DNA of 64,000 nt, from positions 1-64,000 of the forward strand of contig LBWM01000006.1 in assembly GCA_000993615.1 (NCBI GenBank), written 5' to 3'. The stretch's first letter is position 1. Each line of letters opens with the position of its first letter. This stretch comes from Candidatus Peregrinibacteria bacterium GW2011_GWF2_39_17 (GTDB taxonomy: Bacteria > Patescibacteriota > Gracilibacteria > UBA1369 > UBA12473). The notes under the pieces were generated by a model, which did not search any database, had not been told where the DNA came from, and saw only the letters and a program-made list of their open reading frames with translations. Shown here piece by piece: positions 1-64,000 of the stretch. The translations under genes were made by a program, and so were the position numbers.

Positions 1-185
1 CCGGCTACTGAAACCGAAGCTGACACAGGTGCCGCTGCTGCCGCGGATAAGGACGCCGATACCAAGGCTGCCGACAAAACTGACACCAGCGACGACAGCG
101 CAGAAGCCCCCACTCAAACCCCTGAACCCGCTACCACACCGGCTACTGAAACCGAAGCTGACACAGGTGCCGCTGCTGCCGCGGA
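1..185 (+). repeat. 47-bp direct repeat, period 138 bp, in coding sequence
   Basis: Bases 1-47 and 139-185 are identical and lie in the same reading frame, giving the same Ala/Thr/Glu-rich peptide. The spacing of 138 bp equals 46 codons. The stretch is visibly richer in G and C than the following sequence. Perfect identity at the DNA level points to recent duplication or ongoing homogenisation; more copies probably lie upstream of the window. Confidence 0.85.
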
Positions 186-1128
186 AATACCACCTGAATC
201 TTTAGACGCTGAAAAACATCTTGCAACTATAAACATAGCCTCAAATCAAGCAGAAAAAGCCGTAGCAGCAGGCTATCTATTGAAAACGCAAAAAAACGGT
301 CTAGATAATTATCTTCCCAATACCAAAGCAGGATACCGCTATGCTAACGATGGAACATCATCCGAAGGAGAAGAGTTTAATGTTGCTAAACCGGAAAATG
401 GCTACGAATGGAGTAATCCAACCTATGATCCGGATGCTGCCACATTTGATATTAAAAACCTCGCTGTAACGCCGATTATTACGACACTAAACCATACAGA
501 AGATACTATTTATGAAATAAGTAAAGAAATGATTTTGAATGCGCATACTCAAGGCTATTTAGTCAAAGTAGAGGCGACAAATTCGCGAACTGATAAAAAA
601 ACCATTACCTTCTCCGCCGAAGATGAGCCAACGTTTTTTGTCCCGGCGGATGGATTTCGATGGGATTCAGCCGACGAGAACGATTTTTACGTCCGAAAAC
701 CCAACAAGAAGTTTCAATGGAAGGTTGAAACCCAAAACTTAGCTAATGCAGACTACAATGAAATTATTCCAATCCCAGATTCCACCCCATCTGCCCCAGA
801 AGCAGAAACAATATCCTTGAATGATTTATTTACAGGTACAGATTGGGACAATCTCAAAACTGGTGCTCTGGGTCAAGTCATAACTGCTCGGGTAAATCTT
901 CCAAATTCAGAGTCTGAGTTTGTACCCACATTCGTAACCGTCACTAAAACTGGGGATAATTTATTTGAATATATGGAGACAGGGGAAAAATCCATACATT
1001 TTAGCATGCAACCCGATAATTTGATTACAATTACAACCACTCCTGGCAACACTTTTCAAAACAACACCTTTGAAGCCCTGCACATCATGCTCCTGGCATC
1101 TGAAGCCGCAGCCGGAGACTCGAAATAA
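1..1128 (+). CDS. C-terminal part of a repeat-containing protein (5' end outside window)
   Basis: The frame is open from the first base, so this is the 3' part of a longer gene; a TTG at base 280 is only an internal codon. The visible N-terminal part is Ala/Thr/Glu/Asp-rich and low-complexity, and contains two copies of PATETEADTGAAAAA spaced 46 residues apart, suggesting a longer tandem repeat upstream. After this come two related modules, one from about residue 90 (AGYLLKTQKNG...GYRYANDG...GYEWSNP) and one from about residue 178 (QGYLVKVEATN...DGFRWDSAD...FQWKVE), then an Asp/Ser-rich C-terminus. No membrane segment or catalytic motif is visible. It ends 17 bp before the large peptidoglycan hydrolase gene and may share its transcript. 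A surface or cell-wall-linked structural role is a guess from the low-complexity linker and the neighbours. Confidence 0.75.
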   Translation, partial: PATETEADTGAAAAADKDADTKAADKTDTSDDSAEAPTQTPEPATTPATETEADTGAAAAAEIPPESLDAEKHLATINIASNQAEKAVAAGYLLKTQKNGLDNYLPNTKAGYRYANDGTSSEGEEFNVAKPENGYEWSNPTYDPDAATFDIKNLAVTPIITTLNHTEDTIYEISKEMILNAHTQGYLVKVEATNSRTDKKTITFSAEDEPTFFVPADGFRWDSADENDFYVRKPNKKFQWKVETQNLANADYNEIIPIPDSTPSAPEAETISLNDLFTGTDWDNLKTGALGQVITARVNLPNSESEFVPTFVTVTKTGDNLFEYMETGEKSIHFSMQPDNLITITTTPGNTFQNNTFEALHIMLLASEAAAGDSK

Positions 1129-1145
1129 TCAAAACCAAATGAATC

Positions 1146-4100
1146 ATGTTTTCTCGTCATTTAATATCTGGTCATTTGTTTTCCCCTGCCCGCCTAATTT
1201 ATAAGCAAGGGGAGAGCCCTAAAGAAACAGAAAAAACTTTAGCGGAAAATAAAAACACTCTTACAATTAAAGATGATCAGCGACGAGTTACAGAATTAAA
1301 TAAGCAAATTTTAGCTTATGATAATAATCTACTGATTGCTCATAAGGCTAAGTGGCCAGAAAGTGCTCTAAATATCATAACCCAAGGCAAGAACAAAACC
1401 ATGGATGAGCTTATCGTACTCCTGGCTATTAAAAGAGGCATGAATGAGACGGACAAATTTTATACCCAGATAACTCCTGATTTAGAAGGAGAGGAATTTT
1501 TGAATAAAATAGAAGCTTTTGTGCAAGGAGCAGAAGCGCTGATTAAAAATTTTGAATCCCGGGTTTATGACCATGATTATACGCAAAAAAGATTTCTTTC
1601 CTATCGCCAAACAATATTAGAAAAACACTTCCGTGAAATTCAAAACCGCATTTTAAATCCTCCATCCCCCCTAGCCCCTAATTTAGAACTTTATTTTAGG
1701 GCTTGCGCCTTGGCCAGCCGTCCATTAGTTAGGCCGGTAAATTTTAACCAAGATCGGCTCTACATTGCTAAATATAAGGGAAAATCAACTGGTGAATACC
1801 AAGAAGTGCTAGTTGACCATGGGCGACGCTACGACCAATTCATCTACAAAGGACGAGACGAAATGATCCGGCACAAGGATGTAGTGGAGGTAACAGCTCC
1901 TCCCAATGCTCCTTTTGCTTTTAAGGGTGAAAAGGATTTTCCTCTGGCAGGACGCTACCTTCGACCATACTGTCTGCCTACGCTTACAGCTCTTACAACA
2001 GCCTTTTCAAAGGCCACAAACGGTTACGAACCTGTAATTTCTGAAATGTTTCGCTGGCCTGCTTATCAAGCAACACTAGGAGGCAATGCAACTAAAAAAG
2101 TAAGTACGCACTATTTTGCCAATACCGTGGATTTTTCCAAAAAGCGTTACCGGTTTCCTGACGGGGAAGTAATTTACTTAGGGGCCATTGAGGAAGAATT
2201 GAAATCCAGCACCAAGGCTTTAAACACTACCACTGACAAAACCGCCAAAATTACTTTACAGGGAAAAATTAAAGATCTCGAACAAAAAAAAACCAAATTT
2301 GAGACACTAACAAATACCATGGAACAACTTCTACTCGCTTATCAAAGCCAAGGTTCCTTAATGGGACTTAATGAAGAACCTACGTTTCATGTGGTTTTTG
2401 AAAATCCTAATATCGGCGAAGGAAAATTGCTGGAAACTGGATTTAATCCTAACAAAACAGATCAAGCTCTGACTGCGCTGCAAGCTAAATTAAAAAACTA
2501 CAAAGCTTCATTTTCGACAAATTCTGATTCCCCTATCGGATTACTGGATAAAATCTACGCCCTAGCTAGCGCACTGGAACACCCGCCCTGCCTCATTCCA
2601 CCGCAAGATGAAACCTATAATGAACTACGAGAGAAAAAATTTTCCTTAGTGAATGCCATAGAAAAAAGCGTAGTTGAAACGGAAAAACGCTATTTTGATT
2701 ATAGCGCTACACTCAGAGAAACGCTGCAAGTTCGAGTGATGCCTGACATCCAATCATACCGTGACCCTTTAATTGATCTTGATAATCTTCCCTCGGTACG
2801 AATGTGGCGAAGCGATTTAAATAATTTAAATCCTATTGATGCGGCACTTTTAGAAGAAGAATTTCAAAAATCCCTGACTAAATATCTTGATTTACTGCTA
2901 GACGGTAACCTTCCGGAAGTTGCACCTTCCCTTCCAGCCGTTGCCAAAACTCCAAAAGAGAAAATTGAAACAGTAAAGCCAACCAGTCTCGACCTCCCTG
3001 CGGCGAAAAAGTTGATCGAGTTGGCCCTAAATTATATTAGTGACACGATAAGTCCTGCTCTTAATAAAGAAATAGCGGATTTAAAACGCCGACCTCGTTC
3101 TTCAGCCATGCAAGAAAAATTACAGGATAAACTTAAAGGCCAACAAATTTTAAATTCTTTGCTTACTGATAAAAACAGTTTTTCAAATTCAAATTATCTT
3201 GCCCTAATGATTAAAGAAAGCTGGCTTGACCCCAAGGCACGATCTTCCTCCGATGCTAAGGGTCTTTTTCAGCTTAGACCGATTGGGGAACAAGAAGTAG
3301 TTAAATATTTTAGCTACACCGCTGCTAGTATTTTTGATCCCTCTCAAAACACGGTTTGTGGGATTCTATTCCTAGCGCGTAGTCGTTATCATTATGCCAA
3401 ATTAGCTAATTTCAACCATCTTCCGGACAATCAAAACTTTTTATTAACCTGTGCTCTTTATAACAAGGGATATAATAATGTTTCGCTCCTCTGGGACGCT
3501 TTGAAGGTACATGACTATCAACAATTTGAGGCCGAACTTTCCAAAGCCATGTGCGCTCAATTAAAAATTAGCAGCACTCCACCTAAACGCAAAAAAGATC
3601 TTGAATATGGCGTTTCTTATTTGGAATACGCAGGCGTGACTGCTTATTTGGATCAAAAAAACAAAAATCTTCTGGCTAAGCCACTTCTCATTCAGGGCAA
3701 ACCAATTATTAATGCTCAAAAAGAAAAAATCACTCTTGGCCAAGCTGGCGAAATGTTACGTTATGCCCGGGTAATTGAAGGAATTGCCAATTTAGCTGAC
3801 AACGACCTGAATGAACTTTTGTATTTAAAAACAGCCCGAAAATATCTTTATCCCACCCCTAATTTTGTGACAGTGGAAAAAGGCAAAGGATTTTGGAGTG
3901 CGATTTTGGGCAATGCCGCCTATAAAAAATATCTTGAACAAGAAATCAATTTAGATAATGACACAGTGGTTGAGGTTATTCTTGATTTTAATCGTCGCTA
4001 TAATCCGCTGAAAGGTTCAGATGGAAAAATTCTAAATGATGAAACGAGCAACCTCCCGATTGACGGGCACATTTTTATCCCTAATATTGATTATTATCGA

Positions 4101-5315
4101 GCCTACCTTAACGGTGCATTTGAACCAGCCAGTGCCGCGCCAGTTACCTCAAGTATTTTACCACCTTCCTTGCCAGCGCCCGCAGCCTCAAATGGGTCAA
4201 TATTGGAAACTTTTCCTCCTACCCCATCTTCTTCTCTTGGTTTACCCCTGCCCCCGGAACCTATTTTAGAATCTTCAGAAACCCTGGATAAAGTCACCCC
4301 GGGACAATACGTTCGGCGCCGAGGAAATACATGGATTCGCGATGTAGCAAGCATGAAAAAGGGAGCTTTAAAATTTAAACCTACGACTTTTAGTGCCCAT
4401 CCCAGATGGGATGCCACAAATTGTGGGCCTCGCACCTTGAGAACTATGGGACAAAATATTCCGCTTGAACGGGTGGAATACATCATCCTTCACTCCACCG
4501 CAAGTTCAACTTCAAGGGATACTGTGGATAACAAGAAAGCGCATTTTGTAATTGAACCCGATGGACAAATAAGATATTTAATTCCCATTGATAAAAAAAC
4601 CATCGCAACCAATAAAGTAGCACCCCACGCTGGGGTCAGCGCTTGGGATCATTTGAGTAAAAATCTCAAGCCCGGTTCTCTAAATCGATATAGTTTGGGA
4701 ATTGAAGTTGTTGCCAATGAGGGACAAGATTGGAATAGTAAACAATACGCAGCGGCTAAAGCACTGATTGAATGGCTGGGAGGCTACTTTGGCCTTGAAA
4801 AAAGGCGTGTTCTTTTACATAAGCAAGTTTCTTTTTCAAGAAAATGGGGTCGTGGGTATAAGCGAGACCCTTACGGGAAGAAAGCCTCAAATTACCCTGC
4901 TGAAATTTTCAACCAATTGGGATTACCGGATAATTCTAAATTGCTTGACCTGCCTGTGGCGCGCAATGAATTTGCAGCGAATTTGACCAAGATCAAAACA
5001 ACTACCTACCATCATTGGATTTGGGATGGATTACACTCAGGGTCTGATTTACAGGGAAAATCATTGAATCCCAATCCCCCCCACTTTAGATACGATCCTG
5101 CTCAACTGGGGCAATGGAAAAAAGAAATTGAGGCTAAGCGAACCCAGGGAAAAATTAAAATTACTGATTATACGGTAAAAAAAGGCGATACTTTATACAA
5201 TCTTGCGCAACAACAGCATACTCGCCCAGAAATTATCATGGCGTACAATAGCCTTCCCACCCTTTCGATTACAAGTGGGCAAAAATTGAAAATACCCCAA
5301 AAAGACGGTCAATAG
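1146..5315 (+). CDS. Multidomain peptidoglycan hydrolase: lytic transglycosylase, amidase, LysM
   Basis: A 1389-residue protein combining several wall-active modules. The first roughly 650 residues are charged, partly helical and unrecognised. Around residues 680-800 is an SLT-type lytic transglycosylase-like region, with the catalytic-Glu context IKESWLDP (about 690) followed by AKGLFQLRP. Around 1105-1240 is an N-acetylmuramoyl-L-alanine amidase (Amidase_2 type) with YIILHSTAS, where the His is a likely zinc ligand, plus APHAGVSAW and a later LLHKQVS. A Pro/Ser-rich linker precedes it. Residues 1340-1386 form a C-terminal LysM motif (YTVKKGDTLYNLAQQ...GQKLKIP) for peptidoglycan binding. No clear signal peptide is visible at the chosen ATG, which is the first in-frame one after the upstream stop. 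Expected roles are cleaving glycan strands and stem peptides during wall remodelling or attack on other cells; substrate and location are inferred from the domains. Confidence 0.85.
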   Translation: MFSRHLISGHLFSPARLIYKQGESPKETEKTLAENKNTLTIKDDQRRVTELNKQILAYDNNLLIAHKAKWPESALNIITQGKNKTMDELIVLLAIKRGMNETDKFYTQITPDLEGEEFLNKIEAFVQGAEALIKNFESRVYDHDYTQKRFLSYRQTILEKHFREIQNRILNPPSPLAPNLELYFRACALASRPLVRPVNFNQDRLYIAKYKGKSTGEYQEVLVDHGRRYDQFIYKGRDEMIRHKDVVEVTAPPNAPFAFKGEKDFPLAGRYLRPYCLPTLTALTTAFSKATNGYEPVISEMFRWPAYQATLGGNATKKVSTHYFANTVDFSKKRYRFPDGEVIYLGAIEEELKSSTKALNTTTDKTAKITLQGKIKDLEQKKTKFETLTNTMEQLLLAYQSQGSLMGLNEEPTFHVVFENPNIGEGKLLETGFNPNKTDQALTALQAKLKNYKASFSTNSDSPIGLLDKIYALASALEHPPCLIPPQDETYNELREKKFSLVNAIEKSVVETEKRYFDYSATLRETLQVRVMPDIQSYRDPLIDLDNLPSVRMWRSDLNNLNPIDAALLEEEFQKSLTKYLDLLLDGNLPEVAPSLPAVAKTPKEKIETVKPTSLDLPAAKKLIELALNYISDTISPALNKEIADLKRRPRSSAMQEKLQDKLKGQQILNSLLTDKNSFSNSNYLALMIKESWLDPKARSSSDAKGLFQLRPIGEQEVVKYFSYTAASIFDPSQNTVCGILFLARSRYHYAKLANFNHLPDNQNFLLTCALYNKGYNNVSLLWDALKVHDYQQFEAELSKAMCAQLKISSTPPKRKKDLEYGVSYLEYAGVTAYLDQKNKNLLAKPLLIQGKPIINAQKEKITLGQAGEMLRYARVIEGIANLADNDLNELLYLKTARKYLYPTPNFVTVEKGKGFWSAILGNAAYKKYLEQEINLDNDTVVEVILDFNRRYNPLKGSDGKILNDETSNLPIDGHIFIPNIDYYRAYLNGAFEPASAAPVTSSILPPSLPAPAASNGSILETFPPTPSSSLGLPLPPEPILESSETLDKVTPGQYVRRRGNTWIRDVASMKKGALKFKPTTFSAHPRWDATNCGPRTLRTMGQNIPLERVEYIILHSTASSTSRDTVDNKKAHFVIEPDGQIRYLIPIDKKTIATNKVAPHAGVSAWDHLSKNLKPGSLNRYSLGIEVVANEGQDWNSKQYAAAKALIEWLGGYFGLEKRRVLLHKQVSFSRKWGRGYKRDPYGKKASNYPAEIFNQLGLPDNSKLLDLPVARNEFAANLTKIKTTTYHHWIWDGLHSGSDLQGKSLNPNPPHFRYDPAQLGQWKKEIEAKRTQGKIKITDYTVKKGDTLYNLAQQQHTRPEIIMAYNSLPTLSITSGQKLKIPQKDGQ

Positions 5316-5317
5316 AT

Positions 5318-5345
5318 TGATTCTACGGGCTGAAAATGGTATAAT
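5318..5345 (+). promoter_or_regulatory. Sigma70-type promoter, extended -10
   Basis: TTGATT (5318-5323), 16-bp spacer, TATAAT (5340-5345) preceded by TGG, which gives an extended -10. It starts just after the upstream stop codon and lies 42 bp before the next ATG, so the L,D-transpeptidase gene probably has its own promoter. Confidence 0.65.
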
Positions 5346-5387
5346 AAAGGGATAAATTATCTTGGCTTTTATTTTAACGAAATTGCC

Positions 5388-8300
5388 ATGCTTAGTCCTT
5401 CTGATTTTTCTAATTTTTTTAGGCCTCAATTCATTTTTTTAATAAGCAAACCTTCGGCTTGTACTTTAAATAATACCTGCAAAGAATCTTCTCCACCGAG
5501 AAAGCCAGACTCTCCAAGTAACCCGCTTCGGGTTTTAATGGAGCAATTAGAAAAAAAAGAAATTAGGTTCACCATAGGAAGTGGTGATGAACTTTGTCGT
5601 CGTGCGCAGATGGAATTGCGTCAAAAATTACCTAACCTCACTCAACCCGAATGCAATCGAATTGGATTAGCGCTTACCCTTGACTTAAAGAAAAAATCTC
5701 ACCTAGTTTCACCTAACTTTAACCCCAATATTTTATACCCGAAAGATGAAATTTGCTTTTCTTTTGACCAAAAGGGAGCGGTTCGATTTAGTTATAATTC
5801 ACCTAGCCATCACCTGAAAGGTTCTGCAAATCTAAATATCCGGCCTATTGATAGCCAAAATATCCAGAATGCGGTTACTTATGAATTGGGACAACTAAAA
5901 AAAGAAATTAAACGAGCGCCTCAATTTACTCAAAAAATTAAGAATTCCCCAATAAAAGATTATTTCGAAACCATTTATTCGCGATCTTCTACTCCTGAAA
6001 GACAGCTTTTATCCGAATCGCGTTATACAGGATATGCCTTGGAAACGGAAGAAAATGATGCCCTTTTTGAGCGATTAAAAGCGAGTGGAGAAATTGCTCG
6101 CCTTGAACGATTTGGATGGAAACAAGGTCCGGCCTTTATTGTACTGGGGGCCTCTCAAACTCTCCTCATGCTTTCAAAATCCAGAGAAGGCCGTATTGCC
6201 ATAAGAAAATATACTCTTTCCACGGGGCTCGGCGGGGTAAATGGGAAAGGAGATCGAGGAACCCCACCAGGTATGGCTCGATTGGTTTTTCAATACAACG
6301 GGATCCGGGGGAAAAAAGCGATTGAGCGTGCGGGGATGGGCGCAGAATTTAAAGAAGGGCAGGTGGCGAGACGTCGTATTGCCAGCGTTAATGAAAGCGG
6401 CAAGCCGGCCACGATGAGCACCCGCGTTCTTCAATTACAAAGCTTGGAGCCTTCTAACGCTCGCTTTCAACAGGGAGCTTATTTTGCCCATGGCACTAAT
6501 CGGGAGAGAACTTTGGGAGAGGCCGCTTCAGATGGGTGCTTAAGGTTTTCCAATCTAGATATTGTGGAAATCGCTCATCTCATCGGTGGAGAAGGAGCGC
6601 TTGTGGATATTCGAGATGATTTGCCTCCTGTGCCAACGAGACGATCAAAACCCTCTCTCCAACAGAGAGAATCTCTCCTCTCTAATGAAAAACCTGTAGT
6701 GTCTGAGGCCGCTTCTCTCATTCTTCCCGAAAATGACCGCCGCTTTGTCGCGAGTATTGAGGCCAAAATTTGGCCTAATTTAGATGAGCTAGAAGCAAGA
6801 GATCCGCTTGGCCCGCGCCTGATCTCTATTGCCGAATTAAAGAGCTTGTTAACCCAAGAGGAGCAGGACTTTATCGATCGATTGCTGGCTATTGATCCAA
6901 AAACTTTAGGCATCCAAGTTCCCAAAGTCCCTTCGATCGAGGTGCCTCGTAATCAATTGGTAGGACTTTCTTCCTCCCTTCCCCATTCTCTCGAAGATTC
7001 CGTAAGATATCCGATGACGCCTCAGGCTCGAGCGGCTTTTCTGGCGATGCGAACGGCGTGTGCCGCAGCCACTAAAGAGTGGATTAACCCTTCTTCTGCG
7101 TATCGCAGTGATGGCTATCAATTGGCTCTTTTTATCACCAATTTAAATAAAAATAATTTTGATCTTAAAAAAACAGCCTCTCGTGTAACCTTCCCAGGTT
7201 ATAGTGAGCATGGCTCTATCCGGAATGGTAATATGGCGATGGACTTACAAACCGAATCGGCTCATGGAGATGCGTTTCTTCGTTCCCAATCTTACACTTG
7301 GCTGACTAAACACGCTGCTGAATATGGATTTTCCCTTTCTTATCCTGAAAACAATCCTACAGGCATCGATTTTGAGCCGTGGCATTGGCGGTTTGATAGG
7401 AAACGATGGGAGGCGCAATTAGAAAAAAACAACCCTACACGAGAAGATATTTATCGTTTCATTGTAAGTCAGAGCCCCTTGGATAAGGCCGTTGAATTTA
7501 CTCATCAACCAAGAGAAATCATTGCACGCCAACTAGCTAATGCCCTTGTGGATGCCATGCACTCTAACCAGATTCCTATTACTGATGTCACACTTGCTAT
7601 TTGTTTAGCGCAGATTGAAAGGGAAGGAGAATTTTTATTAGATCCTCCCATTCCCAATCCAGTTAAGATGTATAATCGATATAAAAATAAAGCACTAACT
7701 GATATCCGCTCTCGATTAAGACAAATTTCTCCTCATGCTGAAACAGTTGTTATGCCTATTGTACTTAACCAAGTAATTCCCAGGTATGAAAAAGTGTATC
7801 GGGACAAAATTTATGCCTGTAAAACCGAAAGAGATCTCGAGAGAATTTTAACTAACATTGTAGCTGATCTCCGTGCTGATAAAAAAATTTCTTCACTATT
7901 TTCAATACCTTTTATAGGAGACAACCTCCGTGCAGAGTTCGAAAAAGGGATCCAGATTTTAGAAGACCCAATTAAGCGAGTGGGGATGATGCAGGTGGAT
8001 GTCGACAAGGCCCTCTCCATTGCGAGAGCCCAAGGTAAAGAGATAACACGTCCTCAAATGAGAGAAACTCTTTATTCCTTAGAAGGTAATTTACAATATG
8101 GACTTAATTTATTAGCTATTCCAATTAAGGCTTATTTAACTGACGATAAGGGAGCGGTTGAATGTGTATTCGCTGATTATAATGCAGGGGAATTCGCAAG
8201 TCGAAATGCAGCTGTACAAGACTACTTGAACACTTTATTAAGAACCCATGATCCATCTTTCCCAAATCTTGTTTTAGATGGAGACCTTCTGTCTTATAAA

Positions 8301-8636
8301 GAGGCTAGGGTCCCTAATTCCACTTTATCAAATTCAGAAAAAGCTTTCATTCAGTTTGGGAAGGCCTATAAAATATCATCACTAACTCCAGATCAAATTA
8401 GAAAAGACTTGTTACTAGAAAAGACGCCTGAGTTTGAACAAACACTGACTTATCGTTCTTTACGTGAAACTTATGCAAAAGTTTTTCATTCTCAACCTGC
8501 TTATGCAAGACTTCCTGAAATTTCTACAGATACAGCAGAAAAATTAGGGCGCCCCAATATTACAACAGATCATTACGTGTCTGGGTCAAAACGACGATAC
8601 ACACTAATACAATCTCAAATGCGATCTAGAACTTAA
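5388..8636 (+). CDS. L,D-transpeptidase (YkuD) fused to M15B D,D-carboxypeptidase (VanY-like)
   Basis: A 1082-residue fusion. Residues about 245-400 resemble a YkuD L,D-transpeptidase: the H368-G pair (AHGTN) and S381-D-G-C384-L-R386 form the usual HG...S.GC.R active site, with C384 as nucleophile. Residues about 540-670 match VanY/M15B D,D-carboxypeptidases: S606-E-H608, D619 (MAMDL) and E-P-W-H666-W-R supply the expected zinc ligands and catalytic residues. The last 400 residues are helical and unrecognised, as is the first ~200. A D,D-carboxypeptidase trims pentapeptide stems to tetrapeptides, the donor substrate of L,D-transpeptidases, so the two activities act in sequence. No obvious signal peptide is present, though residues 12-22 are mildly hydrophobic. 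Its neighbours are other wall enzymes. Confidence 0.87.
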   Translation: MLSPSDFSNFFRPQFIFLISKPSACTLNNTCKESSPPRKPDSPSNPLRVLMEQLEKKEIRFTIGSGDELCRRAQMELRQKLPNLTQPECNRIGLALTLDLKKKSHLVSPNFNPNILYPKDEICFSFDQKGAVRFSYNSPSHHLKGSANLNIRPIDSQNIQNAVTYELGQLKKEIKRAPQFTQKIKNSPIKDYFETIYSRSSTPERQLLSESRYTGYALETEENDALFERLKASGEIARLERFGWKQGPAFIVLGASQTLLMLSKSREGRIAIRKYTLSTGLGGVNGKGDRGTPPGMARLVFQYNGIRGKKAIERAGMGAEFKEGQVARRRIASVNESGKPATMSTRVLQLQSLEPSNARFQQGAYFAHGTNRERTLGEAASDGCLRFSNLDIVEIAHLIGGEGALVDIRDDLPPVPTRRSKPSLQQRESLLSNEKPVVSEAASLILPENDRRFVASIEAKIWPNLDELEARDPLGPRLISIAELKSLLTQEEQDFIDRLLAIDPKTLGIQVPKVPSIEVPRNQLVGLSSSLPHSLEDSVRYPMTPQARAAFLAMRTACAAATKEWINPSSAYRSDGYQLALFITNLNKNNFDLKKTASRVTFPGYSEHGSIRNGNMAMDLQTESAHGDAFLRSQSYTWLTKHAAEYGFSLSYPENNPTGIDFEPWHWRFDRKRWEAQLEKNNPTREDIYRFIVSQSPLDKAVEFTHQPREIIARQLANALVDAMHSNQIPITDVTLAICLAQIEREGEFLLDPPIPNPVKMYNRYKNKALTDIRSRLRQISPHAETVVMPIVLNQVIPRYEKVYRDKIYACKTERDLERILTNIVADLRADKKISSLFSIPFIGDNLRAEFEKGIQILEDPIKRVGMMQVDVDKALSIARAQGKEITRPQMRETLYSLEGNLQYGLNLLAIPIKAYLTDDKGAVECVFADYNAGEFASRNAAVQDYLNTLLRTHDPSFPNLVLDGDLLSYKEARVPNSTLSNSEKAFIQFGKAYKISSLTPDQIRKDLLLEKTPEFEQTLTYRSLRETYAKVFHSQPAYARLPEISTDTAEKLGRPNITTDHYVSGSKRRYTLIQSQMRSRT

Positions 8637-8643
8637 TTCTCGC

Positions 8644-9864
8644 CTAGATATCCTCTCTCTGGAGCTGCGATATACGCTTATGCAACTCAGTAACGTTTAG
8701 ACATCCTTGGTCTTTATGCACTTCATAATGCACATGTTTCCCATGGCCTTTTTTGCGCGCATTGATTCCCGTATTGCCTCCGATTCCGATTAAAGTTCCT
8801 GCCTCAATCACTTCTCCAACCTGCACCTCCACCTGATGCAAGTGGACATAGTAAGAATATTCCTTTTTTATAGGGTTAAATACAATCAGCCCATTCCCGC
8901 CCACAGGAGACACTCCGCCGCTTTCATAGGTTTCCGAGGTGTCTCCTCCCTTCCAATCCCGACCTACGGCAATGACTATTCCTGAATTAACGGCATACAG
9001 AGGAGGGCCTATTTCTTCAACTCCTTTCACTTCAACTTTTTCAAACCCGATATCCAAAGCATCAGGATGATTTTCTGAGAGTGTGCTTTCTGGAGGGATC
9101 AAAATCGGCGTTTCTTTTGCAAACATAAAGCATTGTTTTCCCATGTCCACACTGGTCGCAAAAACGTTACAATATTGTCTAAAAACTTCTTCGTGCTTCC
9201 CCTGGTTGTCCTTTAAAAAAGCCAATCGATTGACTTCTTTATAAAATCGAGTATAAGGGTCATTACGGTTTTCACTTTTAAAGCCGTGGCATCGTTTCTT
9301 TAATTCATTTTTTATAAAATTTTCTCCATAAAACAGCATATTCGCGTATTCCAGGCGAGGAATAATGGCTGTGAGAATCTGCTCGCACGTGATCCATCCC
9401 TTATCAACTGCCCTTTTTAATGCTTCGAAATAGCCTTTCACTTCACTCGCATTGAGCTCGCGGATCTTTCGGTAGTCCAGCTTACTTATGATAGCTTTTG
9501 CTAAAATATGATCCGCGGTACGAGTTAAAGATAAGTAGTTTAAAAAGGGATGATCAGGAGAAGCAATATGAGAAGGCAACGCCATTAAGGCGATTGAACG
9601 GCCATCTATCTTGATTTGCATGGTGGGATATCTTACACGAAAATAGTTTAGCGTTTCTTCAGCCGCTGCCCTAAAGCTTTCCCAGTCCCCGTCTTCACGA
9701 GCTTCTTGAATGGCGGGTTGCCGCCAAAGCGTTTCTTGATTTAAAAAAGACGCAGGAAGGATTGCCTTTGATTCTCTATCGGGAGACTCTACTTGCACAG
9801 CTTTTCTCATTTCGCTTGCCATGGCTTCTTTTTGGGCAAAGAAAATTCGATGAATTTTAAACAT
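8644..9864 (-). CDS. M23-family metallopeptidase-like protein
   Basis: 406 residues. The N-terminal ~260 are helical, cytoplasmic-looking and unrecognised. The C-terminal ~135 have the layout of a LytM/M23 endopeptidase: H266-PDAL-D271 matches the first zinc-binding H...D pair, followed by PLYAVNSGIVIAVG (typical beta-hairpin), YYVHLHQV (YxHL), VGEVIEAGTLIGIGGNTG and H377-V-H379-YEV. This suggests a zinc endopeptidase cutting peptidoglycan cross-bridges. No signal peptide is visible at the first ATG; another in-frame ATG at 9822 is possible. It is convergent with the L,D-transpeptidase fusion, only 7 bp apart. The wall-enzyme neighbourhood supports the call, but export and activity are not shown. 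Confidence 0.75.
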   Translation of the reverse strand: MFKIHRIFFAQKEAMASEMRKAVQVESPDRESKAILPASFLNQETLWRQPAIQEAREDGDWESFRAAAEETLNYFRVRYPTMQIKIDGRSIALMALPSHIASPDHPFLNYLSLTRTADHILAKAIISKLDYRKIRELNASEVKGYFEALKRAVDKGWITCEQILTAIIPRLEYANMLFYGENFIKNELKKRCHGFKSENRNDPYTRFYKEVNRLAFLKDNQGKHEEVFRQYCNVFATSVDMGKQCFMFAKETPILIPPESTLSENHPDALDIGFEKVEVKGVEEIGPPLYAVNSGIVIAVGRDWKGGDTSETYESGGVSPVGGNGLIVFNPIKKEYSYYVHLHQVEVQVGEVIEAGTLIGIGGNTGINARKKGHGKHVHYEVHKDQGCLNVTELHKRISQLQREDI

Positions 9865-10073
9865 GGCTTATTTTTTAAAGTTTTACTATTTTCCTCATCT
9901 TTCCCCTATCGTTTGTTGTTTTTCTTTGAATTCTTTTTTTCTTCAGATTTTTTAAAAACAAATTTGAAATCCAATTGAATTTTTCTTCTTCGCTGGTGGA
10001 TAAATGCAGAGGAGTCTTCACTCTTTCTTTTTACACATCTTCTTCTTTCCACGCAACTGCCTTACCATTGGAC

Positions 10074-10087
10074 TCGCTGGGCAGCGA
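10074..10087. other. Small perfect hairpin in gene-poor stretch 9865-10151
   Basis: TCGCTG and CAGCGA flank a GG loop. The rest of the 287-bp stretch upstream of the nucleotidyltransferase remnant shows no convincing gene, and the hairpin has no T-run on either side. Function unknown. Confidence 0.35.
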
Positions 10088-10151
10088 ACCTATTCAGCGA
10101 GGCGCACGCTTTACGTCTCTGCCTCCTTTAGGGGTAAAGTATAGTTTTTGT

Positions 10152-10369
10152 ATGAAGAAAGAAGAAATCCTCGAAAAAGCAGTAAAAATGATTCGTTCTT
10201 CTCTCTCGGACGATTATGAGATCGTGTTATTCTGTTCATAGACACGCGGCCAAGCCCTTCCTCATCCCGATGTGGATATTGGGATTTTTGGGAAACGATC
10301 CATCCCATGGGAAAAGCTTGAATTAAAGGACATTTTAATGTCAGATCACCTGATCTATTCAAGGCATTT
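10152..10369 (+). pseudogene. Decayed MNT-type nucleotidyltransferase (antitoxin-like) gene
   Basis: An ATG opens a frame encoding MKKEEILEKAVKMIRSSL followed by YEIVLFCS, then TAG (10239-10241), then in the same frame TRGQALPHPDVDIGIFG and KRSIPWEKLELKDILMS. Minimal nucleotidyltransferases (MNT/Pol-beta fold, often antitoxins paired with HEPN toxins) carry LFGSRARG...DxDIGI here. The conserved Gly is changed to Cys, the first Arg codon to TAG, and Ala to Thr, while the DVDIGI metal-binding motif survives. The frame then runs into the 3' end of malic enzyme on the other strand, where similarity stops, so the gene is both interrupted and truncated. No HEPN partner is seen. Stop readthrough is the alternative but is less likely given the extra substitutions. 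Confidence 0.7.
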
Positions 10370-11509
10370 TTATTGTACGGCCTGCGCCACGGTTTTTACG
10401 ACTTTATCTTCAAAAATAGACGGAATGATTTTATCGGCTGTGGGGTGCGGCACAAGGCTTGACAGAGCGTGCGCGGCGGCCAACAACATGGGCTGCGTGA
10501 TGTACCTGGCGCGGCCATCGAGAACCCCCCGAAAAACTCCAGGAAAGGCAAGAACATTGTTGATTTGATTGGGAAAATCGCTTCGACCTGTGGCTACGAT
10601 GGCCGCGCCCCCCTTCTTCGCCTCCTCGGGCATGACTTCAGGCGTAGGATTGGCCATGGCAAAAACAATAGCTTTAGGAGCCATGGAAGCGACCATTTCG
10701 GCCGTCACCAGACCGGGGGCGGAAACGCCAATAAACACATCCGCTTCTTTTAGAACATCGGCAAGCGATCCTTCCACATGGCGAGGATTGGTTCGGGCTG
10801 CTATTTTTTCTTTTTCCCCATTCATCCCCTCACGACCTGAAACGAGCGCTCCTTTAGAGTCACACAATACAATATCCATCGCCCCCTCAGCCAACAAAAG
10901 TTCAGTAATGGCCACTCCTGCAGCGCCGGCGCCACTCAACACAATACGCACGTCCTTCAACGCTTTTCCCACCACTTTTAAGGCATTCGTTAGCCCTGCC
11001 AAAGTCACAATCGCGGTGCCATGCTGATCATCATGAAATACAGGGATATCCAAAATTTCCTTCAATCGCCGTTCCACTTCAAAACACGCCGGCGCCGCAA
11101 TGTCTTCCAAATTAATTCCCCCAAACGTCGGCGCAATAGCCACCACGGTTTTTATAATCTCCTCCACGTTCTGCGTCGCCAAACAAATAGGAATCGCATC
11201 AATATCCGCAAATTGTTTAAACAGCAAACACTTTCCCTCCATGACCGGTAATCCAGCTAAAGCCCCGATATTGCCAAGCCCTAAAACCGCGGATCCATCC
11301 GTCACTACAGCCACAGAGTTGGCTTTCATGGTATAACGGTACGCTGCCGTGGGATCTTTGGCGATGGCTCGGCAAGGTTCGGCCACTCCCGGCGTATACG
11401 CCAAACTCAAGTCGTCGCTTGTTTCTAAAGGAACCTTTGATTTGACTCCCAACTTACCGCAATAATGCTCATGGAGCTGCAAAGAAAGTTTATAGTAATC
11501 TTTAGGCAT
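10370..11509 (-). CDS. NAD(P)-dependent malic enzyme
   Basis: About 379 residues, the length of the short bacterial malic enzymes. Converts malate to pyruvate and CO2 with NAD(P)+ reduction. Seen motifs: LAYTPGVAEPCRAI with the catalytic Tyr region, the Lys in MKANSVAVVTDGSAVLGLG, the metal-binding GGINLEDIAAPACFEVE, the HDDQHGTAIV signature, and a Rossmann GAGAAGVA for the dinucleotide. The ATG at 11509 (MPKDYYKL) is chosen; an upstream in-frame TTG at 11524 is less likely. It may feed pyruvate to the pyruvate formate-lyase encoded about 10 kb away. Next upstream is a small lipoprotein gene 30 bp away on the same strand. Confidence 0.93.
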   Translation of the reverse strand: MPKDYYKLSLQLHEHYCGKLGVKSKVPLETSDDLSLAYTPGVAEPCRAIAKDPTAAYRYTMKANSVAVVTDGSAVLGLGNIGALAGLPVMEGKCLLFKQFADIDAIPICLATQNVEEIIKTVVAIAPTFGGINLEDIAAPACFEVERRLKEILDIPVFHDDQHGTAIVTLAGLTNALKVVGKALKDVRIVLSGAGAAGVAITELLLAEGAMDIVLCDSKGALVSGREGMNGEKEKIAARTNPRHVEGSLADVLKEADVFIGVSAPGLVTAEMVASMAPKAIVFAMANPTPEVMPEEAKKGGAAIVATGRSDFPNQINNVLAFPGVFRGVLDGRARYITQPMLLAAAHALSSLVPHPTADKIIPSIFEDKVVKTVAQAVQ

Positions 11510-11539
11510 GATTATTTTTAGCAAAAATGTCAGTCCTTA

Positions 11540-11749
11540 TTAAGACTGCGGTGGTTGACTGGTTGGTTCACCTACTTTAGGTATTTCCCCCTGAGGGGCA
11601 TCGGCTTGGGGCTCGGCGTAAGGAGCAGCGGCTTCTTTTTCGCCAGAAAAGGCGGATCGATCTTCCAAGGTTTGAGTTTTTGAGGCTTGGCAGCCGGATA
11701 CAATAATTAGAAATAAAACTGAAATCCAAATTTTAAGAAATATTTTCAT
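11540..11749 (-). CDS. Small lipoprotein
   Basis: 69 residues. A basic start (MKIFLKIW), a hydrophobic stretch and the lipobox VSGC around residue 20 indicate lipoprotein processing by Lgt, which is encoded about 2 kb upstream on the same strand, and by Lsp. The mature part is short, Pro/Ala/Glu/Gln-rich and probably disordered. No family recognised. It sits just upstream of malic enzyme but is unlikely to be functionally tied to it. Confidence 0.7.
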   Translation of the reverse strand: MKIFLKIWISVLFLIIVSGCQASKTQTLEDRSAFSGEKEAAAPYAEPQADAPQGEIPKVGEPTSQPPQS

Positions 11750-11823
11750 GGTTTTTTAAGATTTTTGAAAGATTTTTTTAATCTAAAATTGTTATAATTA
11801 ATTTAGGGGGGCCCCGCAACCCA

Positions 11824-13161
11824 CTAAAAAGCACTTGTTCTTCCTTCAGCCACGTCCAAAATCACATCAAAAGAACGCTCGTATTTTAACGTTAAATTAG
11901 CCCAAGTGGAATAGTAATAATCCACCGGCCCGGTGCCCACCCCGATACTATCGGTTTCGATCAATTCCAAATCAGGGAAAAGACCTAAAATTGCCTGACC
12001 TTGGCCATCGACCTGAATAGCCTTTCTGGCCTGCTCAATGATTGCCGAAGGATCATTTTCCCCAATTCCTTCTACGTACCGGCCTGTTTTTTGAATTGCA
12101 GCCACCTGCGCTGCCAATTGCTCTTGCAGATGCCCTTTACCGTAATTAGCCTGCATTATTAAAAACAGCCCATTTGGCAAAGCCGTATAAAGATCGCGCT
12201 GCACTTCGTTATCAAAGCTTTTTTCTAAGAGCAAGCTTTCATATCCGTTTTCATTTATCGTATTGGAAATAGTCGAAGAATCTGTCCAATTCAAATTCTC
12301 CAGCACCCTTTTAAAATAATCAGAAGTGTTTAATTTTTCTTCATTTTTATTTACAAAAACAGCCAAAGTAGCGGAATTTTCGCTTGTCCTCATCCAGCCT
12401 TCAGATGAATTGGCCCCATCATCATGCCATAAAATCATCTCCCCGTTACTACCTACCATTGTTTGCCAATTAAAAGGAGATTTTAAGGCATAAGAGAATT
12501 GCTGATTTTGAATCTCAAGCCAATTTAGCGCAATATCAAAACTCTCAATTCCGAAATTTTCGAGATATGAAAGCCGATAAATAATTTCGATTAGGTCTCC
12601 GCGTGCTAAATCTGCGCCAGGGTGCAATAAACCATCCGACCTGGCGCTAATCAAGTTCTTCCCCTTAGCGTACTCGATATAAGGAGCAAACCAGCTTTCC
12701 TTATCGACATCAAAATATGGATTACTATCAGGAGAAGTTAAGGAATTTTCTTTAATTAGGGAAATAATTTTTAAGGCCTCTGCTAAATTGATATTTTGAT
12801 CCGGCCTAAATTCGCCATTGCCATATCCTTGAACCCATCCCTGCTCAGTGGCCATTAAAACGTAAGGGAAAAACCAATCATCGTTTTTGACATCGCTATA
12901 AGCCAGTTCCCCATTTGCTTCATTTTCAAAACTAATCCCACTTCCCAGTAAAATAATTTTCAGAGCCTCAGCCCGATTCACCGGCTGCTCCGGTCGAAAA
13001 GTGCCATCTTCGTAACCTTCAATTACTTGTCTAGACTCCAACCACTGCAACGCAACGTAGTTTTTATGGGTATCGGTCACATCGATAAAACTAGCCTGAA
13101 CGGTTCCAAAAGAAAAAATTAAAAAAAATCCTACTAGTGTTAAAAAGATATTTTTTTTCAT
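11824..13161 (-). CDS. SLH-domain surface protein
   Basis: About 445 residues with an N-terminal signal peptide (MKKNIFLTLVGFFLIFSFGTVQAS). Three S-layer homology domains follow at about residues 24-70, 85-130 and 145-190: FIDV...GYEDGTFRPEQPVNRAEALKI, YSDV...GYGNGEFRPDQNINLAEALKI and a more diverged YFDV...SDGLLHPGADLARGDLIEI. The C-terminal ~240 residues are unrecognised. SLH domains anchor proteins to secondary wall polymers, so the protein is likely on the cell surface. The ATG at 13161 is chosen because the signal peptide begins there; an in-frame ATG at 13188 is possible. Confidence 0.85.
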   Translation of the reverse strand: MKKNIFLTLVGFFLIFSFGTVQASFIDVTDTHKNYVALQWLESRQVIEGYEDGTFRPEQPVNRAEALKIILLGSGISFENEANGELAYSDVKNDDWFFPYVLMATEQGWVQGYGNGEFRPDQNINLAEALKIISLIKENSLTSPDSNPYFDVDKESWFAPYIEYAKGKNLISARSDGLLHPGADLARGDLIEIIYRLSYLENFGIESFDIALNWLEIQNQQFSYALKSPFNWQTMVGSNGEMILWHDDGANSSEGWMRTSENSATLAVFVNKNEEKLNTSDYFKRVLENLNWTDSSTISNTINENGYESLLLEKSFDNEVQRDLYTALPNGLFLIMQANYGKGHLQEQLAAQVAAIQKTGRYVEGIGENDPSAIIEQARKAIQVDGQGQAILGLFPDLELIETDSIGVGTGPVDYYYSTWANLTLKYERSFDVILDVAEGRTSAF

Positions 13162-13240
13162 TTCACTTTTTTGCAAGGTTTTATTCATGATGAATATGCT
13201 ATAAGGAGTTTGCTGGTGGTTAGCCCCCGGGTGGGAGGGG

Positions 13241-14020
13241 TTAATGTTTTTTCGGAAAAAACGTTCTAAATAAGCCAACCATCCCCACTCCAAAAAGCCC
13301 CAAACTCACCCACTGCGAGATAGTTAATCCCCAAAAACGCGGATCTGATAAATTCCCTGGTAAATCATTAGCTCTGAAAAAATCCAAAATAAAACGACTT
13401 ATCCCGTACCAGATAAAAAGAACCATGGTCAATTGACTTGGCTTAGTTAAGCGTTTCCGCAAACTCCATAAAACAGCGAACATCAAAAGTCCATTCAGTG
13501 AAAGGTACAACGATGGTTCGTGCCGCAAGCGATCATCTCCGGGAATCACGGCGCCCCAAAACCATGGATGCCCCATTATTTTACCAATATGATCGCCTAT
13601 CAAATAGCAACCTATCCTTCCTAAAAAAATTCCGATCGCAAATCCCGGAGATAGGATATCAGCTACTTTCCAGAAAGATATTTTTTTCTTTCTAAGATAA
13701 ATCAAGACTGCCAAAATCGCAGCAAAAATACCACCATAAAAAATCATTCCACCTTCCCAAATTTTAACAATTTTAACCAAATCCCCGGAAAAATCTGACC
13801 AAAATAAAGCCACATACATTAACCTGCCACCAATCATTGAACTTAATACAATCCAAATAAAAAGATCCAAAATAATTTCACGCTTAATTTTACGACGATC
13901 CGCTTCCTTTAAGGCAACCCAAAGCCCAACCAACATGCCCAAAGCCACCATTAATCCCCAAGCCTGAATAGGGATAGGGCCAAGCGGGATGGTGGTAATC
14001 TTAGTAAATGGGATGGACAT
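13241..14020 (-). CDS. lgt: Prolipoprotein diacylglyceryl transferase
   Basis: About 259 residues, a polytopic membrane enzyme that transfers diacylglycerol from phosphatidylglycerol to the lipobox Cys of prolipoproteins. Seen: several hydrophobic segments, SMIGGRLMYV, a YGGIFAAILAV segment and the Lgt signature region GRIGCYLIGDHIG, where the usual GRIGNFxNGE is partly diverged. The start at 14020 (MSIPFTKITTIPLGPIPIQAWGL) matches the family's usual N-terminus; the frame stays open further upstream but would overlap hisS. It sits 34 bp downstream of hisS, probably in one transcript. At least six small lipoprotein candidates in this window would be substrates. Confidence 0.9.
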   Translation of the reverse strand: MSIPFTKITTIPLGPIPIQAWGLMVALGMLVGLWVALKEADRRKIKREIILDLFIWIVLSSMIGGRLMYVALFWSDFSGDLVKIVKIWEGGMIFYGGIFAAILAVLIYLRKKKISFWKVADILSPGFAIGIFLGRIGCYLIGDHIGKIMGHPWFWGAVIPGDDRLRHEPSLYLSLNGLLMFAVLWSLRKRLTKPSQLTMVLFIWYGISRFILDFFRANDLPGNLSDPRFWGLTISQWVSLGLFGVGMVGLFRTFFPKKH

Positions 14021-14054
14021 AAAAAAAATTAGTTTATACTTGCATGAAATCTTT

Positions 14055-15395
14055 CTATTCGTAAAGTATTTCTGCCGGGGAATACAAATCCAAATTTTTT
14101 TCTCCAATTAATCTAATCACCTCATCAATAATTGTTTCAAAAGGAACAATGCGCTGCTGCCCTCTGGCCATATCCCTAATAATAATTGTACCTTCCCTAA
14201 CTTCAGTAATTCCCAAAATTAAAGTGTAAGGGACATTAAATCGATCAGCTAATTTAAGTTGCGCTTTCATACTGGCTTTACCCAAAGCTCCCACCGTTCT
14301 TACCCCGCGCTCGCGCAACTCCCAAATTAAATTAAGACATTTTTTCTTGGCTTCATCCCCTAATTGGGCTACAAAAATATGCAAATTATCCTTGGAAGGA
14401 ATTTTTATTTTTTCCCTCTTCATGTTTTGAATAATCCGTTCAATCCCGAAAGCGACACCCACGGCTGGAGTAGGTTGACCGCCCATCAATTCCACTAAAC
14501 CGTCGTAACGGCCTCCTCCCCCGATTGAATTTTGGGCACCTTGCTGGTGATCCCAAAACTCAAAAACAGTTTTGGTATAATAATCTAAGCCGCGTACTAA
14601 TTGCTCATTTTCCGTATATTTAAGACCAACTTCCGTTAGATATTCTAAAAATTTTTGGTGATACTCCTTACATTCTTCGCATAAATACATTTTTAATTTA
14701 GGCGCAAATTTAGCTAAGATTTGACAATCTTCCTCTTTGCAATCCAAAATCCGCAAAGGATTTTTATGTAACCGCTCTAGGCAATTAGAGCACATTGACC
14801 GCTCCTTCCCAATATAATAATTTTGCAATTCAACCAGGAATTTCTCTCTACAAATTTGGCAACCGATACTATTAACTTGAAGTTTAAACAAAGCCGTAAT
14901 CCCCAAATCGTCTAAAATTTTACAAGAAAGGTGCACAATTTGGGCATCAAGAGCAGGATCTGATTCTCCAATAATTTCATAACCAAATTGCCAAAATTGG
15001 CGATAACGACCTTTTTGAGGACGATCGTAACGAAAATGAGGCTCAATATAATACAGCTCAACCGGTTGGGGTAATTCCTTCATGCCATGTTCAAGATAAG
15101 CTCGAACCACGCCGGCGGTACCTTCTGGCTTTAAAGTGAGACTGCGTTCATTTCGGTCCAAAAAAGTATACATTTCCTTTTGCACGATATCGGTCCCATC
15201 TCCAATGCTGCGCTGAAAAACATCGGTAAACTCAAAAATCGGCGTGGTAATACGTCTAAACCCGCTTTGCCGACAGCGATGACGAACCACTTTTTTAATA
15301 TGGGTGTAGTAAAGTTGATCATCCGGTAAAATATCAAAAACACCAAGTGGGGTTTGTAATTTGCGAGGTTTATTAACTTCCTCCTTGTCTGACAT
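14055..15395 (-). CDS. hisS: Histidyl-tRNA synthetase
   Basis: 446 residues, close to the usual class II HisRS length. Seen: motif 1 region (PIFEFTDVFQRSIGDGTDIVQKEMYTF), motif 2 (EPHFRYDRPQKGRYRQFWQFGYE), HisA-type region LVRGLDYYTKTVFEFW, and motif 3 GGGGRYDGLVELMGG...VGVAFGIERI. The C-terminal ~90 residues form the anticodon-binding domain. Between the motifs are seven Cys in CxxC-like arrangements (CQIC, CSNC, CKEEDC, CEEC), suggesting a metal-binding insertion also seen in some bacterial HisRS. The upstream region holds an inverted repeat that could affect its expression. Confidence 0.96.
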   Translation of the reverse strand: MSDKEEVNKPRKLQTPLGVFDILPDDQLYYTHIKKVVRHRCRQSGFRRITTPIFEFTDVFQRSIGDGTDIVQKEMYTFLDRNERSLTLKPEGTAGVVRAYLEHGMKELPQPVELYYIEPHFRYDRPQKGRYRQFWQFGYEIIGESDPALDAQIVHLSCKILDDLGITALFKLQVNSIGCQICREKFLVELQNYYIGKERSMCSNCLERLHKNPLRILDCKEEDCQILAKFAPKLKMYLCEECKEYHQKFLEYLTEVGLKYTENEQLVRGLDYYTKTVFEFWDHQQGAQNSIGGGGRYDGLVELMGGQPTPAVGVAFGIERIIQNMKREKIKIPSKDNLHIFVAQLGDEAKKKCLNLIWELRERGVRTVGALGKASMKAQLKLADRFNVPYTLILGITEVREGTIIIRDMARGQQRIVPFETIIDEVIRLIGEKNLDLYSPAEILYE

Positions 15396-15427
15396 AAAAA
15401 TTTAAGAATAAAAAAATAAAAGTTTAA

Positions 15428-15466
15428 TTCGTATATCATTATTAGATTTGTTTAACTATATACGAA
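15428..15466 (-). promoter_or_regulatory. Inverted repeat upstream of hisS
   Basis: TTCGTATAT (15428-15436) and ATATACGAA (15458-15466) are perfect inverted copies, 21 bp apart, between the divergent hisS and the 606-residue protein gene. The hisS-proximal position suggests an operator or a stem in the hisS leader. There is no T-run, so it is not a terminator. Confidence 0.4.
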
Positions 15467-15483
15467 AACCTAAAATAAAACAC

Positions 15484-15512
15484 TTGAAAAGGTTTTTTTA
15501 ATTATATAAAAT
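15484..15512 (+). promoter_or_regulatory. Sigma70-type promoter for the 606-residue protein gene
   Basis: TTGAAA (15484-15489), 17-bp spacer, TAAAAT (15507-15512), 36 bp before the ATG at 15549. Confidence 0.5.
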
Positions 15513-15548
15513 CAAAGTACGTCAATATTTTTCTAAAATTTAGTCACC

Positions 15549-17369
15549 ATGCCTGAAATGATAACCGACCACCAAAAGATGCCTAATCTCGAAACGAGTG
15601 ATACCCCAGATACCCCAAACCATGAATTTTCCAATCCCCCCCGCCCGGAATATGCAACCGCTTTACATACCTTAAGATTACTATTTAATGAGCAGGGGAG
15701 AGAAGCATTATTAGCAGCAGCTAACCGGCCTAGCGCAATTAATTCACTAGGTGAATTTTGGGAACGTAGAAAAACCTATAAGGACAGAGAAAAAGAAGCA
15801 CCCTCGGAAGCCATTCTTCCAGGAGAAAGACCAGAAGAAAGACTAGAAAGATGGTTCCAAGGACTAGCGCTAAAATTAGACAATTCTTCCGAACAAAAAC
15901 AACTAACACAAATTTTTGAATTTTTAGAAAATCTATACCGTGATTACCCTCGTTTTATAAAAGGAGTAGTAGCGCTTGGATGTCTAACCGTTTTGGCTGA
16001 CATTGCAGTTGAAGGCATTAAGTCTATTGCGAAACAAACTAGTCCTTTTGATGAAATTACGGCCCCGGTTCCTCCTTTGCCGAGTCTCATCGTAACGCCC
16101 GATACGGTTATGGCATTCGCGGAAATTAATGCTCGTCAAAAAGAAAATCCTACGAGGTTCACACCTGTCGATAGCGAAGACATATCAACCGTAGCCCAAA
16201 CCATAACTTTGAGACTTGGGACAGCCTGGGATAGTTGGCAAGTTCAGGACTCCTTATGGAATGACGCAGAAGCCAGATTGGGACCAAGAACGGATCCTTC
16301 TTTAAACCTTGATAGGGAACAAGCTTTAATCTCTGGACTTTTAGATCAGGCTGCTTTCGCTAACGAACTTCATCTCTATACATCAGAAAATCCAGATATT
16401 CCTGAACACCTTATAAGTCGAGATAAAAAAACCTATCAAATTCCAATTAAGCTTGATCGTCGTTACAATAATTATGAACTTTTATCATTACGAGCGCCAG
16501 TTCCGGAAATATTGAAATTATTCGCTGCGTCATCTTTAACCAAGGAACAAATAGATTATTGGCGACTAAATGCTCTTTTGTTAGCCCAATCTGAAACACT
16601 ACAAAAGCTAGGGAGACTACCTGCCCACTTAACGGTAACCAAAGAAGGGGAGGAGTTTGTATTGACTGCTCCGGATTTTCAACCTTACCAAAAAGCGACA
16701 TATCAAAAAGCAAGAGACAGAATAATTGAGGCAATCAACCGCAGAATTATAGATGATTCGAGCTATGATAAGAGGTCCGTCTATGATGTAGATTTTGATA
16801 CTTTTGATACCCTTCACGCTGAACGAATGGCTACATTTATTCTAGCGCATCACCGATTACCCACATCTGTAGAAGAACTTCCTCCCTACACCGACACCCA
16901 TAATGAATCTGGACGAAAAAACCCTCTTCCCATTTCTCCAGAATTAAACGAATTACTTGGTCTTGATTCTGCTTTAACTGGCAGCGACCCCTTAACCGGC
17001 CAAGCCCTAGAAAAGGCAATTCTAAAAATGGACAATCTAATTAAAAAAGCAGCTACTTTAATGGCTAGGGCCCATGAACTAGAACTTGCCAAGCTAGGCG
17101 CCTTAATTGCCGAAAGTCATAATGCCTATCACTGCGCAAAATCGAAAAACCCAGGGTTATATTCTGAAACTGAAGATAAATTTTTTGAACGATATCACCC
17201 TAATCGTCACATCCAAGGAAAAGACTCTTCTCACGATTTAAAATTCTCTCCAATTTATTCATTTACAGTCAGGAAAACTGATTCAGGGGAATTAGAGGTT
17301 ATCGATACAGAACATTACCCTTTGATTGAACGGGGTTTACGAAGAATCAGAGCAATGACTTGCTTTTAA
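15549..17369 (+). CDS. Unknown protein with one membrane segment
   Basis: 606 residues, not recognised. The first ~135 residues are charged and helical. One hydrophobic segment lies at about 137-156 (FIKGVVALGCLTVLADIAVEG), and the remaining 450 residues are mixed alpha/beta, with stretches such as TRFTPVDSEDISTVAQTITL and KLDRRYNNYELLSL. No catalytic motif is visible. The lack of a cleavable signal peptide suggests a single-pass membrane protein with a large C-terminal domain. Its 3' end overlaps tsaD on the other strand by 33 bp. It is divergent from hisS and has its own promoter. Function unknown. Confidence 0.75.
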   Translation: MPEMITDHQKMPNLETSDTPDTPNHEFSNPPRPEYATALHTLRLLFNEQGREALLAAANRPSAINSLGEFWERRKTYKDREKEAPSEAILPGERPEERLERWFQGLALKLDNSSEQKQLTQIFEFLENLYRDYPRFIKGVVALGCLTVLADIAVEGIKSIAKQTSPFDEITAPVPPLPSLIVTPDTVMAFAEINARQKENPTRFTPVDSEDISTVAQTITLRLGTAWDSWQVQDSLWNDAEARLGPRTDPSLNLDREQALISGLLDQAAFANELHLYTSENPDIPEHLISRDKKTYQIPIKLDRRYNNYELLSLRAPVPEILKLFAASSLTKEQIDYWRLNALLLAQSETLQKLGRLPAHLTVTKEGEEFVLTAPDFQPYQKATYQKARDRIIEAINRRIIDDSSYDKRSVYDVDFDTFDTLHAERMATFILAHHRLPTSVEELPPYTDTHNESGRKNPLPISPELNELLGLDSALTGSDPLTGQALEKAILKMDNLIKKAATLMARAHELELAKLGALIAESHNAYHCAKSKNPGLYSETEDKFFERYHPNRHIQGKDSSHDLKFSPIYSFTVRKTDSGELEVIDTEHYPLIERGLRRIRAMTCF

Positions 17370-18314
17370 ATCGTAAAAATATCCGGCCGCTGCAATCATG
17401 GCCGCTGAATCGGTGCAATAACTTAGTTTTCGAGGATAGCGCAGTTTAACCGCAGGTAAAGTCTGACTTAAACGCTCCTTAACTAATTCACGCAATCTTA
17501 AATTTGCGGAAACTCCCCCTGCAAGATGCACTTCTTTAACCCGATATTCAAGCGCAACACGTATTAATTTAGCACTTAAAACATCGCAAACCGCTTCTTG
17601 AAATGAAGCCGCTAAATCCACTCTTCGTAAATTATTACCTTCTTCTGCAACCAGACGCGCAACCGCTGATTTTAACCCGGAAAAACTGAAATCATACCCC
17701 TCTTTTGCTAAAGCTCGCGGCAGTGAATAAGCTTTTGGATTACCTTTGAATGCCAAATTCGCGATTTCCGGACCCCCGGGGTAAGGCAATCCCAACAATC
17801 TAGCCACCTTGTCAAAAGCCTCGCCGGCTGCATCGTCTCGCGTTGATCCAATGGGCTTAAACTCACCATATCCTTTCATCAGGATTAATTCGTTATGCCC
17901 CCCGGAAACTGTCAAAACCACAATTGGGAATCTAATTTCCTCATTGTGATCGAGCCAATTCGCGTAAATATGCCCCTCAATATGATTTACGGGAATCAGT
18001 TTTTTTTCGCCAAGCATGGCCATAGTCCTGGCTGTATTGATTCCCACAAGCAAAGAAGCGATTAGTCCGGGCTGCTCAGTCACGGCAATGGCCTCGATCT
18101 CAGCGAAAGTTAAGCCAGCATCTGCAAGGGCTTGTTCAATAATTGGTAAAATAGTAACGATATGCTCCCTAGCTGCTACTTCCGGCACCACGCCACCGGT
18201 TAAGCGATGGAGAAGAATCTGCGAAGCAATCGCATTAGACAAAACCTCACGTCCGTTTCTGACTACAGCGGCGGAGGTTTCATCGCAAGAAGTTTCAATC
18301 CCCAAAAAAAGCAT
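17337..18314 (-). CDS. tsaD: tRNA N6-adenosine threonylcarbamoyltransferase
   Basis: 325 residues, the usual TsaD/Gcp length. It transfers threonylcarbamoyl to A37 of ANN-decoding tRNAs together with TsaB/TsaE. Seen: N-terminal GIETSCDETSAAVV (ASKHA nucleotide-binding fold), EVAAREH, the metal-binding H111-I-E-G-H115, VSGGHNELI, GEAFDKVARLLGLPYPGGPEI, YDFSFSGLKSAV and AGGVSANLRLRE. The start ATG overlaps by one base the stop codon of a tiny upstream lipoprotein gene, so the two are probably translationally coupled. The 3' end overlaps the convergent 606-residue protein gene. Confidence 0.96.
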   Translation of the reverse strand: MLFLGIETSCDETSAAVVRNGREVLSNAIASQILLHRLTGGVVPEVAAREHIVTILPIIEQALADAGLTFAEIEAIAVTEQPGLIASLLVGINTARTMAMLGEKKLIPVNHIEGHIYANWLDHNEEIRFPIVVLTVSGGHNELILMKGYGEFKPIGSTRDDAAGEAFDKVARLLGLPYPGGPEIANLAFKGNPKAYSLPRALAKEGYDFSFSGLKSAVARLVAEEGNNLRRVDLAASFQEAVCDVLSAKLIRVALEYRVKEVHLAGGVSANLRLRELVKERLSQTLPAVKLRYPRKLSYCTDSAAMIAAAGYFYDLKASHCSDSS

Positions 18315-18445
18315 TATAATTTATTGAGGAGTATAGGTGCTGGCTGATCTTCATCCGAAGATGGCGCTAGAGTTGGGGAAGCACTGGGAGAGCAGACTGC
18401 TAACACCAAAGCGATTAAATTCCCCACTAATGGCACAAATTTCAT
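18314..18445 (-). CDS. Tiny lipoprotein (43 residues) coupled to tsaD
   Basis: A short frame beginning MKFVPLVGNLIALVLAVC and ending with an acidic and Pro-rich tail (PSSDEDQPAP). The hydrophobic N-terminus ending in LAVC looks like a lipoprotein signal, although Val at the -1 position is unusual. The stop codon shares one base with the tsaD ATG (TAATG). Its layout, a hydrophobic lead plus a short Ser/Pro/acid-rich tail, matches other small lipoproteins in this window. Without a family match it remains a candidate. Confidence 0.5.
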   Translation of the reverse strand: MKFVPLVGNLIALVLAVCSPSASPTLAPSSDEDQPAPILLNKL

Positions 18446-18520
18446 AAATTTTAATTTTACAAAAATAAATACGGACGCATTTTATCCTATTAAACCTATG
18501 TTTACAAAAAGGTATTTTCT

Positions 18521-18562
18521 AAAAAAAATTAAAAAAGGCCTACCCAAAAGGCAAACCTTTTC
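18521..18562 (-). terminator. Intrinsic terminator downstream of the Glu/Pro-rich lipoprotein
   Basis: On the minus strand AAAAGG, then GCCT, a loop, and AGGCC TTTTTT form a stem with a 3-nt bulge followed by two T-runs. It lies just past the stop of the lipoprotein gene that ends at 18581. Confidence 0.6.
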
Positions 18563-18580
18563 TAAAATAGGAGAAGAAAA

Positions 18581-18781
18581 CTATTGAGCTACTTCTTCGG
18601 TAGCAGGAGCTGATTCCTCAGCAACTGGAGCTTCCTCCACAACTGGAGCCTCTTCCACAACTGGAGCCTGTTCTTCAACAGTTGGTTCCACTGTTGATCC
18701 ATCTTCAGTTTCGGGAGTAACAGCGCATCCGGCAAAAACGATAAGCGCTGTAAGACTTAAAAGGGCAAGAAATTTTTTCAT
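18581..18781 (-). CDS. Small Glu/Pro-rich lipoprotein
   Basis: About 66 residues. MKKFLALLSLTALIVFAGC gives a clear signal peptide with lipobox FAGC (Cys 19). The mature part is highly acidic and repetitive (PVVEEAPVVEEAPVAEE), likely a disordered surface tail. An ATG two codons upstream (18787) is an equally possible start. Followed by an intrinsic terminator, so it is probably a single-gene unit. No known family. Confidence 0.72.
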   Translation of the reverse strand: MKKFLALLSLTALIVFAGCAVTPETEDGSTVEPTVEEQAPVVEEAPVVEEAPVAEESAPATEEVAQ

Positions 18782-18924
18782 GCGCATTTGTCTTTTAAAG
18801 AATAAAAATCGAATGTTATTATACATGATATCAAAAAATGGCAAATCTAAAACAAAATAAAAACTTGCCTAGAATTAAATTCATTATCAAACACTATCCT
18901 TTTAAAGCTCTCTTTTTAGGAATC

Positions 18925-18933
18925 TGGTATAAT
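18925..18933 (+). promoter_or_regulatory. Extended -10 promoter directly before cca
   Basis: TGG followed by TATAAT (18928-18933). No good -35 is seen at normal spacing. Only 7 bp separate the -10 from the ATG, so transcription would start at or next to the start codon (leaderless mRNA). Confidence 0.6.
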
Positions 18934-18940
18934 TCTAATC

Positions 18941-20263
18941 ATGGAAAAATCCTCCTTAAAATTGGTTAAAATTTTACAAAAAGCCGGCTTCGAAACTTAC
19001 TTAGCAGGAGGCTGCGTAAGGGATATGCTTTTAAAAAAGGATCCGCTAGACTACGACATTGCAACTAGTGCGAAACCAGATGAAATCGAAAAATTGCTAG
19101 ATAAAACCATTCCCATTGGTAAAAAATTTGGCGTAATTTTAGCTACCGAAAACAATCACCACTTTCAAATCGCTACTTTTCGTTCAGATAGCGGCTATTC
19201 TGATGGTCGGCGGCCAAATGCCGTCACTTTTACCAATGCCGAAGAAGACGCAAAACGTCGAGATTTTACGGTCAATGGCCTCTTTTATGATCCCCTCACT
19301 AAAAAAATTTACGATTACGTGGAGGGGCAAAAAGACCTTGAGGCACACCTGATTCGCTTTATCGGAGATCCCCATCAACGTATTTTGGAAGATCATTTAA
19401 GGATTTTACGAGCCATTCGCTTTAAAAATACGCTCCATTTTCAATACCACCCAGATACCTACCAAGCCCTAACCAAACATGCTAATCTGGCCAATAAAGT
19501 TTCCGGGGAAAGAATGCGCGATGAACTTAATAAAATGCTTTACTCAGAGTACGCCTTAGATGCCCTGGAAGATTTACTGGAAACCGGGGTTTTGGAAGAA
19601 ATTTTACCTGAGGTTTACGCCATGAAAGGTGTGGCTCAACCTTATGAATATCATCATGAAGGCGATGTTTGGGAACACGCCAAAAGAACTCTTGATTCGG
19701 TCTCCAAATATGCCTCGCTTAATTTGCGTTGGGCTGCTTTTTTACATGACGTGGGTAAGCCGGAAACTTTTAAATTAAAAGAGCGAATTCGCTTTGATCA
19801 TCACGCAGAAACGAGCGCTAAAATGGCAAAACAAATTTTGCGAAGGCTAAAATTCCAGAACAGAGATTTGCAACATATTTTGTGGTTAATTGAGCACCAC
19901 ATGATGCTCCCCGAGCTACTTAAAATGCCCCTTGGTCGCCAGCGACACTGGTTTTTATTGCCGCATTTTAAAGATTTATTAGCTCTTTTTGAAGCGGATA
20001 TTTCCGGTACTGATCCAGCCAGATATGAGCTATATACAAAACTACTTGAACTTTATACCGAGACTTTAAAGCGCATACCCAAAATTCCTAAGCCTCTACT
20101 TTCCGGCCATGAAATTATGGATATTTTGGAATTAAAACCAGGAGAAAAAATAGGGAAAATAGCCCAACAGTTACGTGAAAAACAGCTAACGCACGAATTG
20201 AATACCAAAAAACAAGCGAAAAAATGGCTAACTCAATTAGGTGCCACCACGTCTTCATCATAG
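18941..20263 (+). CDS. cca: CCA tRNA nucleotidyltransferase / poly(A) polymerase family, HD domain
   Basis: 440 residues. Adds or repairs the 3' CCA of tRNAs. Seen: class II nucleotidyltransferase core with GGCVRD (23-28) and the metal-binding D37-Y-D39, the RDFTVNGLFYD motif, the flexible-loop/basic region RFIGDPHQRILEDHLRILRAIRF, and an HD phosphohydrolase-like domain with H269-D270 (FLHDVGKPET) and the later EHHMM. This is the HD-containing form, common in bacteria. The single tRNA in the window already encodes CCA, so a repair role is plausible. Transcription appears leaderless. Confidence 0.93.
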   Translation: MEKSSLKLVKILQKAGFETYLAGGCVRDMLLKKDPLDYDIATSAKPDEIEKLLDKTIPIGKKFGVILATENNHHFQIATFRSDSGYSDGRRPNAVTFTNAEEDAKRRDFTVNGLFYDPLTKKIYDYVEGQKDLEAHLIRFIGDPHQRILEDHLRILRAIRFKNTLHFQYHPDTYQALTKHANLANKVSGERMRDELNKMLYSEYALDALEDLLETGVLEEILPEVYAMKGVAQPYEYHHEGDVWEHAKRTLDSVSKYASLNLRWAAFLHDVGKPETFKLKERIRFDHHAETSAKMAKQILRRLKFQNRDLQHILWLIEHHMMLPELLKMPLGRQRHWFLLPHFKDLLALFEADISGTDPARYELYTKLLELYTETLKRIPKIPKPLLSGHEIMDILELKPGEKIGKIAQQLREKQLTHELNTKKQAKKWLTQLGATTSSS

Positions 20264-20285
20264 AAATTTCTGAATTGATAATTTT

Positions 20286-21059
20286 TTATTCATTCAAGAT
20301 CACCTTGTAGCCTTCTTTTTTCAGCATTTCCTTGATTTTGTGGCAAGAATTTAAAGTAGGTGGCTTTATGCCATTCAACTTATACGGTAGACCTAATTTA
20401 TCCCATTTGAAGCGCCCGTGCGTGTGATACGGTAAAAGCTCGATAAGTTCAAAATCGACAGTTCTTAAAAAAGCACATAAAGCGCGAAGATTACTCCAAG
20501 TGTCGGTCCAGCCCGGGAGGATAAGGTAACGGAACCAAAGACGCGCCTTTCTTTTACTTAGGTAGTGAATATTTTCTAGAATCGGCGCATTGGTGACACC
20601 GGTTAAGGCGCGGTGTTTTTTATCATCAAAATGCTTAAGGCTAATCATCCATAAATCCGTAACAGGCAAAAGCTGCTCTAAGTGTTCTTTATTGGTAGTA
20701 AAGCAAGAAGTATCAATCGTGGTGTGAATCTTGTTTTTTTGACACAGCTTAAAAAATTCAACTACGAATCTGGGCTGCATAATCGGGTCCCCGCCGGAAA
20801 CCGTTACCCCGCCTTTGGCTGAATTAAAATAAGGTTTATAAGGAAGTACAATTTTAAGAAGCTCCTGAGGTGTCATTTCTTTGTAATTTTTCATATCCAA
20901 CATATCCACGTTATGACAATACAAGCAACGCAAAGGGCATCCTTCCAAAAACACCACAAATCTTAAACCGGGGCCATCGAGGGTACCAAAGGATTCAAAA
21001 GAATGGATGCGCCCAAGAAGAGAAGATTGATTTTTTATGGTAGATATTGACATATCCAA
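20286..21059 (-). CDS. pflA: Pyruvate formate-lyase activating enzyme (radical SAM)
   Basis: 257 residues. Generates the glycyl radical on pyruvate formate-lyase using S-adenosylmethionine and a [4Fe-4S] cluster. The radical SAM motif is C41-PLR-C45-LY-C48-HN, the exact CxxxCxxC form of the family. Also seen are HSFESFGTLDGPGLRFVVFLEGC, the GGVTVSGGDPIMQ SAM-binding stretch, and LLPYHTHGRFKWDKLGLPY near the C-terminus. Start could be the first Met or Met3. The gene lies downstream of pflB on the same strand, but a small gene on the opposite strand sits between them. Confidence 0.95.
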   Translation of the reverse strand: MDMSISTIKNQSSLLGRIHSFESFGTLDGPGLRFVVFLEGCPLRCLYCHNVDMLDMKNYKEMTPQELLKIVLPYKPYFNSAKGGVTVSGGDPIMQPRFVVEFFKLCQKNKIHTTIDTSCFTTNKEHLEQLLPVTDLWMISLKHFDDKKHRALTGVTNAPILENIHYLSKRKARLWFRYLILPGWTDTWSNLRALCAFLRTVDFELIELLPYHTHGRFKWDKLGLPYKLNGIKPPTLNSCHKIKEMLKKEGYKVILNE

Positions 21060-21127
21060 GAAATTAAATTATATTTTTTTCTAATTTTTTAGGCCATGAA
21101 TGAAAATTCTGCTCTCGCAGGTAACAG

Positions 21128-21133
21128 TATAAT
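21128..21133 (+). promoter_or_regulatory. Possible -10 box before the 93-residue gene
   Basis: TATAAT, 15 bp before the ATG at 21149; no convincing -35 box. Confidence 0.35.
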
Positions 21134-21148
21134 TTTAAAAAATAATTT

Positions 21149-21430
21149 ATGGAAGAAGATTACCTACGCCCCGTTGATAGACCTCACTCCTTAAAAGAAA
21201 TTACAGATTTTCTTACGCGTGAAAAACCTACTCAGTTTGAACCAGGACGCCCTATCCCCGGCCTAAAAGAAATAGTAATGAAAGGCCCCGTACTGAAATT
21301 GCACTTAGTGGATCTCTCTCCTTCGTTTTCAGAAGAACTCATCTTATCCCAAATGCTCGATGGGCACCTATGGGAGAGGCGTTTTGATCTTCCTAACCTT
21401 TCATGGAGGGGGAGTGAACGTAAGGATTAA
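21149..21430 (+). CDS. Unknown 93-residue protein between pflA and pflB
   Basis: Not recognised. A soluble, mixed-charge sequence ([22 protein letters not shown]...) with no membrane segment or Cys. The TATAAT upstream and the lack of overlap with pflA support a real gene; its stop overlaps the pflB stop region on the other strand by 4 bp. It interrupts what would otherwise be a pflB-pflA unit. A pfl-related role is only suggested by location. Confidence 0.5.
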
Positions 21431-23739
21431 AAATCCTTGTGGAACGTCCGTGAAATCACCTCTTCCTGCTGCTCTTTCGTTAATTTAATAAAATGCACCG
21501 CATAGCCCGAAACCCGAATCGTAAGCTGCGGGTATTTTTCAGGATGCTTCATGGCATCTTGCAAGGTTTCGCGGTAAAGCACATTGACATTCAGGTGGTG
21601 GCCGCCTTTTTGAAAATAACCGTCCAGCATCCCGCGTAAATTGCCGGTACGCTGTTCTTCGGTTTTACCTAAACTAGAAGGAGTAATGGAAAAAGTATTA
21701 GAAATACCATCACGACAGTACTCGTATTTAAGTTTGGCCACAGAATTAAGCGAGGCCAGTGCCCCGGATTTATCACGGTTGTGCATGGGGTTGGCACCAG
21801 GCGCAAAAGGCTCGCCAGCCACACGTCCATCCGGGGTTGCGCCGGTATGACGACCATAAACCACGTTAGCCGTAATGGTTAGCAAGGAAACCGTATGCTC
21901 CGCTCCTCGATAAGTGGGATATTTCTGTAAGGTTTTCATAAATTTCTGAATCACTTCGACTCCGATTTTATCTACCCGATCATCATCATTTCCGAAGGCC
22001 GGGTATTCACCTATAATTTTAAATTTCTTGGCTACACCTTTTTTATTACGAATCGGATAAACCTTAGCGTATTTAATTGCGGATAAGCTATCAATCACAA
22101 TAGAAATTCCGGCAATACCAAAAGCCATGAAGCGGTGCACCAAAAGATCGTGCAAGGCCATTTGCTCTGCTTCATAATCATAATGATCATGGCAATAGTG
22201 AATAATGTTCATGGTTTCCACGTATTTTTTACAAAGCCAATCCATCAATTTAAAAAATTCCCCTCTAACTTCCTTGTAATCAAGCACTTTATTGTAACGA
22301 AGCTTGGGGACTCCCTCAACCACAAGCTCATCATCAATTTCATCACGACCTTCATTAAGAGCCAAAAGTAAAACTTTTGGTAAATTACATCTCGCCCCAA
22401 AAAATTGCATTTGTTTGCCAATCGTCATAGCTGAAACACAGCAAGCAATCCCATAATCATCACCGTGGTAGGGGCGCATCAGTTCATCATTTTCAAATTG
22501 AAGGGAACTCGATTTTACGGAAACCTGACAAGCATAATTCTTAAAAGCCTCGGGGAGATTTTGAGACCAAAGAATAGTTAAATTTGGCTCAGGGGCCGGG
22601 CCAAGATTTTCCAAAGTGTGCAAAAAGCGAAAAGTGGTTTTGGTAACTAAGGGGCGTTTATCTTTGCCCATGCCGCCCAAGGCGCAAGTAACCCAGGTGG
22701 GATCACCGGCAAAAAGTTCGTTGTATTCCGGCGGACGCAAGTGTCGAACTAAGCGCAACTTAATTACAAAATCATCTACAAATTGTTGAATTTCTGATTC
22801 ATCATAAATTCCTTTTTTAAGATCACGCTCAACATAAACATCAATAAAAGCATCAATTCGCCCAAAACTCATAGCAGCGCCATCCTGCTCTTTCACGGCC
22901 CCCAAATAACCAAAATAAAGCCACTGAATCGCTTCCTTAGTATCTTGAGCTGGCTGACTAATATCCAGGCCGTAAGAAGCAGCCATTGTTTTGAGGTCTT
23001 TTAAGGCGATAAGTTGCTGCATGGCTTCTTCCCTCAAACGAATATTGACCTCATTCATATAGTCGCAAACGCGATTTAATTCCAGTTTTTTTTCTTCAAT
23101 TAAGCGGTCGATTCCGTATAAAGCCACGCGTCGATAATCCCCAATAATTCGCCCACGCCCGTAATTATCAGGTAAACCAGTAATAATTCCTTTTTTGCGG
23201 AACAACGTATTTTTTTCAGGGGTAAAGAGTTGATCCCAATTAAGATAGACATCAAAAACCGCATCATTATGAGTTTTAATCTGCTCGTTATAGAGCTCCC
23301 AAACTTTGGGGTCAAGCTTGTAGCCGTAGGATTCACAAGCTTTTTTAACTAATCGAATGCCGCCTTTTGGCTTTATAGCGCGCAAAAGCGGATAATCGGT
23401 TTGCAAGCCAACAATGGATTCGTATTTTTTATTAAGATAACCAGGCTTATGACTGGTAATTGTAGAGGGGGTCTTAGTGTCAATACTGAGGACTCCGCCT
23501 TTTTTAAATTCCTTTTTTAGTAGTTTTTTAACGATTTTCCAAATTTTTTGGGTTCTGCGTGTTGGCCCCACCAAAAAGGATTCATTACCTTTGTAGGGTG
23601 TATAATTTTTTTGAATAAAATCGTGCACATTAATGGTATTAAGCCAATGCCCGGGCTTAAAAGATTGATAAGCTTTAGGGAGGGAGGTTGGTTGATGAGC
23701 AGGCCTGGATTTTGGAGGGGACTTGGGTTTTGCCGACAT
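21427..23739 (-). CDS. pflB: Formate C-acetyltransferase (pyruvate formate-lyase)
   Basis: 770 residues, the full length of PFL. Converts pyruvate and CoA to acetyl-CoA and formate anaerobically. Seen: [13 protein letters not shown], the catalytic pair C433-C434 ([21 protein letters not shown]) and the C-terminal glycyl-radical motif RVSGYAVHF with G745. The N-terminus carries a Lys/Pro-rich extension of about 10 residues before the conserved part compared with the E. coli enzyme. Activation requires pflA, encoded just downstream. Its presence implies anaerobic or micro-oxic fermentation, since the radical enzyme is cleaved by oxygen. Confidence 0.97.
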
Positions 23740-23811
23740 AGGGAGGAGTTTAGAAAGTAAATTTTAAGCTGGGGTTGCAAAGAAATGAAAAAATTATGAA
23801 CAAAATAACTT

Positions 23812-24999
23812 TTAAACCATTTTTTCCTTACGCAAATGGCGATGCAATTCCATTTGTACTAAAAATATAGCTCCGGCTCCAATCAAAAAAGTGACAAATC
23901 CCACCATCCAACCGATCACGGGTAAAATTCCTAATAAATTTAAAATTAATAATCCGATGGCTAAAGTTAAAAAATGACGCCAAAAACCACGAATTTTAGC
24001 GGTTCCTCTTTTACTTTCTTCCTTTAGCAAAAGTGATCCCGCCCAATAACCAGCCGCGATTTTCCCTACTTCGCCTAAAACAAACAACAAAGCTACAACT
24101 ATAAAGGATAATTGCACCCCAACTACAGTGAAAAAAGCGATTACAGAGGCAACTCCCCCCAAAACAAAAACTAAAAAACCCTTACCTAGACATCTTAGAC
24201 CTTCACGTCGGATTTGTTCGCTGGTGCGATGGAAATAAAAAGGCACAAAAGCCATAATCACTAGCCCGATAAGCAACAAAGACAGATAATTCCAAGTTAT
24301 CCCCACAAATCGACCATGGGAAAGAAAAGTATTAACTCGACTCTTGATTTGTTCGGTATTAGACATAATTTTATTAAAAGAAATCTTACCATCAATAATC
24401 CCACCATAATCCTCCATTTTCCCCGGGGCAAAATAAGTAACATTACCGCCAATATGTCCCGTATCTAATAAAACAAATTTTTCAGTTGCCCGAACATCAA
24501 CATTACCATTGATTCTGCCACCAACTACTAACCTTCCAAAAACCCCCCTAACTCCTTTATTAACTATTCCATAAAGATTCGCATTACCAGCCAGCAGTAA
24601 GACATCACCTTCGACTGTAGTATCAGCTTTAACATCCACACTCCCTCCTAATAAAATTAAATCCCCTCCAACATTGCCATTAATCGATAAAGCTCCTCCA
24701 AGTACCCGCACATCATCTTGAACTTGGCTATTTACTAAAACATTTCCGCCAGCGACAAAAACATCACCATTGACTATACCGTTAATAGTGATATTGCCGC
24801 CACCAATAAATAAATCGCCATCAATATCCTGTTGAATTGTGACATTTGAACCAGCCAAATAAACATCCTCAGTTACATATTCATTTAAAAAAACGTCCCT
24901 TCCGGACTGTAGAATGAGGGCATGTGCCGCACCGGCAAAAAGCCCAATACCCAAAAAAGTAGCCAGGAAAATAGAAAAAATTTTACGCAAATGAGGCAT
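23812..24999 (-). CDS. Exported beta-solenoid (bactofilin-like repeat) protein with membrane domain
   Basis: About 395 residues. A signal peptide (MPHLRKIFSIFLATFLGIGLFAGAAHA) is followed by about 185 residues of short repeats of the form GDVFVAGGNVLVNSQVQDDV and GDLILLGGSVDV, typical of right-handed beta-solenoids in polymer-forming bactofilin-like proteins. The C-terminal ~170 residues hold about four to five membrane segments (YLSLLLIGLVIMAFVPFYF, LVFVLGGVASVIAFF, LSFIVVALLFVLGEV, LTLAIGLLILNLLGILPVIG). The arrangement suggests an outward-facing solenoid anchored in the membrane, perhaps a scaffold. The start at 24999 begins the signal peptide; a longer frame to 25074 is less likely. Function unknown. 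Confidence 0.75.
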   Translation of the reverse strand: MPHLRKIFSIFLATFLGIGLFAGAAHALILQSGRDVFLNEYVTEDVYLAGSNVTIQQDIDGDLFIGGGNITINGIVNGDVFVAGGNVLVNSQVQDDVRVLGGALSINGNVGGDLILLGGSVDVKADTTVEGDVLLLAGNANLYGIVNKGVRGVFGRLVVGGRINGNVDVRATEKFVLLDTGHIGGNVTYFAPGKMEDYGGIIDGKISFNKIMSNTEQIKSRVNTFLSHGRFVGITWNYLSLLLIGLVIMAFVPFYFHRTSEQIRREGLRCLGKGFLVFVLGGVASVIAFFTVVGVQLSFIVVALLFVLGEVGKIAAGYWAGSLLLKEESKRGTAKIRGFWRHFLTLAIGLLILNLLGILPVIGWMVGFVTFLIGAGAIFLVQMELHRHLRKEKMV

Positions 25000-25335
25000 A
25001 GTTGAGAGGGTCAAAAAATTGAAAAGAAATAGTTTAGTCGCAATTAGGATGCGTGATTTCAGGTTAAAAGTCAACCTAAGGAATGCAAACCCAAAAACGC
25101 CACCGGATAAAATGGTTTTACAAGTTGGATTATGAAATTACTATTTTCTATCTATATCTAGAATCCCTAGTTTTTCCGTTCTATCGCAGGCAATTTAATG
25201 AACCTCAAAACCTTCGCGCTGATTCTAAAATAAAATCATTTTTTGCCAACCCCACCTTGCAAAAAAGTCATTCCAGAAAACATAAAAATCAGTTACTATC
25301 CCTTTTTAGAAGAATTAATTTGTAACCTCACCCTC

Positions 25336-27411
25336 ATGTCCATTACTCTTGTCACTTTATTTATCAGCCTGGCCGTCCTTGTCTACGCCATTATTTTATC
25401 TGTTCGCGTACTTGCTTTTAAGCCAGGTACCACTTCTATGCAAGAGATTGCCAATGCGATTCAAGAAGGAGCAATGGCCTATATGAACCGCCAATATAAA
25501 ACGATTGCGGTTTTTGCCATTTTAATTTTTTTAATTATGGGATTTGGCTTACCGCAGGGTGAGTACCATGCAGCTTACATGGTTGCCTTTGGTTTTATTG
25601 TGGGAGCTTTCTTTTCAGCCCTAGCCGGTTATATCGGCATGGGTCTCTCCGTCCGAGCTAATATCCGAACCGCTAATGCGGCTAAAAGCAGCCTTAAGGA
25701 AGCTCTTGATGTGGCCTTTAAAGGTGGGTCAGTAACCGGCTTCGCGGTAGTTGGCTTAGCCTTAGCCGGGGTGAGCGGCTTTTATTATCTTTTTACCCAA
25801 ATTTGGGCTATTCCTCCAAATGTAGCTACTGAACTTCTTACTGGTTTTGCCTTTGGGGCTTCTTTAATTTCTCTTTTTGCCAGAGTGGGTGGGGGAATTT
25901 ACACTAAAGCGGCGGATGTTGGGGCTGATTTAGTGGGTAAACTGGAAAAAGGGATTCCGGAAGATGACCCACGTAATCCGGCTGTAATTGCGGATAATGT
26001 TGGAGACAATGTTGGAGATTGCGCAGGGATGGGAGCTGATCTTTTTGAGACTTACGCTGTCACTCTAATTGCAGCCATGATTTTAGCCGGATCAACTTTG
26101 CTGGATACTTTTGGCCTAATAAGCATTGAATTTCCGCTTATTTTGGGCGGAATTGCCGCTATTGCCTCTGTGTTTGGCAGCTATTTTGTCCGCTTGGGAA
26201 AAACTGGAAATATTATGAATGCTCTTTATAAAGGCATGGTAGCTACCGGCGTTCTGTCCGCAATTGGTTTTTACTGGGCTGTTAATCGATTTATGAATGG
26301 CGATGTGCTTCTTTTTTACACCACCCTTATTGGCTTAGCAGTAACTTTATGTATCTTTGTAATTACGGAATATTATACTTCGACTAAATTTAAGCCGGTG
26401 CAACGCATTGCGCAGGCCTCAACAACAGGAGCCGGGACCAATATCATCAGTGGCTTGGCAGTTGGCATGCAAAGTACATTTTGGCCTGTAATTTTAATTG
26501 CTGGCGCTATTGTGTCCGCTTATTTCTTAGGAGAAAACTCAAGTCTACATAGTGGAATTTACGGTATTGCCATTGCAGCTGTGGCCATGCTTTCAACAAC
26601 CGGTACCGTGATTGCCATGGATTCTTATGGCCCAATTACAGATAACGCCGGCGGTATAGCCGAAATGTCAGGATTACCAGAATCAGTGCGAGTTAATACA
26701 GATGCCTTAGATGCCGTTGGGAATACGACCAAAGCGGTAACAAAAGGATATGCTATTACCTCAGCCGCTTTAGCTACCTTAGTGCTTTTTCAAACTTATA
26801 GTGAAAAATTGACTAGCAATAGCGTTGAGCAAGCTTTTAATTTTAATTTAACTGATTACAGGGTGATTGTGGGGTTATTTATCGGCGGAATGATTCCCTT
26901 CTTATTTGCTTCATTTTGCATGGAAGCCGTAGGCAAAGCAGCTAATCAAGTAGTAGAAGAAGTACGTCGCCAATTTAAGGAAATTAAGGGAATTATGACT
27001 GGTAAAGCCAAACCACAATATGATGTATGTGTTGATATTGTGACTAAATCAGCGTTAAGAGAAATGATTGCCCCGGGTCTATTGGCTATTTTAAGTCCTT
27101 TATTAGTTGGCTTTATCCTCGGCCCGCATGCCTTAGGCGGCTTACTGGCAGGCGTAATCGTATCTGGACTATTACTAGCTCTTTCCATGGATAACGGAGG
27201 TGGAGCCTGGGATAACGCTAAAAAATATATTGAAACCGGCCATTTTGGTGGGAAAAATTCCCTGGCCCATCATGCGGCGATTGTGGGCGATACAGTTGGA
27301 GACCCATACAAGGATACGGCTGGGCCAGCTCTTAATGCTCTAATCAAGGTTATTAACATGATTGCTTTACTCATCGCTCCTCTTATCGTTGGGTTTACCC
27401 TTTGGGATTAA
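25336..27411 (+). CDS. hppA: Membrane-bound proton-translocating pyrophosphatase (K+-independent type)
   Basis: About 692 residues with some 16 membrane segments. Hydrolyses pyrophosphate and pumps ions. Seen: [22 protein letters not shown] and [20 protein letters not shown], the conserved catalytic loops, and the C-terminal [15 protein letters not shown]. In GNTTK466AVTKGYAI the residue that is Ala in K+-dependent enzymes is Lys, which in this family marks K+-independent proton pumps. The ATG at 25336 ([19 protein letters not shown]) is chosen because it begins the first membrane helix; the frame is open from 25243. It may recover energy from biosynthetic pyrophosphate, fitting a fermentative cell. 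Confidence 0.95.
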
Positions 27412-27440
27412 ATGATTTTTTTAAATTTTAAGCGGATTTT

Positions 27441-27704
27441 ATGACTAATGAACGCCTAGCTCGATCTATCAAAAAATCAACCACTGATAAACCCTCTTCT
27501 GCTCCGCTTTGTGCCGTAATCAGCAAAATCACCAAAACACAAGTGATCTTAAGCTGTGAAGCTCTTGGGGAATTGCGATGGCCTTTAGCTAATTTTACAG
27601 AAACTCCCAAAGTAGGGAAGCCAGTTTATTTGAGCATAAGCAGCTCCGATCAAAATGAGCACCTTACGGCCCTAAGAAAACTCTTAGAGGAGCTGATTAG
27701 CTAA
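27441..27704 (+). CDS. Small unknown protein downstream of hppA
   Basis: 87 residues, not recognised with confidence. The central part (CAVISKITKTQVILSCEALGELRWPLANF...GKPVYLSI) has the alternating pattern of a small beta-barrel, somewhat like DUF3006-type domains, then an acidic helix (ALRKLLEELIS). It starts 29 bp after hppA and is probably co-transcribed with it. Confidence 0.6.
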   Translation: MTNERLARSIKKSTTDKPSSAPLCAVISKITKTQVILSCEALGELRWPLANFTETPKVGKPVYLSISSSDQNEHLTALRKLLEELIS

Positions 27705-27708
27705 ATTT

Positions 27709-28461
27709 TTAAGAATTACTTTTATATTGCTCTAACTCAAAAACTGGGATACCCACCCTAGCCCAAGCTAAAATTCTGCTACCTTGGCCTATCTTTGATG
27801 GATAGAGATGGACTGTTTTTCTTATAGCACGGACTGATTCAGTAACTGGTTCGCGAAATTCAAATCTGACATCCTCTCCGAATTTAATTTTCAAATCTTT
27901 AAACACCCTTTCCTCTATTTTTTCAGCTTTGATTCTCAAGGTCTCATCGATTTTAAATTCCCTATCGATTTGGTGATGATAAGCTTCTAAAATAGCAAGA
28001 TCATCTGCACTACAAGGAATTCTCAGATCGCAGCTTCCGCTTATTAATTTCTCTGATCCGTCACCATCACCCAAATTAACATTCACCTCCAACCCATCCT
28101 CTACGCCATATTTCACATCTTCCCCTAATTTGGCTAAAAACCATGCGATAACTGCGTCATATAATACCTCAGAATCTTCGCAATCATATTCTCCAAATGC
28201 GCTATTCAATCCTTCCATTAAGCGAGTCATATTACCCCACTTATCTATCATCCCATCTAAAGAATCTCCCTTTAAATCTTTTCTTAATTGAGCTATGATT
28301 TTTTCAAATTTCTTTTTGAGCGCTAGCATCTCCCCAGACAATTCGGCCGTCGGAGTCAGCGAAGCTTCCGGAGTCAGCGAAGCTTCTATCTGGCTGCCAT
28401 CCTCTAATTGCTCCCCCTCAAAGGCGCTGGCTAGCTGATCCCCATCTTCACCATTTGCCAT
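27709..28461 (-). CDS. Unknown acidic protein
   Basis: About 250 residues, not recognised. A low-complexity N-terminus with SLTPEASLTP, encoded by an 18-bp tandem DNA repeat, is followed by a charged helical region (EMLALKKKFEKIIAQLRKDLKG) and an alpha/beta part (VNVNLGDGDGSEKLISGSCDLRIP). No membrane segment. Start at 28461 (MANGEDGDQ) is chosen; the frame is open to 28518. It is convergent with the 87-residue gene (4-bp gap) and lies 14 bp downstream of rplY on the same strand, so it may be in the rplY transcript. Confidence 0.6.
   Translation of the reverse strand: MANGEDGDQLASAFEGEQLEDGSQIEASLTPEASLTPTAELSGEMLALKKKFEKIIAQLRKDLKGDSLDGMIDKWGNMTRLMEGLNSAFGEYDCEDSEVLYDAVIAWFLAKLGEDVKYGVEDGLEVNVNLGDGDGSEKLISGSCDLRIPCSADDLAILEAYHHQIDREFKIDETLRIKAEKIEERVFKDLKIKFGEDVRFEFREPVTESVRAIRKTVHLYPSKIGQGSRILAWARVGIPVFELEQYKSNS
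28351..28386. repeat. 18-bp perfect tandem repeat, two copies
   Basis: Bases 28351-28368 and 28369-28386 are identical. The unit is in frame with the minus-strand gene and duplicates a six-residue Ser/Leu/Thr/Pro peptide. Confidence 0.8.
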
Positions 28462-28532
28462 AAAAAAGTGTTTTACAAAATAAGACCTAATTAAATACGC
28501 TAAAGAAAAATCTGTCAAATAAATTTAACCTA

Positions 28533-29189
28533 CTATTCTTTTTTCTCGGCTCCCTGGTTATCACCTTCGCCTTCTTTAGCCGCGCCTTCTCCTTCTGGAA
28601 CCACCGCTTCGGTTGCTACTGGTTCTTCCTCCTCAGCCCTTGGAGGGATAACACTAACTACAACTTGCTCCGGCTCACTTAAAACAGTAATTTCCGCAGG
28701 CACTTGCAAATCCTTAACATGAATGGAAGTATGTAAATTTTCCAAAATACTAATATCAACCTTGATTGAATGGATAAGATCTTTAGGCAAACATTTAATT
28801 TCCAATTCATCGATATTTGTCATCAAAATTCCTCCTAAATTCTTAATTGCTGGCGATTCTCCGATAAACTCTAAAGGTACATTGGTATGAACTTCTTTAT
28901 CCATTCGGATATTAATAAAATCAACATGCGCAATCGTGCCACTGACCGGCTCAAATTGGACATCATGAATAAGCACTTTTAAGGGTTTTGCTTCTCCGAC
29001 AACTAAATCAACTAAAGTATTTTTACCGGCCTGGATGTAAACTTTTCGGAAGGTTTGGTATTCAATTTGTAAAGACTGATTGGGTAAATTCTCACCGTAA
29101 AATTCAACCGGGATAAAGCCTTCGTAACGTAATTGTTTGGCACTAAGCGAGGTATCCCGTTTTAGGGCATTAAGAGTTACTGAATCCAT
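28533..29189 (-). CDS. rplY: 50S ribosomal protein L25, CTC form
   Basis: 218 residues, the long Ctc/TL5 form. The N-terminal L25 domain binds 5S rRNA (TLNALKRDTSLSAKQLRYEGFIPVEFYG), followed by the CTC beta-domain (VPLEFIGESPAIKNLGGILMTNIDELEIKCLP). A low-complexity acidic tail (EEEEPVATEAVVPEGEGAAKEGEG) ends the protein. A well-formed promoter precedes it. Some small-genome Patescibacteria lack individual ribosomal proteins, so its presence is informative. Confidence 0.95.
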   Translation of the reverse strand: MDSVTLNALKRDTSLSAKQLRYEGFIPVEFYGENLPNQSLQIEYQTFRKVYIQAGKNTLVDLVVGEAKPLKVLIHDVQFEPVSGTIAHVDFINIRMDKEVHTNVPLEFIGESPAIKNLGGILMTNIDELEIKCLPKDLIHSIKVDISILENLHTSIHVKDLQVPAEITVLSEPEQVVVSVIPPRAEEEEPVATEAVVPEGEGAAKEGEGDNQGAEKKE

Positions 29190-29225
29190 GGGAAGCCGTT
29201 AAAAAATTAAGCGTAAGTAAGCAGG

Positions 29226-29254
29226 ATAGTACCGAAAAAGATTTTCCTTGGCAA
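29226..29254 (-). promoter_or_regulatory. Sigma70-type promoter of rplY
   Basis: On the minus strand TTGCCA (29254-29249), 17-bp spacer, TACTAT (29231-29226); 36 bp before the rplY ATG. It is back to back with a plus-strand promoter that starts 9 bp away. Confidence 0.55.
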
Positions 29255-29262
29255 GCCAAAAC

Positions 29263-29290
29263 TTGCCTGCAAAGATTGTTGTGCTAAAAT
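29263..29290 (+). promoter_or_regulatory. Sigma70-type promoter, extended -10
   Basis: TTGCCT (29263-29268), 16-bp spacer, TGC-TAAAAT (-10 at 29285-29290), 28 bp before the ATG of the 71-residue membrane protein. Confidence 0.55.
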
Positions 29291-29318
29291 TAGGTTAATT
29301 TTCCTGTAACGAATCCTT

Positions 29319-29534
29319 ATGAATCCATCTCGTACCAATTCATCACTGGTCGCTGTTTTTTTCATTTTACTGGTGATTACGGGTGTGATTTATCTTTTTT
29401 GGCAAAACAATTTGGCTCAAGAAGAAACGCTTAAAGCCAATATTCCAGGACAAAATCCTCTGGAAATTCAGGTTGAAAGCCAACAAGATTCACCCTCTAA
29501 ACAAGAAGAACCAAGCGCGGATTTAGTTGAATAA
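29319..29534 (+). CDS. Small single-pass membrane protein
   Basis: 71 residues: a short N-terminus, one hydrophobic helix at about 9-28 (SLVAVFFILLVITGVIYLFW), then a polar Gln/Glu/Ser-rich tail. No lipobox. Not recognised. It precedes the DUF1858 fusion gene by 30 bp and is probably co-transcribed. Confidence 0.65.
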   Translation: MNPSRTNSSLVAVFFILLVITGVIYLFWQNNLAQEETLKANIPGQNPLEIQVESQQDSPSKQEEPSADLVE

Positions 29535-29564
29535 TGAGGCCTGGAGTATTAGCATGAAGGTACT

Positions 29565-30140
29565 ATGGCTAAACCCTTAAAAAAGCACCTTCCTTTTAGG
29601 AAAGAAATGATGATCAGTGGAATTTTAGAAAAACACCCAGATGGATTTACAATTCTCCAGGAATTTGGTTTGCACTGTATTGGGTGTCATTTGAATGTTT
29701 TTGAAACTCTAGAAGAAGGAATTTTAGGCCATGGTATGACTAAGAAAACGCTTAAAGAAATTCTTCTGGCCTTAAATAAGAGCTTTGAAAACTACCAATT
29801 GGATCTCAAGGAAAAAGGCCTAGTTTTAACAGATAAAGCTGCGGCTAAAATTATTGAAATCGCTCACGGAGAAAACAAAAAAAAATATGGGTTAAGAGTG
29901 AAAATTCTAAAAAATTCTAAGCCGGAAGCCATGAATTATTTTATGGATTTCGAGAAAACTCCTCAAAAAAATGACCATGTTTTAGAATTTCAATACGGAG
30001 TACGCCTTTTTATTGATGCCGTTTCATTCAAAAGGCTCAAAGGAAGTCGCATAGATTATTTAGAAACCTTTGAAGCCGCTGGTTTTAAAATTGATCAGTT
30101 ACAACCCCATCCGTTTCATAATCAAGGCAAACCCTCGTGA
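29565..30140 (+). CDS. DUF1858 domain fused to a HesB/IscA-like domain
   Basis: 191 residues. Residues ~14-70 match the DUF1858 redox-disulfide type: ILEKHPDGFTILQEFG then C-I-G-C-H, and ETLEEGILGHGM. Residues ~83-175 resemble HesB/IscA iron-sulfur scaffold proteins (LVLTDKAAAKIIEIA, YGLRVKILK, YGVRLFIDAVSFKRLKGSRIDYLE, AGFKI). The cluster-ligand Cys of IscA proteins are absent: the first is in a KNSKPEA stretch and the C-terminal CGC is replaced by QPHPFHNQG. It may therefore be a fold-only or redox partner of iron-sulfur assembly and not a scaffold. A GAAGG sequence 4 bp before the ATG is one of the few Shine-Dalgarno-like sites here. The 3' end overlaps trpR by 42 bp convergently. Confidence 0.75.
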   Translation: MAKPLKKHLPFRKEMMISGILEKHPDGFTILQEFGLHCIGCHLNVFETLEEGILGHGMTKKTLKEILLALNKSFENYQLDLKEKGLVLTDKAAAKIIEIAHGENKKKYGLRVKILKNSKPEAMNYFMDFEKTPQKNDHVLEFQYGVRLFIDAVSFKRLKGSRIDYLETFEAAGFKIDQLQPHPFHNQGKPS

Positions 30141-30389
30141 TCCGTATTTTAACTGCCGAGCACCTCGGCTAACCGTGGCAATGGCAATACCAAGAATGGC
30201 GCTGACTTCGCGCTGAGTCTTGCCCTGCCTAAGCAACTTAACTAAATTCCAACGTTCAACAAGTATCTCTATTTCGCCAGGCGTTAGGATATCATTCAAA
30301 AACAATCTTACCTCTGTGTTGTTTTTAAGCGAAAGAAAAGCCTTTATTAATTCCTGCTGGCCGGGGGAGAAATCTTTTTTTGGAGGCAT
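30099..30389 (-). CDS. trpR: TrpR-family transcriptional repressor
   Basis: 96 residues, all-helical. Seen: FLNDILTPGEIEILVERWNLVKLLRQGKTQREVSAILGIAIATVSRGARQLKYG, the TrpR/YerC pattern with the helix-turn-helix QREVSAILGIAIATVSR. TrpR binds L-tryptophan as corepressor and represses trp genes; the YerC subgroup is also possible, so the ligand is inferred. Its placement divergent from trpEGDCBA and the operator-like palindrome between them strongly support tryptophan control, including autoregulation. Start MPPKKDFSPGQQ is the only good ATG. Confidence 0.85.
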   Translation of the reverse strand: MPPKKDFSPGQQELIKAFLSLKNNTEVRLFLNDILTPGEIEILVERWNLVKLLRQGKTQREVSAILGIAIATVSRGARQLKYGSRGFALIMKRMGL

Positions 30390-30410
30390 AATAAGAAAGT
30401 AAAATACGGG

Positions 30411-30440
30411 TTGACAAATGTACTAGTACAATAGTACAGT
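30411..30440 (+). promoter_or_regulatory. trp operon promoter with TrpR-operator-like palindrome
   Basis: TTGACA (30411-30416), 18-bp spacer, TACAGT (30435-30440), 42 bp before trpE. Within it lies GTACTAGTACAATAGTAC (30420-30437), containing a perfect 10-bp palindrome and a second TAGTAC half-site. E. coli trp operators are built on the same CTAGT/ACTAG core. A repressor bound here would cover the spacer and part of the -10. It also lies upstream of trpR on the other strand. Confidence 0.75.
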
Positions 30441-30482
30441 AATGATAATTTTTCGCAAGTTTTTTATTAAAGTCAGCGTCTT

Positions 30483-31898
30483 ATGACCATACAATTACCC
30501 ACCCTAAATTCACTTTTACCGCTGATTAAAGCCAATCCCCAAGGTAATATCCTCCCGTTGTCCGTAGAATTAATTGCGGACACAGAAAATCCAATTACCC
30601 TATTTTCCAAAATAACTCGTAACCAACCGGGGAGCGTTCTTTTGGAAAGCGTCCTAAACGCAGAGCACCGCGCTCGTTATTCTTTTATCCTTACTAACCC
30701 CACTGAAACACAAATTTCATTGGAGGCGATTCAAAATAAACTTAAAAACCTGCGGCCAATCGCGCATTTTGATTTACCGATATTTACAGGCGGTTATGTA
30801 GGATCAGTTAATTACGAAATGATTCACCAATTTGAGCCAACTGTGCCAGTTCTAGGTCAAGGGAAAGTCGATTTCAAACGTTATGACAGCATCATCGTTT
30901 TTGATCATTTTACCTCCAAAATTCTTCTAATTAGTAATTTATTTTTGGATAACCCCTTAGAAAAAGAATTCAAAAAAGCCAAACAACAACTCACTGATTT
31001 ACACCAAATTTATCAACAAAATCGACTCATTCCGCTTCCAGAATTAAAGTATCAACCACAATCCCCTTCTTTTAAATCAACCTTCAAAAAATCAGAATTT
31101 TTACAAGCCGTAAAAAAAGCTAAACAAGCCATTTCTGAAGGTGAAATTTTCCAAGTAGTGCTTAGTCAGTGTTTTTCGACAGCATTTAAAGGTGATCCTT
31201 TTACCCTTTATCGAGCGCTTAGAATTATCAACCCTTCCCCTTATATGTACTATCTTAATTTGGGGAAAAGACAAATTATAGGCGCCTCACCAGAATCACT
31301 AGTGCGAGTTCAGGGTGGACTAGTTGGCATAGTTCCAATTGCCGGGACTAGGCCACGGGGAAAAACTATAGAAGAAGATTTGCAAATGGAGAACGAGCTA
31401 CTAAATGACCAGAAAGAATTGGCGGAACACCGCATGCTGCTTGATCTAGGACGAAATGATATTGGCCGAGTCAGCGAACTTGGCAGTGTTTTTCTTAAGC
31501 GAGAAGCGCAGGTTGAACGTTATTCACACGTAATGCACCTGGTAAGTGACGTAAAGGGGCGTTTACGTAAAGATCAAACTTTGGTAAACGCCTTTAAAAG
31601 CTGTTTCCCGGCCGGAACACTAAGCGGAGCGCCTAAAATTAGGGCCATGCAACTCATTTCCGAACTAGAAAAAACACCTCGGGATATTTACGGCGGAGGG
31701 ATTGGGTATTTTGATTTTTCGGGTAATATGGATTTCGCGATTGCGATCCGCACTTTTGTAATTGAAAATGGGATAGCCAAGCTTCAAACTGGAGCCGGAA
31801 TTGTGCATGATTCCATCCCAGAAAAAGAATACGAAGAGACCTTTCACAAGGGCAAAGCCAATTTTAAGGCTCTGAATTATACTACCCTACCGAGCTAA
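30483..31898 (+). CDS. trpE: Anthranilate synthase component I
   Basis: 471 residues. Converts chorismate to anthranilate with ammonia from the TrpG subunit. Seen: the N-terminal tryptophan-binding LLES motif (residues ~57-60) followed ten residues later by Ser, implying feedback inhibition; then the chorismate-binding core FQVVLSQCFS, ASPESLVRV, GIVPIAGTRPRG, DLGRNDIGRV, and AGTLSGAPKIRAMQLISELE near the C-terminus. First gene of trpEGDCBA, and the only start after the operator-containing promoter. The short leader shows no attenuator. Confidence 0.97.
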   Translation: MTIQLPTLNSLLPLIKANPQGNILPLSVELIADTENPITLFSKITRNQPGSVLLESVLNAEHRARYSFILTNPTETQISLEAIQNKLKNLRPIAHFDLPIFTGGYVGSVNYEMIHQFEPTVPVLGQGKVDFKRYDSIIVFDHFTSKILLISNLFLDNPLEKEFKKAKQQLTDLHQIYQQNRLIPLPELKYQPQSPSFKSTFKKSEFLQAVKKAKQAISEGEIFQVVLSQCFSTAFKGDPFTLYRALRIINPSPYMYYLNLGKRQIIGASPESLVRVQGGLVGIVPIAGTRPRGKTIEEDLQMENELLNDQKELAEHRMLLDLGRNDIGRVSELGSVFLKREAQVERYSHVMHLVSDVKGRLRKDQTLVNAFKSCFPAGTLSGAPKIRAMQLISELEKTPRDIYGGGIGYFDFSGNMDFAIAIRTFVIENGIAKLQTGAGIVHDSIPEKEYEETFHKGKANFKALNYTTLPS

Positions 31899-31920
31899 AT
31901 CTTTACCTAACTATCAAGCC

Positions 31921-32505
31921 ATGAAAACTCTTATTCTCGATAATTACGATTCCTTTACTTATAACCTCTACCAATACATCGGTGAATTGGGCGGAAATCC
32001 GATTGTAAAACGCAATGATGAAATTTCACTAGAGAAGATTAAAGCACTGAAACCTACTCATTTGGTAATTTCGCCCGGACCAGGGACACCGGAAAACCCA
32101 ACGGATTTTGGGATATGCAGCCAAGCGATTTTAAAGCTTGGCAAACTAATTCCGCTTTTAGGAGTTTGCCTGGGTCATCAAGGAATTATTTATTTATTTG
32201 GAGGAAAAATCGTTTCGTCTCCGGAAATTATGCATGGCAAAACCAGCGAGGTGCATCATGACCGAAAAGGAATCTTTCATGGGCTAAAAAATCCCCTAAC
32301 CGTGATGCGCTATCATTCTTTAATGGGCGATCCTAACTCTATCCCAGATTGCTTAACAGTTACGGCTCGCACTACCAAAGACAAAATAATTATGGGCATA
32401 CGGCACAATAAATATCCAATTGAAGGGATCCAATTTCACCCGGAAAGCATTGGCACCCCAACCGGCAAGCAAATGATTGCCAATTTTCTTAAGCAAGCAA
32501 CTTAA
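31921..32505 (+). CDS. trpG: Anthranilate synthase component II (glutamine amidotransferase)
   Basis: 194 residues. Supplies ammonia from glutamine to TrpE. Class I amidotransferase motifs: SPGPGTPENP, the nucleophile in GVCLGHQGI, and the His/Glu of FHPESI. It could also serve PabB, but none is seen here. Its stop overlaps the first base of trpD. Confidence 0.96.
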   Translation: MKTLILDNYDSFTYNLYQYIGELGGNPIVKRNDEISLEKIKALKPTHLVISPGPGTPENPTDFGICSQAILKLGKLIPLLGVCLGHQGIIYLFGGKIVSSPEIMHGKTSEVHHDRKGIFHGLKNPLTVMRYHSLMGDPNSIPDCLTVTARTTKDKIIMGIRHNKYPIEGIQFHPESIGTPTGKQMIANFLKQAT

Positions 32506-33488
32506 TGCCTTATCTCAATAAAAAGCAAGCAACTCAATTTCTAAACGATTTAGTTCAGGGAAAATTAGTTGAAGGAAAAATTATTGATCAACTCACAGAA
32601 ATGGCAAACAGAGGAGAAACCGTAGAAGAAATAACCGGCATGGCACAAGCAATGCGAGCTTTAATGGTTCCAGTGACAACCGCTTATCCGGTTATTGATA
32701 CTTGCGGAACAGGAGGGTCCGGATTAAATCGCATTAATACCTCAACTTTAGTCGCTTTTATTTTGGCGGCTGATGATATTTACGTAGCCAAACACGGTAA
32801 TAAGGCTGCAAGTGGCCGTTGCGGGAGTTTTGATGTCCTGGAAAAACTTGGCGTCAATATTGAGCTTAAGGCGGAAGAAATTAAATCGTCTTTGCAAAAA
32901 ACGCACTTGGGTTTTATTTATGCGCGCCTTTTTCATCCGGCTATGAAAATTATTAATCCGATTAGAGAAAAAATTGGAAAACGCACAATTTTCAATCTAT
33001 TAGGGCCATTACTTAATCCAGCCAAAGCGAGCAAACAACTTATGGGCGTTAATAATTTAGAAACAGCCCAAAAAATGATCCACGTCTTACGGAATCTTCA
33101 ACTAAAAAGAGTTTTAGTGGTAATTGGCTCGGATGGCTTAGACGAAATTACTCTAACCGGGGACACAACTATTATGGAATTGCGCAACGGGGAAATTACC
33201 CAAACCACTATTACTCCGGAAAGTGTAGGCCTTTCAAAGGTTTCAAGGCAACAAATCGAGGGAGGCTCCGTTGAGCTTAATGCCTCTATTTTTAGAGATA
33301 TTCTGGAAAATAGAGCTAAAAAACCCTATCTAGATCTCGTGCTTTTTAATGCCGGAGCCGGTTTTTATCTCGCGGACAAAGCAAGCTCAATCGCCGAAGG
33401 AGTGAATAGAGCTAGAATAATTTTAGAATCAGGAGCAGCTCAACAAAAATTTCTTGATTATCGTCTCTTTAGCCAAAATCTAAAATGA
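32505..33488 (+). CDS. trpD: Anthranilate phosphoribosyltransferase
   Basis: 327 residues. Joins anthranilate and PRPP. Seen: the glycine-rich PRPP loop DTCGTGGSGLNRINTST (usual GTGGD has become GTGGS), KHGNKAASGRCGSFDVLEKLG, ANIxFIYA-type LGFIYARLFHPAMK, and FNLLGPLLNPA. It ends in TGA overlapping the trpC ATG (ATGA), which shows translational coupling and that TGA is a stop codon here. Confidence 0.96.
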   Translation: MPYLNKKQATQFLNDLVQGKLVEGKIIDQLTEMANRGETVEEITGMAQAMRALMVPVTTAYPVIDTCGTGGSGLNRINTSTLVAFILAADDIYVAKHGNKAASGRCGSFDVLEKLGVNIELKAEEIKSSLQKTHLGFIYARLFHPAMKIINPIREKIGKRTIFNLLGPLLNPAKASKQLMGVNNLETAQKMIHVLRNLQLKRVLVVIGSDGLDEITLTGDTTIMELRNGEITQTTITPESVGLSKVSRQQIEGGSVELNASIFRDILENRAKKPYLDLVLFNAGAGFYLADKASSIAEGVNRARIILESGAAQQKFLDYRLFSQNLK

Positions 33489-34237
33489 ATTTCTTAAAAG
33501 AACTTCTACCAATTAAGCTGCGGGAAATTGAAGACTTAAAAAAGAATCCTCCCCAATTTAAGCCGGCATTTAAGCGAGCAAGCTTTAAAAAAGCGCTGAC
33601 TAAAAAAAAATCCGTTCATCTAATTGGAGAGATTAAGTTCCACTCACCATCAAGGGGTTTTTTAACAGACGAATCAATCATTCCCGAAATTTTACCGATT
33701 TACAATCGTTACATGAGTGCAATTTCCGTGCTCACGGACGAACACTTTTTTAAGGGAAGTTTTCAATACTTAAACCGATTAACAGATCAAACTACCCTGC
33801 CTCTTTTGGCTAAAGATTTCTTCCTTGATCCTTTCCAGATTGATCTTGCCAAGAGAGCCGGAGCTAGCGCAATTTTGCTTATTGCCAAATTACTAAAAGC
33901 GCAAGATTTGCAAATGCTTTACAAAACAGCTCAAGATCAAGGCCTTGATGTCTTAGTGGAAATTCACGATGAAGCAGATTTGGAAAAAGCGTTAAATCTT
34001 GATTCGGAAATTATTGGGATTAATCATCGTAATTTGGAAAATCTGGAAATTGATTTAAAAACCACTCATCGCTTACGGCCTCTTATCCCAAAAAATAAAA
34101 TTGTGGTAGCGGAAAGCGGAATTCGGAATCGGCTAGATATTGAAGGCCTTTTACCGATAAACGCGGCTTTAATTGGCACCAGCTTAATGACCACCGAAGA
34201 TCCTTTATCCCTAATTAAATCTTTATGCAAAGTTTAG
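33485..34237 (+). CDS. trpC: Indole-3-glycerol phosphate synthase
   Basis: 250 residues, a single TIM barrel. Forms indole-glycerol phosphate from CdRP. Seen: [78 protein letters not shown], and [14 protein letters not shown], where the usual INNRNL has His for Asn. Length and motifs show it is not fused to TrpF, which would supply its substrate, and no separate trpF is in the operon. Its 3' end overlaps trpB by 13 bp. Confidence 0.96.
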
Positions 34238-35424
34238 GACATTTTGGAAAATTCGGAGGAATTTTTGTTTCCGAATTACTAATGCCTGCTTTAGAAGAGC
34301 TGGAAGCCGGCTATCTTAAATATCGCCAGGATCCAAACTTCAAAAAAGAATTAAAAAAATTGTTAACTGACTACGCGGGGAGACCTACGCCACTTTATTT
34401 TGCCCAAAATCTTTCCAAGCAATTAGGTGCAAAAATTTATCTTAAAAGAGAAGACCTTTTGCACGGCGGGGCTCACAAAACCAATAATACTTTAGGGCAA
34501 GGGTTATTAGCTAAAATGATGGGCAAAAAAGAATTACTGGCCGAGACAGGCGCCGGGCAGCATGGGTTTGCCACAGCCATGATTGGGGCATTACTAGGGC
34601 TAAAAGTTAAAATTTTCATGGGCTCGAAGGACGTCGAACGCCAACATGTTAATGTTTTACGAATGCAAATGTGCGGAGCAGAAGTAATTCCCATTAATTT
34701 CGGCTCACAAACATTAAAAGATGCCTTAAACGAAGCATTGCGTTATTGGGTGGCAAACAGTCAAAATACGGCTTACGTTTTAGGCACCGTGGCTGGCCCG
34801 CACCCTTATCCAAGCATGGTTCGAGATTTTCAAAAAATCATCGGTATTGAAGCTAAACGCCAACTTAAAAAATCAAAAAATCAATTACCGACTCATGTGG
34901 TGGCGTGTGTAGGTGGAGGGTCAAATGCCATGGGTATTTTCTGGCCTTTTATTCCACTCAAAAAAATTAAGCTAATTGGCGTAGAACCAGCCGGAGAAGG
35001 GCTAAACACTGAAAAACACGGTGCCACTCTTACCAAAGGTTCGCCAGGGTGCCTGCACGGCTCTTTATCTTATGTTCTACAAGACAAGGATGGACAAATT
35101 AAGGAAGCTCATTCTATTTCCGCTGGTCTTGATTACCCAGGGGTGGGACCGGAGCATGCTTTCTTAAAAGAATCGAATCGAGCTGATTATGTGTCCGTAA
35201 CAGATAAAGAAGCGCTTGAAGCAATGCAAAATTTGGCAAAAATAGAAGGCATTATTCCGGCTTTAGAGTCAGCCCATGCTTTAGCTTATTTGCCAAAATT
35301 AATTAAAAATTTAGGACCAAAAACAAAAAAAGAAGCCTGCATTTTGGTTAATATTTCGGGTCGGGGCGATAAGGACATGGAATATGTGAGTCGCTTTTTG
35401 ACTTTTGAAAATCCCACTATTTAA
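34225..35424 (+). CDS. trpB: Tryptophan synthase beta chain
   Basis: 399 residues, TrpB1 type. Condenses indole with serine using PLP. Seen: [45 protein letters not shown] with the PLP lysine K85, [12 protein letters not shown], the phosphate-binding [10 protein letters not shown] and GPEHAFLKE. Complete family length. The start overlaps trpC and is confirmed by the conserved N-terminal FGKFGGIFV. Confidence 0.97.
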
Positions 35425-35435
35425 TCTTTTTCCTT

Positions 35436-36236
35436 ATGTCTAAATTTACCCCCATCATGCCGTGCACTATAATCGGGGATCCGGATTTTGAAACCTCATT
35501 TGAGATCGTGAAAACTTTTATACAAGAAGGTGTTCAGGGAATTGAGCTTATTTTCCCATTCTCCGAACCAGTGGCGGATGGCCCAATAATGGCAAAAGCG
35601 CATCAACGAGCTCTAAAAGCTGGTAGTAATGTACATAAAGGTTTGGCGTTTATTAGAAAAATACGTTCTATCTCCAAAATCCCGCTCTTTTTAGTAACCT
35701 ACTATAATCCTATTCTGGCTTATGGGCCGGAACAATTTTATAAACACGCAGCTCAGGCTGGCTTAAATTTTGTGCTTATCCCTGATATTCCCCCAGAAGA
35801 AAGTTCTCATCTAAATCAACTAGCGAAAAAATTTAGACTTAAGCAAATTTTTATTGTCAGTCCTTTAACTACAATAAAAAGGCTTAAATTTATTCTTAAA
35901 ATGGCCTCAGGATTTTTGTATGTGGTCAGCCGACCCGGAGTAACTGGGATTCGGGGGAATATTGAGCCCGAGACCCTAAAATTACTAGCTAAGTTAAAAA
36001 AACAAACTACGTTACCTCTTTATGTCGGATTTGGAATTTCAAATGCACAGCAAGTGCAGCAGGTACTAAAAGCAGGGGCAAATTGCGCTATCGTAGGCAG
36101 CGGTATGGTAAAAATTATTGAAGACCATTTGGAAGACAAAAGGGAAATCCCTAAAGAGACCCTGAAAATGCTTAAATCACTGATAAAAAGCCATCCCTCC
36201 CTCCCTTTGGGGGGCCACCGTCCAAATTCAGGATAG
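35436..36236 (+). CDS. trpA: Tryptophan synthase alpha chain
   Basis: 266 residues. Cleaves indole-glycerol phosphate to indole. Seen: the catalytic Glu in QGIELIFPFSEPVADGP, where the usual PFSDP has Glu for Asp but the catalytic Asp of ADGP is kept; FLVTYYNPILAYG, FVLIPDIPPEES, YVVSRPGVTG and YVGFGISN. The N-terminus (MPCTIIGDPDF) is shorter than usual. Last gene of the operon. Just after its stop are a CCCTCC/GGGGGG-rich stretch and no clear terminator. Confidence 0.96.
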   Translation: MSKFTPIMPCTIIGDPDFETSFEIVKTFIQEGVQGIELIFPFSEPVADGPIMAKAHQRALKAGSNVHKGLAFIRKIRSISKIPLFLVTYYNPILAYGPEQFYKHAAQAGLNFVLIPDIPPEESSHLNQLAKKFRLKQIFIVSPLTTIKRLKFILKMASGFLYVVSRPGVTGIRGNIEPETLKLLAKLKKQTTLPLYVGFGISNAQQVQQVLKAGANCAIVGSGMVKIIEDHLEDKREIPKETLKMLKSLIKSHPSLPLGGHRPNSG

Positions 36237-36293
36237 CATATTTGCTGTGAAAAAAACCTTTCAAAATTATTAAAAAAGGCGACCAAGACCGTT

Positions 36294-36322
36294 TTGACAT
36301 CTTTAGGCTTAAGTTCTTTAAT
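36294..36322 (+). promoter_or_regulatory. Strong sigma70-type promoter
   Basis: Perfect TTGACA (36294-36299), 17-bp spacer, TTTAAT (36317-36322); 50 bp before the first of two lipoprotein-like genes. Confidence 0.65.
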
Positions 36323-36372
36323 AGAGTCGTATCTAAAGTCAGCAATTTTAGAAAATTAAAAAATAATTAGAC

Positions 36373-36804
36373 ATGCATCTAAAATCTTCGCCAGGCCTCT
36401 TGGCTACCTTTTTAATTACCACAAATGCCTGTCAACCCCCTAGCCCAATTCCCGAACCAATTGCAGAAGCTGTTCACCAGGTTAATTCTACTTGCGTCGC
36501 CCTGGTTGCCAAAGATAGGGTGAATTCACTGGGGCCGGAGCAATGGGCTGTCACCGGGCATATGCCCGAAGGTAGAGTTACTTGCGTCTGCCAAGCACAA
36601 GGAGAAAGATTGATTGAATGCCTCCTCCGGGCCGACAACAACACTTTAGCAGTAATTGTCCATGCTCAACCTGAGAGTATTCACTATTCGAGCATGCACA
36701 CTGGTGAAAGTAGCTATCGGCTTAAGTCAAGATCGGCTACAAGAAATATTTGGAGGAAATTCCAAAATTTATTCGAAAAAGGAAAAGCAAAAACATCAAG
36801 ATAA
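36373..36804 (+). CDS. Lipoprotein-like protein with CxC...C motif (copy 1)
   Basis: 143 residues. An N-terminal hydrophobic stretch ends in TNAC (Cys 20), a plausible lipobox, then a Pro-rich segment. The body contains VTCVCQAQGERLIECLL, a Cys-x-Cys...Cys pattern that is also in the next gene, and the C-terminus is basic (KSRSATRNIWRKFQN). Not recognised. The frame of the following gene begins inside its end, but that gene's likely start is further on. Confidence 0.65.
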   Translation: MHLKSSPGLLATFLITTNACQPPSPIPEPIAEAVHQVNSTCVALVAKDRVNSLGPEQWAVTGHMPEGRVTCVCQAQGERLIECLLRADNNTLAVIVHAQPESIHYSSMHTGESSYRLKSRSATRNIWRKFQNLFEKGKAKTSR

Positions 36805-36863
36805 AATTATTGACTCAAACTTTAAAATTTGTTTTAGTAAAGGCATTATTTTACCCTATAAAT

Positions 36864-37466
36864 ATGAATCGGCCTTACCACCTTTTGGCAAATTTGGCGA
36901 TGCTAACCGGGGCAGCCTGTGGAAGAACCGAAACACTAGATAATACTACACCTCTAGCTGAAACTCCAGCTAACCCCGCAGAAATCACTCAAGACGCAAA
37001 TGCTATTAACGAATTTAGCACTAAATTTACGAAAAGGTGCTTCACAGTTATTGCTCAAAATGGTTGTGTACCTGATTCAGGGTCATTTTATAAACCTATT
37101 AATCCCGATATCAATCAACTGCATAACTACTCTTCTCAGTTTACTTGGGAGGCAAGAACAGCATCCCCTGCAGGACAAGAACAAACCGTATGTTCCTGTA
37201 CCCTTCGGCCAAATCCATCTGACGATTGGGATTGCACCCTACAAACAGGAATTATTTTTGGCACAGAAACAGGCCAACTTCAGTTGAGAGCCAGGGAGAA
37301 GCTAGAAGCTTTTCAAACTACAAAAAAGCAAGCCACACAATATCCTCCAACTTATAATTCCAGAACAAGCAATGGCTACATCGCTGCAAGAGAAACTTTA
37401 TTAATGTTAACTCGAGAAGGGCGAACACGTTGCGGTCAGTATAAAGATTTACACCGAGATAAATAA
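36864..37466 (+). CDS. Lipoprotein-like protein with CxC...C motif (copy 2)
   Basis: About 200 residues. Start MNRPYHLLANLAMLTGAAC is chosen because it gives a signal peptide with lipobox GAAC (Cys 19); the frame is open upstream to 36750. The body has TVCSCTLRPNPSDDWDCTLQ, echoing the CVC...C motif of the preceding gene, plus earlier C-x8-C (RCFTVIAQNGC). The C-terminus is polar. The two genes look like diverged tandem duplicates in one transcript. Function unknown. Confidence 0.65.
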   Translation: MNRPYHLLANLAMLTGAACGRTETLDNTTPLAETPANPAEITQDANAINEFSTKFTKRCFTVIAQNGCVPDSGSFYKPINPDINQLHNYSSQFTWEARTASPAGQEQTVCSCTLRPNPSDDWDCTLQTGIIFGTETGQLQLRAREKLEAFQTTKKQATQYPPTYNSRTSNGYIAARETLLMLTREGRTRCGQYKDLHRDK

Positions 37467-37561
37467 GACAAATCCCTCCCCATAAGGCAGGCTTCGCCTA
37501 CCAATCGTCCTAATAAACTAATTTTCAGCCCCTAATTAATTTTCACTTTTAACCTATTTTG

Positions 37562-37590
37562 TTGACCCTTTTCCCCCTCTCCATTATATT
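37562..37590 (+). promoter_or_regulatory. Strong sigma70-type promoter
   Basis: TTGACC (37562-37567), 17-bp spacer, TATATT (37585-37590), 31 bp before the ATG at 37622. Its location shows that an upstream TTG at 37559 in the same frame is not the start. Confidence 0.6.
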
Positions 37591-37621
37591 TCTCGCACTA
37601 ACTCTAAATAGCATCTTCACC

Positions 37622-37753
37622 ATGACCAATCGCAGTTCTTCCAAAAAACACGGCATGCACGGAGTAAATGAACGACGACCCAAAAGTAGTCAGTCTAAAC
37701 GTCGCAATAAAGCCAAAGCACGTGCTCGTCGCGAAACAGCCAAAGCTGTTTAA
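37622..37753 (+). CDS. Small very basic protein (43 residues)
   Basis: The sequence is dominated by Arg and Lys (SQSKRRNKAKARARRETAKAV at the end), with a Ser/Lys-rich start. No Cys or hydrophobic segment. The composition suggests nucleic-acid or ribosome binding. A good promoter 31 bp upstream supports expression. Not recognised as any named small ribosomal protein. Confidence 0.6.
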   Translation: MTNRSSSKKHGMHGVNERRPKSSQSKRRNKAKARARRETAKAV

Positions 37754-37844
37754 GATTCTTCGAGGACTTCTGATTTCACTAGCACGAAATATTTTTTGGT
37801 CTTAAAGAAACGCACCTGTATTTTTTTTAAGCTCCTCCTGATTT

Positions 37845-38762
37845 ATGATTTTTCGTCGAAAAAAGAAGGGTTTTATTGTTCATCCCACCCTGGCCAGACT
37901 CTCGAAAAAACGTCCTATTTTAAAAAGACACCCAGGGAAAACACTCAGCAAAAGAATTGAAAGACCAGTGCGGCGAGCACGAAATTATACAGGGACAGGA
38001 ACAAAGTTAAAAAGATTAGTGCTCCTTACATCTGGAGGCGCATTGCTTCTTTTTGTTATTAATACACTCTTTATCTCCAGTCAATTAAATCTGACTACTA
38101 TTAAAGTAATCGAAGATGACACAGAAATCACTAATCATCTTCTTACCCCGCTTTTTACTGATCTTCGGGGCTCTAATCTGCTTTTACTCAACACAAAAAA
38201 TCTCGAGGAACTTTTCCAACAAAAATACCCAACCTATGAATCCTTAACTATCCAAAAATCGCTTCCCCATACACTAATTATTAACTTAACCAGCTTCTCC
38301 CCGATTGCCACCATTACTATTGAGAGCACTGATTCGCAAGGTATAAAATTAACAACTACTTCTGTTCTAAATGCAGAAGGCATGCTAATCGAACCAGAGG
38401 AAAATAAAGATTATTCCGCCTTGCCAGCATTAGTAATGACTAGCGAAAAAAAACTAATTGGAGGCACAAAAGTTATCTCAAAAGAAAATTTAGCTTTTGC
38501 ACTTGAAGCCATGCAAAACTACGAAGATAAATTCGACATGAAAATCATTAATTCCTTTTATCTTAAAACTGAACGGGAACTTCATTTATGGACTGATCGA
38601 AATTTCTATGTTTGGCTTGATCTGACTCAAAATCTTGACACACAACTTAATAAACTAAAAATGGCTTTGCCAAAGCTTAATATTTACAATGCTGACCTTG
38701 AGTATATTGATCTTAGAATTTCGGGAATTAATGGAGAAAAGGTAATCTACAAAATAAAATAA
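37845..38762 (+). CDS. ftsQ: Cell division protein FtsQ/DivIB
   Basis: 305 residues: a 55-residue highly basic cytoplasmic N-terminus, one membrane helix at about 57-77 (LKRLVLLTSGGALLLFVINTLFI), then a POTRA-like domain (LTTIKVIEDDTEITNHLLTPLF...GSNLLLLNTKNLEELFQQKYP, SLTIQKSLPHTLIINLTSFSPIATI) and the beta domain with LNAEGMLIEPEE, as in FtsQ. It links early and late divisome proteins. No ftsA/ftsZ/mur neighbours are visible, so it lies outside a dcw cluster here. Confidence 0.85.
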   Translation: MIFRRKKKGFIVHPTLARLSKKRPILKRHPGKTLSKRIERPVRRARNYTGTGTKLKRLVLLTSGGALLLFVINTLFISSQLNLTTIKVIEDDTEITNHLLTPLFTDLRGSNLLLLNTKNLEELFQQKYPTYESLTIQKSLPHTLIINLTSFSPIATITIESTDSQGIKLTTTSVLNAEGMLIEPEENKDYSALPALVMTSEKKLIGGTKVISKENLAFALEAMQNYEDKFDMKIINSFYLKTERELHLWTDRNFYVWLDLTQNLDTQLNKLKMALPKLNIYNADLEYIDLRISGINGEKVIYKIK

Positions 38763-38768
38763 CCAACA

Positions 38769-38797
38769 TTGAATTTAACTGTTTTTTTTGGTATAAT
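38769..38797 (+). promoter_or_regulatory. Sigma70-type promoter, extended -10
   Basis: TTGAAT (38769-38774), 17-bp spacer, TGG-TATAAT (-10 at 38792-38797); 67 bp before the next ATG. Confidence 0.65.
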
Positions 38798-38864
38798 TAA
38801 TTTATAAATATTTCTTCTGTTCCTCTCTCCTTAAGGATACGAACTTAAAACAAATAAAAATCCT

Positions 38865-39410
38865 ATGCCCACAGACTTAACCAAACTTACCCATCTTAGG
38901 GGACTTATTGAAAGCGCTGAAATAAGCATTAAAGCAGCAGGGCGAATTATTGCGGAACTTACTTTAGATAATCCACATGCTAAAAGTGCCAACCAGGATT
39001 TAATAAAAAATCTGTCCGCTAATCCTTTTTTAGCCACCGAAGGAGAGCAAAATATTATTGAGGGTGTTTTTGATGGACAAAACATGATGGGGCCAGATCA
39101 AAAAATCTATCCTGTCCCAGCTAATTATGCCAGTAAATCAAAATTAATCCCGGGCGATATTTTAAAACTTACAATCAAACCCGATGGTGCATTTTTATAC
39201 AAACAAATTGGGCCAATCGAGCGCAAACACGTCACCGGACAATTAATTTATGACGATGGTCAATACAAAGTAGTCACAGATGAAAAAGGTTATAACGTGC
39301 TTTTGGCTTCCATTACTTATTTCAAGGCGAATGTAGGAGATACAATCGCCCTCATTGTTCCTGCTCAAGCAGACAGCGATTGGGGCGCTATTGAACATGT
39401 TATTCCTTAA
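38865..39410 (+). CDS. Conserved-looking unknown protein
   Basis: 181 residues, soluble. An N-terminal helical part (LTHLRGLIESAEISIKAAGRIIAEL) precedes a beta-rich region with unusually distinctive text: GVFDGQNMMGPDQKIYPVPANYASKSKLIPGD, LKLTIKPDGAFLYKQIGPIERKHVTGQLIYDD, and a second similar beta unit. It reads like two OB- or SH3-like barrels. No catalytic residues or membrane segment. Strong promoter upstream. Function unknown, possibly a conserved Patescibacteria protein. Confidence 0.75.
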   Translation: MPTDLTKLTHLRGLIESAEISIKAAGRIIAELTLDNPHAKSANQDLIKNLSANPFLATEGEQNIIEGVFDGQNMMGPDQKIYPVPANYASKSKLIPGDILKLTIKPDGAFLYKQIGPIERKHVTGQLIYDDGQYKVVTDEKGYNVLLASITYFKANVGDTIALIVPAQADSDWGAIEHVIP

Positions 39411-39469
39411 ATAAAACCTAAAAGAGCCCTCTTTAAAAGGCCTCAATTTTATCACTTACCAAAATAAAA

Positions 39470-40591
39470 ATGACTGACAACACCCCCAACAATCAATCCG
39501 AATCTAGTGCTTTGGAAAACGCCCTTAAGCAAATCCAAAACTGGTTTGTAAGTGGCGATTTTGAAAAAGTTAAACAAGGGTGCAGTGAAGTATTACACAT
39601 TGCACCGAACAACAGCATTGCCCAAGACCTTCTTAAAAAAGCAGAAGAAGCCTTAGTGATGTCTACCTCAACTGCAACGGAAGCAACTCCAGCAATACCA
39701 ATAATGCCAGCAGCAGCGCCTATTTCGGAGCCAATCACGACTGGATCAGAGCTAAGCCACCAAGAGCAAATTACGCCTAAAAGCGACCAATTAATTTCAG
39801 ACCAGCCAAAACAGATTCCAACGACTTCTTATGATCTAGGAATCCCCCCAGACTCAGTTAATCCTATTTCCTCTGTAGCTATTCCTATGCCCGAAGCAGA
39901 GAGCCATCATAAATTGCATTCGTTTTTAGTTAATTTAATAATTATAGGGGGGATTGTTTTAGTGGGTGTTGGTGGAGTTTTTGGCTACCAAGCTTTATTT
40001 GGCAAAAATACGGATAACATTACTAACAATCAAGACAACACACCAGATCAAGTAGCTCAAAATAATCAAAAGCCGACAGATTCTTCCCAAACTCAAGAAA
40101 CTCCGGCAATAGATAAAACTCCAAATTCAATAGATATCGAAGCCACCGAAATGGAAACTCGCAATAACCAACGATTAAGCGACTTAACCACCATTGAGGA
40201 AGCCCTAATCCAATATTACGAAAAAAATCAATCCTATCCTAGCGCGGATGAAGCTAGTACAGTCATGATAGAAGAAGATTTTTTAAGCCAAATGCCAACT
40301 CCTCCCAATGATAACGAGGTCTATTTCTACGCGGTGTATAATAACGAGATAGGAGACAACCAGATTTATATTTTGAGCGCCTATTTTGAAGATGAAAACG
40401 AAGCAACTGAAATTTGGTCAACCGGCGGAAGTACTAACGATTTTACTGATTTTACCGATGTTTCAAAAGATAACGTAACAATCATTAGTCCGAATATGAC
40501 AGAAGATGACTATCTTAAATCGCTAAACCCATCAACAGATACCCCCACAAATCAACCAACCGAAACAGGTGGCAGAGTTCCCCGCAGCTAA
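39470..40591 (+). CDS. Membrane protein: TPR-like N-terminus, pilin-like C-terminus
   Basis: 373 residues. Residues ~14-62 look like one or two TPR-type helices (FEKVKQGCSEVLHIAPNNSIAQDLLKKAEEAL), then a long Pro/Thr-rich linker, one membrane helix at ~148-172 (FLVNLIIIGGIVLVGVGGVFGYQALF), and an Asn/Gln-rich linker. Residues ~230-320 resemble the globular part of type IV pilins (NQRLSDLTTIEEALIQYYEKNQSYPSA...FLSQMPTPPNDNEVYFYAVY). It lies directly before pilT (62 bp), so a pilus-related role is plausible. The pilin-like part has no prepilin leader. Confidence 0.6.
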   Translation: MTDNTPNNQSESSALENALKQIQNWFVSGDFEKVKQGCSEVLHIAPNNSIAQDLLKKAEEALVMSTSTATEATPAIPIMPAAAPISEPITTGSELSHQEQITPKSDQLISDQPKQIPTTSYDLGIPPDSVNPISSVAIPMPEAESHHKLHSFLVNLIIIGGIVLVGVGGVFGYQALFGKNTDNITNNQDNTPDQVAQNNQKPTDSSQTQETPAIDKTPNSIDIEATEMETRNNQRLSDLTTIEEALIQYYEKNQSYPSADEASTVMIEEDFLSQMPTPPNDNEVYFYAVYNNEIGDNQIYILSAYFEDENEATEIWSTGGSTNDFTDFTDVSKDNVTIISPNMTEDDYLKSLNPSTDTPTNQPTETGGRVPRS

Positions 40592-40653
40592 AATAGAAGA
40601 AAGACAATTATTATTTAAGAGAGAGTCCTCCTAAAAATTAAACAAAAAAATAA

Positions 40654-41709
40654 ATGGAAAGTATTCGCAAGCTACTTCAAACCGCAATTCAGTATAAGGC
40701 TTCTGATCTTTACTTAACCACCGGAGCCAAACCTATTTTGCGAATTAATGGAGAGTTAATCGCGATTAGTCAGCATCCTGTTTTGGATAAAAAAATAGCG
40801 GAAAATTATTTATTAGAGGTAATGAATGATCGCCTAAAAACATCACTTCAAGAGACTTCTGATTTAGATTTTTCAATTGAGGCAGAAGGGATTGCTCGTT
40901 TTCGGGTTAATATTTTTGTACAACGGAAAGGGATTGGTGGTGTTTTCAGGGTTATTCCGGAAGATCCTCTTAGCCTGGAGGAACTAAAACTGGCACCTCA
41001 ACTTAAAAAATTGACGCATCTAAAGCAAGGTTTAGTTTTGCTAACCGGACCTACCGGCTGCGGCAAATCCACTACTCTGGCTGCGCTGATTAAAGAAATT
41101 AATACTCACCAAAAAAAACATATTATTACCATTGAAGATCCGATTGAATTTATTCATGAAAATGGCCAATCTGTTGTAGAACAACGCGAAGTCGGGACGC
41201 ACACTTCCAGTTTCTCGCGAGCGCTTAGAGCAGCTTTACGCGAAGATCCAGATGTGATTTTAGTGGGTGAAATGCGAGATTTGGAGACTATTTCTTTGGC
41301 TTTAACTGCAGCGGAAACCGGCCACCTTGTTTTTGCTACCCTCCATACCAGCGGAGCCGCAAAATCCGTGGATCGCATTATTGATGTTTTTCCAGCAGAT
41401 CAACAAGCCCAAATCCGCACTCAATTAGCGGAAACACTAGAAGCGATTATCTGGCAAAATTTACTTACAGCAGAAACCGAAACCGTAAACGGGACAAAAA
41501 GAGTCGCAGCTTTGGAAATTTTACTCAAAAATCACGCCATGCAAAATCTAATTCGCAAAGGCTACACGCATCAATTGGATACAATCATTGAAACCGGTCG
41601 CAAGGAAGGCATGCAAACCATGAAACAAGCGCTTGGAGCTCTAAAAGAGCAAGGCTTAATTTCTGAAAAAAGCTATCTCGAATACGCCCCGGAAGAGATT
41701 GACATGTAA
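40654..41709 (+). CDS. pilT: Twitching motility ATPase PilT
   Basis: 351 residues, the usual PilT length. Retraction motor of type IV pili. Seen: N-terminal ASDLYLTTGAKPILRINGEL, Walker A GPTGCGKST (~132-140), EDPIEFIHENGQSVVEQREVG (Asp box), ALREDPDVILVGEMRD (Walker B) and the His box HLVFATLHTSGAAKSVDRIID. The closing AIRNLIR-type part is AMQNLIRKGYTHQL. Other pilus genes are on the opposite strand about 6 kb away. PilB is not in the window. Confidence 0.95.
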   Translation: MESIRKLLQTAIQYKASDLYLTTGAKPILRINGELIAISQHPVLDKKIAENYLLEVMNDRLKTSLQETSDLDFSIEAEGIARFRVNIFVQRKGIGGVFRVIPEDPLSLEELKLAPQLKKLTHLKQGLVLLTGPTGCGKSTTLAALIKEINTHQKKHIITIEDPIEFIHENGQSVVEQREVGTHTSSFSRALRAALREDPDVILVGEMRDLETISLALTAAETGHLVFATLHTSGAAKSVDRIIDVFPADQQAQIRTQLAETLEAIIWQNLLTAETETVNGTKRVAALEILLKNHAMQNLIRKGYTHQLDTIIETGRKEGMQTMKQALGALKEQGLISEKSYLEYAPEEIDM

Positions 41710-41762
41710 AGCAATATTGGTTATAAATAAGGATGTTTTTATTTTTTAAATATCCTTGAATT

Positions 41763-42179
41763 ATGACTGAACCTGATGGGGCACAATGGATAGACAAAGA
41801 CGCTTTTAAGCCAACTATAACTCTTGCCGCGGTAGAACAAAATTTACGCTTATTGATTGAGATACGAGAAATGTTTGAAAGGGCGGGATTTAAGAATTAC
41901 AGACAAAAGCATCCTGGTGAAAATGCCACTCCGTCACATAATGACAGTGACCCAGGGAAATCATCCCCTTTGACAACTACTCTCTCATTTATAAAAACAA
42001 CTGCGACCGGGACAGGGCAAATTCAAACACTAGAAAGAACCAGCTTGCCGGATTCGTGGCAGATACTAAGTGTAACGGGAAATGAGATCAGTGGTGAGAT
42101 AATAATTTCTAATCCAAAGTCACTAGCCGAAATGGTGGCTTATTTAAGGGAAAAACTAGCTAAAATCCACACCTCTTAA
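41763..42179 (+). CDS. Unknown 138-residue protein
   Basis: Not recognised. A helical N-terminus (LAAVEQNLRLLIEIREMFERAG), a polar linker (PGENATPSHNDSDPGKSS), and a C-terminal alpha/beta part (GNEISGEIIISNPKSLAEMVAYLREKLAKI). No membrane segment or Cys. Preceded by an AT-rich stretch with a weak AAGGAT/ATCCTT hairpin, and separated from pilT by 53 bp. Confidence 0.6.
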   Translation: MTEPDGAQWIDKDAFKPTITLAAVEQNLRLLIEIREMFERAGFKNYRQKHPGENATPSHNDSDPGKSSPLTTTLSFIKTTATGTGQIQTLERTSLPDSWQILSVTGNEISGEIIISNPKSLAEMVAYLREKLAKIHTS

Positions 42180-42206
42180 GCTATACTTCTTCGCCTAAAT
42201 AATTTC

Positions 42207-42219
42207 GCCTAGCTTAGGC
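42207..42219 (+). other. Short inverted repeat after the 138-residue gene
   Basis: GCCTA-GCT-TAGGC forms a small 5-bp stem. The 12-nt sequence TAATTTCGCCTA just before it also occurs inside the 42-nt palindrome after rnpB. No T-run follows on the plus strand, so it is not a convincing terminator. Confidence 0.3.
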
Positions 42220-42272
42220 TTAAAAAAATATTGTAAAATGAATTTAATTTTATTTACTGACCTCTTTTCCCT

Positions 42273-42491
42273 ATGAAATGCACTTGTTGTCCTGTTCACA
42301 AAATTGCCGGAATCCTGATACTAGTTGGCGCACTTAACTGGGGGCTAGTCGGAGCCTTCAATTTCAACCTTGTCAATGTTTTGGTTGGGGCTTGGCCTAT
42401 AGTGGAAAGAGTCATTTACATCGTAGTGGGACTTGCGGCTATTGCCATGGCTTTTATGTGCCAATGCAAGGCTTGTAAAACAGATAAATAA
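42273..42491 (+). CDS. DUF378 family membrane protein
   Basis: 72 residues with two membrane helices: VHKIAGILILVGALNWGLVGAFNFNLVNVLVG and VERVIYIVVGLAAIAMAF. The LxxxGALNWGLVG stretch is the DUF378 hallmark. Cys pairs flank it: CTCC at the start and CQCKAC at the end, possibly a metal site. Function of the family is unknown. Confidence 0.85.
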   Translation: MKCTCCPVHKIAGILILVGALNWGLVGAFNFNLVNVLVGAWPIVERVIYIVVGLAAIAMAFMCQCKACKTDK

Positions 42492-42550
42492 CAGAAAAAC
42501 TCTTTCTTCCGTATTTCCAGATTCTTTAGGTTCATTAAGAAATCCCCAAA

Positions 42551-42576
42551 ACAAAAATTCCACCTCTGCGGTGGAA
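42551..42576 (-). terminator. Intrinsic terminator of the tRNA-Ala gene
   Basis: On the minus strand TTCCACC, loop GCAGA, GGTGGAA, then five T. The 7-bp stem lies 7 nt past the tRNA 3' end. Confidence 0.8.
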
Positions 42577-42583
42577 CTAATGA

Positions 42584-42660
<77 letters not shown>

Positions 42661-42685
42661 TTAAACAAAAGAAAAACTTGACGCA

Positions 42686-42714
42686 AGTATACCTGCCTCT
42701 TTTTGCTCAAGCAA
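42686..42714 (-). promoter_or_regulatory. Promoter of tRNA-Ala
   Basis: On the minus strand TTGCTT (42714-42709), 17-bp spacer, TATACT (42691-42686), about 25 bp before the tRNA 5' end. Confidence 0.65.
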
Positions 42715-42716
42715 TG

Positions 42717-42745
42717 TTGCTAATTAAGGTTTTTTCTGGTATAAT
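42717..42745 (+). promoter_or_regulatory. Promoter of the VirB2-like gene array
   Basis: TTGCTA (42717-42722), 17-bp spacer, TGG-TATAAT (-10 at 42740-42745), 33 bp before the first gene. Its -35 is only 2 bp from the -35 of the divergent tRNA promoter. Confidence 0.65.
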
Positions 42746-42778
42746 TATATGATTTATTGAGCCTGAAATTTACCTTGT

Positions 42779-43255
42779 ATGTTTACTTGTCAAAAATCAT
42801 TACTAGCTATCTACTTTTTACCATTATTGCTAGGTTTAATTCTCCTTTTCCCGACAATTAGTTTTGCCCAAGCCGATGCCGATATCCCGACCCCAAGCAA
42901 TAGCAACGATAATACGATCCCTTTTGACGCAGAATCACTTAATGATTCCGGCACATTTGACGTGGGCGACATCTTAAGCACCTCTGGCCAAGATCAAACC
43001 TATCTTAATGATGAGCATAATTCCCCAATCGTAGCTTTTATTTTAGATGTTATAAATTTTGTAACCAGAATTATTGGCGCCATTGCCATGATAATGCTTA
43101 TTTTAGGCGGACTGATGATGATTGTTTCTGAAGGTGATGACACCCGTCTCCAAAAAGGTAAAGGTCTTTTAGAAACCGCAATTTTTGGCTTAATTATCGT
43201 TATGTTTTCTTACATTATCGTTCGTTTTGTCCAATCAATTTTTTACCTTCAATAA
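42779..43255 (+). CDS. VirB2-like (T4SS pilin type) membrane protein, array gene 1
   Basis: 158 residues. Signal peptide (KSLLAIYFLPLLLGLILLFPTISFAQA), a polar Asp/Ser/Asn-rich region, then two membrane helices: VAFILDVINFVTRIIGAIAMIMLILGGLMMIVSEG and LLETAIFGLIIVMFSYIIVRFVQSIF, joined by GDDTRLQKGKG. This two-helix layout with a basic connector resembles VirB2/TrbC-type pilins and the Patescibacteria T4SS_pilin family. First gene after the promoter. Four more genes with the same plan follow without gaps over 12 bp. Confidence 0.75.
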   Translation: MFTCQKSLLAIYFLPLLLGLILLFPTISFAQADADIPTPSNSNDNTIPFDAESLNDSGTFDVGDILSTSGQDQTYLNDEHNSPIVAFILDVINFVTRIIGAIAMIMLILGGLMMIVSEGDDTRLQKGKGLLETAIFGLIIVMFSYIIVRFVQSIFYLQ

Positions 43256-43256
43256 T

Positions 43257-44021
43257 ATGCAAAAAATGCCTTTAGCTTTTGCAAAATCATTTTTAATAAC
43301 CAGTTGGGTGGGATTAATGTTGCTACTATTGCCCCTTTCCGCCTTAGCCCAGGAAACCACATCTTCACCTGAAGCTACATCTACGACTACTCCTGCAACG
43401 ACCACCCCTGATGGGGACAAAAGATACGTCACAAATACGACCTACAGCGGCTCGAATTGCGACAGCGTGGCCAACAAAAAAACTTTTGAGGAATACACCA
43501 AGGGAGTGGCCGAAAACGGCTCCCCTTATATTGCAGTGGAAATGGCTGAACCATTATTAGGTATTCAGCAAAAAATCCAAACTGGTAGTATGACCATTAG
43601 TGAAGTAGCTTGGAAATTTAATTGTACGGTATCAGATACCACGGTTACTTATTCTGATGGCTCCGAGGAACATCTTAAATCTCAAAATATAAGTTTTTAT
43701 GTTCCCTATGAAAAAAACCCTTCTTGTCCGGCCCCACCCGGAGTACAGTGCTCTTTAGTGCAAATTTTAAAAGGGACATCCGGTTCTGGACTCATTAAAA
43801 CCTATATCGCGATTATTTATCGCTGGGCAGCCGGCGTAGTCGGGATTGTGGCGGTTTTAGTGATCGTGCTTAGTGGCATTCAAATTTCGCTGGACCAAGG
43901 CGGAGGGGAAAGTGTTAGCGCTTCGAAGACTAGAATTATGCAGTCTTTAGCTGCTTTAGCAGTTTTATTTTTGTCAGCCCTTATTTTGTACACTATTAAT
44001 CCTACTTTTTTCCAAAAATAA
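43257..44021 (+). CDS. VirB2-like membrane protein, array gene 2 (longest)
   Basis: About 254 residues. Signal peptide (FLITSWVGLMLLLLPLSALAQ), a Thr/Ser/Pro linker, an extracellular domain of about 130 residues with Cys at GSNCDSV, FNCTV, SCPAPPGVQC, then the two-helix module (LIKTYIAIIYRWAAGVVGIVAVLVIVLSGIQISL, and SLAALAVLFLSALILYTINPTF) with connector GGGESVSASKTRIM. The added Cys-bearing domain sets it apart from the other four. ATG at 43257 starts 1 bp after the previous stop; an ATG at 43266 is also possible. Confidence 0.7.
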   Translation: MQKMPLAFAKSFLITSWVGLMLLLLPLSALAQETTSSPEATSTTTPATTTPDGDKRYVTNTTYSGSNCDSVANKKTFEEYTKGVAENGSPYIAVEMAEPLLGIQQKIQTGSMTISEVAWKFNCTVSDTTVTYSDGSEEHLKSQNISFYVPYEKNPSCPAPPGVQCSLVQILKGTSGSGLIKTYIAIIYRWAAGVVGIVAVLVIVLSGIQISLDQGGGESVSASKTRIMQSLAALAVLFLSALILYTINPTFFQK

Positions 44022-44022
44022 A

Positions 44023-44565
44023 ATGCCTATCACTAGAAAACAAAAACTGCTTATCTTTTACCTACTTTTTACTTTAATAGGTATTTATAAAATTGCTGCT
44101 TCGAATCACACCATCGAACCATTAATTTTAATCGTATCAGCTCAATCCACAACCTCGACCGATTCGTCATCGACAGATAAAGGCGGCACTATCCCCATCA
44201 TTCCCAAACCGGAATTATTGCCTGGCCCTCCAGAAGAAGCGAATCAAAATGCAGTCCAAACCTATTTCCGAGACAACGCCGTTGCCGGCTTTATTCAGGG
44301 ATTTTTAGGGTTAGTAGCCGGACTTTCACTCATGGGCTTACTAGTGTCCGGCATTCGCTTTATTGTGGCTTATGGAGAGGAGGAAGGCATTACCGCAGCA
44401 AAAAAAACAGCTACCTGGTCAGTGGTTGGTTTTGTAATCACCTTACTCGCACTAGCTATTGTTTCAATTATTAACACCTTAGCTTTTCCTAAAAGTGATA
44501 TTGTTAATCAAACCGGCGAATACACAAAAGATGCCCAAGAAAATATTCAATACGAAAATATTTAA
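44023..44565 (+). CDS. VirB2-like membrane protein, array gene 3
   Basis: 180 residues. N-terminal hydrophobic stretch (LLIFYLLFTLIGIYKIAAS), a Ser/Thr/Pro linker, then the two-helix module: VAGFIQGFLGLVAGLSLMGLLVSGIRFIVAYG and ATWSVVGFVITLLALAIVSIINTLAF, joined by EEEGITAAKK. Starts 1 bp after gene 2. Confidence 0.7.
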   Translation: MPITRKQKLLIFYLLFTLIGIYKIAASNHTIEPLILIVSAQSTTSTDSSSTDKGGTIPIIPKPELLPGPPEEANQNAVQTYFRDNAVAGFIQGFLGLVAGLSLMGLLVSGIRFIVAYGEEEGITAAKKTATWSVVGFVITLLALAIVSIINTLAFPKSDIVNQTGEYTKDAQENIQYENI

Positions 44566-44574
44566 TCTCCTTTT

Positions 44575-45042
44575 ATGAGCCTTTTTCTAAAAAAATTAAT
44601 TATTTATTTCAGTGCAAAAATCATTTTTATCTTTGTAATTTTGAATATTTTTAATTTTGGACTTTCAGCTTATGCGCTTAACTCCGACAAAACTTGCGAT
44701 TCTATTAATCTTACGGCTGACGAAAAATTAGAATGTTTATTAGGGACCGAAAAAGAACTAATACAGGGATCTCCCCAAGGAAAAGCCACTAATACAAATC
44801 TCCCCAGTGGAGACCTTATGGGGGATTTTTTACCTTTCTTTATTAACACTGCCCTTGCCGTGGCGGGAACACTAATTTTTACTGCTTTTTTGTATGCCGG
44901 ATACCTGCTAGTCTTTGTGAATAACAACGAAGAACAAATAGAGAAAGCAAAAAAAATCCTTATTTATTCCTTAATTGGAGCCGCGGTTATGGCTATCTCT
45001 TACGCTGTAATTTACGGCATTGCTCACTTAGACCTTGATTAA
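44575..45042 (+). CDS. VirB2-like membrane protein, array gene 4
   Basis: 155 residues. Signal-type N-terminus (FSAKIIFIFVILNIFNFGLSAYA), a short polar region with two Cys (KTCDSINLTADEKLECL), and the module FFINTALAVAGTLIFTAFLYAGYLLVFV and LIYSLIGAAVMAISYAVIYGIA joined by NNEEQIEKAKK. The C-terminal helix pattern (IGAAVMAISYAVIYG) is close to that of gene 5. Confidence 0.7.
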   Translation: MSLFLKKLIIYFSAKIIFIFVILNIFNFGLSAYALNSDKTCDSINLTADEKLECLLGTEKELIQGSPQGKATNTNLPSGDLMGDFLPFFINTALAVAGTLIFTAFLYAGYLLVFVNNNEEQIEKAKKILIYSLIGAAVMAISYAVIYGIAHLDLD

Positions 45043-45053
45043 AAAAAATCTTT

Positions 45054-45539
45054 ATGAAAAAAATCTTTCAAAATTTAACTTTAAAATGTCTTACCCTAAT
45101 CTGGCTATTACTTTTTTTAAGCCCCTGCCTAGTTCAAGCGGCCACTTCTATCCCTTCCGATTTACGCCCAGGATATGCCCCCCAGGGCTTTGAAGAGCTT
45201 TATGGTGGCAATTCAGATCCAGCCCAAAATTTTGATGACCGCTCGGTTACTTATATTTTAGCTGATATTGCGGTAGTCCTGCTCCAGATCGCTGGGGTTT
45301 TGACAGTTTATTTTATAATTACCAATGGATTTAACTATGTAAAAGCGTTTGGCCAGGAGGAAGAAATTCAAAAAGCAAAAAAAGGCCTTACCTGGGCAAT
45401 TATTGGCCTTTTGGTAGTACTAATGTCTTACGCCATTGTACAAAATATCCTTAAAATTACGCTTAGTGTTGATACACCAACTACGACTAATACAACCACG
45501 ACAACTACGCCAAGTACCCCGCCTGCGACAGCACCCTAA
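45054..45539 (+). CDS. VirB2-like membrane protein, array gene 5
   Basis: 161 residues. Signal peptide (CLTLIWLLLFLSPCLVQAA), polar region, then VTYILADIAVVLLQIAGVLTVYFIITNGFNYVKAFG and LTWAIIGLLVVLMSYAIVQNILK joined by QEEEIQKAKK, with a short Thr/Pro tail. Last gene of the array; metG follows convergently. No VirB4, VirD4 or other secretion ATPase is nearby. Confidence 0.7.
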   Translation: MKKIFQNLTLKCLTLIWLLLFLSPCLVQAATSIPSDLRPGYAPQGFEELYGGNSDPAQNFDDRSVTYILADIAVVLLQIAGVLTVYFIITNGFNYVKAFGQEEEIQKAKKGLTWAIIGLLVVLMSYAIVQNILKITLSVDTPTTTNTTTTTTPSTPPATAP

Positions 45540-45625
45540 AAACCTCAATTATACTTGAGTCCCCCCTGGCAACCAGCCATCACGTTCTCTTTAGGCACAT
45601 TTGATGCTACTTCGCTTTACAAAAG

Positions 45626-47149
45626 CTATTTCAATATCTCTACCCTTGGGAACAATATTTCCCCCTTTTTAGTTTGCGTACCTGGCTTTAATCGCCCCCA
45701 TTCACGCAAAGCTAAACCCTCATTTTCTAACTCCTCAACTCCAAGTTGCTCGCGTATTTTTTGCGAAGTTTGCGGAATGAAAGGCTCTAGCATCCAACTT
45801 AATTGACGTAATCCTTCCAAAAGGACATACATCACCTCATTCAATTTTTCTTTTTCCCCTGCTTTTTCCAAAGCCCAAGGCTTTTCCTCCTCAATATAAC
45901 GATTACCGGAATTAACGACTGCCCCTATCTCTTCCAAAGCTTGTTTAAGATCAAATCTTACCATAAATTGATCCACTGCTTGCCACTTTTGCTGCATAAA
46001 GTCTCTGGTTATTTGTCGATTACCTTTGATTGGGATTTTATTCTCATAATATTTTTGATTCATGGCCATCACCCGACTCACTAAATTTCCTAAATTATTA
46101 GCCAAATCCGAATCATACACAATTTTAAATCTTTCCTGGTTAAAATCACCATCCTCGGTAGTGGGAATTTCTTTTAATAAGTAGAAACGCAAAGCATCAA
46201 TCCCATATTGTTCAGCTACCACAAAAGGATCCACCACATTACCTAAAGATTTACTCATTTTTTGCCCATCAGAGGTAATGAAACCATGAATTAAAATTTG
46301 ATGAGAAGGTCTTAACCCTGCGGAAAGTAACATCCCCTGCCACATATTTGATTGTTGTCTTAAATTATCTTTACCCGCAATTTGGACACCTGGCCAACAA
46401 GCGGCAAAATTTTCCTTATCTTCTGGCCATCCTAAAGTGGAAATATAATTGATTAAAGCATCAAACCAAACGTACATAACATGTTCGTCATCATCGGGGA
46501 CTGGAATTCCCCAAGGCATTTTATCCTTAAGTCTCGAGATACTAAAATCCTCCAAACCTTTTTCTGTAAATTTTTTAACCTCCATCAAACGATGAGCAGG
46601 CAAAACAAAATCCGGCCTCTCTCGATAAATTTCCAAAAGTGATTTTTGGTATCTTGAAAAACGAAAAAAATAATTTTCTTCCTCCATGTTTTCAATTTCC
46701 AAATTGGGATGCACCGGACATTTTCCTTCTTCGGATAATTCCGAATCAGTTTTTTCTAATTCGCAGCCTACGCAATACTTAATTTTATATTTTTTCTTGT
46801 AAATATCACCGTTTTTAGCGCAACGCTGCCAAAATTCCTGTGCAGCCTTAACATGATGCTCGTCAGTGGTGCGGACAAAATTGGTATAAGAAAGATTTAA
46901 GGCTTGTTTTAAGGCATCAAATTTAGCAGCGTACTCATCACAATAGGCCTTTGGATCTTGTCCATTTTCTTGCGCTTTACGATAAATCTTGAGCCCGTGT
47001 TCGTCAGTGCCAGTGTTGAAAAACACTTTCTTGCCAAGTAGGCGTTGATAGCGGGCAATAGCATCCGCTTGAATAATTTCCAAAGCAAAACCAATATGCG
47101 GCTCGGCATTCACATAAGGAAGGGTAGTGGTAATATAAAAAAAACTCAT
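45626..47149 (-). CDS. metG: Methionyl-tRNA synthetase
   Basis: 507 residues, class I. Seen: the HIGH-type motif in NAEPHIGFALE, a single zinc-knuckle-type insert with CVGC and CPVH, and KMSKS in DGQKMSKSLGN. The C-terminal EMAP/Trbp111 tRNA-binding domain of longer MetRS is absent, giving the short form. Convergent with the VirB2-like array (86-bp gap). Confidence 0.97.
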   Translation of the reverse strand: MSFFYITTTLPYVNAEPHIGFALEIIQADAIARYQRLLGKKVFFNTGTDEHGLKIYRKAQENGQDPKAYCDEYAAKFDALKQALNLSYTNFVRTTDEHHVKAAQEFWQRCAKNGDIYKKKYKIKYCVGCELEKTDSELSEEGKCPVHPNLEIENMEEENYFFRFSRYQKSLLEIYRERPDFVLPAHRLMEVKKFTEKGLEDFSISRLKDKMPWGIPVPDDDEHVMYVWFDALINYISTLGWPEDKENFAACWPGVQIAGKDNLRQQSNMWQGMLLSAGLRPSHQILIHGFITSDGQKMSKSLGNVVDPFVVAEQYGIDALRFYLLKEIPTTEDGDFNQERFKIVYDSDLANNLGNLVSRVMAMNQKYYENKIPIKGNRQITRDFMQQKWQAVDQFMVRFDLKQALEEIGAVVNSGNRYIEEEKPWALEKAGEKEKLNEVMYVLLEGLRQLSWMLEPFIPQTSQKIREQLGVEELENEGLALREWGRLKPGTQTKKGEILFPRVEILK

Positions 47150-47207
47150 AAAAATTAAGATTTAGAATCTTACCTTTCAAGCGCATTACCACTTTAGCAT
47201 AGCAATT

Positions 47208-48134
47208 CTACTCCGTCTGATACAAGGCGAAATCATAAACCGGCAAAGCGGAATCTCTCTGCACTTGGACATCAAGACTTTGCAGAGCTCCTCCCAAAAT
47301 CCCATTTCCTTCAATTAAAGCATATTCACAAGCAGTTTTTTCTGGGACAGAAAGCTGTATTTTGAGCTCGTTTAATTCCGGCAATTGGACAAGTGGATCC
47401 GCTTGATTCGCCAACTCCACCACATTCGTAAGAATTAACGTATTGAATTGATGATTTTCCAAAAATTGAATAATCGGGTAATGGGGATCATTGAAAAATG
47501 TACCACCACTTTGGCCTTCGTAAAAGTTAGCATCATCTGATTCCTCAAGATGATTTGGCGACATACCGCTATCATAAGGCAAAATTCCACTAATTGACTG
47601 TGTGGCTCCTCCTCTTATTCCTAAAATTTTCCAACGGAGTACATTCCCGTTGACTCCTTTAAATTGAGCCTCTGAACGATCCACAAAATAAGCTAAATCA
47701 AAATCCTTAATTTCGACTCGACCTAAATTTTCATCCCAGCGAAAAAGTGACCAAGAAACCGATTCCTGTAAACCCAAAGATCGCCATTCTTCCGGACGAT
47801 GAAGACAAGGCACTCTTTCCTCTTGAGCTATTATTTTGTAGGTGGCCTGAGCCTGATTTTGAGCTCTAAAATTAAAGGACTCTTCTATTTCGAATCCAGA
47901 TAAATTATTTTCATGATAATACAAACCGCGTTCGATACCGGCCTCGGCCGCGAAATATGATTTTCCGGCATCAACAACATTGCTCTCAACTCGAATTGAA
48001 TCCACAATTATTTTGCTCATTCCTAAACCCAAAACCACTAAAAATCCCATTAAAAGCAAGGCAATAATCAAAGCACTGGCTTCTGTAGCCATCACCTGCC
48101 TAGATAAGGATCTTTTTTTAATTAAATGGTTCAT
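47208..48134 (-). CDS. PilX-like pilus assembly protein
   Basis: 308 residues. The N-terminus (ASALIIALLLMGFLVVLGLGMSKIIVDSIRVESN...YFAAEAGIERGLYY) has the PilX_N pattern: one membrane helix followed by a conserved AEAGIERG. The remaining ~230 residues are beta-rich with few Cys. PilX-type minor pilins are found with PilV/PilW in type IV pilus loci, which fits the gene order here (6 bp downstream of the GspJ-like gene). Last of a seven-gene block. Confidence 0.75.
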   Translation of the reverse strand: MNHLIKKRSLSRQVMATEASALIIALLLMGFLVVLGLGMSKIIVDSIRVESNVVDAGKSYFAAEAGIERGLYYHENNLSGFEIEESFNFRAQNQAQATYKIIAQEERVPCLHRPEEWRSLGLQESVSWSLFRWDENLGRVEIKDFDLAYFVDRSEAQFKGVNGNVLRWKILGIRGGATQSISGILPYDSGMSPNHLEESDDANFYEGQSGGTFFNDPHYPIIQFLENHQFNTLILTNVVELANQADPLVQLPELNELKIQLSVPEKTACEYALIEGNGILGGALQSLDVQVQRDSALPVYDFALYQTE

Positions 48135-48139
48135 GGTAA

Positions 48140-48847
48140 TTATTTAAAATTAACACTATAAACACGGGATGAAACTGTGGTTTGTAACTGAATTTGAGAT
48201 TTATCAAGATCTAATAAACTTGAAATTCCCTTAGCTTGAATCATCATATTAACACTAGGTTGATACTGATTGGAGCTTTCAGCGTAGGTATAGGGACTTT
48301 TTACAGGACTAACAACAAATTGAATTTTAGTGAGTTGAACTTTATCAGTTTGAAAAACTTGAAACCCCCGAGCATAGCCTGGTGCCATTATCCAGGAAGA
48401 AGCCACGCTATCTCGAACTAATTCGAGTACGGAAAATGACCCATTTTTAAATTTATAAACAGTTCGTGTTAAGCCATTAGCGGAAATTAAAACCAAAGTA
48501 TCAGTATAGGTATTTTGAGGGCCAAGCTGAATACCTAAGCATTCTAAAAGATTAGAACTGTAATCCGGGCGTCCATCGGCCCCGTCCTCATAACAATCAT
48601 AATCAATAGTATAGCGCCGAATATCTTGCGTAACCTTGTCCACTAAAAATCGAGCCTCGGCATAAACTTTACGCATTTCCACGGCCCCTCTAAGCGCTCG
48701 GCTTAAAAAAAGATAACTAGTAGAAGCGATCCCAATAAAAATAGTAAAAATTACCATTCCCACAATAAGTTCCACTAGGGTAAAAGCAGGAAGATTAAGC
48801 GCCCTTTGAGGCCTTTTAAAAAGATTTTTTAAATTTCTAAAACGCAT
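48140..48847 (-). CDS. Type IV pilin-like protein (GspJ/PilW type)
   Basis: 235 residues. Prepilin leader of 20 residues ending LNLPA, then FTLVELIVGMVIFTIFIGIAS, the N-methylation-type hydrophobic helix with Glu5. The residue before the cleavage site is Ala and not the usual Gly. The C-terminal domain is beta-rich. Minor pilin role inferred from the locus. Confidence 0.82.
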   Translation of the reverse strand: MRFRNLKNLFKRPQRALNLPAFTLVELIVGMVIFTIFIGIASTSYLFLSRALRGAVEMRKVYAEARFLVDKVTQDIRRYTIDYDCYEDGADGRPDYSSNLLECLGIQLGPQNTYTDTLVLISANGLTRTVYKFKNGSFSVLELVRDSVASSWIMAPGYARGFQVFQTDKVQLTKIQFVVSPVKSPYTYAESSNQYQPSVNMMIQAKGISSLLDLDKSQIQLQTTVSSRVYSVNFK

Positions 48848-48871
48848 TTTAATAATTAAGTTTGGAAAATT

Positions 48872-49462
48872 TTAAATTGGCCCTTTGCGCCAATTAGCTA
48901 AATCAGTGCTGACTTCTATCTTTTTTTCTACCCCGTGATCCTCCCAGAAAACAACGGCTTTTACCTCAAACCAATCGTGCGCATCAGGGTCATTGCTAAT
49001 TTGCAAATAGCGGTGAAAATTAGATGGGACACTACTTGCGAAAGAACTGTCATGCAGATAAAAATTATGTCCAAAGTTATCTTCTACCCTGTAAAGTAAG
49101 CTATTAACACTGGCTTCATTTTCCTTATCGCTAAAATAAGCTAATTTCCAAGGAGAACTGGAATTACCCCTACTTGGCAAATAATCAAGCACATAAAAAC
49201 CATCTTGATCAAAATTCGTTCCCCAAAAAGAAGCACCAGTATTATAGGTATAATTTTGAAGCCAATTGCTATCACGCATGTTTCTCATCCCTTCGAGTCC
49301 TTCCTGCGCCAAATAATAAGCAGTAAGCCGGTTGATATTAGCTTGATTGGCATTAATGGAACTCAAAGTTAAGCTGGTCATGGCTGTTAAAACCACGCTA
49401 AGAATAGCGACGCCAATTATGACTTCGATAAGAGTAAAGGCTGAGTTTTTTCTGATTTTCAT
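48872..49462 (-). CDS. Type IV pilin-like protein (GspI/PilV type)
   Basis: 196 residues from the chosen start MKIRKNSA, followed by FTLIEVIIGVAILSVVLTAM, the N-terminal pilin helix, then LTAYYLAQEGLEGMRNMRDSNW typical of PilV/GspI. Ala precedes the cleavage site. In-frame ATGs further upstream (49483, 49525) would lengthen the leader and the last would overlap the previous gene. Confidence 0.82.
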   Translation of the reverse strand: MKIRKNSAFTLIEVIIGVAILSVVLTAMTSLTLSSINANQANINRLTAYYLAQEGLEGMRNMRDSNWLQNYTYNTGASFWGTNFDQDGFYVLDYLPSRGNSSSPWKLAYFSDKENEASVNSLLYRVEDNFGHNFYLHDSSFASSVPSNFHRYLQISNDPDAHDWFEVKAVVFWEDHGVEKKIEVSTDLANWRKGPI

Positions 49463-49505
49463 ATCTATTTTAGAAGCTAGCATATTTGGGATTCCAAGTG
49501 AAGAA

Positions 49506-50153
49506 TTAAAATGGGCCAGGAGCAATTACAAAATCCGCAGTAGCCGGATATAAAGTAACAATCTTAGCTAAAGCCGGACTGTTTTCTCCTCCGTAATTAA
49601 TACCCATTACTATTTTTTCAACATCCGAAAGTTGAACCATATTTATTCCTTCGGTTTTATAAATATTAACTTCTCCGGCAGGCGGCATAAATAAAATCCA
49701 AAAAGGTAAATTAGGTGGATATTTGATGGTTTTATCCAGGGAATTAACCGAATCCCAACCTGAAAATTGGACTTCGTTAGCAAATGCCAAGCTCCGATCT
49801 GTAAATTCCTGACTTAAATCGCACTCTTTTTGGGGCTCATCCCAATTAAAATAGATTAAAGCAGGATTCTTTTTTTCTTGTAACTTTACCCCCCAACACT
49901 TAGTCAGAGTTTTCCCCTGCATATCGATGGTTCCGGTGGTTTGAGTTCGGACTCTGGCATCTTCAAATAAAGAAGCTAATTGCTCGATACTTACTTCCAA
50001 TCTTGCTTTTTGAATAGACCGACCATAATCAATTAAGGCGGCTCCACCTAAAATAGCCAAAATGGTCATTACCAAAATGAGTTCAATTAAAGTAAAAGCC
50101 GGAATAGCTTGAGATTTTGAATTAAATTTTGACGATTGCGAAGATATTTTCAT
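49506..50153 (-). CDS. Type IV pilin-like protein (GspH/FimT type)
   Basis: 215 residues. A leader of 19 residues (MKISSQSSKFNSKSQAIPA) then FTLIELILVMTILAILGGAALIDYGRSIQKARLE, a class III signal; the residue before Phe is Ala. The globular part has two Cys. The FTLIELILVMTILAILG core is closest to FimT/GspH-like pseudopilins. Confidence 0.82.
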   Translation of the reverse strand: MKISSQSSKFNSKSQAIPAFTLIELILVMTILAILGGAALIDYGRSIQKARLEVSIEQLASLFEDARVRTQTTGTIDMQGKTLTKCWGVKLQEKKNPALIYFNWDEPQKECDLSQEFTDRSLAFANEVQFSGWDSVNSLDKTIKYPPNLPFWILFMPPAGEVNIYKTEGINMVQLSDVEKIVMGINYGGENSPALAKIVTLYPATADFVIAPGPF

Positions 50154-50186
50154 ATCCTAAAATCAAGCTATAAAAAAATCATGCTT

Positions 50187-51368
50187 TTACACTAATTCAC
50201 TTAAAGCAAAAACTGGCCCCAAAATAGCCAAAGCCAATAGAGCAACTGCTAAACCCACCAAAACAATAATCAAAGGCTCTAAAACAGTCATCATATTACG
50301 AATAGTGTGCTCAATTTCTCGTTCATAGTGATTAGATAATTTTTCGCAAGCCCGGTCAACAGTGGCTGAACTTTCGCCAACGGATAACATTTGGGTGACG
50401 GTTTCCGGGAATAAAAACGGAGTTGTAGCCAAATTTTCCGCTATTTTTTCTCCCCTTTCCACTTGCTTAACAACTTCCGCAAGCTTTAGCTCATACAAAG
50501 TATTTTCCATGGATTTGCTTAAAATGGTCAATCCTTTATTAACCGGTAAACCAGAACTGGTCAAAACGCCGAGCAGTCTAACAAATTTAGAAATAAGACC
50601 TTTCTTAAGAAGTTCACCGACAAATGGAATTTTTAATTTCCAATAGTCACTCATTATTCGTCCTGATTGAGTATTAGCGTAAAAACTGAGCATTAAAAAA
50701 AGCAGCAAAATAGTTACCCCGAAAAGCCACCAATAATGAAGCGTAATTTGACTAGCGCCCAAAACGATTTTGGTCAAAAAAGGCAATGGCACCCCGCTTT
50801 CCTCAAAAAATACCTGCAATTTAGGAATAACAAAGGTCATCACAATTAAAGTAGCCGCGATTAATAAAGACACCACTACGGCCGGATACATTAAAGCTCC
50901 CTTCAACTTTAGCTGCACATCATAAGACCGATCTAATTGTGAAGATAATCGCTCCAACATCAGATCCACATGACCAATGGTTTCACCGGATTTAATGACT
51001 CCAATTTCTGCTTCCTCAAAGACCGTGGGAAATTTAGCCATTGACTCAGAAAGATGTCGACCATCTTCGACCTGATGAGCCAAAGTGGCAATAACTCGAC
51101 GAAAACGAGGATGAGTGGTCTTTTTTGCTAAAACAGTTAAGGCACGCAACATCGGCACCCCAGCATCTAACATCACTGCTAAAAGATGAAAAAAATAAGC
51201 TTTTTCTTTTAAAGGAACTTTTTGGCGATCAATCCAGGAATCGTTTAAACGAACCCAAAATGATTCTTTCGACCGATCAGAAACACCATAAACTACTTGT
51301 TCTGAACTGGAAACGGTTTCATTTTCACCTAAGGAATTAAGCAATTCCTCAACAGAAAGATCTTTCAT
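50187..51368 (-). CDS. pilC: Pilus assembly inner-membrane platform protein PilC/GspF
   Basis: 393 residues. Two T2SSF domains: KAYFFHLLAVMLDAGVPMLRALTVL...GRHLSESMAKFP and LKKGLISKFVRLLGVLTSSGLPVNKGLTIL...GEKIAENLATTPFLFP, plus three membrane segments (VVSLLIAATLIVMTFVIP; WWLFGVTILLLFLMLSFY; IVLVGLAVALLALAILGPVFAL). Polytopic anchor of the assembly ATPase, PilB, which is not in the window. Confidence 0.95.
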   Translation of the reverse strand: MKDLSVEELLNSLGENETVSSSEQVVYGVSDRSKESFWVRLNDSWIDRQKVPLKEKAYFFHLLAVMLDAGVPMLRALTVLAKKTTHPRFRRVIATLAHQVEDGRHLSESMAKFPTVFEEAEIGVIKSGETIGHVDLMLERLSSQLDRSYDVQLKLKGALMYPAVVVSLLIAATLIVMTFVIPKLQVFFEESGVPLPFLTKIVLGASQITLHYWWLFGVTILLLFLMLSFYANTQSGRIMSDYWKLKIPFVGELLKKGLISKFVRLLGVLTSSGLPVNKGLTILSKSMENTLYELKLAEVVKQVERGEKIAENLATTPFLFPETVTQMLSVGESSATVDRACEKLSNHYEREIEHTIRNMMTVLEPLIIVLVGLAVALLALAILGPVFALSELV

Positions 51369-51392
51369 AAAAGCTTAAAAATTAATAATTTA

Positions 51393-51935
51393 TTACTGAT
51401 AGTAAGATTCGAGAGAGACGCTAAAATTCATTTGCTGTTTGCCTTCATCGCTAGTCTCGCCCAACTGAACCCCAATAGAAGAAACTTTAAGTAAACGATT
51501 ATTTCTTTCAATAGCCTCAAGCAAGGCGATTAGGTTGTTGTAATCACCGGCAAAATTAGCCACCATATTTACCACATTGGCTTGCTCTTTTTGCTCAGAC
51601 GGAGATAAAGCAAAAGTAACGGAATTAAGAGAAATACCCACTGAATTAGCAATTGCGGAAATATCTTTAACTAATTGATCCTGATTCAGGGCAATAGGCA
51701 CCTTGGCCAAAATACGCTGCCTTTCAACTTCACTAACCGGGAGATTAGCTTCAAGGTCGACCAAACTGGCTACTTGGGTATTGATTTGAGTAAGTTCTGT
51801 ATTTTTTGTGGTCAAATTTTCCTTTAAAATTTGCGTATTATCACGAGTAGGCAACCATAAAAGCGCCGTAATAAGAATAGCCAGAATCAAAAATCCGGCG
51901 GCAATGAGGGTAGAAGTGGATGATTTGCGTATCAT
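51393..51935 (-). CDS. PilO-like pilus alignment protein
   Basis: 180 residues. One N-terminal membrane helix (TLIAAGFLILAILITALLWLP), a coiled-coil (ILKENLTTKNTELTQINTQVASLVDLEANLP) and a ferredoxin-like C-terminal domain (LVKDISAIANSVGISLNSVTFAL, FAGDYNNLIALLEAIERNNRLLKVSSIGV). Together with the preceding gene it would form the PilN/PilO pair. Confidence 0.8.
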   Translation of the reverse strand: MIRKSSTSTLIAAGFLILAILITALLWLPTRDNTQILKENLTTKNTELTQINTQVASLVDLEANLPVSEVERQRILAKVPIALNQDQLVKDISAIANSVGISLNSVTFALSPSEQKEQANVVNMVANFAGDYNNLIALLEAIERNNRLLKVSSIGVQLGETSDEGKQQMNFSVSLESYYQ

Positions 51936-51970
51936 GCGAATAAAGTTAGAAAGTTAGAAGGATAAAAAAA

Positions 51971-52528
51971 TTATAAAGTAGGCGTATCAGTAGTGGCAGG
52001 CGTGGCAGTGGAAGATGCGACGTTAAAAGTAATTCCAAAGCTAATCAATGAATCGGTTGAATTAACACTAGATCCTCCCTTGGTTAAAGAAGCAACAAAA
52101 GCATTGGAAAAGCGTGGTTGATTATTAATTAGCTTAATAAGATCAGCGGCGGCTTCATAGGAAGGAGCCAACACACTTAAAGAAAGCGTGCCATTGGCGG
52201 AAGCAGAATAAGAACGGTAAAAAATATCAATTGGCATAATTTTAATTAGGTCTGAAATTACTTTTGACCATAAAATTTCCTTATCAATCTGGGCCATGGT
52301 TTGCTGCGCCACAATTAAAACATCTAAATTTTGAGCTTGCAGATTAGCCAAATGTTGCTGCGCGACTTGAATATCATTTTGAGTTTTAGCGATGGCTTGA
52401 TTGAGTTGGTAATTTCTAAAATAAGTCCATCCTGTCCCCAAAAAAATAATAACTAAAATGCCCAAGGAAATAAGATGGGTAAGACGAAAACGAGGAGTAT
52501 CTATTTCAGAAGTAGAGTGAAGGGACAT
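51971..52528 (-). CDS. PilN-like pilus alignment protein
   Basis: About 185 residues from MSLHSTSEIDTPRF. Short cytoplasmic N-terminus, membrane helix (LTHLISLGILVIIFLGTGWTYF), coiled-coil (NQAIAKTQNDIQVAQQHLANLQAQ) and the C-terminal domain with ILWSKVISDLIKIMPIDIFYRSYSA and YEAAADLIKLINNQPRFSNAF, the PilN pattern. The frame is open to 52594, but the internal start gives the normal short N-terminus. First gene of the block; PilM is not seen upstream. Confidence 0.78.
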   Translation of the reverse strand: MSLHSTSEIDTPRFRLTHLISLGILVIIFLGTGWTYFRNYQLNQAIAKTQNDIQVAQQHLANLQAQNLDVLIVAQQTMAQIDKEILWSKVISDLIKIMPIDIFYRSYSASANGTLSLSVLAPSYEAAADLIKLINNQPRFSNAFVASLTKGGSSVNSTDSLISFGITFNVASSTATPATTDTPTL

Positions 52529-52630
52529 AGATTGGATGTTATAAAGTAGAAGTTTATTTTTGAACAGGGAAACGGAATTAGAAGGAAAGAACAAGTGATT
52601 GACTTTAATACAAAAATGTTTTTAAGTCAA

Positions 52631-52661
52631 GGAAGAGGGACTTTAGGCTCTTTCCTTTTTT
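52631..52661 (+). terminator. Terminator-like hairpin in the pilN/RNHCP intergenic region
   Basis: GGAAGAG (52631-52637) pairs with CTCTTTCC (52648-52655), one bulge, followed by six T. No plus-strand gene lies upstream, so it would end an unknown short transcript or be incidental. Confidence 0.35.
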
Positions 52662-52689
52662 AGTTTTGGAGCCTTTAAAATCTATTAAT

Positions 52690-52695
52690 TATAAC
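52690..52695 (+). promoter_or_regulatory. -10 box directly before the RNHCP gene
   Basis: TATAAC, 8 bp before the ATG; consistent with a leaderless mRNA. No clear -35. Confidence 0.45.
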
Positions 52696-52703
52696 AGATT
52701 TTG

Positions 52704-53042
52704 ATGAATAGAGCAAATAAACGAACTAATTTTGTGGCCTGCGATGAAGGATTTAACTGCTTAAATTGCCAAAAAAAAGTGATACCCCTAGGCCGCGGCT
52801 ACCGAAACCATTGCCCTTTTTGTTTGTATTCGCGGCATGTAGATGAAAATGTACCGGGTGATCGCTTAAGCTTGTGCCGCGGCCTCATGAAGCCCATTGC
52901 CTTAGAGGCCGGCAGTCGCAAAGGTTATCTGGGATATTCCGTACTTCACCAATGTCTTAGTTGTGGCAAGCAGATTCGCAATTTAGCCACAGACGAAGAT
53001 CGACTCTCCGAGTTTTTGACGAAACAGCATAAAAAATCCTAA
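52704..53042 (+). CDS. RNHCP domain protein
   Basis: 112 residues. Four to six Cys in zinc-ribbon-like pairs: NCLNCQKK, NHCPFCLYSRH, CLSCGK, with the RNHCP name motif (YRNHCPFC). Small bacterial RNHCP proteins are of unknown function, probably metal-binding. The ATG at 52704 is chosen; an in-frame TTG one codon earlier is possible. Confidence 0.88.
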   Translation: MNRANKRTNFVACDEGFNCLNCQKKVIPLGRGYRNHCPFCLYSRHVDENVPGDRLSLCRGLMKPIALEAGSRKGYLGYSVLHQCLSCGKQIRNLATDEDRLSEFLTKQHKKS

Positions 53043-53062
53043 AGTAAAAATCCATTTTATTT

Positions 53063-53068
53063 TATAAT
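53063..53068 (+). promoter_or_regulatory. -10 box before the 67-residue gene
   Basis: TATAAT, 11 bp before the ATG; a very short leader at most. Confidence 0.4.
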
Positions 53069-53079
53069 TTATTTTTTTT

Positions 53080-53283
53080 ATGCACGATGCATTAGAAAAT
53101 TCTTATGGTCCTGATGTTACGTTAAACAGATCAGTAACCCCAGAAGAACGTTTTAATCGAGAAGGAGGAACTTTCGGGACGCCCATCCCTGGCGAAATGT
53201 CCGATCATGTCAAAAACGAACAAACAGGGACAGCGGAGCGGTTGGTTAAAATGGCAAAGAATTTCGAGAAAGGAGTAGAATAG
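53080..53283 (+). CDS. Unknown small soluble protein
   Basis: 67 residues, polar, no Cys, no membrane segment (PEERFNREGGTFGTPIPGEMSDHV). Not recognised. Placed between the RNHCP gene and tilS, with a TATAAT close upstream. Uncertain as a gene. Confidence 0.5.
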   Translation: MHDALENSYGPDVTLNRSVTPEERFNREGGTFGTPIPGEMSDHVKNEQTGTAERLVKMAKNFEKGVE

Positions 53284-53365
53284 GATCAAAAAGCAACGAG
53301 ATTTTAAAGTCTTATCTTTATTGCATTTAATTGATATTTTTCGAAAAAAGCCTCATCAGTTTTTG

Positions 53366-53374
53366 TGTTAAACT
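53366..53374 (+). promoter_or_regulatory. Extended -10 directly before tilS
   Basis: TGT-TAAACT (-10 at 53369-53374), with 6 bp to the ATG. Transcription would begin at the start codon. Confidence 0.5.
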
Positions 53375-53380
53375 GAAAGC

Positions 53381-54574
53381 ATGAATTTTGCCACGTTTTG
53401 CTCTCAGAAAATCATTTTAGCTTGCTCCGGAGGACCGGATTCCATGTATTTACTACACAAACTCCTCAAAAAAGGTTGTAAACCTGTTTTAGCGCACTTC
53501 AATCATGGCCTACGCGGCGCAGAAAGCGACGAAGATGAAGCGCTTGTACGAAATCAAGCGGCCACACATGGCTTAATTTTTGAAAGTAAACGGAGGAATG
53601 TAAAAAAATGGGCGGAAACTCGCAAAATTTCACTGGAAGAAGGTGGCCGAATCTTGCGCTACAAATTTCTAGAAAAAGTGCGCCAAAAGCACCAGGCCAC
53701 CTCTGTTTTTACAGCACATCACCTTAACGACAACCTGGAAACCGTGCTCATGAATAAAGACCGCGGATGCTTTTGGCGCGGCCTAATTGGCATGCGCGAA
53801 CAAAACGGATTTATTATTCGACCGCTCCTCGATATTCCAAAAGAAAAAATTCTCGCTTATCTTATGTCCCATAAAATCCCCTATCGGCTTGATTCTTCTA
53901 ACCAAAACCTAAAATATAAACGTAATTATTTTCGCCAAATTATTATTCCTAAACTTCTTAAGAAAAATCCCAATCTTTTACAAAATTTTATTAAGCAACG
54001 TCAATCAGTTCTTAAAAAATACAATCTTTTAACCCGAAAATCCAAAAAATGGCTAACTGCTAATTGCCTAAAATGGGCAAAAAATAATTGTGAATTTTCA
54101 GCTTCTGCTTTTCAGATGCTTTCGACTTCAGATCAAAATTTTTTACTCTCTCATCTTTACGAAAAGTTTTACGACAGCACCTATGGACTTACCCAAAAAT
54201 ACCTTGATGAGGCACGCACTTTAATCCTCAATAACCACACCGGAAAACACAAACGTTTTGGGAAAAAGTTTTTTGTTTATACAGACTATGGTCGGGTTCG
54301 TCTGGCTATAAAGCCTTCTTTAGCCCGCGGCTCTTGGGCTAAAGAAGATGCTATCCCCCCCAACTTAAAAATTCGCTTTTGGCTCCCCGGAGATCGATTT
54401 CAACCTTCGGGAATGAAAGGCACTAAAAAACTTCAAGATTATTTTACGGATGCAAAAATCCCAAAATCAAGGCGTCATAAAATTCCAATTTTAGTCACTA
54501 ACAATAATGAAATTGTGGCTGTGGGGAATCGTTTTGACGAACGATTTAAAAACCTAAAAAATAAACTACCCTAA
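53381..54574 (+). CDS. tilS: tRNA(Ile)-lysidine synthetase
   Basis: 397 residues. Converts C34 of the minor tRNA-Ile to lysidine. Seen: PP-loop ILACSGGPDSMYLL (SGGxDS), HFNHGLRGAESDEDE, and AHHLNDNLET, where the usual HHxDD has Asn for the first Asp. RQIIIPKLLKKNPNL and the C-terminal GDRFQPSGMKGTKKLQDYFTDAKIPKSRRHKIPIL match the TilS substrate-binding part. Leaderless-type promoter. Confidence 0.95.
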   Translation: MNFATFCSQKIILACSGGPDSMYLLHKLLKKGCKPVLAHFNHGLRGAESDEDEALVRNQAATHGLIFESKRRNVKKWAETRKISLEEGGRILRYKFLEKVRQKHQATSVFTAHHLNDNLETVLMNKDRGCFWRGLIGMREQNGFIIRPLLDIPKEKILAYLMSHKIPYRLDSSNQNLKYKRNYFRQIIIPKLLKKNPNLLQNFIKQRQSVLKKYNLLTRKSKKWLTANCLKWAKNNCEFSASAFQMLSTSDQNFLLSHLYEKFYDSTYGLTQKYLDEARTLILNNHTGKHKRFGKKFFVYTDYGRVRLAIKPSLARGSWAKEDAIPPNLKIRFWLPGDRFQPSGMKGTKKLQDYFTDAKIPKSRRHKIPILVTNNNEIVAVGNRFDERFKNLKNKLP

Positions 54575-54615
54575 TTGTTAAAGTTTGGCGTGATTTTTTT
54601 TAATTTTCTTGCATC

Positions 54616-54645
54616 TTTACAATTTCCCATCTTATCAAGTACAAT
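54616..54645 (+). promoter_or_regulatory. Promoter of ftsH
   Basis: TTTACA (54616-54621), 18-bp spacer, TACAAT (54640-54645); 9 bp to the ATG, so the leader would be only a few bases. Confidence 0.5.
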
Positions 54646-54654
54646 CATTTTACT

Positions 54655-56523
54655 ATGTCTGAAGATTTTCCAAAACCTCAAATTCCAAAGATTCCCCAGA
54701 AGCACCAAAATAGCTTTTTATATGTCCTAATTGTGGCTCTTGTTATCACGAGCCTCTATTTTTTCTTCTCCAGCCCAAAGAGTGTTATTGAAAAAGTGCC
54801 GCTTAATACTTTTATTGAAAATGTTAACCAAGGACAGGTAACTAAAATCGAGGTTAATGGCAATCGAATTAATTTTTCCACAAAAAAGGACGGGGTAATT
54901 GATTACTACACCGTTAAAGAACCGAGCGCGACCTTAAACGATTTATTAAAAGATGCGCCACTTCAAATTGTTAGTTCTATTGACACAGAAATTGTGGACA
55001 CACAGGCTACTAGTTTTTGGCGCGATCTGCTAATTAGCTTAATTCCTTTTGCGCTGATTATTGTATTTTTTATGTTTATGATGAGGCAAGCGCAAAACTC
55101 CAACAATCAAGCTATTTCTTTTGGGAAAAGCCGGGCGCGACTGAGCGATGATTCGGCAAACAAACGCACCACTTTTGCAAACGTAGCCGGAGCCAAGGAG
55201 GCCAAAGAAGAATTAGCCGAGATTGTGGACTTTCTTAAACATCCCAAAAAATACCTTTCCATTGGCGCTAAGATCCCCAAAGGGGTAATTTTAATCGGGC
55301 CGCCTGGCTGCGGGAAAACACTGTTGGCTCGAGCAGTTGCCGGTGAAGCCGATGTACCCTTCTTTAATATTTCCGGTTCGGAATTTGTGGAAATGTTTGT
55401 GGGTGTGGGTGCCAGTCGAGTTCGAGACCTTTTCAAAAGAGCTAAACGCAATGCTCCTTGCATTATTTTTATCGATGAAATTGATGCGGTAGGACGACAT
55501 CGTGGAGCTGGATTAGGAGGAGGCCATGACGAGCGCGAACAGACTTTAAACCAGATTCTAACCGAAATGGATGGCTTTGAACAAGGAACTAACGTGATTG
55601 TCATTGCAGCCACCAATCGCCCTGATGTCCTGGACCCGGCTTTACTTAGACCAGGAAGATTTGATCGACGCATTGTAGTTGACCAACCAGACATTAAGGA
55701 TCGAGAAGAAATTTTAAAAGTACACAGCCGCAATAAGCCTTTAGATAAAACCGTGGATTTACTCAAAATAGCACAACAGACCCCTGGTTTTTCAGGCGCT
55801 GACTTGGAAAATTTAATGAATGAAGCCGCTATTTTAACTGCGAGACAAAATAAAAGAAAAATAAGCATGCAAGCCATTGAAAATTCCATTGAAAAAGTCG
55901 TAATGGGACCTGAGCGAAAATCACGCGTTATGTCCAAAGAAGAAAAACGCATTACAGCTTACCATGAAGCTGGTCACGCCATTGTTGGGTATTACTCTCC
56001 CAAATGCGACCCTATCCATAAAATATCAATTATTTCCCGAGGCATGTCCTTGGGTGCAACCTGGTTTTTACCAGAAGAAGATAAACACTTAAACAGTCGC
56101 AGTAAATACATGTCGGAACTCTCTGCGCTGATGGGTGGATACACTTCCGAGGAATTAATTTTTGGTGAAATGACGACTGGAGCTTCCAATGATCTAGAAA
56201 GAGCCAGCTTAATAGCTCGCCGAATGGTTAAAGAATTTGGAATGAGTAAACTCGGCCCCATTATTTATGGAGAATCAGAGCAAGAAGTCTTTTTAGGGAA
56301 AGATTTTAATCGAATGCGAAACTATTCGGAAAAAATTGCCGCCCAAATTGATGATGAAGTGGAAAAAATTCTAAAGACAGCTTATGAAAGCGCTCAATTA
56401 ATCTTAAAAAAACACCAACCGGTGCTGCATAAAATCGCTGAAAATTTATTACAAAAGGAAACCCTTACTCACGAAGAATTTATGGCCTTTTTCGAAAAAT
56501 CACCCCCTAAAAAAATAGCGTAA
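54655..56523 (+). CDS. ftsH: ATP-dependent zinc metalloprotease FtsH
   Basis: 622 residues. Two membrane helices (~20-38 and ~124-143), AAA+ domain with Walker A GPPGCGKT, Walker [13 protein letters not shown], second region of homology [21 protein letters not shown], and the protease HEAGH motif (H437-EAG-H441). Degrades misfolded and regulatory membrane proteins. Followed by hsp20 at 26 bp, which suggests a joint protein-quality-control unit. Confidence 0.97.
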
Positions 56524-56549
56524 ATATTTAAAATTTTTTAGCTTTTTTT

Positions 56550-57011
56550 ATGCATCCAATTGGTATTGGCCAACTCAAAGGGAAAAGGGAAGATGTGGCG
56601 CCTAATTTATTGTCGCGACATACTTTTGTTTCACCAGAGCCAGAAGTAAATATCAATACTACAAAAAAGGAAATCGAAGGACAACTATCCGTTGATGTTT
56701 ATCAGACCGAAAAAGATATTGTTATTATTGCGCCAATTGCCGGAACCTCGGCTGACCAAATCAGCATTAGTATTACGGAGGATGTTATTACAATCAAAGG
56801 TAAAAGAGAAATGCCGCTATTTGATCACATCAATAAAATTGATTTTTATATTCAGGAATGTTTTTGGGGTAATTTTTCCAGGTCAATTGTTCTTCCGGTA
56901 GCGGTAGACACGAACCAGGTGGAAGCACGTTTTAAAAAAAATGTTTTAATTATTCGAATCCCAAAAACTGAATACATAAAAACTAGAGTAGTTCGAATTC
57001 GCGAAGAATAA
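56550..57011 (+). CDS. Hsp20/alpha-crystallin small heat shock protein
   Basis: 153 residues. The alpha-crystallin domain is at ~48-150 with SVDVYQTEKDIVIIAPIAGT, DVITIKGKRE, the GNFSRSIVLPVAVDTNQVEARFKKNVLIIRIPK pattern (A-x-x-x-n-G-V-L variant). ATP-independent holdase. Follows ftsH directly. Confidence 0.92.
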   Translation: MHPIGIGQLKGKREDVAPNLLSRHTFVSPEPEVNINTTKKEIEGQLSVDVYQTEKDIVIIAPIAGTSADQISISITEDVITIKGKREMPLFDHINKIDFYIQECFWGNFSRSIVLPVAVDTNQVEARFKKNVLIIRIPKTEYIKTRVVRIREE

Positions 57012-57066
57012 AAAAGCTCTGAAGTGGATTGCCTATTCTATATAAAAATTTTATTTCTTAAATTTT

Positions 57067-57963
57067 ATGGATTTAAGCCCAATTAAAAAAGCAATTTTCC
57101 CTGCCGCCGGGTTTGGGACTCGTTTTCTTCCGGCTACCAAAGCACAACCAAAAGAAATGTTGCCAATTGTGGATAAACCAATTATCCAATATTTAGTGGA
57201 AGAGGCGGTAGCATCTGGGATTGAGGAAATTATAATTGTGACGGGTCGAGGGAAAAGAGCTATTGAAGATCATTTTGATTTTTCTTTTGAGCTGGAACAC
57301 AATTTGGTAGAAAAAGGGGAAAATCGGTTATTAAAAGAAGTGCGGGCCATTTCTGGGATGGCCAAATTTATTTATGTGCGTCAACCCCAACCCCTGGGAG
57401 ATGGACATGCGATTCTTTGCGCCAAAGAAGTTGTTGGTAATGAGCCTTTCGTGGTTCTTTTTGGCGATGATTTAGTGGACAGTGAAACACCCGCGATTTC
57501 ACAACTAATTAAAATTTATAAAAAGACCAATTCGTGCGTTATTGGTTTGGAAAAAATTGCCAAAGAAAACAGTAAAAGCTATGGCATGATTAAGCCCAAA
57601 AACCCTTCCGGGAAATCATCGAGAAGTGCGGACCCCAGGCTTTTTGAAATTGAAACTCTAGTCGAAAAGCCAGCGCCAAGTAAAGCACCTTCCAATCTTG
57701 GTATTATTGGTAAATATGTTTGTACCCCGGGAATTTTCGAGGCACTCGAAAATTCCCGATCCAGCCACTTAGACGGTGAAATTCGTTTAATTGACGGATT
57801 CCGAGAGCTTATCAAAAAACAGTCGATCTATGGCTATGAAATTCAAGGAAACCGCTATGATTGTGGGACAAAATTAGGCTTAATTAAAGCTACAATTAAT
57901 TGGGCTTTAAAGAGAGAAGATTTGGCTAAAGAGCTAAGGGAATATCTAAAAAAGGCTTCGTAA
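57067..57963 (+). CDS. galU: UTP-glucose-1-phosphate uridylyltransferase
   Basis: 298 residues. Makes UDP-glucose for surface polysaccharides and glycolipids. Seen: FPAAGFGTRFLPATKAQPKEMLP nucleotide-binding signature, LGDGHAILCAK, VVLFGDDLVD, and YDCGTKLGLIKATI. Full GalU length. Confidence 0.97.
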   Translation: MDLSPIKKAIFPAAGFGTRFLPATKAQPKEMLPIVDKPIIQYLVEEAVASGIEEIIIVTGRGKRAIEDHFDFSFELEHNLVEKGENRLLKEVRAISGMAKFIYVRQPQPLGDGHAILCAKEVVGNEPFVVLFGDDLVDSETPAISQLIKIYKKTNSCVIGLEKIAKENSKSYGMIKPKNPSGKSSRSADPRLFEIETLVEKPAPSKAPSNLGIIGKYVCTPGIFEALENSRSSHLDGEIRLIDGFRELIKKQSIYGYEIQGNRYDCGTKLGLIKATINWALKREDLAKELREYLKKAS

Positions 57964-58099
57964 ATCTATTGCAAAAAACGTGCTTTCCATATTCACAGCT
58001 GTCCAAAAAAAAGAGACTATCAAAACACGGCCGCGGCACTCCTCAACGCTAAAAAGTTTTCTCATCTGTGTGAATGAATTGATATACACACCTTTGCGC

Positions 58100-60394
58100 T
58101 TATAATTTCCCTTCCCTTTGCCGACGATTGGCTTCTTTTAGCGTCTCGGCTAAAACAGGAACAGCGGTACTTGAAGCAGTAGGCATTCTACCTAAACTGA
58201 AATCATCAGATGCAATAACAACTACTCCCGAAAGGCCTTGCCCGGTTGCGGCTATAGCTGCTACTGATCTATTCTGCCCTTCCTTTGCAGAACTTTCCCC
58301 TTCTCCAACTGTTCCGGTTTTTCCAATCGCAGCGATCCCTTTTAAATCATCCATTGTTCCACCTTCTAAAGGAGCTTTCATCCACTCCTTTGTTAAACCA
58401 GAAGCATAAAGCCACTGCGCACACTTTGATCTATTTCCAGGACGACTTTCAGCCCTTGGAGAAAAAAATCTTTTACCTTTCAAAACATAAGAAGCCACAA
58501 CATGCGGTTCTGGAATAGGTTCTCCAGTCATTGCCTCTCCAATAACACGAACTAAGCCAGTCGAAGTCATGAGATACCATCCCCAAGCGGCGGCTTTAAC
58601 CGGATCTTTCCACCTCTCTGTATCTCCTTCCGCATAACACTTTCCTAATTTCCTCACTATTTCACCTTTGGCCCCTAATCTTTTAGCTTCACTCGCAAAT
58701 CTTTCAGTTTTTGACAACTTTAAATATTGCCAGAAAGGTGCTGCTTCAGAAGCAGAATGCCCAGCCACACCAACTGCCGCGGTAACAAAAATTTTTTCAA
58801 CCGAGCCGGGCGGATTTGGCAAATGAGGACGGTCAATTGCATCAGCTCCATAAGCACCTCCTGTATACCAAGCGATTGCCTCACCTCCTTGATTAACAAC
58901 TATCACGGTAGCTTTAAGTTTTAGGTTATTCAGTTTTCGCAATCCTGCTTGAGCGGCCATAAGAGCTTTCCCTTGAGTGTTAGGATCTACAGTCACAGTC
59001 ATAGAACTAATTTTAGCGGCATATTGTGGTCCCATTTGGGCAGACATTTCGCGACTCGCTTCATACAAAACAGCATCATAGCCTTCTTTAGGCTTAACGC
59101 TAAAACCTGTCGGCGAATTGCATACTTGTTGATAAGTTTTTGGCCTGGCTAGATCGATACGCTTGCAAATGTCATCAAGCTTACCCTTAAGTAGACCTCT
59201 TTCGGATAATTGCCTAGCAGCTTCTTTGGCTCTATGACTAATTAATTTCCATCGATAGGTATACTTTTCATCAGTAGTTGGTGGTCTTCCTAATTTTTCT
59301 TCCAGTTTTTTAAAATTACCGGTTGTTGACCATGTCCATAGACTCATAGCCGCTAACAATAACTGGTGCTCGACCCCAAATTCCGGATGATAAATGCCAA
59401 GCCCATCATCGTCGGGATAGTTTCCTGATTCTTTTTCAAAACCCCAGTATTTAAGGGTAAATTTTTGCAAGCCAGCTATCCCGTATCCCAATGGCACATG
59501 AGAAGCATGCAGGGCGGCCATCTCCTCCGGATCTTCCGTAGTTAAGGTTAAGCCCAAACCACAAAGCATCCCTTTCATTTTACGGACAAGACGATTTTGC
59601 TGATGATGCCCTTTAACACCATCAAGAATTACATCACAAGTTTGTTCAGCTAGCCCTGACCCACCACCACCTTTAGAGCTACCTATTAATTTAAAAAGCA
59701 GAGCAACTAACATGCGAGGATTAACCCCGATAACATCACTTAAACCTCCGCCTTGATCTTCCAATGTCCGAAAAGCTTCGTAATAAACGCGTAAACGACC
59801 TCCTTTTCTAAATAAACTTACAGGAAGTTCAATATCGTTATGACTATTTACCGAATCGGCACCAGTGACAAAATTAGTGCCATATAAATAGCCAACCGGC
59901 TCCCTTTCTCCCGGATATTTTGCATTTTCTAAATCCGGATCACGAGTATAAATCGGGGGCGCGCATTCAAAGACATGAGCTTCTTTGGCCCCCTTAGCCA
60001 AATAAACAGCTGGAATAGCTGCAACCCCACCAGCAAGGGCTCCACCTAATGCTGCACCCAAGCACCAACGACGCAAGCGTGAACTAAACTTCAATAAGGA
60101 TAATACAAATGTGCGGGGATCAGATTGAGGAGAAGGAATTGGAATGAATTCAGGGGAGGTGTTTTGGGTAACAACAGCCGGTTTTAGTTCTCGCGAAGAT
60201 GGCCGAACTGGATGCCCTACTCTAACCCCTAATCTTGCACAATTACCTAGTAAGTTATTTAATCTGTATCCAATTTCATCCTCGCCCCATCCACTACGAG
60301 CTTCAGGGAATGGCTTTGGGAAAAAAATTTCCTCACACCTTGTTCGTAAATTATCTAATGGGTCTTGAGTGCTAACCTCAGTAGGTTTCCGCAT
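58100..60394 (-). CDS. Divergent bifunctional class A penicillin-binding protein
   Basis: 764 residues. One membrane segment at ~113-135 follows a long cytoplasmic N-terminus. A diverged GT51 region: E212-D (TLEDQ), GGGSGLAEQTCDVI in place of GGSTITQQL, RLVRKMKGM and LGYGIAGLQKFTLKYWG. The transpeptidase domain has PPGS531-VEK534 (SxxK), GHSASEAA where SxN would be, and GK692-T-G-T. Together these show a peptidoglycan synthase with polymerase and cross-linking domains. The GT51 motifs are weak and the SxN Asn is a Ser, so polymerase activity is uncertain. A promoter lies just upstream. Confidence 0.8.
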   Translation of the reverse strand: MRKPTEVSTQDPLDNLRTRCEEIFFPKPFPEARSGWGEDEIGYRLNNLLGNCARLGVRVGHPVRPSSRELKPAVVTQNTSPEFIPIPSPQSDPRTFVLSLLKFSSRLRRWCLGAALGGALAGGVAAIPAVYLAKGAKEAHVFECAPPIYTRDPDLENAKYPGEREPVGYLYGTNFVTGADSVNSHNDIELPVSLFRKGGRLRVYYEAFRTLEDQGGGLSDVIGVNPRMLVALLFKLIGSSKGGGGSGLAEQTCDVILDGVKGHHQQNRLVRKMKGMLCGLGLTLTTEDPEEMAALHASHVPLGYGIAGLQKFTLKYWGFEKESGNYPDDDGLGIYHPEFGVEHQLLLAAMSLWTWSTTGNFKKLEEKLGRPPTTDEKYTYRWKLISHRAKEAARQLSERGLLKGKLDDICKRIDLARPKTYQQVCNSPTGFSVKPKEGYDAVLYEASREMSAQMGPQYAAKISSMTVTVDPNTQGKALMAAQAGLRKLNNLKLKATVIVVNQGGEAIAWYTGGAYGADAIDRPHLPNPPGSVEKIFVTAAVGVAGHSASEAAPFWQYLKLSKTERFASEAKRLGAKGEIVRKLGKCYAEGDTERWKDPVKAAAWGWYLMTSTGLVRVIGEAMTGEPIPEPHVVASYVLKGKRFFSPRAESRPGNRSKCAQWLYASGLTKEWMKAPLEGGTMDDLKGIAAIGKTGTVGEGESSAKEGQNRSVAAIAATGQGLSGVVVIASDDFSLGRMPTASSTAVPVLAETLKEANRRQREGKL

Positions 60395-60419
60395 AACGGG
60401 TAAGTTAAATTGGGCGTTT

Positions 60420-60447
60420 ATTTTACTTAATAAGTTTATTTTGTCAA
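60420..60447 (-). promoter_or_regulatory. Promoter of the class A PBP gene
   Basis: On the minus strand TTGACA (60447-60442), 16-bp spacer, TAAAAT (60425-60420); 25 bp before the ATG. Confidence 0.6.
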
Positions 60448-60455
60448 GATTGACA

Positions 60456-60483
60456 TTGACAAATATTATTTTTTTGATAAGAT
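60456..60483 (+). promoter_or_regulatory. Promoter of the 255-residue unknown gene
   Basis: TTGACA (60456-60461), 16-bp spacer, TGA-TAAGAT (-10 at 60478-60483, extended). A second TTGACA lies directly before it (60450-60455). 29 bp before the ATG. Confidence 0.5.
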
Positions 60484-60512
60484 TTTTAATCTGTCCCCCA
60501 TTTACCCCTCAA

Positions 60513-61280
60513 ATGTACTCGTTAAAAGAAATAGGAGAAAGCGGTTTCCTAGATGCATCCCCTGAACAACCTCTGATGCAAAAAGTTGTGCAGGATATGT
60601 ATGCTCTTTTGGAAGATATCGCTACTATTAACCATGACGTAGTTTCCTTAAGTGAGGCATCGTCAAATTCTAGCTGGTCTTGGAATGCACCAGATAAAAG
60701 GCGAATTTCGTTTATTAAGGGAAATCCTCGTGATAAAAAAAGCACCCTTCCCTTATATGAGCTTACCAGACAATCTGCTAATTCCACTGGCTGGGAAAAT
60801 ATAAAAAGAGCGATTTCAACATTTGGACTACCCCAACAAATAGCCCTCTCGGAAATTGCGGAAATTTGTTTACTTATTGCTAATAATTCTGAGTTTGATC
60901 AAAATCTTCAAATAAGGGCTAGAGATATTTTTAATTATATAGTGAATAAGCCATACGCTGAATTACAGGAAACTGCTGTACTACAAAGAGAAAGAACTGA
61001 AGTTCTTAAACGACGAGCTACAACAGCAATATTGGTCGGCGAGGTCCTTTTAAGGAGTCTTGATGACCTAAGGATGGAAGCCTACTATTTAGAAAAAAAA
61101 ATACAAATTTTGGGAATTTCTCTTGGCATAATATTAACGATAATCGCTACCGACTCAAGAAAGGGACACCAATTTATTGACAAGGATTTACCAATAATAG
61201 TTTCGGCCATAAGAGCTAAAGCCGAAGATTTCGGAGCAAAATTAAAAAATCTAGTAGATAAAAATATTCCTGACAAATAA
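60513..61280 (+). CDS. Unknown protein with one membrane segment
   Basis: About 255 residues from MYSLKEIGESGFLD; the frame is open upstream to 60369 but would start inside the divergent promoter region. Largely helical (LMQKVVQDMYALLEDIATINHDVV, RARDIFNYIVNKPYAELQETAVLQRERTEVLKRRATTAILVGEVLL) with one hydrophobic stretch near the end (KIQILGISLGIILTIIATDS). Not recognised. Confidence 0.65.
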   Translation: MYSLKEIGESGFLDASPEQPLMQKVVQDMYALLEDIATINHDVVSLSEASSNSSWSWNAPDKRRISFIKGNPRDKKSTLPLYELTRQSANSTGWENIKRAISTFGLPQQIALSEIAEICLLIANNSEFDQNLQIRARDIFNYIVNKPYAELQETAVLQRERTEVLKRRATTAILVGEVLLRSLDDLRMEAYYLEKKIQILGISLGIILTIIATDSRKGHQFIDKDLPIIVSAIRAKAEDFGAKLKNLVDKNIPDK

Positions 61281-61391
61281 ACCGACAAGGTCATCTCAAG
61301 GGAACTCAAGATTTATTGAATCAACGCTAAAAATAGTAATGCTTGCATTAACCAAAAAAAATATTTTAAGCTTTCGTCTATTTAGGGCTTC

Positions 61392-61420
61392 TTGCTTTTG
61401 AGGTCATTTTTTGTTAGAAT
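61392..61420 (+). promoter_or_regulatory. Promoter of the TPR protein gene
   Basis: TTGCTT (61392-61397), 17-bp spacer, TGT-TAGAAT (-10 at 61415-61420), 36 bp before the ATG. Confidence 0.55.
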
Positions 61421-61456
61421 AAGTAGAAACTTCAATAAATAAAACACACACAAATC

Positions 61457-62062
61457 ATGGATGAAACTTCTTCTCCCTATCAGGTTTTACTTTTGGAAGC
61501 AGAACGCAAAAAATTAGATGGCCAACACGAAGAAGCCATTAAAATTGGCGAAAAAATTCTGCACTATGATCTAAATTGCGTGGATGCCCTGGAAGAAATT
61601 GGCGATAATTATTTAAGTTTACGAGAATTCGGCAAAGCGCGTAAGGCTCTAGAAAGAGCCATTAATTTAAATCCAAATAGTGCCAATGCCAACTATTTAC
61701 TGGGGTTTACCCATTCAGCCCTTGGTAATTGGAAGACTTCAGTTGATTTTTTGGAACGCGCCGATGAAATTCAACCTAATCATCCGGAAATTTTACGTTG
61801 CTTGGGTTGGTCTTTTTTTCATTACGGCCAACGCAAACGCGGTGTTATTATTTTGGAACGCGCCTTAATTATAGCAACAGATGATTGTTTAATCATGTGC
61901 GATTTGGCAGTTTGCTATCTTAATGAGCGAAATTTTAATCGAACCATTAATTTACTAAAAAATGCTCTAGCCATAGATCCCGAAAATCAAAAAGCCAAGG
62001 AGTGCCTAGAAACAGCGATGTTTTTCCAGAGGGAATACAGTCAATTAAAGAATAGCAAATAA
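61457..62062 (+). CDS. TPR repeat protein
   Basis: 201 residues, soluble. About five tetratricopeptide repeats: EAIKIGEKILHYDLNCVDALEEIGDNYLSL, KARKALERAINLNPNSANANYLLGFTHSAL, TSVDFLERADEIQPNHPEILRCLGWSFFHY, RGVIILERALIIATDDCLIMCDLAVCYLN, RTINLLKNALAIDPENQKAKECLETAMFF. A protein-protein interaction scaffold; partner unknown. Followed by a terminator and rnpB. Confidence 0.9.
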   Translation: MDETSSPYQVLLLEAERKKLDGQHEEAIKIGEKILHYDLNCVDALEEIGDNYLSLREFGKARKALERAINLNPNSANANYLLGFTHSALGNWKTSVDFLERADEIQPNHPEILRCLGWSFFHYGQRKRGVIILERALIIATDDCLIMCDLAVCYLNERNFNRTINLLKNALAIDPENQKAKECLETAMFFQREYSQLKNSK

Positions 62063-62096
62063 GATAGAGGAGACTGGTAAGAATTTAAGCTTAGCT

Positions 62097-62120
62097 AAAA
62101 AGAAACTTAGGGTTCTTTTT
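62097..62120 (+). terminator. Intrinsic terminator after the TPR gene
   Basis: AAAAAGAA, loop ACTTAGGG, TTCTTTTT. An 8-bp A/T-rich stem with a terminal T-run, 34 bp after the stop codon. Confidence 0.5.
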
Positions 62121-62128
62121 GGCCGAGA

Positions 62129-62156
62129 TTGAAGTATTTAAAAAATGGATTATAGT
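62129..62156 (+). promoter_or_regulatory. Promoter of rnpB
   Basis: TTGAAG (62129-62134), 16-bp spacer, TATAGT (62151-62156). The expected start, about 7 bp on, coincides with the first base of helix P1. Confidence 0.6.
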
Positions 62157-62163
62157 AATTCAT

Positions 62164-62527
62164 GAGAAAATCGGAGTGATCGCCCCGCCTTCGCTAAGGC
62201 TACAGCAGGGAGGAAAGTCCGAGCAGCAAGTACACAGGAAAGTCGCTAACAGCGACCAGCCCGCCTCAGGCGGGTTAGGGAAAGTGCCACAGAGACGAGC
62301 AATGTGAAACGCCTGAAAGTGGCAGCAATGTCACTTCAGGGCACCTGGGGTGACCCAGGAATGCTGGCAAACCCTTTTCGTTGCAAGGTGGGATTGGCCG
62401 CTGGAATTAATGGAGTGTACACCATCTAGCGAGCCCACCGCATGAGGTTCTTGGCAACAAGAATCCTAGAGAGATGATCACGCCCCGCCTCGGCGGGGAA
62501 CAGAACTCGGCTTATGAAGATTTTCTC
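62164..62527 (+). ncRNA. rnpB: RNase P RNA
   Basis: Catalytic RNA of RNase P, which matures tRNA 5' ends. Seen: helix P1 from GAGAAAATC (62164-62172) pairing perfectly with GATTTTCTC (62519-62527); GTGATC near the 5' end pairing with GATCAC near the 3' end (P2-like); the universal CR-I/P4 strand GAGGAAAGTCC (62210-62220) and its distant partner ACAGAACTCGGCTTAT near the 3' end. Stems such as CCCGCC-TCA-GGCGGG and CCCCGCC-TC-GGCGGGG fit peripheral helices. About 364 nt, normal for a bacterial type A-like RNA. Confidence 0.95.
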
Positions 62528-62530
62528 TAA

Positions 62531-62572
62531 AATGAGGATTTAGGCGAAATTAATTTCGCCTAAATCCTCATT
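62531..62572. terminator. Perfect 42-nt palindrome after rnpB
   Basis: The stretch equals its own reverse complement over all 42 bases (half-site AATGAGGATTTAGGCGAAATT). As RNA it folds into a very stable hairpin directly after P1, so it probably stops or protects the 3' end of rnpB. No T-run follows, so it is not a textbook intrinsic terminator. Confidence 0.7.
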
Positions 62573-62691
62573 CAAATTAGCCACGTAATAACCTCAAAAT
62601 TTTCCTGATCTGGGGCTTATTGATTTCTAGACACTAATCTTCTAAAGTAGAATCCCTTTTGGCCAATTCTAAATTTCTAATTTCCTACCAA

Positions 62692-64000
62692 ATGCTAAAA
62701 TTTTATCGCGCATTTTCAGGGCTAATTTTAGGAATATTTTTAGCGGGGTTCTTACAACCATTCTCTTTTCCAACTAAAGCGGCTAGCGTTTTAAGCGTCC
62801 CACTTACCGTGACAAATAACCTTGCCATTACAAGGGAAAACGAACCCGTAACCACTGGCATCCCTCTCCCTAAAAACCTGAATATCATCTCAACTTCGGA
62901 TCTAAATATTCGCGATAAGAATCAAGCGATTATTTCATCTCAATTTACGGTCACTGCTCGCTGGGGAGGAGCCCCAAATGATACCACTAAGCCAATCAAA
63001 TGGGTCCTAAGTACTTTTTATGCAAACGTAGAGCCATTTAGCACCGCAACTTATTATTTGGTAGATGGGACTAAAAATACGAGTCCATCTACCCTAATCA
63101 AAGAAGAAACCACAACTGATTTAACAATTCACACTGGCAATGCTGATTTTACTTTGGACAAACAAACTCTTAATTTTTTTAAAAAAGTTACAGTTAATGG
63201 TCAAATCATTAGTTTTTCATCGCAAAATGCTTTTTCGCTGATCGACCAAACCGGACTTTCCTATATTTCAACCCAAAATAAACCAACTATTTCAATTATT
63301 GAACAAGGCCCACTCCGTCTTGCCTTAAAGATAGAAGGCTCCCTGAATAATGGAAGCAATTCAGTCTTAGATTACATCCTCTACCTTTATTTTTATGCTG
63401 GTAAAAGTTATGTCCAAGCCAAATACACAGTCGGCAATCATCAAAAAGCTGCCCTAAACGGTACCAGCTACGATGTTTTTAATTATAATGGCCAAAACAG
63501 TTTCACTTTTCAGGATTTAAGCTTAGATACCCAAATCTATAGTCCTTCTGGGGCACTTACTTATTTTGCGCCTGGCAGTAAAAATAATAACCAAGGGGTA
63601 GTTCAAAATTTCTCAGTTTATCAAGATTCTTCAGGCAGTACTTATTGGGACCGCTACAACTCTACGGATAATCCCAGACCAAATAGTTATTCTAGCTTTA
63701 AGGGTTATCGCCTCACTAATAACGGCCAAACTTCGGATAGCGGAGATCATTTTGGTGGATGGTTGGACGTTTCTGATTCAAGCAAGGGAATTACCGTGGC
63801 CATCGAAGATTTTTGGCAAAATTATCCTAAAGGATTTTCCGTAAATGAAAGTGGCCAAATTAAAACTCAAATTTTCCCACAAGCTTATGGCGCTAACTAT
63901 AATTTTCGAGTAGGGGAAGAAAAAACCACAAGTATGTCCTTATTTTTCCATGTCGGCAAGGGAACGGCAATTCAAGCTGACACCTTCGCTCAAGCTCTTA
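62692..64000 (+). CDS. Large exported protein, PcRGLX/YetA-like N-terminus (3' end outside window)
   Basis: Open to the window end, 436 codons visible. Signal peptide MLKFYRAFSGLILGIFLAGF...TKA. The next region (LAITRENEPVTTGIPLPKNLNI, IISSQFTVTARWGGAPNDTTKPIKWVLSTFYANV) resembles the RIFT-barrel N-terminal domain of exo-rhamnogalacturonan lyase (PcRGLX)/YetA proteins, and GPLRLALKIEGSL...LYLYFYAGKSYVQAKYTVGN the adjoining beta-sandwich. Polysaccharide binding or cleavage is inferred; the catalytic part would lie beyond the window. Unusual for a bacterium with such compact gene content. Confidence 0.6.
   Translation, partial: MLKFYRAFSGLILGIFLAGFLQPFSFPTKAASVLSVPLTVTNNLAITRENEPVTTGIPLPKNLNIISTSDLNIRDKNQAIISSQFTVTARWGGAPNDTTKPIKWVLSTFYANVEPFSTATYYLVDGTKNTSPSTLIKEETTTDLTIHTGNADFTLDKQTLNFFKKVTVNGQIISFSSQNAFSLIDQTGLSYISTQNKPTISIIEQGPLRLALKIEGSLNNGSNSVLDYILYLYFYAGKSYVQAKYTVGNHQKAALNGTSYDVFNYNGQNSFTFQDLSLDTQIYSPSGALTYFAPGSKNNNQGVVQNFSVYQDSSGSTYWDRYNSTDNPRPNSYSSFKGYRLTNNGQTSDSGDHFGGWLDVSDSSKGITVAIEDFWQNYPKGFSVNESGQIKTQIFPQAYGANYNFRVGEEKTTSMSLFFHVGKGTAIQADTFAQAL

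Follow-up and report, generated by a model that had tools for sequence, protein, structure and literature searches.

Five VirB2-like proteins encoded in tandem beside type IV pilus genes of Candidatus Peregrinibacteria belong to separate orthologous groups

Tandem arrays of pilin genes are already known from Patescibacteria (PMC12102498, PMC10633639). Candidatus Southlakia epibionticum encodes divergent VirB2-like pilins within its T4SS cluster, and these pilins are essential (PMC10633639); Ca. Southlakia epibionticum ML1 has six sequence-divergent VirB2-like pilins (PMC12857230). More broadly, 441 VirB2 arrays of 2-11 genes each have been reported from Patescibacteria, and within the class Gracilibacteria, TrsD and VirB3 are mostly unlinked to virB4 and VirB6 is scarce or absent by profiles (PMC12102498). 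Another point of reference is Sulfolobales, where Ups type IV pili join cells and the VirB2/VirB4-type Ced system moves DNA (PMC9905601).

We examined a window of 64,000 nt from the genome of Candidatus Peregrinibacteria bacterium GW2011_GWF2_39_17 (contig LBWM01000006.1, positions 1 to 64,000). Five tandem open reading frames on the + strand, which we call g1 to g5, span positions 42779-45539 of this window. The intergenic gaps are 1, 1, 9 and 11 bp, so the initial annotation was right to describe five consecutive genes with gaps of 1-11 bp. By hydropathy, an N-terminal hydrophobic segment is followed in each protein by a polar stretch and then by two hydrophobic segments that flank a charged loop, which agrees with the signal segment and pair of joined helices that had been proposed for all five. 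The two-helix hairpin of g1 (42779..43255, 158 aa) was placed by HMM at about 43028-43234. g2 (43257..44021, 254 aa, with an ATG start) has its hairpin at about 43794-44000, ends in the C-terminal signature LYTINPTFF, and carries an extra ectodomain. g3 (44023..44565, 180 aa) has the signature IPKPxLLPGP and a hairpin at about 44272-44475; in g4 (44575..45042, 155 aa), the hairpin is at about 44818-45024. Finally, g5 (45054..45539, 161 aa) has the signature DLRPxYAP, a Thr-rich tail, and a hairpin at about 45246-45452.

The array had also been assigned a single promoter. A consensus scan did find a promoter-like site on the + strand 33 bp before g1 (TTGCTA-17-TATAAT, 42717..42745), with a TG before the -10 element (an extended -10). 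A single promoter is plausible, but the same scan found just 4 promoter-like sites upstream of the array, as compared to 7.9 in shuffled sequence, so the number of sites does not support the assignment.

All five proteins match PF18895 (Pfam T4SS_pilin). In a six-frame search of the genome, the E values for g1 to g5 were 7.4e-9, 6.8e-5, 1.2e-7, 2.6e-4 and 2.3e-10, respectively. In a protein scan, g1 (34.1 bits), g3 (28.9 bits) and g5 (39.8 bits) exceeded the curated cut-off of 26.6 bits; g2 (20.8 bits) and g4 (20.2 bits) did not, yet their matches were significant (E 4e-4 and 6e-4), and they fall in the same tree as the other hairpins despite these scores. The five proteins are thus related by descent far beyond what chance would give, as the initial annotation had argued from aligned loops and helices, and PF18895 together with the two-helix hairpin supports the VirB2-like layout that it described. 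The VirB2/TrbC family, which it had also named as having this layout, gave weaker scores: no protein reached the cut-off for PF04956 (27.9 bits) in the protein scan, and the best scores were 22.1 for g1 and 16.5 for g5.

To compare the positions of the array across genomes, we used a tree of 69 columns that includes 85 hairpins from 11 genomes. Each of g1 to g5 corresponds to one side of a branch, so that g2, g4 and g5, for example, each have a clade of their own. Support (bootstrap/SH-aLRT) was 94/83 for g1, 99/99 for g2, 94/87 for g3, 99/96 for g4 and 97/84 for g5; with only 69 columns, the deeper branches are unresolved. In 462 of 520 comparisons between genomes, the best match occupied the same position, while shuffled labels gave a mean fraction of 0.21 and a maximum of 0.33. 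Thus, every array position is a separate orthologous group in the order. When hairpins from other classes were labelled with profiles of g1 to g5, the labels were mixed, so with present data the five groups are not traceable outside the order.

These groups bear on the idea, proposed in PMC12102498, that the pilins of such arrays are interchangeable variants that allow the surface or antigens to vary towards different hosts, in the manner of Bartonella Trw. The members of this array are tandem paralogues of low identity (23% on average), and the same pattern was read there as host-range versatility. Yet position by position, identity to the sister genus is 62-80%, and none of the 11 genomes in the tree shows recent duplication or gene conversion between positions. 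Together with the positional groups, this implies that the duplications are older than the order and that the positions have not been homogenised, which argues against interchangeable variants. The order of the genes is also kept across many families: a search of named genomes with g2 gave 56 loci, of which almost all belong to Candidatus Peregrinibacteria, Peribacteria or Gracilibacteria; 44 of the 56 have five hairpins, with the exact g1-g5 order in 42. The five-gene set is therefore conserved in related genomes. In 11 loci, g3 and g4 form a single open frame, as do g4 and g5 in one locus. Such fused neighbours would act as one chain, and the g3-g4 fusions hold those two subunits together, which is also at odds with free exchange. 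With positional orthology disfavouring it, we consider antigenic variation very unlikely for this array. Within the order, PF18895 was found in all 31 genomes searched, with 13-16 domains in those that are at least 90% complete.

The second protein stands apart from the others. The initial annotation gave it an extra Cys-bearing domain, and the copy in the window indeed has four Cys in this region (residues about 55-173, 43419..43775, + strand). In an AlphaFold2 model of g2 (pLDDT 78, pTM 0.63), the region is predicted to be a beta-rich unit that precedes the hairpin, whose helices are residues 176-212 and 217-247. Of 53 orthologues, 51 have an even number of Cys in the ectodomain, one has an odd number, and the remaining one has none. 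An even number fits disulphides outside the cytoplasm, and if the ectodomain is outside, then the Lys/Arg loop of the hairpin is inside. This is the established topology of VirB2, whose Lys/Arg loop lies on the cytoplasmic side. No match to a solved pilin emerged from comparisons with known structures. At E <= 0.001, Foldseek against PDB matched neither the g2 model nor a model of a g3-g4 fusion, and profile searches with g5 and g2 against PDB sequences found nothing relevant. The best row for the g2 model from VIA-align was a Tiam2 chain (Z 8.0, 70 residues, 2.2 A), but this alignment covers the hairpin only and looks like a common two-helix arrangement. The g3-g4 fusion model was poor (pLDDT 65, pTM 0.35), so it does not support any packing of the subunits.

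Across the order, the array is typically flanked by pilT and metG, with type IV pilus genes alongside. In the window, pilT (40654..41709, + strand; TIGR01420, 437 bits) is upstream; it is upstream and on the same strand in 29 of 41 evaluable loci. A putative metG (45626..47149, - strand; the name was read from the sequence) is convergent downstream, and so is its homologue in 42 of 44 evaluable loci. Beyond it are three pseudopilin-like genes on the - strand (47208-48134, 48140-48847 and 48872-49525) with prepilin-type N-termini in their translations, and 28 of 35 evaluable loci have pseudopilin homologues there. In this genome, a small DUF378 membrane protein (42273-42491) and a tRNA-Ala (42584-42660, minus strand) are also encoded between pilT and the array. 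Upstream of pilT are genes for a 181-aa protein (38865-39410), which has no match in Pfam or NCBIfam, and for a protein with a weak match to T2SSG (39470-40591); many relatives have homologues of both in the corresponding position.

That the array is unlinked to virB4 in this order, and that the genes constantly next to it belong to the type IV pilus, counts against assigning it to a T4SS. We considered whether g1 to g5 might instead serve the type IV pilus as accessory membrane components, or serve a secretion or uptake step that depends on it, with the locus reflecting that role. Besides the site between pilT and metG near pseudopilins throughout the order, a further hairpin gene adjoins pilB in this genome. 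However, the translations of g1 to g5, inspected by eye, do not contain a prepilin-type N-terminus (of the GF-T/S-L-x-E type) and have Sec-type signal segments instead. Also, hairpin genes occur near prgI-trsD-virB4 in other Patescibacteria (including 1135 assemblies in PMC12102498).

Patterns of gene loss across the phylum also speak against a part of the pilus alone. In 192 genomes, VirB4 was found in 177 and PF18895 in 187. Three of the five genomes that lack PF18895 (G056, G100 and G120) also lack VirB4 (Fisher p 0.0036, uncorrected for relatedness). Their assemblies are contiguous (1, 7 and 2 contigs), and all three retain PilT and PilB, so the hairpin family is not present whenever the pilus is. 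They represent three families, two of which include members with both VirB4 and PF18895; in the case of G056, which is a single contig, sisters from the same genus carry both. The other two genomes without PF18895 do have VirB4 (G031, with five VirB4 matches, and G047), and their pilins may be of another kind or very divergent. Conversely, 12 genomes have PF18895 without VirB4: three belong to this order and their assemblies are broken at gyrA/gyrB, and the other nine are mostly fragmented. Overall, the co-loss points to a link between the hairpin family and VirB4, not the pilus, and it disfavours a role purely in the type IV pilus, which we consider unlikely. A link to VirB4 alone leaves the constant position at the pilus locus unexplained.

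Does this genome encode a T4SS of the MPF-FATA-like kind found in Patescibacteria? The initial annotation reported neither VirB4 nor VirB6 in the window, and indeed, neither has a match over the cut-off within its 64,000 nt. Its further statement that the array lacks a secretion system is not borne out at the level of the genome. PrgI/VirB3 is encoded on contig 3 (C3:135133-135402; PF12666, E 1.7e-13, over the cut-off), and directly after it is a gene for a TrsD-like protein of 271 aa. The latter has no Pfam match, and aligning it with VirB4 by hhalign gave an empty result (too few sequences). Its homologues in G212, G198 and G135 (E 1e-31 to 1e-37) are encoded directly between prgI and virB4, and hairpin genes lie 1-8 kb away in these genomes. 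The scattered system in our genome is to be expected, given that TrsD and VirB3 have been described as mostly unlinked to virB4 in Gracilibacteria (PMC12102498).

A genome-wide search of this assembly gave no VirB4 match over the cut-off, but 27 of 31 genomes from the order have VirB4. In the four relatives that we examined, virB4 adjoins gyrA, and wherever we retrieved the sequence on both sides, gyrB is the other neighbour. We found neither gyrA nor gyrB in this assembly (G000) at E <= 1e-50, and the same is true of G015; in G004, gyrA sits at a contig end and gyrB is missing. As a positive control for these searches, the queries were 66-70% identical to the gyrB and gyrA of relatives. Since gyrase is expected in every genome, we infer that this block is absent from the assemblies and not from the organisms. 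VirB4 probably went undetected here for a technical reason, because the gyrB-gyrA site falls in a gap in the assembly. More generally, because gyrA, gyrB and virB4 go missing together in G000, G015 and G004, calls of VirB4 absence in such MAGs are unreliable: apparent absence from a metagenome assembly can be a gap at gyrA/gyrB.

As for VirB6, no PF04610 match was found by profile in this genome. The genome does have 15 T4SS_pilin hairpin domains: five in the array, six in two proteins with three hairpins each, one in a protein with PKD repeats, and three in single genes. One of the single genes, on contig C11 (L017:3652-4068), is the one that adjoins pilB. A second hairpin locus, on contig C5 next to secE/nusG/rplK (L014:9344-16233), encodes the two proteins with three tandem hairpins and the protein with PKD repeats, which has 1571 aa and one hairpin. 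This locus is also present in G001, G014 and G004. It is possible that the three-hairpin proteins are a VirB2-derived substitute for the undetected VirB6. Such proteins, with three hairpins per chain or a hairpin plus PKD repeats, would also suit a fixed membrane complex. This raises the alternative that the hairpins stay in the cytoplasmic membrane as a heteromeric pore or a VirB6-like platform, without ever forming an extracellular fibre. The T4SS of monoderms usually lack pili, which fits such a pore. So do the lack of detectable VirB6 in Gracilibacteria by profiles (PMC12102498) and the common N-terminal relationship of VirB2 and VirB6 (PMC9905601). On the other hand, signal segments and long N-terminal parts on the outside fit pilins too. 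Our computed data separate a pore from a pilus in no respect, and we consider a pore or platform without any fibre quite unlikely.

Instead, g1 to g5 are probably specialised subunits that together form a pilus or channel of the VirB2 type, hetero-oligomeric and driven by VirB4. The hetero-oligomeric fibre or channel that the initial annotation considered possible is thus plausible. The proteins share descent, positional orthology and a fixed order, with g3-g4 fusion in some relatives, and T4SS parts are encoded elsewhere in the genome. Each subunit would have a signal segment, an N-terminal part on the outside, and a membrane hairpin with its charged loop on the cytoplasmic side. The five would be inserted through Sec and taken up by an inner-membrane machine of VirB4, PrgI (VirB3) and TrsD. 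From all five, the same machine would build a single hetero-oligomeric structure, either a pilus or a channel, in contact with a host cell. With its disulphide-type ectodomain, g2 may be an exposed or tip-like subunit. That the array is located among genes for the type IV pilus suggests that attachment through pili is used together with the T4SS, by analogy with Ups pili and Ced in Sulfolobales. A stricter version, with an obligatory division of labor among five pilins (g2 as a disulphide head, g3 and g4 as a pair), cooperation with the type IV pilus, and three-hairpin proteins in place of VirB6, is doubtful.

A lineage with five orthologous pilins in a strictly conserved order would build its filament or channel with subunits in distinct positions, and for the VirB2 fold this would be a novelty. 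To our knowledge, conjugative-type pili of known structure are all built from one pilin. The stoichiometry and order of assembly would bear on how Patescibacteria feed on or signal to other bacteria, because such pilins are essential for life on host cells in the only species tested (PMC10633639).

In having a signal segment, two helices and a charged loop, g1 to g5 resemble the conjugative VirB2/TraA pilins, and g1 and g5 match TrbC (PF04956) weakly; they differ in that there are five paralogues with long N-terminal regions and the TrbC scores are below the cut-off. The Ced and Ted systems also have VirB2-like two-helix pilins (CedA1/TedC) and a VirB4-like ATPase (PMC9905601). However, they are archaeal and have one pilin per system, and we found no sequence match to them here. 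The array of Ca. Southlakia epibionticum ML1 is closer: there too, a Patescibacterium with a T4SS of the PrgI/TrsD/VirB4 type encodes divergent VirB2-like pilins in tandem. That array lies inside the T4SS cluster, whereas our array is inside a type IV pilus cluster and has five position-specific orthologous groups, the g2 ectodomain and g3-g4 fusions. As far as the papers cited here show, the positional orthology, the placement at the pilus locus, the fusions, the g2 ectodomain with an even number of Cys, and the phylum-wide co-loss with VirB4 are new. The arrays surveyed in PMC12102498 belong to the same families (PF18895/PF04956) and have about 25% identity within an array. There, host versatility was proposed by analogy with pilin variation; here, positional orthology is a reason to doubt that hypothesis for these arrays, and it argues for a division of labor in Peregrinibacteria-type genomes.
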